From NCBI GenBank assembly GCA_002280405.1, contig NCDY01000011.1, positions 1 through 33,090 on the forward strand: 33,090 nucleotides of DNA, written 5' to 3'. The notes beneath the pieces are model-generated. The model searched no databases. It was not told where the DNA came from and was given only the letters and a program-made list of their open reading frames with translations. A program made the translations under genes and the position numbers. Source of the stretch: Rhodobacterales bacterium 32-66-9. Lineage in GTDB: Bacteria > Pseudomonadota > Alphaproteobacteria > Rhodobacterales > Rhodobacteraceae. Below, in pieces: positions 1 to 33,090 of the stretch. The number at the start of each line of letters is the position of its first letter. Positions within the stretch are counted from its first letter, which is position 1.

Positions 1-839
<839 letters not shown>

Positions 840-950
840 GTCTGTATCCCTTTACTTCAGGCGATGATCCGGCAGAGACCCTTGAGAATCAGGCATCTCC
901 ATCGTTTGAGAAGACATCAGGTCTGGCGGCCTGACGCCCGTGTGTGTCGT

Positions 951-978
951 ATATAGGCAGGCGTTTTCAGGCCTGCAA
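951..978 (-). promoter_or_regulatory. Candidate heat-shock (RpoH-type) promoter for dnaK
   Basis: Read on the minus strand, a TTGCAG hexamer (978-973) is separated by 16 bp from CTATAT (956-951), about 110 bp before the dnaK start. The -10 element resembles alphaproteobacterial RpoH promoters, but the -35 element lacks the usual CTTGAA form. This is the best-placed candidate in the 239-bp gap between dnaK and the permease gene. Apart from small GC-rich dyads I see nothing else in that gap. Confidence 0.4.
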
Positions 979-1078
979 CGGTCCCCGTGCGGGGTTTGCG
1001 GCGATTTTTCCGCAGAAGTGCCGCGCCGACGGGCGCTTCGCGGGTTCGTGGGGACGGAACACTCCGGGGCGGCAAGGA

Positions 1079-1903
1079 TCAATTCCGCTTGTTCCAGCTG
1101 GCCGAGGCATACTGGCGGGTGAAGAATTCCGCCATGAGACCGATCATCATGCAGGTCAGCGCGAAGTAGATCGCGTATTCATAACTGGTGAAGCGCGGCG
1201 TGTAGTTCAGGAAGATGAAGCCCCGCGCCTGGTCGATGGTGTGGAACAGCGGGTTCCAGTCGAACCAGTCGCGGCGGTTCGGTGCCAGATTGTTGGCCAC
1301 CACCATCTTGCCCGAGGCGATCACATTCGCGCGCTGGTACAGCGTCTTGATGATCCCCACAACCTGGGGCTGCCAGGGCATCGCCGAGAAGAAGATCATG
1401 CCGATGCCGATCCCGGAGAACCAGGACAACAGATACATTCCCAGCATTCCCACCGGCTGATCGATGGAGATCGGGTTCCAGGCGGCATGGTAGACGAACA
1501 GGATCACCGAGACCGCCAGCGTCTGCTGGTAAAGCGAGCCGAGCGCCGCCCCCATGATCGAGATGATCGGGTTCATCGGCGCATGCATCATCATCGGCGA
1601 CGTCGGCCCGTCGGCCGAAGCGACCGCGCCGATCGCCTTGACATGGGTCATGAACATGAAGACCCCCGACATCACATACAGCATGAAGTCGCCGCGCACG
1701 GCGATCCGGCGCAGGCCGAACAGGCTCATCGTGAAATATATGACCAAAAGCATCAGCAGCGCCTGCACGATCGCCATCACCAGCCCGAGGACCGCATTGT
1801 GATACGACTTTCGCAGGTTGCGCACAGCCGCGTGGTAGATCAGCTCCAGGGTTTCGAACCCCAGGCTGAGCCAGGACCGCTGATACTGCTTGTGACGGAA
1901 CAT
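1079..1903 (-). CDS. ABC-2 type permease, polysaccharide/polyol-phosphate export family (KpsM/Wzm-like)
   Basis: Inner-membrane subunit of an ABC exporter for capsule or O-antigen-type glycans. The 274-residue protein starts MFRHKQYQRSW. ATG at 1903 was chosen over an upstream in-frame ATG because AAGGAAGG lies just before it. It has a cytosolic amphipathic N-terminus and about six hydrophobic segments (for example VMAIVQALLMLLVIYFTM and FMLYVMSGVFMFM), as in ABC-2 permeases of about 260-280 residues. No ATPase partner (KpsT/Wzt) is adjacent; the only ABC ATPase in the window is LptB. The gene is divergent from cysQ across a 98-bp gap. The neighbouring cytidylyltransferase, glycosyltransferases and sulfotransferase fit export of a surface polysaccharide, but the substrate is inferred. 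Confidence 0.8.
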   Translation of the reverse strand: MFRHKQYQRSWLSLGFETLELIYHAAVRNLRKSYHNAVLGLVMAIVQALLMLLVIYFTMSLFGLRRIAVRGDFMLYVMSGVFMFMTHVKAIGAVASADGPTSPMMMHAPMNPIISIMGAALGSLYQQTLAVSVILFVYHAAWNPISIDQPVGMLGMYLLSWFSGIGIGMIFFSAMPWQPQVVGIIKTLYQRANVIASGKMVVANNLAPNRRDWFDWNPLFHTIDQARGFIFLNYTPRFTSYEYAIYFALTCMMIGLMAEFFTRQYASASWNKRN

Positions 1904-2001
1904 CGCGCCTTCCTTGGTCGGGTGCGGCAGTCTGCAACGGGAAATCTTGCCGTTCCGTTGACGACACAGGATAAGGGCCCCGAAACCGATGATCAATCGC
2001 C

Positions 2002-2805
2002 ATGGGGCCCGGAATGGATTTTGCGAAACTGATGCCGCTTTTCCGCCGCTTGGCGCTGGAGGCGGGCGACCGGATCATGCAGGTCTACACGCGCCCCGAT
2101 TTCGAAGTCCGCGCCAAGGGCGATGCCTCGCCGGTGACCGAAGCGGACGAGGCCGCCGACGCCGTGATCTCGGCGGGTCTCCGCGCGGCCTTCCCGCATG
2201 TGCCGCTGATCACCGAAGAGCAGTCGGCCAGCCACGCCCTGTCCGCCCGGACCTTCTTCATTGTCGACCCTCTGGACGGCACCAAGGAATTCGTCCAGCG
2301 CCGGGGCGATTTCACCGTGAACATCGCCTATGTGCAGGACGGCGTGCCGATGGCGGGCGTGGTCTACGCTCCCGCCAAGGGACGGCTGTTCTATACCCGG
2401 CCCGCCGGAGGCTCGGTCGAAGAGATCGGTCCGTTCGCCATGGACAGGATTGGCGACCTCAGGCCCATTCGCGTCTCCACACCCGACAACGCCGCGCTGA
2501 TGGTCGTCGCGTCGAAGTCCCACCGGGATCAAGCGACCGATGACTACATCAGCCGCTATGCCGTGCACGACATGACCAGCGCGGGATCCAGCCTGAAGTT
2601 CTGCCTTGTCGCCACGGGTGAGGCCGACCTTTATCCCCGCCTTGGCCGCACGATGGAATGGGACACCGCCGCCGGGGATGCTGTCCTGCGCGGGGCCGGG
2701 GGCCATGTCGTCCGCTTTGACGACCACCAGCCCCTCGCCTATGGCAAGCCCGGTTGGGACAACCCGTTCTTCATCGCCTTCGCCCCCGGGGTTGCGCTGA
2801 AATGA
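2002..2805 (+). CDS. cysQ: 3'(2'),5'-bisphosphate nucleotidase CysQ (inositol monophosphatase superfamily)
   Basis: Hydrolyses 3'-phosphoadenosine 5'-phosphate (PAP), the by-product of PAPS-dependent sulfation or sulfate reduction, to AMP. The metal-binding signature is complete: a TEE motif near residue 71, DPLDGTKEF at 89-97 (the KEF extension is typical of CysQ rather than plain inositol monophosphatases) and WDTAAGDAVL near the C-terminus. SSLKFCLVATGEADLYPR also fits CysQ. ATG at 2002 gives 267 residues; an ATG four codons later (2014) is an equally plausible start. Its stop overlaps the next gene's start (ATGA), so the two are translationally coupled. A sulfotransferase lies downstream in the same direction, which supports a PAP-recycling role. 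Confidence 0.9.
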   Translation: MGPGMDFAKLMPLFRRLALEAGDRIMQVYTRPDFEVRAKGDASPVTEADEAADAVISAGLRAAFPHVPLITEEQSASHALSARTFFIVDPLDGTKEFVQRRGDFTVNIAYVQDGVPMAGVVYAPAKGRLFYTRPAGGSVEEIGPFAMDRIGDLRPIRVSTPDNAALMVVASKSHRDQATDDYISRYAVHDMTSAGSSLKFCLVATGEADLYPRLGRTMEWDTAAGDAVLRGAGGHVVRFDDHQPLAYGKPGWDNPFFIAFAPGVALK

Positions 2806-3593
2806 AGACCCTCATCGCCATTCCCGCCCGCTATGCCTCTGCCCGTTACCCCGGCAAGCCGCTGGCCGTCCTGCGCGGCCCCGACGGCGAGAAGACCCTG
2901 ATCCGCCGCAGCTGGGAGGCCGCAACCGCCGTCCAAGGCATCGACCGCATCGTGGTCGCCACCGACGACAGCCGCATCGCCGACCACGCCAGCGCATTCG
3001 GGGCCGAGGTGGTGATGACCTCTTCCGACGCCCGCAACGGCACCGAGCGCTGCGCCGAGGTGGCCGCCATCCTTCCCGGCTACGACATCATCGTGAACCT
3101 GCAGGGCGACGCGCCCCTCACCCCCGCCTGGTTCGTCCAGGACCTGCTCGCAGGCCTGACCGGTGACCCGCAGGCCGACATCGCCACCCCGGTCCTGCGC
3201 TGCGACGGCCGGGCGGTTGCGGGCTTTCTGGCCGACCGCCGCGCGGGACGCGTCGGCGGCACCACCGCCGTTTTCGGCGCTGGGGGACGCGCGCTCTACT
3301 TCTCCAAGGAAGTCATCCCCTACACCGGGCGCGACTATTCCCCCGACGAGCAGACGCCGGTCTTCCACCATGTCGGGGTCTACGCCTACCGCCCCGCCGC
3401 CCTTGCCGCCTACCCGGCCTGGCCCATCGGCCCGCTGGAGACGCTGGAGGGGCTGGAGCAGCTGCGCTTTCTTGAAAACGGCCGCAATGTGCTTTGCGTC
3501 GAGGTTCAGGCGCGGGGCCGCGCGTTCTGGGAGCTGAACAATCCCAGCGATGTTCCCGTCATCGAGGCGATGCTGGCGGCAGCGAGGCCCTGA
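2802..3593 (+). CDS. kdsB: 3-deoxy-manno-octulosonate cytidylyltransferase-like protein (CMP-Kdo synthetase family)
   Basis: This family activates Kdo with CTP to CMP-Kdo for LPS or capsule synthesis. The 263-residue protein starts at the ATG overlapping the cysQ stop. Residues 7-21 form the nucleotide-binding loop (IPARYASARYPGKPL), NGTERCAEV lies near 79-87 and VFHHVGVYAYR near 190. Two positions differ from classical KdsB: the QGDEP motif reads QGDAP (101-105), and the C-terminal VDTPED segment that supplies a metal ligand is replaced by LNNPSD. It may therefore be a capsule-type (KpsU-like) paralogue or use a related sugar acid. The family is certain; the exact substrate is less so. Confidence 0.82.
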   Translation: MKTLIAIPARYASARYPGKPLAVLRGPDGEKTLIRRSWEAATAVQGIDRIVVATDDSRIADHASAFGAEVVMTSSDARNGTERCAEVAAILPGYDIIVNLQGDAPLTPAWFVQDLLAGLTGDPQADIATPVLRCDGRAVAGFLADRRAGRVGGTTAVFGAGGRALYFSKEVIPYTGRDYSPDEQTPVFHHVGVYAYRPAALAAYPAWPIGPLETLEGLEQLRFLENGRNVLCVEVQARGRAFWELNNPSDVPVIEAMLAAARP

Positions 3594-3711
3594 CGCGGCG
3601 GAAAAAAGCAGCGCATTGTTCTCGGACTGTCGTTTTTAGGTGCGAAGATCGCATGACTGGTGCAGTTTACGAATAATGCCGCGGCACTGCCTGCTTAAAG
3701 TCAGATTCGGC

Positions 3712-3727
3712 TGCAATCTGCATTGCA
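3712..3727. promoter_or_regulatory. Perfect dyad upstream of galU, possible operator
   Basis: TGCAAT-CTGC-ATTGCA is a perfect 6-bp inverted repeat with a 4-nt centre, 44 bp before the galU start. It interleaves with a second inverted pair, CAATCTG (3714-3720) and CAGATTG (3733-3739), and another CAGATT at 3702-3707. The arrangement looks like a transcription-factor site in the 177-bp gap between kdsB and galU. I cannot name a regulator. Confidence 0.35.
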
Positions 3728-3770
3728 CCGGACAGATTGCGCAAGACCAGTCGGGGTTGGGACGAGTCAG

Positions 3771-4667
3771 ATGAAGACCAGAAAGATCACCAAGGCGGTA
3801 TTCCCGGTGGCGGGCCTCGGCACGCGGTTCCTGCCGGCGACCAAGTCGATCCCGAAAGAGATCATGACCCTCGTCGACCGACCGCTGATCCAGTATGCCA
3901 TCGACGAGGCCCGCGCCGCCGGAATCAAGGAATTCATCTTCGTGACCTCGCGCGGAAAATCCGCGCTGGAGGATTACTTCGACCACGCCCCCGAGCTTGA
4001 GGCGGAGCTGAAGAAGAAGAACAAGACCGACCTTCTGGACATCCTGAAGCCCACCAACATGGATTCGGGGGCCATCGCCTACGTCCGGCAGAACCGGCCG
4101 ATGGGTCTGGGTCACGCGGTCTGGTGCGCCCGCCGCCTGATCGGCAACGAACCCTTCGCGGTCCTGCTGCCCGATGACGTGATCGCCGCCGAAACCCCCT
4201 GCCTGCAGCAGATGGTCGAAGCCCATGCCGAAACCGGCGGCTGCATGGTCGCGGCGATGGAAGTCGCGCCGAGGAAGACGTCAAGCTACGGCATCCTCGA
4301 CATCGACGAGGACAACGGCCGGATCGTTTCGGTCAAGGGCATGGTCGAAAAGCCGAAGGCCGGGGATGCGCCGTCGAACCTGGCGGTCATCGGGCGCTAT
4401 ATCCTGACGCCCAGAATCCTGACCAACCTGAACAAGATCAAGCAGGGCGCTGGCGGCGAGATTCAGCTGACCGACGCCATCGCGCAGGAAACCAGAAAGA
4501 AGGGCGGGGTCTTCGGCATGCGCTTTCAGGGCCAGCGCTATGACTGCGGCTCGAAGATCGGCTTTCTGCAGGCAACCGTCGCCTTCGGCCTGTCGCGGCC
4601 CGAGTTCGGCACCGAGTTTGCGGATTTCCTGAACGACCTCACGGCCATGCAGAAGGCCGCGCAATAG
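3771..4667 (+). CDS. galU: UTP--glucose-1-phosphate uridylyltransferase GalU
   Basis: Makes UDP-glucose from UTP and glucose-1-phosphate, feeding exopolysaccharide, LPS and glycolipid synthesis in the cytosol. The 298-residue protein starts MKTRKITKAVFPVAGLG. The nucleotide-binding signature GLGTRFLPATKSIPKE is followed by VDRPLIQYAIDEA, LPDDVI, VEKP and GGEIQLTDAI, all typical of bacterial GalU, and the length is normal. The start at 3771 is preferred over an in-frame ATG at 3723 because the protein then aligns with the family N-terminus. The next gene begins 2 bp after its stop, so the downstream glycosyltransferases are probably cotranscribed. Confidence 0.95.
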   Translation: MKTRKITKAVFPVAGLGTRFLPATKSIPKEIMTLVDRPLIQYAIDEARAAGIKEFIFVTSRGKSALEDYFDHAPELEAELKKKNKTDLLDILKPTNMDSGAIAYVRQNRPMGLGHAVWCARRLIGNEPFAVLLPDDVIAAETPCLQQMVEAHAETGGCMVAAMEVAPRKTSSYGILDIDEDNGRIVSVKGMVEKPKAGDAPSNLAVIGRYILTPRILTNLNKIKQGAGGEIQLTDAIAQETRKKGGVFGMRFQGQRYDCGSKIGFLQATVAFGLSRPEFGTEFADFLNDLTAMQKAAQ

Positions 4668-4669
4668 GG

Positions 4670-5770
4670 TTGGCCGGGCCGGTTTCGCCTTCAGCCTTTC
4701 CCAGGGGCCTGCCGCATGCCTGCGCCATCGGCACGCTGGTCGACCCGCCCGGCGGTCTGACCGGCGCACTTCTTGCGCTCAAGCTGCGCTCGCGGCGCCA
4801 ACTGCTGCTCTGGCGCGCCTTTCGCCGTCGGCGTCAGCTTGCCCCGGTGGCGGATCGCACGGCGGCAATCGTGCCGGGGGCGGTGCTGTGCTTTCTGTGC
4901 GTGCGCAACGAGGCCCGGCGCCTGACGCAGTTCCTGGCGCATCATCGCGCGCTGGGGGTTGGCCACTTTCTTGCCGTGGACAACGCCAGCACCGATGGCA
5001 CCGCCGCGCTGCTTCGCGCTCAGCGCGATGTTTCCCTGTGGCACACGGGTGCCAGCTACAAGGCCGCGCGCTTTGGCATGGACTGGCTCACATGGCTTTT
5101 GCTGCGGCACGGGTCGGGCCACTGGTGCCTCACGCTTGATGCCGATGAGCTGCTGGTCTACCCCTATTGGCAGAGCCGCCCCCTGTCCGCCCTGACCGGC
5201 TGGCTCGAGGCGCAGGGCCGCGACAGTTTCGGCGCGCTGACCGTGGACATGTATCCCCAAGGCCCGGTGTCGCAGGGTCATGTCGGGCCGGACGACGACC
5301 CGCTTCGGCATCTTGCCTGGTTCGACGCCGGGAATTACCAGGTCCAGGTGCAGCCCCGGTTGCGCAACCTCTGGGTCCAGGGCGGAGCCCGCGCCCGGGC
5401 GTTCTTTGGCGAGACGCCGCGCCGCGCGCCCACCCTGAACAAGACCCCGCTGGTCCGCTGGCACTGGCGCTACGCCTATGTGACCTCGACCCACAGCCTT
5501 CTGCCACCGCGCCTGAACGTGGTCTATGACACCGAGGGCGGAGAGCTGACCTCGGGCGTGCTTCTGCACACCAAGTTCCTGCCGGGCATCACCGAACGTT
5601 CCGCCGAGGAACGGGCCAGGGCCGAACACTTCGCAAACGCCGCCCAATATGCCGCCTATTACGACCGGCTGACCGCCGACCCGGTCTTGCACTGCGGCGC
5701 TTCCACCCGCTACGCCGGCTGGCGTCAGATGGAGGCGCTGGGCCTGATGTCCCGGGGCGGCTGGATATGA
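4670..5770 (+). CDS. Glycosyltransferase family 2 protein (first of a tandem pair)
   Basis: Predicted cytosolic, nucleotide-sugar-dependent glycosyltransferase of the short GT2-like type (Pfam Glyco_tranf_2_4-like). A VRNEARRL segment opens the fold, followed by VDNASTDGTAALL and a DxD metal motif in LTLDADELLVY. The C-terminal half holds conserved LNKTPLVRWHWRYAYVTSTH and an HTKFL segment. It is clearly paralogous to the next gene. Translation must start at a non-ATG codon: TTG at 4670, 2 bp after galU, gives 366 residues. The paralogue aligns only from about residue 29, so the first 28 residues may be a lineage-specific leader or the real start may lie further in. Donor and acceptor are unknown. 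Confidence 0.8.
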   Translation: MAGPVSPSAFPRGLPHACAIGTLVDPPGGLTGALLALKLRSRRQLLLWRAFRRRRQLAPVADRTAAIVPGAVLCFLCVRNEARRLTQFLAHHRALGVGHFLAVDNASTDGTAALLRAQRDVSLWHTGASYKAARFGMDWLTWLLLRHGSGHWCLTLDADELLVYPYWQSRPLSALTGWLEAQGRDSFGALTVDMYPQGPVSQGHVGPDDDPLRHLAWFDAGNYQVQVQPRLRNLWVQGGARARAFFGETPRRAPTLNKTPLVRWHWRYAYVTSTHSLLPPRLNVVYDTEGGELTSGVLLHTKFLPGITERSAEERARAEHFANAAQYAAYYDRLTADPVLHCGASTRYAGWRQMEALGLMSRGGWI

Positions 5771-5783
5771 CGGGGGGCGGCGG

Positions 5784-6794
5784 ATGGGCCTGACCTCGTT
5801 GCTGCGCCTGCGCACCCGGCGCCGATACCTGCTGGCCCGCGCCTTTCGCCGCCGCCGCCAGCTGACGCCCGTCCAGGACCGCACGGCCCGCCTGCCCGCC
5901 CGACCGATCCTTCTTTTCTCGACCATGCGCAACGAACGGGTGCGCCTGCCCTACTTCCTGACCTACTACCGCCGCCTTGGCGTGGACCATTTCCTCATCG
6001 TCGACAATGGCTCGGACGACGGCACCCGCGAGTACCTCGCCGCGCAACCCGACGTGTCGCTTTGGACCACCGGCCACAGCTACAAGCGGTCGCGCTTCGG
6101 CATGGACTGGCTGATGCATCTCCTTCGCCGCCACGGCCACGGGCGCTGGTGCCTTACCGTCGATGTGGACGAGTTCCTGATCTACCCGTTCTGCGAAACC
6201 CGGCCCCTGCGCGCCCTGACCGACTGGCTCGACAGTGCGGCAACGCCCAGCCTCTCGGCGATGCTGCTGGACATGTATCCCAAGGGCGCGATGCACGAAC
6301 AGCCCTACCGCGAGGGGCAAAACCCGTTCGAGATCGCGCAGTATTTCGACAGCGGCAACTACGCGATCACCCGCAACCCGACCTACCGCAACCTCTGGAT
6401 CCAAGGGGGCCCCCGCGCGCGACTGTTCTTCCCGGACCGTCCGCGGCAGGCCCCGGCGATGAACAAGACGCCGCTGGTGAAATGGCACCGCTCCTACGCC
6501 TATGTCTCTTCCACCCACATGCTGCTGCCCCGCCAGCTCAACCTCACCTACGACGACCAGGGCGGCGAGCGTCCCTCCGGCGTCCTTCTCCACGCCAAGT
6601 TCCTCGACACTTTCGCCGCCAAGGCCGCCGACGAGCTTGCCCGCGGCCAGCACTATGCCGAAAGCGGGGAATACCGCGCCTATCGCGAGGGCATCGCCCG
6701 TGAGCGCGATCTCTGGTGCCATTGGAGCGAAAAATATGTCAACTGGCGCCAACTGGAGGTTCTCGGCCTGATGTCGAAGGGAAACTGGGCGTGA
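5784..6794 (+). CDS. Glycosyltransferase family 2 protein (second of a tandem pair)
   Basis: A 336-residue paralogue of the preceding gene, starting 13 bp after its stop with a G-rich ribosome-binding site (GGGGGGCGG). The domains occur in the same order: an Arg-rich N-terminus (RAFRRRRQLTPV), TMRNERVRL, VDNGSDDGTREYL, a DVD metal motif within LTVDVDEFLIY, then MNKTPLVKWHRSYAYVSSTH and LLHAKFLDTF. No signal peptide or membrane segment is evident, so it probably acts in the cytosol on a lipid-linked or nascent glycan. Its stop overlaps the GTG start of the next gene (GTGA), indicating translational coupling. Sugar specificity cannot be told from sequence. Confidence 0.85.
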   Translation: MGLTSLLRLRTRRRYLLARAFRRRRQLTPVQDRTARLPARPILLFSTMRNERVRLPYFLTYYRRLGVDHFLIVDNGSDDGTREYLAAQPDVSLWTTGHSYKRSRFGMDWLMHLLRRHGHGRWCLTVDVDEFLIYPFCETRPLRALTDWLDSAATPSLSAMLLDMYPKGAMHEQPYREGQNPFEIAQYFDSGNYAITRNPTYRNLWIQGGPRARLFFPDRPRQAPAMNKTPLVKWHRSYAYVSSTHMLLPRQLNLTYDDQGGERPSGVLLHAKFLDTFAAKAADELARGQHYAESGEYRAYREGIARERDLWCHWSEKYVNWRQLEVLGLMSKGNWA

Positions 6795-8503
6795 CAGCCC
6801 CGACCGGCAAACTGGGTGTCGTCATGCTGTGCCACGCGGACCTGGACCGCGCCGCGCAACTGGCCCGGCACTGGGTCATGCAGGGCTGCCCGGTCGTCAT
6901 CCATGTCGATGCGCGCACCGCCGAGGCGGACTTTGCCGGGCTCGCCACCGCATTGCATGACCTGCCCGACATCCGCTTTTCGCGCCGCAGCCCGTGCGAA
7001 TGGGGCAGCTTCGGCATCGTCCAGGCCACGCTGGACGCCAGCGCCCGGCTGCTGGCGGACTTCCCCCGGGTCTCGCATGTCCTGCTTGCCTGCGGATCCT
7101 GTCTGCCGATCCGCCCCGTGGCCGCCCTGCACGCCCATCTCGCCCGGCATCCCGACACCGATTTCATCGAAAGCGTTACCACCGCCGATGTCGGCTGGAC
7201 CGTGGGCGGCCTCAACGAGGAACGCTTCACGCTCCGCTTCCCGTTTTCCTGGAAACGCCAGCGCCGCCTGTTTGACGGCTATGTCGCCCTGCAACGCGCG
7301 CTGCGCATTCGCCGCCGCCAGCCGGACGGTCTTGTCCCCCACCTGGGCAGCCAGTGGTGGTGCCTGACCCGCCGCTCTCTGCAGGCGATCATCAGCCATC
7401 CTGACCGCCCCCGGATCGACCGCTATTTCAAGCGCGTGTGGATTCCCGACGAAAGCTACTTTCAAAGCCTGGTCCGCCAGGTCTCTTCCCGCATCGAAAG
7501 CCGCTCGCTGACCCTGGCCAAGTTCGACTACCAGGGCCGCCCCTATACCTTCTACGACGACCATCTGCATCTCTTGCGCCAGACCGACGCCTTCTTCGCG
7601 CGGAAGATCTGGCCGCAGGCCGACCTGCTTTACCGCACCTTCCTGACGCCCGACGGCGACCGCGCGCTTGCCCTGGAACCGAACCCCGGCAAGATCAACC
7701 GGCTCTTCGCCAAGGCGGTTGAACGCCGCGTGAAAGGCCGCCCCGGCCTTTACATGCAAAGCCGCTTTCCGATCCGCGCCCGGGGCGGCACCCTGTCCGC
7801 CGCGCCTTACGGGGTCTTCACCGGCTTTGCCGAACTGTTCCACGACTTCCAGCCCTGGCTGGCCCGCGCCCTTGACGCCCGGGTCCATGGCCACCTCTTC
7901 GCCTTCGACCGGGTCGAGTTCGCCGGGGGAGAATCCGTGTTCAAGGGCGGCCTGTCCGACAGCCCGACCCTGCGCGATTACAACCCGAAAAGCTTCCTGA
8001 CCAACCTGATCTGGAACACGCGCGGCGAGACGCAATGCTTCCAGTTCGGGCCCGCCGACGCGCAGGACATTTGCTCATTCATCGCCGGCGATCCCAACGC
8101 GACCGTCTTCGTCATCAGCGGTGCCTTCGCCGTGCCGCTGTGGCAGTCGGGCCGCAGCGCCAGCGACGTCCGCCCCGAGGCAGCCCGCCTGCAGAAGGTG
8201 GAATCCGACTTCCTGCGCGCGCTGAACGCCCCCGAGACCAAGGCCCGCACCCGGATCTGGTCGCTGACCGACTTCATCGAGAACCCCGCCGAACCGCTGG
8301 AACAGCTTGTCGACCTCCTCAACCCCCGCGCCGCGCATCGCACCACAGACCTGCCGCAGCTTTTGCCGCTGAACGGGTTCGGCACCTTCCTGCAAGACCT
8401 GCGCAATCAGGGCATGGCCCCGGTCCTGATGGGCGATTTCCCCTCGGACGCGGAACTTGCGCAGCCGGAACAGACCTTCGCCCGTCCCAAGATCGTGCGC
8501 TAG
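6791..8503 (+). CDS. Core-2/I-branching beta-1,6-N-acetylglucosaminyltransferase family protein (GT14) with a C-terminal extension
   Basis: A 570-residue protein. GTG at 6791 was chosen because it overlaps the previous stop (GTGA) and puts LGVVMLCHADLDRAAQLA at the N-terminus, where GT14 enzymes begin. Residues 8-300 carry the family features: VVIHVDARTAEADF (35-48), WGSFGIVQATLDA (71-83), LLACGSCLPIRP (98-109), GSQWWCLTR and a conserved PDESYFQSL. The remaining 250 residues or so form an additional domain that I believe is found in Rhodobacterales homologues, but I cannot assign it a function. In animals GT14 enzymes add branching GlcNAc or xylose; the bacterial donor is unknown. The surrounding genes suggest a role in branching a surface polysaccharide. 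Confidence 0.82.
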   Translation: MTAPTGKLGVVMLCHADLDRAAQLARHWVMQGCPVVIHVDARTAEADFAGLATALHDLPDIRFSRRSPCEWGSFGIVQATLDASARLLADFPRVSHVLLACGSCLPIRPVAALHAHLARHPDTDFIESVTTADVGWTVGGLNEERFTLRFPFSWKRQRRLFDGYVALQRALRIRRRQPDGLVPHLGSQWWCLTRRSLQAIISHPDRPRIDRYFKRVWIPDESYFQSLVRQVSSRIESRSLTLAKFDYQGRPYTFYDDHLHLLRQTDAFFARKIWPQADLLYRTFLTPDGDRALALEPNPGKINRLFAKAVERRVKGRPGLYMQSRFPIRARGGTLSAAPYGVFTGFAELFHDFQPWLARALDARVHGHLFAFDRVEFAGGESVFKGGLSDSPTLRDYNPKSFLTNLIWNTRGETQCFQFGPADAQDICSFIAGDPNATVFVISGAFAVPLWQSGRSASDVRPEAARLQKVESDFLRALNAPETKARTRIWSLTDFIENPAEPLEQLVDLLNPRAAHRTTDLPQLLPLNGFGTFLQDLRNQGMAPVLMGDFPSDAELAQPEQTFARPKIVR

Positions 8504-8504
8504 G

Positions 8505-9893
8505 ATGCCGGCTTTCCACTCCTTCGTGATCTTTGCCGAAATGCGCACCGGGTCCAACCTTCTGGAAGCGAACCTGAACGCGCTGCCTGGGGTCACCAGC
8601 CATGGCGAGGTCTTCAACCGCTACATCCTTGGCAAGAAGGACCGGAGCGACCTTTTCGGCATCACGCTGGAAGAGCGCGACCGCGATCCGCGCCGGCTGC
8701 TGCATCGGCTGCGCGCGGAAACGCCGGGCCTGGCGGGTTTTCGTTTCTTCCACGACCACGACCTTCGCATCCTCGATGACGTGTTGCCCGACCCTGCTTG
8801 CGCCAAGATCATCCTGACCCGCAATCCGCTGGAAAGCTATGTCTCCTGGAAGATCGCCCAGGCGACCGACCAGTGGAAGCTGACCAACCCCAAGCGGCTG
8901 AAGACCGCCAGGGTGCGCTTCGATGTGCCGGAATTCGTCCAGCACCTGCGCGACATCCAGGCTTTCCAGCTGCTCTTGACGCACTCCCTGCAGACCACTG
9001 GCCAGACAGCCTTTTACCTGGACTACGAAGACCTCGGCTCGATCGAGGTGATGAATGGCCTCACGGCCTTTCTGGGTGTCGAGGCGCGACTGAAGACCCT
9101 GGACGACACGCTGAAAAAGCAGAACCCCGGCGCTCTGGAAGACAAGCTGGAAAACCCGGAGGCCATCGCCGAGGCCATCGCGGCGGTGGACGTGTTCAAT
9201 CTCGGCCGAACCCCGAGTTTTGAACCGCGTCGTGCCGCCGGGGTGCCGAATGTGCTGGCCTCGGACGCGGGTCTTCTCTTCTTCCCCATCCGCTCCGGTC
9301 CCGAGGTCCCGATCCGCGATTGGTTCATGCGCTTGGGCGATGTGACGGAAGGCTTCGAGCAGAAGTCGCTGCGACACTGGAAACGCAAGCATCCCGGCCA
9401 TCGCAGTTTCACGGTCCTGCGCCATCCGCTGCTGCGCGCCCATGCCGCCTTCCGCCACAAGATCGTGGCGGGCGAGGCGCAGGATCTGCGCCGCATCCTG
9501 ATCAACGGCTTTCTGGCCGAGCTTCAGCCTCCCGGCGAACCCTTCGCCACGGTGGAGGCCGAGCGCGCCGCTTTCCTGACCTTCCTGACCTACTGCCGCC
9601 TCGCCGTGGCCGGTCAGGCCGGGGCGCGGGTCGATCCAGGCCTTGCCAGCCAGACCGCTCTCACCCAAGGCTTCGCCAGCTTCCAGCCGCTAGACCTTCT
9701 TCTGCGTGAGGACAGTCTGGCCGAAGGTCTGGCCAGTCTCGCCGCCGAGGCCCGACTCTCTGCCCCCGCGGTCACCCCCGACCCGGCCGGGGCTGCGCTT
9801 CTGTCGATCTGGGACGAAACCCTGGAAGCCGCCGCCGCCGAGGCCTACGCCCGCGATTACATGGGCTTCGGCTTCTCTCGATGGCGCAAGTGA
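8505..9893 (+). CDS. Sulfotransferase family protein with two tandem domains (NodH-like)
   Basis: Predicted PAPS-dependent carbohydrate sulfotransferase of 462 residues, starting 1 bp after the preceding stop. The N-terminal domain has the PAPS 5'-phosphosulfate loop (EMRTGSNLLEANL, 12-24), GEVFNR as in NodH-type enzymes, and the 3'-phosphate motif LTRNPLESYVSWKIA (104-118; Arg106, Ser111). From about residue 250 a second sulfotransferase-like unit begins. LFFPIRSGPEVPIRDWF (258-274) stands where a PAPS loop should be but lacks the KTGGT-type core, and SFTVLRHPLLRAHAAF (301-316) matches a 3'-phosphate motif. The second unit may bind acceptor rather than catalyse. Together with cysQ upstream this suggests glycan sulfation. 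Confidence 0.82.
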   Translation: MPAFHSFVIFAEMRTGSNLLEANLNALPGVTSHGEVFNRYILGKKDRSDLFGITLEERDRDPRRLLHRLRAETPGLAGFRFFHDHDLRILDDVLPDPACAKIILTRNPLESYVSWKIAQATDQWKLTNPKRLKTARVRFDVPEFVQHLRDIQAFQLLLTHSLQTTGQTAFYLDYEDLGSIEVMNGLTAFLGVEARLKTLDDTLKKQNPGALEDKLENPEAIAEAIAAVDVFNLGRTPSFEPRRAAGVPNVLASDAGLLFFPIRSGPEVPIRDWFMRLGDVTEGFEQKSLRHWKRKHPGHRSFTVLRHPLLRAHAAFRHKIVAGEAQDLRRILINGFLAELQPPGEPFATVEAERAAFLTFLTYCRLAVAGQAGARVDPGLASQTALTQGFASFQPLDLLLREDSLAEGLASLAAEARLSAPAVTPDPAGAALLSIWDETLEAAAAEAYARDYMGFGFSRWRK

Positions 9894-9897
9894 CCCC

Positions 9898-9944
9898 TCC
9901 TCGCTCGACTGCGTCTTCTCGTCGGCAGACGGCACCAGCGAGGA
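9898..9944. terminator. Long stem-loop after the sulfotransferase gene, possible terminator
   Basis: TCCTCGCT (9898-9905) pairs with AGCGAGGA (9937-9944), and inside it CGTCT (9912-9916) pairs with AGACG (9927-9931). The structure starts 4 bp after the stop codon, in the 151-bp gap between two convergent genes. It lacks a U-tract, so it is an atypical intrinsic terminator at best. The rest of the gap holds a CCACGCGTGG palindrome (10031-10040) near the ptsN stop. Confidence 0.4.
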
Positions 9945-10044
9945 AGGACGAAGTCCACGACGAGCCGCCGGTTAACCAAACGTAAAGGCCCGCGTCCAAG
10001 TCATTGATTTGATTCGGGGTCAAAACCGTACCACGCGTGGCGCG

Positions 10045-10509
10045 TCACGCCGCCTGTGGTGCCCGGGCTTCGGTCAGGATCGCATAGAGCTTGGCCGGAT
10101 CCGAATTCGCCCGCAACTTGGCCACCACAGCCGGATCGCGCATCGTCCGGCTGACCAGCGCCAGCGCCTTCAGATGATCGACCCCGGAATCCTTCGGGGC
10201 GAACAACCCGAACACCAGGTCCACCGGCTGCCGGTCGACGCTGTCATAGTCCAGCGGCTTTTCCAGCCGCAGAAAGACCCCGATGATCCCCTTCAGGTCT
10301 TCCAGCCGCGCATGGGGCAGCGCAATGCCGTGCCCCACGCCTGTCGGCCCCAGCGTCTCGCGTTCCTGCAAGCCATCGATCGCCGCGGCGCCGCTCAGGG
10401 AATAGGCCTGCGCCGCGATCTCGCCCAGCTCCTGAAACAGCCGCTTCTTCGATGTGAACTGTCCGACAACGCGGACGGCGCCCGGGACAAGTAGCTTGGA
10501 AAGTTCCAT
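10045..10509 (-). CDS. ptsN: PTS IIA-like nitrogen-regulatory protein PtsN (EIIA-Ntr)
   Basis: Phosphocarrier of the nitrogen PTS that accepts phosphate from NPr and signals nitrogen, carbon or potassium status. The 154-residue protein is a single EIIA fructose/mannitol-type domain. The phosphorylatable histidine is His66 in GHGIALPHARL, and VDLVFGLFAPKDSGVDHLKAL is the expected continuation. It is the last gene of the lpt-hpf-ptsN run, 33 bp after hpf, matching the widespread hpf-ptsN pairing in proteobacteria. Length and motif are fully typical. Confidence 0.95.
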   Translation of the reverse strand: MELSKLLVPGAVRVVGQFTSKKRLFQELGEIAAQAYSLSGAAAIDGLQERETLGPTGVGHGIALPHARLEDLKGIIGVFLRLEKPLDYDSVDRQPVDLVFGLFAPKDSGVDHLKALALVSRTMRDPAVVAKLRANSDPAKLYAILTEARAPQAA

Positions 10510-10542
10510 GAGACGGCGATGATCCTGCGCGATTGCGGCGCG

Positions 10543-11118
10543 TTACTTGCTGTTGCGAGGGTCGATCCAGCCGATGTTCCCGTCGTCCCGACGATACACG
10601 ACGTTCACGCCCCCATGTCCTTCGTTCCGGAACACCAGCATCCGCTGCCCGGCAAGCTCCATCTGCATCACGGCCTCGCCGACGGTGATCGAAGGAATCT
10701 TCGTCTCCATCTCGGCGATGACCACGGGCTGGAGCGTTTCGGGCTCGACGTCGTCGGCATCCTCGGTCCCGGCGAGGATATACGAGGACGCTCCACCGAA
10801 TTCAACAGGGCCCGAACGGTTCGAGTGGTGGTTGCGGATGCGCCGTTTGTAGCGGCGAAGCTGCTTGTCCAACTTTTCACGGCAGCTCTCGAACGCCGCA
10901 TAGACCTCTGCCGCATGGCCCCTGGCCTGGGCGGTCAGACCGGTGGACAGGTGGATCACCGCTTCGCAGACGAATTCATGTGCAACACGCGAGAAGACGA
11001 CGACACATTCCGTCGGGCGTTGGGCATACTTCTCAACCACTTCACCCATTTCCGCTTTCACATGGGTCTGAAGAGCCTCACCGACATCGATCTGTTTTCC
11101 ACTGATCTGGTAGCGCAT
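10543..11118 (-). CDS. hpf: Ribosome hibernation promoting factor, long form
   Basis: Binds the 30S decoding region and promotes inactive 100S ribosome dimers in stationary phase. The 191-residue protein starts MRYQISGKQIDVGEAL. ATG at 11118 was chosen over one six codons upstream because AAGGAGAG precedes it. Residues 1-100 form the S30AE/YfiA domain, with a basic helix (CREKLDKQLRRYKRRIRNHH). After a linker, residues from about 135 to 191 form the dimerisation domain typical of long HPF, with MLVFRNEGHGGVNVVYRRDD and IGWIDP. A 225-bp non-coding stretch separates it from lptB, suggesting a separate promoter. Confidence 0.95.
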   Translation of the reverse strand: MRYQISGKQIDVGEALQTHVKAEMGEVVEKYAQRPTECVVVFSRVAHEFVCEAVIHLSTGLTAQARGHAAEVYAAFESCREKLDKQLRRYKRRIRNHHSNRSGPVEFGGASSYILAGTEDADDVEPETLQPVVIAEMETKIPSITVGEAVMQMELAGQRMLVFRNEGHGGVNVVYRRDDGNIGWIDPRNSK

Positions 11119-11283
11119 GATCTCTCCTTTTCGCATGCTGACGGACCCGCAGGGATCACAGCCCGCCGGTCCGTCCTTCCCGGAATGGTCTTGAAGAACG
11201 TCGCGTCACACCGTCTCTGCCGGGTGGAGACACCGCAGAAGACCGGGATGGAACCTGGGCATGAAACGCGCTCATTGAATCCA

Positions 11284-11312
11284 TTTGGCGCTACCGACAG
11301 GCGGGTTGTCAA
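11284..11312 (-). promoter_or_regulatory. Candidate promoter for hpf-ptsN
   Basis: A perfect TTGACA (-35 type) lies at 11312-11307 on the minus strand, about 190 bp before hpf. At 17-bp spacing the -10 would be GCCAAA, at 19 bp CAAATG, and both are poor. TTGACA sits inside an 11-bp palindrome, GGTTG-T-CAACC (11304-11314). The region is the 225-bp gap between lptB and hpf, where nothing else is apparent. Confidence 0.25.
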
Positions 11313-11343
11313 CCGAATCGATTCCTCGAGGATCCGGCCCTGC

Positions 11344-12105
11344 CTAGACGATCCGGAAGTTCTCGCCCAGATAAACCCGGCGCACGGTTTCGTCCCGCAC
11401 GACCTCGTCCGTGGTGCCCGACATCAGCACCCGGCCATCATGCAGGATATAGGCGCGATCCACGATTTCCAGCGTTTCGCGGACATTGTGATCGGTGATC
11501 AGAACCCCGATCCCGCGGGCCTTGAGGTCATGCACCAGATGGCGGATTTCTCCGACAGCGATCGGGTCGACGCCGGCGAAGGGCTCATCCAGCAGAAGAT
11601 ATTTCGGGTCTGCGGCCAGGCACCGCGCGATCTCCACCCGCCGCCGTTCGCCCCCCGACAGGGCCAGAGCGGGCGTCCGCCGCAGGTGGGTGATCGAAAA
11701 CTCGGACAGCAATTCTTCCAGCCGTTCGCGCCGCTTGTGCCGGTCTGGCTGGACGATCTCCAGCACGGCAAGGATGTTGTCCTCGGCCGACAGGCCGCGG
11801 AAAATCGACACCTCTTGCGGCAGATAGCCGATCCCCAGCCGCGCCCGGCGATACATCGGCAGCGCCGTCACGTCCTTGCCGTCGATCAGCACCTGACCGC
11901 CTTCCGGCATCACCAGACCTGCGATCGAATAGAAACAGGTCGTCTTCCCCGACCCGTTGGGCCCGAGAAGCGCCACCACCTCGCCCCGGCGCAGGTCCAT
12001 GCTGACATCCCGGATCACCGGGCGTTTCTTGTAGCTTTTGCGCAAGCTGCGGATCTGCAATCCGGCCGCGCCGTCGGTCACCACCAGATCGGGGCGGGTT
12101 GCCAT
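11344..12105 (-). CDS. lptB: LPS export ABC transporter ATP-binding protein LptB
   Basis: Cytosolic ATPase of the LptB2FGC complex that extracts LPS from the inner membrane. The 253-residue protein has the Walker A motif GPNGSGKTT (48-56), the Q-loop LPQEVSIF, the signature [15 protein letters not shown], Walker [14 protein letters not shown] and the switch His in [11 protein letters not shown], as in canonical LptB. A longer open frame runs upstream, but ATG at 12105 overlaps the lptA stop (TGATG) and puts the start just before the ABC core. The 11-residue N-terminal tail ([11 protein letters not shown]) is slightly longer than in E. coli LptB. Confidence 0.96.
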
Positions 12106-12590
12106 CAGTTGCTCCCCGGCACGAAGGTCGTCGTCACCCGGCCGTCCATCACCCCGGTCCCGTCCTTGAGGTTGATCGTCAGCTTCTGTCCCGCCATCGC
12201 CGAGCCGCCTTGCGTCAAGAGGACATCGCCCGACAGCACGATCACCCCGGATTCTATGGTATAGACCGCCTCCCGGGCTTCTGCTGCGTCCCCGAGGTTC
12301 GTCACCACCACGCCGCCAGAGGCGACCAGTTCCCGAATGTCGGTCTGCGCAGCGCCATAGGCCACCCGCACTTCGCCCGCCGCCAGCTTCATCTTGCCCT
12401 GCGTGACCACCACATTGCCGCTGAACACCGCAGAACCGTCGGCATTGTTCACCGCCAGCTGGTCGGCCTGTACCTGGACTGGCAGGCTCGTGTCCTGGTT
12501 GAGGTCGCCGAAGGCGATCTTCTGCTGCGCCGAGGCAGCCGAAGCCAGAAGCACCAGCACTGTCGCGAAAGACCGAAGCGTAAATGCCAT
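12105..12590 (-). CDS. lptA: LPS transport periplasmic protein LptA (OstA-like)
   Basis: Periplasmic bridge protein that carries LPS between LptC and LptD. The 161-residue product has a signal peptide (about residues 1-21, ending ASAASAQQ) and then an OstA/LptA beta-jellyroll domain. Typical repeating strands include [39 protein letters not shown] and [18 protein letters not shown]. It lies 23 bp after lptC and overlaps lptB by one base, fixing its place in the kdsD-lptC-lptA-lptB operon. Length and fold pattern are standard. Confidence 0.92.
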
Positions 12591-12613
12591 GTGTGAAACC
12601 TCTGCAGCCCTTC

Positions 12614-13222
12614 TCAGCCGCCGGGCTGGTATACCAGCCGGACCGCACCGTTGAAAACCAGAACATAGGCGCCCGGGGTCCGGGCATCCTGACTTAGCAC
12701 CATCCGGTCGGCGCGAATGTCGCCCACAGGGCCTGTCGCGGTGACCGGAGACCGGCTTTCCAGGCCCGTTCGGTCCAGCTTTGCGGCCAATTCCGCTGTC
12801 TCCAGCCGGTAGCCCGACGAGGTGCTCACAGTCACGCCCCCCGACAGGATCACCTCACGCGTCGCGTCGCTCATCACGGCCCGGCCCGCCAGAACCTCGG
12901 TCCGCGCCCCGTCCGGCGTGTCCAGCGCCAGCCGCAGCCCCGCTGCGGCGACCGGAGCGCCCTCTGCCGCCGGGCGCGCCTCGGCGGCCGACAGCGTCAG
13001 CGCCGACCCGTCCTCGGTCGTGCCCGCATAGGTCGGCGCGGTCATCCGCGGTTCGCGTGCCAGGCCTTGGACATCGACCTCGGCATAAGGAAGTGCCGCC
13101 TCAGGGTCGATCCGGCGGGCGACGAGGAACAGGGTCGACAGGATCGCCAGCGCGGCCAGCGGCAGGGCGACCTTCAGCCAACCCACCACCCGGGTATGCG
13201 TATCGGCCCGCGCCATGGTCAC
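12614..13222 (-). CDS. lptC: LPS export protein LptC
   Basis: Bitopic inner-membrane protein linking the LptBFG ATPase to LptA. The roughly 200-residue protein has one N-terminal membrane segment (about residues 14-34, [20 protein letters not shown]), then a periplasmic domain with LptC-like strand repeats such as [19 protein letters not shown] and [17 protein letters not shown] at 13222 overlaps the kdsD stop (GTGA); an ATG two codons later (13216) is an alternative start. Assignment rests on membrane topology, strand pattern and position between kdsD and lptA, because LptC sequences diverge strongly. Confidence 0.88.
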
Positions 13223-14181
13223 ACGACACCGGCGCGCAGGCAGTCGTGGACATGCAGGATGCCGATGGCGCGGCGTGTGTCCGGTGCGGTCACCAGAAGG
13301 CAGGTGATCTTGCGGTCGTTCATCACCGCCAGCGCCTCGCCCGCCAGGGCATCTGGGCCGATCGTCCGCGGGTTGGCCGTCATCACCTCGCCCGCCTTGT
13401 GCAGCATCAGGCCATCCAGATGCCGCCTGAGGTCGCCATCAGTGATGATCCCGGCCAGATCGCCCGCGGCATCGGTCACGCCCACGACGCCAAAGCCGCG
13501 CCGGGTGATCTCCAGCAGGGTATCGCCCATGCCCAGGGTTTCGGCCACCAGCGGCGGGTCGTCGTGCATCAGATCCCGCACTTTCAGCAGCCGGGCGCCC
13601 AGCTTTCCGCCGGGGTGGAACATGCGGAAATGGTCGGGGGTGAAGGCGCGATGCTCCATCAGCGCGACTGCAAGCGCATCGCCCAAGGCCAGCGTCATCG
13701 TGGTCGAGGTGGTCGGCACGATGCCCTTCTCGCAGGCCTCGGGCACGTCGGGCAGGGTCAGGCCCACGGTCGCGTGACCCATCAGGGTCGACCCCGCGCG
13801 CGAGGTGATCGCGATCAGCGGAATGGCAAATCGCTTGGCATGGGCCAGGATATCGGCCAGTTCGGGCGTCTCGCCGGAATTGGACAGCACGATCAGCACA
13901 TCGCCGCTCGCCACCATGCCAAGATCGCCGTGGCTGGCTTCCGCCGGGTGGACGAAATGCGCAGGCGTGCCGGTCGAGGCAAAGGTCGCCGCGATCTTTC
14001 GCGCGATGTGGCCGGATTTTCCCATGCCCGACACGATGACCCGGCCCTCTGCCGCCATCAGCAGGTCAAGCGCCCGGGCAAAGCTGTCATCCAACGCGTC
14101 GCCAAGCCGCGCCAGCGCCTCTGCCTCGCGGCGGATCACCCGGCGGCCAGTGGCCGTAAGGTCAATGGAGGAAGATGTCAT
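13219..14181 (-). CDS. kdsD: Arabinose-5-phosphate isomerase KdsD/KpsF
   Basis: Interconverts ribulose-5-phosphate and arabinose-5-phosphate, the first step of Kdo synthesis. The 320-residue protein has an N-terminal SIS sugar-isomerase domain (about 35-185). Its motifs are IVSGMGKSGHIARKIAATF, the metal and substrate region FVHPAEASHGDLGM, and LSNSGETPEL. Two CBS domains follow (about 205-320) with GVVGVTDAAGDLAGIITDGD. The start at 14181 gives the MTSSSIDL N-terminus, and the gene overlaps the end of rnd by 20 bp. It supplies the Kdo pathway whose LPS product is moved by the lptCAB genes just downstream. Confidence 0.94.
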   Translation of the reverse strand: MTSSSIDLTATGRRVIRREAEALARLGDALDDSFARALDLLMAAEGRVIVSGMGKSGHIARKIAATFASTGTPAHFVHPAEASHGDLGMVASGDVLIVLSNSGETPELADILAHAKRFAIPLIAITSRAGSTLMGHATVGLTLPDVPEACEKGIVPTTSTTMTLALGDALAVALMEHRAFTPDHFRMFHPGGKLGARLLKVRDLMHDDPPLVAETLGMGDTLLEITRRGFGVVGVTDAAGDLAGIITDGDLRRHLDGLMLHKAGEVMTANPRTIGPDALAGEALAVMNDRKITCLLVTAPDTRRAIGILHVHDCLRAGVV

Positions 14182-14788
14182 TGGCGTCTTCCCAGCCCAG
14201 AAGGTCCAGTTCGGCCCGGGTCGGCAGAAAGGCGAACAGTCGCTGCGCCAGGTCAAGCCGATCCTCGCGGATCAGCCGCGCCTCCAGTTCGGCCTTCAAC
14301 TGGTGCAGATAAAGGACATCCGAGGCGGCATATTCCTTCTGCGCTTCGGTCAGGGTGTCCGCACCCCAGTCGCTGGTCTGCTGCTGCTTTGAGACATCGA
14401 CGCCGACCAGGTCCGCCAGCAGGTATTTCAGCCCATGCCGGTCAGTGAAGGTGCGGATCAGCTTCGAGGCGATCTTGGTGCACCAGACCGGGGCCGTGGT
14501 AACTCCGAAAGCCTGCTTCAGGGCGGCAATGTCGAAGCGCCCGAAATGGAACAGCTTCAGCGTCGCCGGGTCGGTCAGCAGCCGTTGCAGATTTGGCGCG
14601 CGGGTCTGGCCCATCCCGATCTGAACCAGATGCGCGTCGCCATTGCCGTCCGACACCTGCACCACGCACAACCGGTCACGGCGCGGGTCAAGGCCCATGG
14701 TCTCGGTGTCGATGGCGACGATCGGGCCAAGACGGAGACCGTCGGGCAAGTCGGACTTGTGCAGATGGATGGCCAAGTTATTGCTCAT
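14162..14788 (-). CDS. rnd: Short ribonuclease D-like 3'-5' exonuclease
   Basis: Predicted DEDDy-family RNA 3' exonuclease. The 208-residue protein contains only the exonuclease fold: Exo I with Asp27 and Glu29 (VAIDTETMGLD), Exo II with Asp86 (FHFGRFDI) and Exo III with Tyr153 and Asp157 (YAASDVLYL). The HRDC domains of full-length E. coli RNase D are absent, as in the short alphaproteobacterial form. The start at 14788 is supported by GGA shortly upstream and by the SNNLAIHLHKSDLP N-terminus. A 5-bp hairpin (CGGGG 14793-14797 with CCCCG 14805-14809) sits directly before the start and could limit ribosome access. The gene overlaps kdsD. Confidence 0.88.
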   Translation of the reverse strand: MSNNLAIHLHKSDLPDGLRLGPIVAIDTETMGLDPRRDRLCVVQVSDGNGDAHLVQIGMGQTRAPNLQRLLTDPATLKLFHFGRFDIAALKQAFGVTTAPVWCTKIASKLIRTFTDRHGLKYLLADLVGVDVSKQQQTSDWGADTLTEAQKEYAASDVLYLHQLKAELEARLIREDRLDLAQRLFAFLPTRAELDLLGWEDANDIFLH

Positions 14789-15029
14789 TTTCCGGGGTGA
14801 CTGTCCCCGATTACGCCCCCGGCCCGGAAGGGTCAACTGCGGCTCGCGGAACGCGCAATCCCGCGCCGTGCCGTCAGACGCCCGTCGAAAAGCCGGAAAG
14901 CCAGCGGGGGTCACGCGCCGCGCCGCGGCCGGAGATTGTCTGGAAGAGCCGCAGTCGCCGCCCTCGGGACCAGCTTCACGATCCCGGCCAGGATCGGCTT
15001 GCCGCACCGCAAGCGATTGATTTCAATAG

Positions 15030-15047
15030 CCTTGACGTTCTTCAAGG
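15030..15047 (-). terminator. Small perfect hairpin after flgI
   Basis: CCTTGA (15030-15035) and TCAAGG (15042-15047) form a 6-bp stem with a 6-nt loop, 13 nt after the flgI stop on the minus strand. No U-tract follows, so termination is uncertain. The remaining gap to rnd (14789-15029) shows only GC-rich text; a weak TTGAAG hexamer overlaps this hairpin and could instead be part of the rnd promoter. Confidence 0.3.
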
Positions 15048-15060
15048 GGCGGGAGCCACC

Positions 15061-16152
15061 TCAGTTCACCACGAATTCCGCATGCAGCGCCCCGGCGGCA
15101 TTGATGCTTTTCAGAATGTCGATCATGTCATAGGGAGCGACCCCCAGAGCGTTCAACCCCGCCACGACCTCGGCAAGATTTGTCCCGCCCTGAACTTCGG
15201 CCAGCCCTTTGCCGTCCTTGCCGATCTCGGCGCTGGACCGCGGCACCACCACCGTCTCGCCTTCGGCAAAGGGGTTTGGCTGGCTGACCAGCGGAGCTTC
15301 CTCGACCCGCAAGGTCAGGTTACCTTGCGCCACCGCGACCCGGCTGATCCGGACATCCGCCCCCATCACGATGGTTCCGGATCGCTGGTCGACAACCACC
15401 CGGGCCCGGGTCTGGGGCTCGACCAGGATTCCCTCGATCCGGGCCAGCACATGGGCCGGGGACTGCAACCCGGTCGCCCCGATGTCCACCGCAACCGTCC
15501 CCGCGTCCTGCATCTCTGCCACCTGGCTGCCAAATTCGCCGTTCACCGCCGTTTCGATCCGTGCCGCCGTGGTGAAATCCGCCGACTTCAGTGCCAGCCG
15601 CAAGACCGGCAGCGCGGCAAAGTCGAACTCAACCTCGCGCTCTACCCGCGCGCCGGACGGGATCGCTCCCGCCGTCGGAACACCCTGCGTCACCTTGGCG
15701 CCCTGGCCTTCGGCCGCCACCCCGCCGGCGATGATCGTGCCTTGCGCCACGGCGTAGATCTGCCCGTCCGCGCCATTGAGAGGCGTCATCACCAGCGTCC
15801 CGCCCAACAGGCTTTTCGCGTCCCCGATCGCCGAGACTGTCACGTCGATGCGGCCACCAGCCCGGGCGAAGGGCGGCAGTTGCGCGGTCACGAAGACGGC
15901 CGCCACATTCTTCGGCCGGAAATCTTCGCCCGTGACATTGGCTCCAAGCCGTTCCAGCAGATTGGCCATGATCTCTTCGGTGAAGGGCGCGTTCCGCAAC
16001 CCATCGCCGGTGCCGTTCAGGCCGACAACCAGGCCGTAGCCCACAAGGTCGTTGCCGCGCACGCCGTCGAACTCGACCAGATCCTTGATCCGGACCGGCT
16101 GAGCCAGGGCGGCAGTCGCGGTCAGGAACAGGGCAAGAAGAAAGCGGATCAT
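15061..16152 (-). CDS. flgI: Flagellar P-ring protein FlgI
   Basis: Periplasmic P-ring subunit around the flagellar rod. The 363-residue precursor has a signal peptide (about 1-17, MIRFLLALFLTATAALA). FlgI motifs follow from the mature N-terminus: VRIKDLVEFDGVRGNDLVGY, GLVVGLNGTGDG, FTEEIMANLLERLG, and PPFARAGGRIDVTVSAIGDA with SLLGGTLVMTPL. The C-terminus ends in ILKSINAAGALHAEFVVN, as expected. The start overlaps the flgL stop by 4 bp (ATGA). It is the last gene of the motB-flgEKLI run. Confidence 0.96.
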   Translation of the reverse strand: MIRFLLALFLTATAALAQPVRIKDLVEFDGVRGNDLVGYGLVVGLNGTGDGLRNAPFTEEIMANLLERLGANVTGEDFRPKNVAAVFVTAQLPPFARAGGRIDVTVSAIGDAKSLLGGTLVMTPLNGADGQIYAVAQGTIIAGGVAAEGQGAKVTQGVPTAGAIPSGARVEREVEFDFAALPVLRLALKSADFTTAARIETAVNGEFGSQVAEMQDAGTVAVDIGATGLQSPAHVLARIEGILVEPQTRARVVVDQRSGTIVMGADVRISRVAVAQGNLTLRVEEAPLVSQPNPFAEGETVVVPRSSAEIGKDGKGLAEVQGGTNLAEVVAGLNALGVAPYDMIDILKSINAAGALHAEFVVN

Positions 16153-17147
16153 CTGATATACTCCGTAAGGCTGAGGCGAGAGACGCGGGCAGTCACGAGA
16201 TAAAGCGATTCCAGTTGCGCCCGGACGGTTTCCAGCCGGGTGGCAGCCTCGTAGGGGTCGACCGAGCCGATGTCGGACCGCAGGATGCCGAGCGCGCTTT
16301 CCTCAGCCGAATTGCGGGTGCGCGCCGATTCGATCTGCGCCTCGACCGTGCCGATGCGAGCGGAAAGCGTGATCCGATCCTCCGCGCCGCGGGTAAGGTT
16401 CTCTCCCGCGGAGGCTGCCAGGCGCGCGCGCTCGGCCGGATCGGCGGCCAGCGCGCCGCGGTCCAGAAGCGCCGCCATCGCCAGGCCGGCAAGTGTGTCG
16501 CGGATCGCCGGGTCCAGTGCCGTTGTCGAAAGCTCCGCCGACTCACCCGGTGCAATCGGAATCGGGGACAAGCCCGCCCCACCCTGATAGAAGGTCCCAA
16601 ACCCGAGCGGATCGTTGAACCACGAGGTGACCGCTGCCACCACCTGCCCCGCCGTCGTCGCCCCGACGGCGGCCGTCTGCAGCGCCGTCAACATATCATC
16701 CGGTGATCCTAGGGGCGCAGTGTCCGTCGCCTGACCGGAAAACACCGCCCGGCCCGAGGCTTGCGTGTTCAGAAGGCCGACGGCAGAGGCAAGCCGTCCC
16801 CGCGCGTCGGCGGCAAGCGTGTTGACCTGGGCCGGCGTCGAGACATCGCGCGCGCCCATCAGCGCGGTCGAGATGCCGCTTGCCAGTTGCGACAGTCCAG
16901 CGATCGCCGATTGCTGCGCAGCGGCTTGGACGGCAGCATCCGTCGCCGTCGAGCGATAGGCCGAAAACCGGCTCAGACTGGCATCGATTGCTAGCAGAGG
17001 CGAGAAATCGCCCCGCAGCGTCGCGCCGATATCGGCATATTTGCCGCTTGCCACCTCTTGCGCCGCACGTTGCACCTGGCCGCGCAGATCCGCGCCCTGG
17101 CGGGCAAGGATGTTCGTCAGGCTTGCGTCACCAACCGACACCCGCAT
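16149..17147 (-). CDS. flgL: Flagellar hook-associated protein FlgL (HAP3)
   Basis: Junction protein between hook and filament, exported by the flagellar type III system. The 332-residue protein has flagellin-like terminal helices. The N-terminus shows SVGDASLTNILARQGADLRG and a QEVASGKYADIG segment; the C-terminus is a long helix with RIGTVEAQIESARTRNSAEE and YEAATRLETVRAQLESLY. A bacterial flagellin-type central region lies between. It starts one base inside the flgK stop (TGATG). Size and neighbours favour FlgL over flagellin itself. Confidence 0.9.
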   Translation of the reverse strand: MRVSVGDASLTNILARQGADLRGQVQRAAQEVASGKYADIGATLRGDFSPLLAIDASLSRFSAYRSTATDAAVQAAAQQSAIAGLSQLASGISTALMGARDVSTPAQVNTLAADARGRLASAVGLLNTQASGRAVFSGQATDTAPLGSPDDMLTALQTAAVGATTAGQVVAAVTSWFNDPLGFGTFYQGGAGLSPIPIAPGESAELSTTALDPAIRDTLAGLAMAALLDRGALAADPAERARLAASAGENLTRGAEDRITLSARIGTVEAQIESARTRNSAEESALGILRSDIGSVDPYEAATRLETVRAQLESLYLVTARVSRLSLTEYIR

Positions 17148-18610
17148 CAGCCGTCCAACCTGATCAGCGTGTCGATCATGTCGGTCACCGCCTGGATGAC
17201 CTTGGCGTTGGCGGCATAGTTCTTTTCGATCACCAGAAGATCCTGCATCTCCTGATCGGTATCGATGCCGTTCTGTGCTTCGAGATCACCAAGCGCGGTC
17301 AACTTGGCGGCGGCGAAGGTCTGTTCTGACTGCGCGGCAAGCCGTCGAGCCGAAACATCGGACAGAAGGTCGCTGGTCAAGGTGGCAAGGCTGCGGGTTC
17401 CGGCGGCAAAGCCGCCCGAGGCAAGCGGACGCGGTTCCGTCAGGGCGGTGCGAAGCGCGCTCAGAACCGCCGCGTTGCCGGGCGGCCCCTCGGCCAGCGC
17501 GCCAAGACCGTCGCGCAGCCGGAAAAGCGCGCCGCCCCGGGCCGGATCGGCAAGAGCGTTCAGGGTGAGGCGGCCGGCAAGACCCGTCTCGTTCAAGGGA
17601 TCGAAGGCTGCACCTGCGTCGGTGAACAGACCCGGAGCACCCGGGGCCAGCGTCGGATCGACCCCCGCCGAGGCAAAACGTTCGACCAGATCGCGGGCGA
17701 CAGCATCAACTTTGCCTTGCGCCGAGACCGCGAGATCATCCCGGACGGCAAACAATGCGCCCAATGTACCGCCCAGGATCGGGCTTGCAGAGCCGGCCGT
17801 GTCGTATGGACGCCCGTTGATGGTAATGCCCGACAGCCCGCCCAGAGCCTGGGTCATCTCTGGTGTGATCGTGGGGCTGGCGGAAAAGCCGAAGGCCGCT
17901 GGCGAGCCGTCGAGAAGCGGCGCTCCGCCGACGGTGAACAGCGCAATCTGATTGAGATCGCGCGGAATTTCGCGGACTGGAACGATGGCCGAGATCTGGT
18001 CGACCAGCCGCTGGCGTTCGTCAAGAAGCGCCGAAACATCGCGTCCGGCCCCGGTGAAGGACCGCAGTTCGACGTTCAACTCGGACAGTTGCGCGATGGT
18101 GGAGTTGAGCTTGCCGACCTCTTCGCCAATGCGGCGGTCAGCGGTGGCGCGGGCGGCCTGGATGTCATCGGTCGCCGCGGCCAGCCCGTCAGTCAGCGAC
18201 CTTGCGGTAGCGGCAATCGCGCCGAGTCGCGCCTGCGATTCCGGCCGACCCGACGCTTCGACCAAGGCCTGGTCGAAGGAAGCCAGCCGGGCCGCAAGCG
18301 ACCCTGCGCTCTCGGGCGTGCCGACGGCCTGTTCCAGCCGTTTCAGGAATTCGGCCCGGACGTCCCGGTCGCCGCCTCCGGCCTGGGCGATCCGGCGTTC
18401 GCCCAGAAGATAGCGGTCGACGTCGCGGGTCACGCCAAGGACCTGCACCCCCTGCCCCTGCCCGGCAAGCACCGCCGCGCCAAGTCCGACCTGGCGGCGG
18501 GCGTAGCCGGGTGTCGTCGCGTTGGCCACATTCGACGACAGGATTTCTGCCTGTCGCGCGGTGGCCGAGAGGCCCGACAGGGCTCCGGCAAGGGCAGAGG
18601 TGATGCTCAT
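17147..18610 (-). CDS. flgK: Flagellar hook-associated protein FlgK (HAP1)
   Basis: First hook-filament junction protein. The 487-residue product has the FlgK N-terminal heptad region (ALSGLSATARQAEILSSNVA, then NATTPGYARRQV), the canonical bacterial rod/hook signature. It ends with a FlgK/FlgE-type C-terminal helix (LLVIEKNYAANAKVIQAVTD). The middle part is Ala/Gly-rich with an RDDLAVSAQGKVDAVARDL segment. It starts 6 bp after the flgE stop and overlaps flgL by one base, so the flagellar genes are very tightly packed. Confidence 0.94.
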   Translation of the reverse strand: MSITSALAGALSGLSATARQAEILSSNVANATTPGYARRQVGLGAAVLAGQGQGVQVLGVTRDVDRYLLGERRIAQAGGGDRDVRAEFLKRLEQAVGTPESAGSLAARLASFDQALVEASGRPESQARLGAIAATARSLTDGLAAATDDIQAARATADRRIGEEVGKLNSTIAQLSELNVELRSFTGAGRDVSALLDERQRLVDQISAIVPVREIPRDLNQIALFTVGGAPLLDGSPAAFGFSASPTITPEMTQALGGLSGITINGRPYDTAGSASPILGGTLGALFAVRDDLAVSAQGKVDAVARDLVERFASAGVDPTLAPGAPGLFTDAGAAFDPLNETGLAGRLTLNALADPARGGALFRLRDGLGALAEGPPGNAAVLSALRTALTEPRPLASGGFAAGTRSLATLTSDLLSDVSARRLAAQSEQTFAAAKLTALGDLEAQNGIDTDQEMQDLLVIEKNYAANAKVIQAVTDMIDTLIRLDG

Positions 18611-18616
18611 CGCCTA

Positions 18617-19924
18617 TCACCGTTTGATGTTGGTGGTTTCCTGCAGCATCTCGTCGACGGTCTGGATGACCTTGGCGTTCGAGGAGTAGGCGCGCTGGGT
18701 CTGGATCAGACTGGTCAGTTCCGCTGCCACGTCGGTTTTCGAACCCTCGCGCGAATAGCCCTGGATCGATCCGGTCGGGCCAGAGCCGGCGTCCCACAGG
18801 AAGAACGAACCGGATTCGGGAGAGACCTGGTAAGTCTGGTTCGACAGGGACAGAAGGCCGTTCGGGTTCGGCACATCGACCAGCGGGATCTGGTAGAGCC
18901 GCCGGGTAAAGCCGGTGTCGTAGGTGGCGTTGACATAGCCCTTTTCGTCGACTTCGATCGTGGTCAGGTTTCCGACCGGAGAGCCGTTCTTGGTGATCGA
19001 CACCGGCGCGAAGTTGTCCGAAAGCTGGGTCAGGCCGTTCGGATCGCCGAAGCGGCCGATCCCGACAGTCATCGGTCCGCCCGCAACCGTCAGCGCAAGA
19101 GTGCCATCTGCCGGGTTGTAGGCCCCGCCCGAGACAACGGTAACCGCCGCCAGCGTGCCCCCCGCACCGCGCGAATCGTCGAATGTGAGGCTGTATTCGC
19201 CAATCAGCGCGCCGCCGCCCGCGCTGTCGCGGATCTGCATCGTCCACTGGTTCGATGCGCCGGTGCCGGGAACCACCGGGACGAAGCTGACTTCAAGCGA
19301 CTCGGAGGTGCCGAGGTTGCCGAAGTATTCGACCGACAACGGCGGCGGGACCGCAGCAGAACCGGCAACCGTATAGGTCGCGGGCAGGTTCACCCCGAGA
19401 TTCATCGTCGTGGTCGGATCGCCCGCTGTCTGGTTGGTGTTGATCACGATCGGCACCAGCCCCGATATCGTGTCGCGCGGGTTCGACGGGATGGTGCCGT
19501 CTGCATCCGCAGGCCAGCCCAGCAGCACAAGCCCCGAGTCCGTCTTCAGAACGCCGTCAGCATCCGTCCGGAAACTGCCCGTGCGGGTCATCAAGAGCGG
19601 CGTGTCCGACAGGGCGTTGCCAAGCGACACTTCGTTGATCACCGGCAACATGCCGCGCCCGGCAATCGCGAGGTCCAGGGGGTTGCCGGTCCCGACCAGA
19701 TCGCCGCGTTCGTCGATCAACCTGACCGTGGAGGCGCGCACGCCACCCGCCGAATAGGTGCCCGCCCCCCGCGAAGAGGTGATCACCATGCTGGTGAAGT
19801 CGGTAGAGGCCCGCTTGTACCCGTAAGTTCCCGAATTCGCGATGTTGTCGGAGATCGAGGCAAGCCGCGTCGCATTGGCATTCAAGCCGGCAACACCCGC
19901 ACTGAGCGAGGAGGAAATGGTCAT
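18617..19924 (-). CDS. flgE: Flagellar hook protein FlgE
   Basis: Main subunit of the hook. The 435-residue protein begins MTISSSLSAGVAGLNANATR, then LASISDNIANSGTYGYKRA, the rod/hook signature. It contains the FlgE core with IAGRGMLPV and GSFRTDADGVL, and closes with TSLIQTQRAYSSNAKVIQTV, the typical C-terminal coiled-coil half. ATG at 19924 was chosen because it places the conserved N-terminus correctly and AAAGG lies upstream. The 90-bp gap to motB holds a CtrA-like box and a hairpin. FlgG is unlikely because the protein is much longer than 260 residues. Confidence 0.94.
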   Translation of the reverse strand: MTISSSLSAGVAGLNANATRLASISDNIANSGTYGYKRASTDFTSMVITSSRGAGTYSAGGVRASTVRLIDERGDLVGTGNPLDLAIAGRGMLPVINEVSLGNALSDTPLLMTRTGSFRTDADGVLKTDSGLVLLGWPADADGTIPSNPRDTISGLVPIVINTNQTAGDPTTTMNLGVNLPATYTVAGSAAVPPPLSVEYFGNLGTSESLEVSFVPVVPGTGASNQWTMQIRDSAGGGALIGEYSLTFDDSRGAGGTLAAVTVVSGGAYNPADGTLALTVAGGPMTVGIGRFGDPNGLTQLSDNFAPVSITKNGSPVGNLTTIEVDEKGYVNATYDTGFTRRLYQIPLVDVPNPNGLLSLSNQTYQVSPESGSFFLWDAGSGPTGSIQGYSREGSKTDVAAELTSLIQTQRAYSSNAKVIQTVDEMLQETTNIKR

Positions 19925-19939
19925 GGAAAGCGCCTTTCT

Positions 19940-19970
19940 GCAGCTTCGACTCCTGTGGGGCCAAAGCTGC
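19940..19970 (-). other. Hairpin in the flgE leader
   Basis: GCAGCTT (19940-19946) pairs with AAGCTGC (19964-19970), a perfect 7-bp stem with a 17-nt loop. It sits between the CtrA-like box and the flgE ribosome-binding site, ending about 15 nt before the start codon. It could affect translation or be the end of the motB transcript. Confidence 0.35.
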
Positions 19971-19981
19971 ACGAAGGCCGC

Positions 19982-19996
19982 TTAACATGGACCTAA
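19982..19996 (-). promoter_or_regulatory. CtrA-like binding site upstream of flgE
   Basis: On the plus strand TTAA (19982-19985), 7 bp, then CTAA (19993-19996); on the flgE strand it reads TTAG-N7-TTAA. This is 7 of 8 matches to the CtrA consensus TTAA-N7-TTAA and lies about 58 bp before the flgE start. Flagellar genes of Rhodobacterales are known to depend on CtrA. Confidence 0.45.
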
Positions 19997-20014
19997 CGGA
20001 TAAAAGTTGAACGA

Positions 20015-20860
20015 TTATCTGTCGCGGCGCAGCAGGATCACCTCGATCCGGTTGTTGCGGTCGGCCGAGGGGTCGGCCACCACCGGCTTGCGGTCGGCAA
20101 AGCCCGAAATGCGCTGGACCCGCGCCGGGTCGATTCCGGCAGCCTCGAGCATTTTCCGCGACGCCTGGGCCCGCAAGGCCGACAGATCCCAGACCGGGTT
20201 GTCGATAAGGGTTACGGGATGGGCCCGCAGATAGCCGCTGAACGCGATCTCGTTGGTGGTAAGGTTCAGAACCTCGGCCAGAAGCTCGGCGATCGCCAGC
20301 GCGACGGGAGACGGTTCGGCGGTTTCGCCTTGAAACAGCGGTGCGCCGGGCAAATCGAAGATCTCGATCACCAGCCCCTCATCGGTGACCTTCGTCACGA
20401 CATGGCGCAGAAGCTGTTCCATGGTGTTGCTCTCGCCGCCCCGGGCGAGCAGCGCCTTTTCGACATCCTCAAGCTCGGATTGCGACCGACCCTTGCCCGA
20501 GGCCCCCTTTCCAGCCTCATCTCCGGCCTGATCCGCCGGGGCGGTGGAAGTCTTGCGATCCATCGCGCCCGTGCCGGTATAGGCCATGGTTTCTTCGGCA
20601 AAGACGCTGCTGCCGCCAAAGGCACCGTCGCCCCCCCCCGAGATGCGGTTCACGGGGATCGTCGGATTGAAATAATCCGAGATGCCCTTCCGTTGCTTTT
20701 CCGTCGTCGCGTTCAACAGCCACATCAAAAGGAAGAACGCCATCATGGCGGTCACGAAATCGGCGTAGGCCACTTTCCAGGCCCCGCCATGGTGGCCCCC
20801 GCCACTGACGACTTTCTTCCGCTTGATGATGACCGGCGCCGCATTGCTTTGCGCAGCCAT
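20015..20860 (-). CDS. motB: Flagellar motor stator protein MotB
   Basis: Forms the proton-conducting stator with MotA and anchors it to peptidoglycan. The 281-residue protein has a short cytosolic N-terminus (KRKKVVSGGGHHGGAW), then one membrane helix. In that helix YADFVTAMMAFFLLMWLLN carries Asp34, the proton-accepting residue. The OmpA-like C-terminal domain (about 140-281) holds NPVWDLSALRAQASRKML and RISGFADRKPVV with DRNNRIEVIL. No motA is in the window, so the partner is encoded elsewhere. It leads the flagellar run and is separated by 111 bp from the upstream unknown gene, with a CtrA-like box in that gap. Confidence 0.93.
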   Translation of the reverse strand: MAAQSNAAPVIIKRKKVVSGGGHHGGAWKVAYADFVTAMMAFFLLMWLLNATTEKQRKGISDYFNPTIPVNRISGGGDGAFGGSSVFAEETMAYTGTGAMDRKTSTAPADQAGDEAGKGASGKGRSQSELEDVEKALLARGGESNTMEQLLRHVVTKVTDEGLVIEIFDLPGAPLFQGETAEPSPVALAIAELLAEVLNLTTNEIAFSGYLRAHPVTLIDNPVWDLSALRAQASRKMLEAAGIDPARVQRISGFADRKPVVADPSADRNNRIEVILLRRDR

Positions 20861-20909
20861 CCCACATCACCCCAGTCCTTTACCCGGGACCAGATCTAGC
20901 GGGTCAGCA

Positions 20910-20924
20910 TTTACAGGCGCTTAA
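20910..20924 (-). promoter_or_regulatory. CtrA-like binding site upstream of motB
   Basis: TTTA (20910-20913), 7 bp, then TTAA (20921-20924): 7 of 8 matches to TTAA-N7-TTAA, 50 bp before the motB start. A direct repeat of GGTTTTA (20932-20938 and 20941-20947) lies immediately upstream. Together with the flgE box this suggests cell-cycle-type control of the flagellar genes. Confidence 0.4.
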
Positions 20925-20971
20925 CCGATTGGGTTTTAGAGGTTTTACGCAGTTCCGCCACAGTTGCAGCG

Positions 20972-21829
20972 TCAGGCCATCAATCCGCGCCAGGCCGAAA
21001 GGGCCGCCTGGGAGCCACCACCTTCGATCACGCCGAGAAGCACCGTCCCATGCAGTCGGGCGCAGACGAGACTGTGCCCGTCGATCAGGGTGACCCCCAG
21101 CATGAGACAGACCGGATCGCCTTCCTGCGCCGACATCAGGTCAAGCTGACCGATCACCGCCGCGTGCTCATCGTCAAGAAAGTCCCGCAGATGCGAGACC
21201 ATTTCTTCCGGGCCTTCGCTGCGACCATCGTCTTGGCCACCCCGGCTTAGCCAGGCGACCAGAACCGGCCCGATGCCCGTGGCGAAATCTGCGATGCTGC
21301 GACCCGAAAACCGGATCGCCGCGCGGTCAGGCGCGGGTGACGCGACATCGCCGGCTTCGTGCTCCGGCTCTTCCGCACCGACGTCATTCAGGTCGATCAG
21401 GAGAAGATCGGCCAGAAGCGCCACGGGCAGGCCCACGCTGACCTCGGCGCCGCCGCGACCGATGGGCCCCGAGATCACCCGGAGTTCCTTCCCCGGTACC
21501 GCAAGCGCCTGCAGAAGCTTGATCAGGTCATCCTTTTGCTCATCCTCCAGCACTTCCGAGCCAAGGCAGCTTTCAGCCCCGGCGAGCCCGTGGCTTGCGG
21601 TAAGACGCAACAGGCGGCGTCCGGCGACGTCGAGGGTCAGCGCAGGCCCTGCCGAAGACACGAACTCCAGCGATCGGGCCAGCATTGTCTCGTTCGCGGC
21701 GCGCAGAAGCCGGGCAACCGGGTTGCGGTCATGCGCTTCCGCAATCACCCGCGCGCCGCCCGGCAGCACGCGGATATCCGCCTGCAGGCTGGACAGCCGG
21801 GCGAGGATCGGAAGTGTAGTGTTGTTCAA
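20972..21829 (-). CDS. Protein of unknown function, last gene of the FHA/PP2C/dynamin operon
   Basis: I do not recognise this 285-residue protein. It begins MNNTTLPILARLSSLQADIR and has no signal peptide or clear membrane segment. The N-terminal half has alternating strands and helices (LTLDVAGRRLLRLT; GLPVALLADLLLIDLND). A charged, probably flexible stretch (EEPEHEAGDVASPAPD) follows at about 152-167. The C-terminal part is a mixed fold with VCLMLGVTLIDGHSLVCARL and VLLGVIEGGG. It starts 30 bp after the roadblock-like gene and is followed by a 111-bp gap before motB, so it probably belongs to the GTPase operon rather than the flagellar one. A role as adaptor or effector is only inference. 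Confidence 0.75.
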   Translation of the reverse strand: MNNTTLPILARLSSLQADIRVLPGGARVIAEAHDRNPVARLLRAANETMLARSLEFVSSAGPALTLDVAGRRLLRLTASHGLAGAESCLGSEVLEDEQKDDLIKLLQALAVPGKELRVISGPIGRGGAEVSVGLPVALLADLLLIDLNDVGAEEPEHEAGDVASPAPDRAAIRFSGRSIADFATGIGPVLVAWLSRGGQDDGRSEGPEEMVSHLRDFLDDEHAAVIGQLDLMSAQEGDPVCLMLGVTLIDGHSLVCARLHGTVLLGVIEGGGSQAALSAWRGLMA

Positions 21830-21859
21830 CGGTTCGACCGACCCCCGTCACCCGCCCTG

Positions 21860-22237
21860 TCACCCGCCATGGGTGATGCTCTCCAGCGTTTCGCGAATCT
21901 TGGGCACAAACGCGGCAAGGTCAATGCCGGGATCGCAGATGCAGCAAAGAGCATCCGCAGGTTCGGTGTCGGAGCGCAGGAACAGACGCACACTGTCCGG
22001 CCCCATCACCACGGCACAATGCGGCTCTCCGAAAGCCCCGACGGACAGGGAAAACAGGGGATCGTCAAAACTCGTTCGGGCCGCGTTGCACAACCGGTCG
22101 AGGTGTTCCTGCGTCACCGACATCGGGCCCGCGCTTGCCAGGATCATGCGCGACGACAGATCGGCAAAAGCCACCAGCCTGGCCTGGGGAAAGGCCTTCA
22201 CCATCGACCCGAGACTTTCTGCGACACCCATACCCAT
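21860..22237 (-). CDS. Small protein with a roadblock/LC7-like pattern
   Basis: A 125-residue protein, 6 bp after the single-domain dynamin-like GTPase gene. The order of elements suggests a roadblock/LC7 or profilin-like fold: an N-terminal helix, paired strands (ARLVAFADLSSRMILASAG), a helix (TQEHLDRLCNAARTSF), strands (HCAVVMGPDSVRLFLRS) and a C-terminal helix (FVPKIRETLESI). Such proteins often act as regulators or scaffolds of small GTPases, which would suit the neighbours. The LCCICDP segment holds three cysteines in four residues, unusual for a cytosolic regulator. The fold assignment is a pattern judgement and could be wrong; that the gene is real is well supported by its spacing. Confidence 0.5.
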   Translation of the reverse strand: MGMGVAESLGSMVKAFPQARLVAFADLSSRMILASAGPMSVTQEHLDRLCNAARTSFDDPLFSLSVGAFGEPHCAVVMGPDSVRLFLRSDTEPADALCCICDPGIDLAAFVPKIRETLESITHGG

Positions 22238-22243
22238 GCCGCC

Positions 22244-23200
22244 TTATGAGGTCTTCATCCGACCGGCCGGCATGGCATCGCCCGTGCCGACGATATGGTC
22301 GGCAAAGGTCACCATCGTCGGACCGGTTTCGGCGGTCGGGCGTTCGGTGCGCAGCAGGCGTTCGGTCTTGGCCTCGACCCGGCGCGGCAGGACCTTCAAC
22401 ACCGGAGTGTTGCGGATCACCATGAGCCGTTCGAAAGTCTGGGCGATCAGGCTTTGGCCAACTTCGGTCGCATCCGCCGGATCAGGCCGGATGGCGGCCT
22501 TGCCGATATCGCCCGGTTCGGGGTGGCCGGCATCGATGATGCGGTGCACGATGTCGAACAGCGCCCGGGTGAAGGCATCGGCACCGCTTTCGATCCACTT
22601 GCTCTCATCCGCGCCCGCGCGCATCGCCTGCAACAGCGACACCGGGAAAACCTCGGCGAAAAGACCCTCGGTCTCCTGGACCACGCGCTTGATCACCTTG
22701 GCGCGGTCGCTTTCGCCGACGATCTTGTCGAACCGCGTCACCAGAAGCAGGCTGTTCTGCCGCATCTCTTGCGGGAAGTTCGCCCAGACCCCGGCCTCGG
22801 ACTGCCGCCAGGCCTGGGTCGCATGGGTGCACCACAGAACCGCATCCGCCAGGTGAGCCATCCGCTCCCACACTTCGGACGACATCGAAGGGTCCGAAAT
22901 GCCGGGCATGTCGATCAGGTCGCAATAGCGCAGGATGTCGCTTTTCATGAAGATACGGATGTGTTCCGTGGTCTCGAGGCTGACATGCTCCAGCTCGCGC
23001 AGGTCCAGGTCGTAGGCATGGCCGTCGAGACCCATCGTGTAAGCATCGTCGGGGCCATAGGAGAGCCAGACCGGCGGCAACTGCGTCGCCGTCACCTTCT
23101 CCAGAAGTGGCCTTGCCCCCATCAGCACGTTGCAAAGCGTGCTTTTCCCGGAACTGAACTCGCCCATGATCGCGATACGGGGCTTGCGGGTCAGCGGCAT
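22244..23200 (-). CDS. Dynamin-like GTPase, single GTPase domain
   Basis: A 318-residue GTP-binding protein of the dynamin superfamily. It has G1 GEFSSGKST (13-21), a candidate G2 Thr39, G3 DMPG (97-100) and G4 TRFDK (155-159), all intact. The GEFSSGKST loop is typical of bacterial dynamin-like proteins. Beyond the GTPase domain only about 100 residues remain, too few for a full helical stalk, so it may work with a partner. The stretch ADAVLWCTHATQAWRQSE-to-G4 resembles the N-terminal GTPase domain of the large neighbouring protein, suggesting a paralogous pair. It starts 30 bp after that gene. Confidence 0.85.
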   Translation of the reverse strand: MPLTRKPRIAIMGEFSSGKSTLCNVLMGARPLLEKVTATQLPPVWLSYGPDDAYTMGLDGHAYDLDLRELEHVSLETTEHIRIFMKSDILRYCDLIDMPGISDPSMSSEVWERMAHLADAVLWCTHATQAWRQSEAGVWANFPQEMRQNSLLLVTRFDKIVGESDRAKVIKRVVQETEGLFAEVFPVSLLQAMRAGADESKWIESGADAFTRALFDIVHRIIDAGHPEPGDIGKAAIRPDPADATEVGQSLIAQTFERLMVIRNTPVLKVLPRRVEAKTERLLRTERPTAETGPTMVTFADHIVGTGDAMPAGRMKTS

Positions 23201-23230
23201 TCCACAGGTCCTTTCCTACCCTCTCCACAC

Positions 23231-26200
23231 CTAGTCGGCATAGATCGCCAGTTCGTCCATGATCGAGGTCAGGCATTCCTGCCGATCCTCCCAGGCGTTC
23301 ACGCCGAACAGCTCCTTCATCTCATCCATCGAGATTTCCGAACTGGCCAGCGCGCTCATCAACAGCTCGCGCTGTTCCTGCAGGAAGTCGCGCAGGGTTG
23401 ACTGGGTACGTTCGCGGAACAGCCCGATCTGGATCGTCTTCAGATCATTGATGATCGGGTCGGTCTCGGCGCGGATCAGCTTGTTGAAATCCTGCGCAAA
23501 GGCCTTGTAGCCCCGGCGACGCTGCCACCAGCCCTTCCACCAGCCGACCTGCAGGTCCAAGGCGATGGTCTGGCCCAGGTTGATCGGCGGCGGGATGTAG
23601 CTGACGACCGGCGTCTCGATCTTGAAGCCCTCGACCGTGATCGAGAAGGTCTTGCCGTAAAGGTCGGCGATCTGCACCGCCGTCTCGTTGTTCACCTCGG
23701 CCGCGATGGCGTGCATCTTTTTCAGCACGACCTGGTAGCTGGAGCTGAGCAGCATCCGCAGCCCAAGCGGGCTGTAATGCCAGGTCGCATCCTCGCCATT
23801 GGTCTGCAGGTGCTCGATCAGGCTGTTCGTCGCCCGGTCGAGGAACCTTTCATAGCTCTGGTCGATCCGGTTGGTGAAATCCTTGCAGACGGTGTTGGTC
23901 AGATGCATCAGCTTCTCGACCGCGCCAAGCTCGATCTTGCGAAGCTCTGCGTCAAGTTGCTGCGGGGTCATCGTGCGGTTCAGCTGACCGTCCGATTCCA
24001 GGATGCGGACCTGGTCGACGACATCCAGCGACTGGGCCAGGTTCAGCGCCTGGCGCGACGACTTCTGCAAAGCCTCGCGCACCGGGCCTTCGTACATCCG
24101 CTGGCCAAGAGCATCCAGAAGTGCGGGCACACCCGAGGCATGCCACACAAGCTGCTCGGCCGACCAGCTTTCCATCTTGTCGGCAAAGGCGGCGCGGGTC
24201 CAGTTGATCGCCGACTCGGTCGAGTCGTCGGTCATTTCGTCGATCTTGCCTTCCAGAACCGCGTTCGCCCAATGGGCCGAGCCGTAGATGATGTCGATGT
24301 CCGGCGGGGCGTTGTTCTTTTCCAGAGTGTCCAGGATCGAGCGGTGAATCTCGGGCACCTGGTTGGCAGGGTCCGGCAGTTCGTCGATCCGGTTCACGAA
24401 GATGATGATCTCGCGCGACTGGCGGTGCGCGATCAGGCGGATCAGCGCCATGTCCATCGTCGTCAGCGCCTGGTGCGCGGACAGCACGACGATACAGGAC
24501 CGGCTGTCGCGCACGGCATTGATCGTGATCTGCTCGCGCATCATGAAGGTGTCGTTCACGCCGGGCGTGTCGCGCACGCACAGCTGGACCGGGAAATCCT
24601 CGCGCTCGATATACAGGTCGGCAGATTTGGTGATGTCGGTGAACCGGCCCTGTTCTGCGCCACCCGACTCCTCGTCGCCGACGCAGACATAGCGGCGCAG
24701 CAGCGTGTCGTCGACCGTGCCATAGCGGTGCTCGGTGCCCAGCAGCATCTCGAACTTGCGACCGAGGCGCGCCTGCGCCTTTTCGCGCATCTGCACCACC
24801 TGCAGGCGCAGTTTCTCCAGTTCCTCATCCGCGCCCGCGCGCGCTGCAAGCTGGCCGATCCGGCCACCGTTCGAGACGAGCTTTTCCCATTCGGCATTGT
24901 CGAAGAACTTGAACTTCGCCTTCACGTTCAGCTCAGGGCTGGGCGTGTTGATGTGCAGCGAGGTGACGACCGAGGTCCAGGGGTTCACGTCGGTCGGCAG
25001 CAGGCCCGGCGCGCCGATCATCGCGTTCAGAAGCGAGGTCTTGCCCGCCTTGATCTGGCCGATCACCGTGACCGAAGGCTCGACCTCTCGCACCTGGGTC
25101 ATGATCCGGGTGACCTTCTTGGCCGTGTCCGGGTCGGCCATGGTCACGAAATCGCGCAGCACGTCCTCGAACTGCTTGATCGCATCGGCGATCCGGCCGA
25201 GGCCGGGAAAGTTGCGTTTCAGCGCGACCTCAGGCTCCAGAGCGGCGACGCCGTCAAGCTCGTCCTCGTTTTCAGCAACCGCACCGAGTCCCATGTTCAC
25301 CTCATACCTGCGGGCATGAACCGTCCAGGGCGAACGCCACAAGACAGAAGTCCCCGCAATCATGTCATAAGTTTGGAAAGTGGTCCCAATTGGGCACATT
25401 CTTGACGATTCTACGCTCACAATGGCGTCACACGGCCCGCAATGTTTCCAGTTCGCGTGACCTTTTTCCAGTTGCATCAACATGATGAGGTCCAGCACTT
25501 CCCCAAGGTCGCTGTTGATTCGGCGCATGGCTTCCGAACTGCCCCGGGAAATTACGGCCATCAACTGTTCCCCGGTCTCGCGCGCGTGGTCGAGAATCAG
25601 ATCGACCGGCACCTTGCCACCGGGGTCGATTTCGCGTTCCAGTTCGGCCGAGCGGGCCAGGATCACCGCCACCGCTTCGTCAGCCAGACCCCGGTCGGCA
25701 CCAATCTCCGGTCCGGGAGCGGCAGGCGCTTCGGTCGCGGGCGCGGCCTTTGCGGCGATCCGCGGGCGCTCGCGGCGGGGCGCGGGATCTTCGGTCTCGC
25801 TGCGGCGCTCGCGCATCATGATCGCGCGCGGCGTGAATTGCGCCGCGTCCCCCGCTGGCGGGGACGAGGGGGAAACGGGCACCTCCGCCGGGGCGCGGGC
25901 CGAAGCGGGCAGCCGCGAGATCGGTGTCATCCGCGGCTGGGACTGGGCGGGGACAGGAGGCGTCGGCGCAACCTCGCGCCCGGTGTCGCGCGCTGCCGGC
26001 GGGCGACCGAAGAGCCTGGGACGCTCTGCCGTGGCCGCCGTCCTTGGCTGCGGTGGCGCAATCTCCTCGACGGGGGCGGGGGCGGGATCGGCCGCCGGTT
26101 GCAGAGCATGCGCGGTCTCGGCACTCAGCGCGTCCGACGGGCGTTCCTCTCCGTCCGGGTCGGGTCCGCTCTCCCCTGCGGCGTCCGCGTCCGGCATCTC

Positions 26201-27802
26201 CTCGGGTCGGGCCCGCAGCGAGGACAGGTCCGGCAGCGGCGCGCCGCGCACCATGCCGGCCGCCGTGTCCCGGGTTGCACCGAACGGCTTCGGCTGGGCC
26301 GCCGCCGGGACTTCCGCAGCCGGTTCTGCAGCCGGACGCGGCGTCACCGCGCGCGGGCTCCGTTCGCTCGGTGGCGCCGGACGCTCCGGCCCAGCAGGTC
26401 GTTCCGGGGCGGCCGTGATATCGGCCAGCTTCCGTGCCAGGTCACCGTCATCGGGCGCGGACTGCCCCGTTGCCCGGGGTCGGCGCACCGGCTCGGATGG
26501 CTGCGGCTCTGGCACCGGGGCCGGTGCCTCAGCCTCTGCCTTCGACTTCCACGTAGAGCGCAGCGGCACCATCGGCGCTGCGGCCGGTTCGGCGTCCGAG
26601 GCGACGCGCTTTATCCGATCGGCAAATCGCCTGCGTGAGCCGGGCTGCCCCGGTTCGGCAGGGTCGTGTGCGATTTCGATGTCGCGTGCGGACGGGTCTT
26701 CCGGCCCGCCCACCGGCGCGGCTTGCGGCATATCCCCCGGCTCGGGCGCCATGTCGAAGTCACCGACCGGTTCCACAGTTGCCGGCTCTGCACCGCTTTC
26801 CACCGCCGCCGGATCAAGGTTTCCGGTCTGTCGCGCGCTCGCGACCCTGACGTCTTCGTCCGGCCGTGCCGCATCGGCCGCGTGCCGGGTGTCCTGCGGT
26901 TCCGGCGGCGGGGTCCAGACTTGCTGGACATTGGCCGCCTCTCCCGGCTCGGCAAAGCGGCGTGCCACCAGTTCGCTTGCCTCGACATGGCGCGCCAGCA
27001 GCAGTTCCGCCGTGTCGGTGTCCGCCCGCCGCCCCGACTGGACGCGGGTCTTGATCGCCGCAATCACGGCCGCCGCACCGCTTTCGCGGAAGAGATCGCG
27101 ATTCACCGGCCCTCCGGGGGGCACCGCCGCCCGCGCCTCTTTCGCCGATACCGACAGGATCTGGCGGAATTCCTCGCCCGCGCGCAGCTCGACCCGGTCA
27201 TGCATCGCCGAGGCCTGCTGCCGGCTGCCCAGCAGATCGACCTTGGTCAGGAACATGAAGCTGTTGTCCTTGACCGAATCGGGCAGGCTTTCCCACACCA
27301 CCTGCTCTTTCGGCAGATAGGACGTCGTGCACCAGACCACGATGTCCGCGCGTTTGCTGGCCCAGGTGGCGGCCCGTTTCTGTTCCGCCTCGATCGGCCC
27401 CGCCGAAACTTCCAGCAGGCTGATCACCTTCAGCGCCGCCAGATCCAGTTCCACCGTCACCAAGGCCGGGGCCAACGCCAGAACCTCGGCCAGGTCGCTG
27501 CCCGGCAGGATCTTGGTGCTGCCGTCGGTCAGCGTGCAGATCATCCGTGCCGTGGTGCCGTGCTGGACGATGATCGTCGGCAGACGCAGGGTTTCCGGCA
27601 CGACGACGGTGCCGACCAGAAGGTTCAGGATCGACGATTTTCCTGACCCGGGAAGGCCCAGAAGCGCGATCCGCGCCGGACGCTCCAGCCGTTCGATCAG
27701 GCGCTCGGCAGCCTCTGCCGGACCGCCGGCGGGCAAGAGCCCCCGGTCAAGTGCGCGGCCAAGCCGCTGGGCGACTGTCAGTTCCTCATCCGGATTTGCC
27801 AT
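23231..27802 (-). CDS. Giant two-GTPase dynamin-like protein with a long disordered linker
   Basis: A 1523-residue protein in one uninterrupted frame. The N-terminal GTPase domain (about 40-255) has G1 GLPGSGKSS (49-57), G4 TKVD (186-189) and a SAK-type G5 (219-221), but EVSAG (131-135) where DxxG is expected. Residues 295-700 are Pro/Ala/Glu/Arg-rich and probably disordered. A helical region with a Cys/His cluster (787-803) precedes a second, intact GTPase domain: G1 GQIKAGKTS (915-923), Thr943, G3 DTPG (1078-1081) and G4 NRID (1137-1140). Residues 1240-1520 are mainly helical, with WWKGWWQRRR (1421-1430) as a possible membrane-contacting tip. The gene starts 3 bp after the phosphatase gene. 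Membrane remodelling is inferred from family; the cellular role is unknown. Confidence 0.85.
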   Translation of the reverse strand: MANPDEELTVAQRLGRALDRGLLPAGGPAEAAERLIERLERPARIALLGLPGSGKSSILNLLVGTVVVPETLRLPTIIVQHGTTARMICTLTDGSTKILPGSDLAEVLALAPALVTVELDLAALKVISLLEVSAGPIEAEQKRAATWASKRADIVVWCTTSYLPKEQVVWESLPDSVKDNSFMFLTKVDLLGSRQQASAMHDRVELRAGEEFRQILSVSAKEARAAVPPGGPVNRDLFRESGAAAVIAAIKTRVQSGRRADTDTAELLLARHVEASELVARRFAEPGEAANVQQVWTPPPEPQDTRHAADAARPDEDVRVASARQTGNLDPAAVESGAEPATVEPVGDFDMAPEPGDMPQAAPVGGPEDPSARDIEIAHDPAEPGQPGSRRRFADRIKRVASDAEPAAAPMVPLRSTWKSKAEAEAPAPVPEPQPSEPVRRPRATGQSAPDDGDLARKLADITAAPERPAGPERPAPPSERSPRAVTPRPAAEPAAEVPAAAQPKPFGATRDTAAGMVRGAPLPDLSSLRARPEEMPDADAAGESGPDPDGEERPSDALSAETAHALQPAADPAPAPVEEIAPPQPRTAATAERPRLFGRPPAARDTGREVAPTPPVPAQSQPRMTPISRLPASARAPAEVPVSPSSPPAGDAAQFTPRAIMMRERRSETEDPAPRRERPRIAAKAAPATEAPAAPGPEIGADRGLADEAVAVILARSAELEREIDPGGKVPVDLILDHARETGEQLMAVISRGSSEAMRRINSDLGEVLDLIMLMQLEKGHANWKHCGPCDAIVSVESSRMCPIGTTFQTYDMIAGTSVLWRSPWTVHARRYEVNMGLGAVAENEDELDGVAALEPEVALKRNFPGLGRIADAIKQFEDVLRDFVTMADPDTAKKVTRIMTQVREVEPSVTVIGQIKAGKTSLLNAMIGAPGLLPTDVNPWTSVVTSLHINTPSPELNVKAKFKFFDNAEWEKLVSNGGRIGQLAARAGADEELEKLRLQVVQMREKAQARLGRKFEMLLGTEHRYGTVDDTLLRRYVCVGDEESGGAEQGRFTDITKSADLYIEREDFPVQLCVRDTPGVNDTFMMREQITINAVRDSRSCIVVLSAHQALTTMDMALIRLIAHRQSREIIIFVNRIDELPDPANQVPEIHRSILDTLEKNNAPPDIDIIYGSAHWANAVLEGKIDEMTDDSTESAINWTRAAFADKMESWSAEQLVWHASGVPALLDALGQRMYEGPVREALQKSSRQALNLAQSLDVVDQVRILESDGQLNRTMTPQQLDAELRKIELGAVEKLMHLTNTVCKDFTNRIDQSYERFLDRATNSLIEHLQTNGEDATWHYSPLGLRMLLSSSYQVVLKKMHAIAAEVNNETAVQIADLYGKTFSITVEGFKIETPVVSYIPPPINLGQTIALDLQVGWWKGWWQRRRGYKAFAQDFNKLIRAETDPIINDLKTIQIGLFRERTQSTLRDFLQEQRELLMSALASSEISMDEMKELFGVNAWEDRQECLTSIMDELAIYAD

Positions 27803-27805
27803 ATC

Positions 27806-28936
27806 TTACTTTATGACGGTGACTCGCCGTGGCCGCAACCTGACTGGAGACAAATCCTCGACCGCCGGGTCGGGGTTGCTTTCTTGCACCGCCTGCCCGG
27901 CCTGCCGCGGCGTCCGTGCGACCCATGGTTCCGGTAAAGGCAGCGGTGTCGGAGCCAGTCTCGGGGTCGGCGCCGGGGCCCTTGCCGGTCCGATCACCGG
28001 GGCGGCCGCCGGAACGGGCGTCACGAATTGGGCAGGCTTCTGCAACGGCTGCGACAAATGATCCGGTGCCACTGTCGTCAAGCGGCGCGGCCGCGCGACA
28101 GCCGTCGAAGGCCCGCGCGGGCGTTCCTGCCCGGACCGGACCGAGGCGTCATTCACCTTGATCACGGTAAAGCTGATGTTGTCCTGATCCGGGTCATCCA
28201 GGCGGATCAGGTCTTCCAGAAGCCGTTCGGCAATCTCGGTCGACCGCGCCTTGCGATACCGGTTCAGCACCTTCTCGATCTGGGCATTGGTCAGGAACTG
28301 CACCCCGTCCGAGGCGCAAAGCACGATGTCACCGGCCTGCAGCTCATACGGCTTCGTCGGGCAGTCGATCTTCGGGATCCGCGTGCCCATCAGGACCGAG
28401 ATCAGACAGTTGCGGTCGGGATGGTTGGCCGCGACTTCGGGGTCCATCAGGCCGGACTTCACCATGAAGTCGATCTGCGGCGCCATCGAATGATCCTCGT
28501 TCAGCTGCGAAAGCCTGCCGCCGCGGAACAGGAACAGCGGCGAATCGCCGATCGAGATCCACCACAGCCGGTTTTCCACCAGCGCCGGCACCACCAGGGT
28601 CGCCCCCATCCCCTCGGTCTCGGGGTGGCTGCGGGTGTGCTGGCGCAGCGTCTCGTTCGCGAAATCCGCGATGTTGCGCAGGATCTCGGGCGCCCGGGCC
28701 TCGAACGACCGCACATCCGCGAAATGGAATTTGAGCTCGCTGAACACCTCGGTCAGGACGATCTTGGACGCGACATCGCCCGCCGCATGTCCACCCATTC
28801 CGTCGGCCAGCACCACGAACCCGGCCTCCGCCCCCACCGGGAAGTCTGCGGTGATCGCATCTTCCTGATAGTCGCGTGCGCCCTGGCTGATCCCCGAGGC
28901 TACGTCATAGCGTGGCTCACGCGATCGCCATATCAT
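27806..28936 (-). CDS. PP2C-family serine/threonine protein phosphatase with a disordered C-terminal tail
   Basis: Metal-dependent phosphoserine/phosphothreonine phosphatase of 376 residues. The catalytic domain (about 10-262) has the full motif set: RDYQED (21-26), DGMGGHAAGD (45-54), GMGATLVV (109-116), SIGDSPLFLF (128-137), LCASDG (206-211) and QDN (251-253). These supply the aspartates for the two-metal site. Residues 263-376 are Pro/Arg/Ala-rich and likely disordered. The start overlaps the FHA gene by 20 bp and its stop lies 3 bp before the giant GTPase gene. This FHA-phosphatase pairing resembles the phosphorylation switch of type VI secretion loci, but no secretion gene and no Ser/Thr kinase occur here. 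Confidence 0.92.
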   Translation of the reverse strand: MIWRSREPRYDVASGISQGARDYQEDAITADFPVGAEAGFVVLADGMGGHAAGDVASKIVLTEVFSELKFHFADVRSFEARAPEILRNIADFANETLRQHTRSHPETEGMGATLVVPALVENRLWWISIGDSPLFLFRGGRLSQLNEDHSMAPQIDFMVKSGLMDPEVAANHPDRNCLISVLMGTRIPKIDCPTKPYELQAGDIVLCASDGVQFLTNAQIEKVLNRYRKARSTEIAERLLEDLIRLDDPDQDNISFTVIKVNDASVRSGQERPRGPSTAVARPRRLTTVAPDHLSQPLQKPAQFVTPVPAAAPVIGPARAPAPTPRLAPTPLPLPEPWVARTPRQAGQAVQESNPDPAVEDLSPVRLRPRRVTVIK

Positions 28937-29744
28937 TCGCGTCCCCCTCGGAGTCGACCGCCGACCAATTGAAGTCGGATGTACACAACACTTTCAACAC
29001 CAGAGTGGTCTCTCCGATCTGGATTTCGTCCCCGTCGGCCGCAACCGATGTCGACAGCAGGGGCTTTCCGTTCAGCCGCACCAGGTTCGACTTGCCGCCA
29101 TGCCCGATGTGGAACTGATGCGTCATCGGATCGTAGGCGATTGCCGCATGATGCTGGCGCGAAATCGCCATGTCTCCGAAATCCAGCGCGATGGTCTGGT
29201 CCGACCCACGCCCGATCTGCGACACGCCACGCATCACCGGGAAGGCCGCACCGCGCCCGGGGCCGGCCTTGATCACCAGCCAGCCCGTCGGATACATCAC
29301 CACGCCCGACTTGTCGCCCGGCTCGATGGAGTCCTCCATCCGGCCTTCGTCGAACAACGGCACGACCGATGCCGGTTGCGGCTCGAACCCCAGCACCCGC
29401 GTCTTGGTCCGCGTCGCCCGCCGCCGCACACCCGCATCGGCGGCAATCTCGCGCGCGGGCGTCGGAGCTGGCACCGGGGCCACCGGCTCTTCTTCCATCT
29501 CCCAGATATTCACCCGGGGCGTCGGGCCTTCCTTGGCCACCACCGCGCTGTTGGCGGTCTGCGTCAGGACCTCGGGCGCGCCGTCGGCGAGTTTGGGGAA
29601 CCGGCCCGCAGCCGGACCGTTGCCCTTGGCGACAGACTCGATCGCGGCCTTGGTGGCCTTGATCTGCTCGGCTTCGCTGCCCTTGAACCGGGCACCGCGA
29701 GATGCCTTGGCGTTCCGACGAAACAGCCAGTCGAAGAACTTCAT
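28917..29744 (-). CDS. FHA-domain protein, first gene of the GTPase operon
   Basis: A 275-residue phosphothreonine-binding adaptor. The start at 29744 (MKFFDWLFRRNAKASR) was preferred to an upstream ATG because GGAG lies about 10 nt before it. Residues 1-150 are mostly flexible, with an amphipathic basic N-terminus that could touch membranes and a basic Thr-rich patch (RRRATRTKTR, 107-116). The FHA domain spans about 155-252. Arg179 lies in IGRG, Ser195-Arg196-x-His198 in ISRQHH, and Asn225 in RLNGKPL, the residues that normally contact phosphothreonine. By family knowledge it would recruit a phosphorylated partner; the adjacent PP2C enzyme is the natural eraser. The phosphorylated target is unknown. 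Confidence 0.88.
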   Translation of the reverse strand: MKFFDWLFRRNAKASRGARFKGSEAEQIKATKAAIESVAKGNGPAAGRFPKLADGAPEVLTQTANSAVVAKEGPTPRVNIWEMEEEPVAPVPAPTPAREIAADAGVRRRATRTKTRVLGFEPQPASVVPLFDEGRMEDSIEPGDKSGVVMYPTGWLVIKAGPGRGAAFPVMRGVSQIGRGSDQTIALDFGDMAISRQHHAAIAYDPMTHQFHIGHGGKSNLVRLNGKPLLSTSVAADGDEIQIGETTLVLKVLCTSDFNWSAVDSEGDANDMAIA

Positions 29745-29907
29745 TTTCCGCACTCCACCCCGGGGGGATTCCCCAGGCTCTTTCATCATCAGCCGACACC
29801 GGTTACCAAGGCCTCAACGGGCTTGACGTGACCAGAACCCGGTCACTGGTCGAGCCTTTATCCCTTGCAGCGTCGGTCCCCGAGCCCCATCACGGGCCTT
29901 CATGATT

Positions 29908-29947
29908 GAATTAGGCAAAGACTTTGTCCAAAAAATGATCCTAATTC
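29908..29947. promoter_or_regulatory. Inverted repeats before the FHA/PP2C/dynamin operon
   Basis: GAATTAGG (29908-29915) and CCTAATTC (29940-29947) form an 8-bp inverted repeat. Inside it, CAAAG and CTTTG flank one base (29916-29926), and a run of six A's follows. A further dyad, GTGACC (29828-29833) and GGTCAC (29841-29846), lies nearer the FHA start. The 234-bp gap between ispB and the FHA gene is AT-richer than its surroundings and probably holds the operon promoter or an ispB terminator. I could not pick a convincing -35/-10 pair. Confidence 0.4.
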
Positions 29948-29978
29948 GGTCATTTCGCGGATCAAGTTGTTCCACGCC

Positions 29979-30995
29979 TCAGGATAGGCGACCGACCACG
30001 AAATCCGCAAGCTCGGACAGAGTGTCGCGGAGGGAATGCGCGGGCAGGTTGAAAAGTGCGGCCTTTGCCCGACGAGCCCAGGCCAGTGCATCGGCACGGG
30101 CGGCAGATATTGCGTCATGCCGACGAAGAATCACCATGGCCTGTGCCAGATCGCCGTCGCGCTGGTCGCCCTTCTCGATCACCCGGACCCAGAACGCGCG
30201 CTCTTCCGCATCGGCTTTGGCGACCGCCTTGATCAAAGGCAGCGTCAGTTTCCGTTCCCGGAAATCATCGCCGGTATTCTTGCCGATCAGCGCATCCGAG
30301 CCGCCGTAATCGAGAATGTCGTCGACAATCTGGAAGGCAATTCCCAGGGCATCACCGTAGTCGCGCAGCGCGGCAACTTCCGCCTCGCCTGCGCCCGCGA
30401 TGATCCCGCCGACCTCGGTCGCCGCCGCGAACAGAGCCGCAGTCTTGCCCCGGACGACCTGCAGATAGATCCGCTCATCCGTGCCCAGGTCCTGCGCCGC
30501 AGTAAGCTGCAGCACCTCGCCCTCGGCAATCGTGGCCGAGGCGTTGGCCAGGATATCCAGAACCCGCAGGTTGCCGGTTTCCACCATCAACTGGAAGCTG
30601 CGCGAAAAAAGGTAGTCGCCCACGAGGACGCTGGATTTGTTGTCCCACAGCAGGTTCGCCGTCGGCCGTCCGCGCCGCCGGTGGCTTTCGTCGACCACGT
30701 CATCATGCAGCAAGGTTGCGGTGTGGATGAATTCGACGGTGGCGGCCAGCTTGACATGGTCGCCGCCCGCGTAGCCGAACATCCGTGCCGCTGCGAGCGT
30801 CAGCAGCGGCCGCAACCGCTTGCCCCCGGCCTCGACCAGATGCGCCGTCACTTCGGGAATGCGTGGCGCGTGCTCGCTGGCCATCCGCTGCCGGATCAGC
30901 AGGTTCACAGCGGCCATGTCTTCGGCTAGAAGGGCGCTCAGCCGGTCCTGCGGTGTCACCGTTTTCTGCACCGCGCTGTCGCCCGCCCCGTCCAT
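29979..30995 (-). CDS. ispB: Long-chain all-trans polyprenyl diphosphate synthase (octaprenyl/decaprenyl)
   Basis: Builds the isoprenoid side chain of ubiquinone from farnesyl or geranylgeranyl diphosphate and IPP. The 338-residue protein has GGKRLRP (57-63), the first Asp-rich motif LLHDDVVDESHRRRGRPT (DDVVD 98-102), GDYLFSRSF, and the second motif FQIVDDILDY (DDILD 225-229). Ala at the fifth position before the first motif is consistent with a long product. The open frame extends upstream, but ATG at 30995 gives the normal length. Related Rhodobacterales make ubiquinone-10, so a decaprenyl product is likely but not provable here. The next gene is divergent and only 42 bp away. Confidence 0.92.
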   Translation of the reverse strand: MDGAGDSAVQKTVTPQDRLSALLAEDMAAVNLLIRQRMASEHAPRIPEVTAHLVEAGGKRLRPLLTLAAARMFGYAGGDHVKLAATVEFIHTATLLHDDVVDESHRRRGRPTANLLWDNKSSVLVGDYLFSRSFQLMVETGNLRVLDILANASATIAEGEVLQLTAAQDLGTDERIYLQVVRGKTAALFAAATEVGGIIAGAGEAEVAALRDYGDALGIAFQIVDDILDYGGSDALIGKNTGDDFRERKLTLPLIKAVAKADAEERAFWVRVIEKGDQRDGDLAQAMVILRRHDAISAARADALAWARRAKAALFNLPAHSLRDTLSELADFVVGRLS

Positions 30996-31037
30996 GCTGT
31001 CCTTGCCCCGCGCGTCCGGCGAGAGTAACCCGATCCG

Positions 31038-31253
31038 ATGAAGGAACTTCTGCGCACGACCGACCCCACAGTGATCGCCTTCGCCACGGTCCTTCTTGAC
31101 GGCGAGGGTATAGCCGCGTTTCCGCTGGACGTCCACATGAGCATCCTTGACGGCAGCCTTGGCATCTTGCCGCAGCGCCTGATGGTGGCGGATCAGGATC
31201 ACTTCCGCGCGACAGCCATCCTGCGTGACAACGACATCCTGCCGGACCGCTGA
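31038..31253 (+). CDS. DUF2007 domain protein (putative signal-transducing small protein)
   Basis: A 71-residue protein (MKELLRTTDPTVIAFATVLL) with the DUF2007 pattern: a strand-helix start in which a short segment of the chain is compared with DPTVIAF, then DVHMSILDGSLGILPQRLMV and a C-terminal acidic end. The biochemical function of DUF2007 is not established. Its stop overlaps the start of the methyltransferase gene (TGATG), so both are translated together. The gap to the divergent ispB is too short for two well-separated promoters. Confidence 0.8.
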   Translation: MKELLRTTDPTVIAFATVLLDGEGIAAFPLDVHMSILDGSLGILPQRLMVADQDHFRATAILRDNDILPDR

Positions 31254-31954
31254 TGTTTGCCGAGGCCGAGCTTACCGACGACAGGTTCCTCTGCGGCCAA
31301 CTGACCCTGTTGCAGCCGGTCCGGGGCTACCGCGCCGCCACCGACCCGGTGCTTCTGGCAGCGGCCTGCCCTGCCAAGCCCGGCCAGAGCGTCCTTGACC
31401 TGGGCTGCGGGGCTGGCGCCGCTGCACTTTGTCTCGGCCGTCGGGTGCCGGGCCTGACGCTGGCCGGGCTGGAACTGCAACCGGCCTACGCCGACCTTGC
31501 CCGCCGCAATGCGCTCCGCAACCACATCCCGCTCGAGGTGATAGCCAACCCGCCCTACTATGCGCCGGGCGGAAGTCCCTCGCCGATCGAAGCCCGCGCG
31601 CGCGCCATGCAGATCGAGACGCCCCTCACCGCCTGGGTGCAGGCTGCGACCCGCCGCTTGCGTCCCGGGGGCTGGCTTACCCTGATCTGCGGAACGGACG
31701 GCATGCCCGAGGTCCTGGCCGCGCTGGCCCCAAGGCTCGGCTCGGCGTCCGTCCTGCCGTTGGCCCCGCGCGAGGGAAGGCCTGCCCTCCGCATAATCCT
31801 GCAGGCCCGCAAGGGCGGTCGCGCGGCCTTCCGCCTGCTTGCCCCCCTCGTCATCCACCAGGGCCCCGTCCATGACGGCGACCGTGAAAGCTATGCTCCT
31901 GCCGCCAACGCCGTCCTGCGCCATGGCGCAGACCTTCTGGCGCTGTTCCGCTGA
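31253..31954 (+). CDS. TrmN6-like class I methyltransferase with an apparent internal deletion
   Basis: By homology an S-adenosylmethionine-dependent N6-adenine methyltransferase of the tRNA1(Val) A37 type (TrmN6/YfiC). The 233-residue protein has the LQPVRGYRAATDPVLLAAA start typical of this family, motif I VLDLGCGAGAAAL (47-59), the acidic motif II LAGLELQPA (70-78) and the catalytic NPPYY (99-103). Between motif II and NPPYY only about 22 residues remain, and the expected segment with a Gly-Asp before a DxVIANPP strand is missing (HIPLEV runs straight into IANPPYY). Part of the SAM adenine-binding region is therefore absent, so the enzyme may be impaired or compensated. The frame is otherwise intact. 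Confidence 0.75.
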   Translation: MFAEAELTDDRFLCGQLTLLQPVRGYRAATDPVLLAAACPAKPGQSVLDLGCGAGAAALCLGRRVPGLTLAGLELQPAYADLARRNALRNHIPLEVIANPPYYAPGGSPSPIEARARAMQIETPLTAWVQAATRRLRPGGWLTLICGTDGMPEVLAALAPRLGSASVLPLAPREGRPALRIILQARKGGRAAFRLLAPLVIHQGPVHDGDRESYAPAANAVLRHGADLLALFR

Positions 31955-32054
31955 ATTCTCCGCATCAATCTGTCACAGGCCCGCAACAGATGATGACACG
32001 ACTCGGGTTTCGTGGTGCACTTCGGTCGTGGGTAGCTTTTACAGGAGGACGACC

Positions 32055-32219
32055 ATGACGATCGCATCGCATCTGGTGGAACTGCGCAAGAAGCACGAAG
32101 CTCTCTCGGAAATGGTCGAGATGGCTCAGCGCAGCCCCGCTACGGATGCCCTGAAGATCGCGGATCTGAAAAAGCAGAAGCTCCGCCTGAAAGAGGAGAT
32201 CGAGCGTCTGAGCCACTAA
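32055..32219 (+). CDS. DUF465 (YdcH-like) small coiled-coil protein
   Basis: A 54-residue protein starting at ATG 32055 after a perfect AGGAGG. It consists of two helices: SHLVELRKKHEALSEMVEMA and ADLKKQKLRLKEEIERL, joined by a short QRSPATDALK turn, the DUF465 hairpin. The C-terminal KKQKLRLKEEIERL is the family signature. The function is unknown. The stop codon overlaps the stop of the convergent transporter gene (CTAA). Confidence 0.88.
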   Translation: MTIASHLVELRKKHEALSEMVEMAQRSPATDALKIADLKKQKLRLKEEIERLSH

Positions 32220-33079
32220 CCGCTGTCGGCGCTGGCCCTCGCCGCCAGCGTCGCACCCGCCGTGATCAGCACCGCCGCAAAGGCGATGGTCCAGCTTGGC
32301 TTGGCAATACCTGCCGCGACCAGGGCCAGAGTTGACAGCAAAGGCGCGGCATAGCTTGCCACCCCCAACAACTGGATATCCCCGCGTTTCATCCCGATGT
32401 CCCAGGTGAAGAACGCCGCGCCGACCGGTCCCAACCCCAGGGCAAGAACCGAGGCCCAGCCCATCGCGCCGACCGGCCAGACCGTCTCTTCCAGCGCCAG
32501 ATGCGCCAGGGTCGACAGAACTGCCGCTGCAAGGCAGAACACCGTGACGGATTCGGTTCGAACCGCACCCAGCTTGCGCGACAACACCGAATAGCCGGCC
32601 CAGGTCAGCGCGAAGATGAAGGCCACGGCAAAGCCCGGCAGCGCTTTGGCATCAAGCCCTCCCCCGCTGCGAAGGACGATCAGCGCGGCGCCGGCAAATG
32701 CCAACACTGCGCCGACAAGGTGCAGCGGCTGCAACCGCTCACCCGGCAAAAAGCCGGACATCAGCACGATAAGCATCGGCCACAGGTAGGCAATCAGGCC
32801 AGTCTCGGCCAGCGGAGCCATGCGAAAGGCGGTGAAATACAGGAAATGCGCGCCGAACAGCCCGATGGTCCCAAAGGCATAGACCTTCCAACCGACCCCG
32901 CGCAGCACGCCAAAGCCTTGCCGCGCCGTCCAGATCAGCCCGATCATCCCGCCGATCGCGAAACAGATCGCGTTCAGCAGCAAGGGGGGAACCGGGGCGC
33001 TGCCGATGGTGAACAAGGCCAGCAGCGACCACATCAGGACGGCGGTAAAGCCGATCAGGGTTGCGCGTCCCTTGGTCAC
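32216..33079 (-). CDS. EamA/DMT-superfamily transporter (YddG-like exporter)
   Basis: Inner-membrane carrier of the drug/metabolite transporter superfamily, 287 residues with ten hydrophobic segments in two EamA repeats. Repeat 1 shows IGFTAVLMWSLLALFTIGSA and YLWPMLIVLMSGFLPGERL; repeat 2 shows GFAVAFIFALTWAGYSVLSR and YAAPLLSTLALVAAGI. The LMWSLLALFT start and YLWPMLIVL pattern recall the aromatic amino acid exporter YddG, but the substrate cannot be fixed from sequence. The gene is complete; its start is 11 bp from the window end, so its promoter is not visible. Confidence 0.88.
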   Translation of the reverse strand: MTKGRATLIGFTAVLMWSLLALFTIGSAPVPPLLLNAICFAIGGMIGLIWTARQGFGVLRGVGWKVYAFGTIGLFGAHFLYFTAFRMAPLAETGLIAYLWPMLIVLMSGFLPGERLQPLHLVGAVLAFAGAALIVLRSGGGLDAKALPGFAVAFIFALTWAGYSVLSRKLGAVRTESVTVFCLAAAVLSTLAHLALEETVWPVGAMGWASVLALGLGPVGAAFFTWDIGMKRGDIQLLGVASYAAPLLSTLALVAAGIAKPSWTIAFAAVLITAGATLAARASADSG

Positions 33080-33090
33080 AATGGTCTCCC

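Follow-up and report, generated by a model that had tools for sequence, protein, structure and literature searches.

Dynamin-family GTPases encoded with FHA, PP2C and roadblock-fold proteins in a conserved gene module of Rhodobacterales

We found that six minus-strand genes of Rhodobacterales bacterium 32-66-9, lying in an analysed stretch of 33,090 nucleotides (hereafter the window), are real parts of one conserved module, as confirmed by their arrangement in other genera. As a rule the module comes with a kinase of its own; at this site the window and its close relatives lack it. We read the window genes as the effector side of a module conserved in Rhodobacterales, in which a phospho-switch would control dynamins, and we give this reading a probability of roughly 45%. 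Its function, as it follows from the protein families and predicted folds, would most likely be phospho-controlled membrane tethering or repair.

Results

Layout of the locus

The six open reading frames are co-directional and tightly packed on the minus strand. The FHA and PP2C frames overlap by 20 bp and the subsequent gaps measure 3, 30, 6 and 30 bp; the six packed genes described in the initial annotation were thus reproduced in coordinates, overlap and spacing.

28917..29744, minus strand: FHA-domain protein, 275 aa (Pfam FHA, 6e-7), with RTKTRVLGF N-terminal to the FHA domain and a start at the conserved M-K-F
27806..28936, minus strand: PP2C-family phosphatase, 376 aa (Pfam PP2C_2, 2e-9), with a Pro-rich tail
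25454..27802, minus strand: G1 portion of a 1523-aa open reading frame, with a P-loop GTPase domain, a long Pro-rich linker and a conserved C-terminal stretch
25453..25458, minus strand: junction left by a 43-bp deletion, as seen on alignment with 8 close relatives
25348..25423, minus strand: 76-bp G1-D intergenic element, identical or nearly identical in close relatives
23231..25294, minus strand: D, bacterial dynamin-like protein predicted to be full-length, 687 aa when counted from the start most members of the family use (Dynamin_N; structural model)
22244..23200, minus strand: G3, dynamin-family GTPase, 318 aa, partner gene of D (Dynamin_N)
21860..22237, minus strand: RB, protein of predicted roadblock/LC7 (MglB-like) fold, 125 aa
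20972..21829, minus strand: U, conserved protein, 285 aa, final gene of the module (open reading frame, conservation in relatives)

The Pfam matches, including those of Dynamin_N to D (4e-14) and G3 (9e-10), all lie above the curated cut-offs. An alternative start for the FHA gene was dropped, as position 29744 fits the conserved M-K-F. A scan for sigma-70 promoters and terminators performed no better than on shuffles. The G1-D intergenic element is present as a single copy in the genome and found no match in Rfam.

G1 and D are separate genes in relatives

The two-headed dynamin proposed for this locus turned out not to be the native state of the family. All eight aligned close relatives carry G1 and D as two separate genes, and the alignment shows 43 bp, close to the end of G1, to be missing from the window. 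This deletion shifts the frame past the usual G1 stop, which accounts for the apparent two-headed 1523-aa protein, a frame peculiar to this assembly, and it shortens the conserved C-terminal stretch of G1 in the window copy. D was found in 30 of the 32 genomes of the genus, with a 1524-codon frame in the window genome only; the next longest D-containing frame has 748 codons, some frames there ending at contig ends. The DxxG motif is not kept in G1, the motif counts being taken on 85 rows in which G1 directly precedes D.

Conservation across Rhodobacterales

The spread of D is patchy, covering 40 of 112 sampled Rhodobacterales genera and 98 of 292 genomes. Eight genes stand in the order kinase-FHA-PP2C-G1-D-G3-RB-U, with no gap above 600 bp, in 27 of the 40 dynamin-bearing genera, and the same order is found on a named Leisingera plasmid. 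Conservation of gene order in other genera excludes a chance arrangement, and the module survived this neighbourhood search, in which homologues scattered over the genomes would have spoken against it. In five of the 40 genera the 20 kb that were read show D-G3 pairs but no gene of the signalling set.

Across 27 loci, G1, D, RB and U show pairwise distances that correlate at 0.53-0.83, calculated with no species-tree control, and those of FHA and kinase correlate weakly (r 0.16). The 27 loci differ slightly from the 27 full-order genera, with L181 in and L196 out.

Relatives were searched with the shorter P0003 protein and the dynamin GTPase alignment A4. The first set consists of the best 80 of 495 loci and is therefore biased to close relatives; one weak match among 16 fetched stretches, L050, was then left aside. 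The genus set partly repeats earlier genomes (L118 = L037, L188 = L088, L160 = L087, L079 = L035), as judged from the lengths of their contigs. Start codons of relatives were chosen by longest open reading frame, so that small negative gaps and lengths are inexact.

The GTPases D and G3

The GTPase-domain motifs of the G1, G3 and G4 type, GQxKAGKT, DTPG and NRID, are conserved in D. Its predicted structure (pLDDT 80.3) has helices at 389-434, 444-499, 510-550 and 596-651; between the last two lies a tip, aromatic and basic in composition, that is modelled less confidently. The best Foldseek matches are IniA, SynDLP, BDLP and Cj-DLP (E 1e-14 to 9e-14 for the first three); the bacterial dynamins in ranks 1-9 have modest whole-chain TM-scores of 0.33-0.48. 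These models support D as a bacterial dynamin with a predicted long helical stalk. A phage origin was considered and dropped, since D matched no phage record.

D and G3 are adjacent in 36 of 37 loci, a count that covers L160-L196. With one split copy set aside, the G3 proteins of L081-L130 measure 269-420 aa, and G3 is longer in some other loci, where starts are uncertain; at about 320 aa it appears too short for a full stalk, judged by length. In Pfam the window GTPases match Dynamin_N and MMR_HSR1, with no MglA-type small GTPase partner among them.

RB and U

The AlphaFold model of RB (pLDDT 89.6) finds its best Foldseek matches in Roadblock/LC7 3kye (E 9e-8, TM 0.77) and MglB, with the MglA-MglB complex also among its nearest folds. 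The predicted structure thus upholds the roadblock-like assignment of this 125-aa protein. Ten RB members gave no roadblock match in Pfam, the best PDB profile match of RB had an E of 0.2 with none named roadblock, and RB showed no homology to U. Searches of Pfam, NCBIfam, PADLOC and PHROGs gave no family match for RB or U at the thresholds applied. Of 36 loci within L160-L196, 30 have RB directly after G3. A second small protein beside D-G3 pairs, A8, looked roadblock-like by eye and matched nothing when searched.

FHA protein, phosphatase and kinase

In two sets of FHA family members, 65 of 66 proteins and 29 of 30 proteins have a TRxLGF-type motif, and the same pattern occurs in none of the other seven module families. 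This near-invariant TRLLGF stretch is a candidate phospho-site, although it could instead be a docking site, which would weigh against our main reading. Family alignments show conserved signature residues in the kinase (HRD and DFG), PP2C and FHA proteins, at positions that we take to be those that matter, including the metal-binding motifs of PP2C. Against NCBIfam, the phosphatase matches Stp1/PP2C at 4e-40, below that model's equivalog cut-off, and the FHA protein matches OdhI at 4e-10, also below cut-off.

We found no linked kinase in the 12 close relatives whose sequence reaches far enough. Related kinases, placed in a kinase tree, are located elsewhere in the genome, and one of them, C26 of the window's own genome, is adjoined by LysM/solute-binding-like genes. 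Of the 51 kinases of L035-L130, a set rich in Yoonia and its relatives, 41 show a transmembrane segment after the kinase domain; across genera 9 of 30 do. Among 139 loci searched, 5 have LysM/solute-binding-like genes within or beside their kinase/FHA/PP2C block.

Discussion

From these families and folds we infer the phosphorylation targets, a complex, its membrane action, a signal and a kinase serving the window. A Ser/Thr kinase, membrane-spanning in some genera but soluble in the majority, would phosphorylate a threonine of the FHA protein and maybe also the GTPases; in the window and its close relatives it would act in trans. The FHA domain would read the mark and PP2C remove it, and the outcome would gate a complex of D, its partner G3, G1 and RB. 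In such a complex G1, lacking DxxG, might be a subunit whose linker is long and flexible, and RB might act as a GAP, co-regulator or platform for one of the three GTPases. D, via its stalk and tip, would tether, fuse or repair membrane.

Several observations weigh against this reading: the window copy has a shortened, fused G1 and no linked kinase, the FHA/kinase distance correlation is low, the TM-scores of D are modest, and five genera carry D-G3 pairs apart from the signalling genes. We consider doubtful the more extended proposal of a membrane-signalling pathway running from the kinase, transmembrane in some lineages and there accompanied by periplasmic LysM/solute-binding-like sensors, through FHA/PP2C to a three-GTPase dynamin complex with a roadblock regulator of its own. 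Envelope sensing, for which the transmembrane kinases of L035-L130 and the sensor-like genes speak, is the weakest step of the model and cannot be general, given the proportion of membrane-spanning kinases across genera and the few loci with sensor-like genes.

An anti-phage system, in which kinase-activated dynamins act on the membrane during infection through delayed lysis or an abortive response, is in our view unlikely. DynA of B. subtilis is reported to confer phage resistance at the population level (PMC8844932). The patchy spread, the plasmid copies, weak LeoA profile matches of both GTPases in PADLOC and a match of one operon kinase to the defence kinase model MAD6 (4e-39, far below cut-off) would fit such a role. 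However, PADLOC returned for the six window proteins only GTPase-level LeoA/LeoBC/mad8 matches and no listed system's component set, and D lacks phage matches. The flanks look metabolic or transport-related (10 loci by eye, 3 plasmid records by annotation), D is kept in nearly all genomes of the genus, and the module has IspB as its neighbour in each of the 12 close relatives with a contig extending that far.

We regard as quite improbable a polarity or localisation switch like MglA/MglB, with RB and G3 as a GTPase/GAP pair that, controlled by the kinase, positions D at a pole or division site. A roadblock fold encoded beside a GTPase gene is common to both systems, and the predicted fold of RB and its place after G3 are what such a switch would lead one to expect. 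The GTPases here are nevertheless dynamin-family, G3 included, and only some members of the window's clade have the tested flagellar genes close to the module.

That same distribution makes a flagellar accessory operon, suggested by nearby MotB/FlgE/FlgK genes, very unlikely. MotB lies downstream of the module in the window, and a search of the 96 loci L035-L130 found it there in 12, all of them within L051-L080. The flanks fetched for L081-L130 (50 loci) and L035-L050 (16 loci) did not show it, nor did the four close relatives L057, L059, L060 and L072, which keep the IspB flank and extend more than 7 kb past the module. The module is independent of its flagellar neighbours.

That the module is left over from, or a satellite of, the phospho-switch of type VI secretion is scarcely credible: kinase, FHA and PP2C are the classical threonine-phosphorylation parts of that system and T6SS_VipA occurs in 11 of 28 module genomes, but it was not found in the other 17, including the window's own genome (81.5% complete), so that the module does not depend on T6SS, and the three annotated plasmid stretches hold no T6SS genes. 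The gene sets of relatives likewise bear out the initial view that the module contains no secretion genes.

Returning to the phospho-switched dynamin module, one of the nearest known arrangements is Cj-DLP1/DLP2 of Campylobacter jejuni, two dynamin-family genes side by side in an operon (PMC6104087). The likeness lies in the adjacent pair and in the match of D to the 5owv/5oxf chains in both sequence profile and fold. G3 differs in being short for a full stalk by its length, and the available part of that source mentions only an HcpA-like beta-lactamase as a further operon member, and no kinase, FHA, PP2C or roadblock protein.

IniA, SynDLP and BDLP, the closest structural matches of D, are not, to our knowledge, accompanied by genes for a roadblock protein and a switch based on phospho-threonine. 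The PpkA-PppA-Fha set of T6SS brings together a kinase, a phosphatase and an FHA reader, as the module does, whereas the module has dynamin-family GTPases as neighbours. In the GarA/OdhI switch a Thr-bearing stretch with an ETT motif precedes the FHA domain; the module motif is instead KTRLLGF, and the partner genes encode GTPases rather than a dehydrogenase.

How bacterial dynamins are switched on is, as far as we know, largely open. Here an order-wide genetic unit brings a dynamin pair together with a roadblock protein and with the kinase, reader and phosphatase of a phospho-switch, which makes such switching directly testable in harmless cultured strains; the environmental strains Yoonia vestfoldensis DSM 16212 (L103) and Leisingera aquaemixtae R2C4 (L212) carry the eight-gene operon. 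Were the more extended signalling proposal true, we would know of no earlier bacterial dynamin machine under threonine-phosphorylation control, nor of any earlier roadblock-regulated dynamin.

The initial impression that no named system has this composition held up in our literature searches; the combination of dynamin, phospho-switch and probable roadblock regulator was not found in the literature searched and is known here from genes and predicted folds. The three plasmid records give RB and U no annotation beyond hypothetical protein. G1 is likewise hypothetical on two of them, and the third calls its G1-like gene a dynamin family protein.

Conservation of the gene order across Rhodobacterales

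The module discussed here comprises a kinase, FHA, PP2C, G1 (the first GTPase), D (the full-length dynamin-like protein that follows it), G3 (a dynamin-family GTPase), RB (a roadblock-like protein) and U (the last gene). The six tightly packed minus-strand genes described in the initial annotation were all found in the window, with spacings of -20, 3, 30, 6 and 30 bp from FHA to U, in a draft genome (81.5% complete, 177 contigs).

Genes of the module in the window
28917-29744, minus strand, FHA protein (Pfam FHA above cut-off)
27806-28936, minus strand, PP2C phosphatase (Pfam PP2C_2 above cut-off)
23231-27802, minus strand, 1523-aa GTPase ORF covering G1 and D (Pfam Dynamin_N above cut-off)
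22244-23200, minus strand, G3, 318-aa GTPase (Pfam Dynamin_N above cut-off)
21860-22237, minus strand, RB, 125-aa protein (no Pfam match)
20972-21829, minus strand, U, 285-aa protein (no Pfam match)

In a family-wide sample, G3 matches occurred in 16 of 61 genomes, including the window's own; seven loci (L036-L042) had identical neighbours in identical order, with a Ser/Thr kinase ahead of FHA, and the remaining loci had partial or rearranged neighbourhoods. Scanning genome contigs with a dynamin alignment yielded 495 related stretches, the best 80 of which all belonged to Rhodobacterales genera or to unclassified alphaproteobacterial or Pseudomonadota MAGs. Among these best 80, adjacency was counted for the 50 loci that do not belong to the window's clade of close relatives, excluding loci cut by a contig end: kinase-FHA were adjacent in 43/45, FHA-PP2C in 45/45, PP2C-G1 in 46/47, G1-D in 48/49, D-G3 in 50/50, G3-RB in 46/48 and RB-U in 46/46.

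An order-wide sample gave a dynamin match in 98 of 292 genomes and 40 of 112 genera, and one locus per positive genus was then read to reduce the weight of close relatives. The proposal that these gene families are co-located beyond the window was borne out, with all eight genes in the same order and every gap at most 600 bp in 27 of the 40 genera (L196 among them). Of the others, one had its kinase 4.2 kb ahead (L181), one lacked a detectable roadblock gene (L193), one, the window's own genus, carried the module without a linked kinase, one was cut by a contig end (L177), three held rearranged module parts (L046, L191, L192), five had D-G3 pairs alone in the stretch read (L171, L173, L178, L179/L047, L186) and one lay on a contig too short to judge gene order (L174). 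We conclude that the module is, with near certainty, a conserved functional unit.

Two side observations were made in this set. The L196 operon is complete except that D is broken into separate ORFs of 412 and 276 aa, and the D-G3 pairs of L173, L178, L179 and L186 are tandem doubles with no kinase, FHA or PP2C within the 20 kb read.

The fused G1-D frame and the G1-D gap

The two-headed dynamin of the initial annotation did not hold up as a feature of the module. G1 and D are separate genes in the window's clade, 88-128 bp apart (interquartile range), and although D is present in 30 of 32 genomes of the genus, the long fused frame occurs in the window alone. Alignment with eight close relatives showed that 43 bases are missing from the window shortly before the G1 end; the resulting frame shift bypasses the usual G1 stop, and the reading frame continues across the intergenic stretch into D. 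Since the genome is a draft, this may be either a real mutation or an assembly error. Bacillus subtilis DynA consists of two fused dynamins, according to PMC6104087, and such a fusion is therefore not impossible; the window's version, however, unites reading frames that differ in phase in its relatives.

Features of the G1-D boundary
25453-25458, minus strand, junction of the 43-bp deletion seen in comparison with eight close relatives
25348-25423, minus strand, 76-bp G1-D intergenic element conserved in the clade

The 76-bp element, present once in the window's genome, is conserved even though the codons on both sides diverge: it is identical in 8 of 30 clade loci, and identity is 96% or higher in 13, these 8 included. 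It holds the palindrome CCCAATTGGG. In 14 aligned loci of other lineages, a different shared stretch occupies the G1-D gap.

The unlinked kinase

In all 12 clade loci whose sequence extends far enough, FHA has no kinase ahead of it, and an IspB gene takes the flanking position. Operon-type kinases were found elsewhere in the window's genome, on contigs C26 and C123 and as fragments at contig ends (C57 and C19).

Kinase loci elsewhere in the genome
L131 7441-12186 (contig C26), Ser/Thr kinase predicted to have a TM segment, then two LysM/solute-binding-like genes
L132 6714-10340 (contig C123), stand-alone kinase-FHA-PP2C triad, paralogue of the window's FHA-PP2C pair

The C26 kinase is closest to the kinases of module loci L191 (74% identity) and L125 (68%), and genes homologous to its two LysM/solute-binding-like neighbours lie in or beside the kinase/FHA/PP2C block in 5 of 139 loci searched (L125, L181, L210, L211, L046). 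Among five such proteins scanned, LysM scored above the Pfam cut-off in one and just below it in another; SBP_bac_3 was under the cut-off in every scanned protein showing it.

The C123 kinase has matches in all 32 genomes of the genus, and the triad was present in 10 of 10 loci read (the window's genome and nine others of the genus). The catalytic part of its PP2C shares 82% identity with that of the window, the figure for the operon copy of Roseobacter sp. CCS2 being 63.5%. The phospho-switch therefore appears to have undergone duplication; the window's module most likely relies on a kinase supplied in trans by C26 or C123.

Protein features and possible function

The AlphaFold model of D (mean pLDDT 80.3) shows a stalk of long helices, and its tip region contains the stretch WWxxWWQRRRGY; the model's best Foldseek matches were IniA, SynDLP, BDLP and Cj-DLP (E 1e-14 to 1e-11), with TM-scores of only 0.33-0.48. 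In 85 rows with G1 directly ahead of D, G1 retained the P-loop K (80/85) and TxxD (T 81/85, D 80/85), but not DxxG (first place E 74, D 8; last place A 55, S 11, T 8). G1 may thus bind GTP while hydrolysing it poorly.

Neither RB nor U belongs to a family in Pfam, NCBIfam, PADLOC or PHROGs. The predicted fold of RB, alpha-beta-beta-alpha-(alpha)-beta-beta-beta-alpha (pLDDT 89.6), is closest to Roadblock/LC7 and MglB; U had no match and a mean column identity of 27%. A TRLLGF-type motif occurred in 65 of 66 FHA proteins in one set and 29 of 30 in another, the same pattern being absent from the other seven module families. A hydropathy-predicted TM segment C-terminal of the kinase domain was found in 41 of 51 kinases from L035-L130, versus 9 of 30 from the across-genera set (L160-L199).

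A second small, highly conserved protein family without a library match adjoins D-G3 pairs and looks roadblock-like by eye; the phospho-switch is not nearby in four of its five loci.

Second small protein
L040 4480-4836
L171 13177-13575
L173 8853-9266
L186 10763-11119
L198 12563-13024

Across 27 loci, pairwise-distance correlations were highest among G1, D, RB and U (D-G1 0.83, D-RB 0.73, D-U 0.70) and lowest for kinase-FHA (0.16). Being uncorrected for the species tree, they suggest at most a core of GTPases whose signalling arm is more readily exchanged.

Our best reading is that the module is a phospho-regulated membrane machine, to which, in its details, we give a little under even odds. 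Membership of a flagellar unit is disfavoured, since only 12 of 96 loci have MotB near the module and every one of these belongs to the window's clade. A T6SS part was likewise rejected, as T6SS_VipA was present in just 11 of 28 module genomes and not found in the window's own (81.5% complete). Elsewhere, the neighbouring genes resembled transport and metabolism genes (judged by eye for 10 loci, from annotation for 3), and a tRNA accompanied 10 of the 33 loci scanned. The six window proteins matched no defence family except for GTPase-level matches to LeoA/LeoBC/mad8, and one relative's kinase matched MAD6 below the cut-off; DynA and phage are the subject of PMC8844932. The earlier statement that no named system with this composition is known agrees with the open-licence literature searched, where the gene combination was not found, papers outside that scope possibly having been missed. 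Every part is of a known kind; it is their assembly that, as far as searched, was not found in print.

Taxonomic range and replicons

Beyond the window's family, class- and phylum-wide samples contain hardly any copies of the dynamin GTPase domain: 2 of 385 genomes matched in the former (1e-15), namely the window's own and one of its family, and 9 of 398 in the latter (1e-10), eight of them, the window's own included, from that family. The ninth, the sole match outside the family in these samples, comes from a different alphaproteobacterial family and is a D-G3 pair (L197). D had no match among phage records. Plasmid copies were found in Leisingera, Ruegeria and Rhodobacter (18 records), and a Leisingera aquaemixtae plasmid carries the complete, profile-checked eight-gene set.
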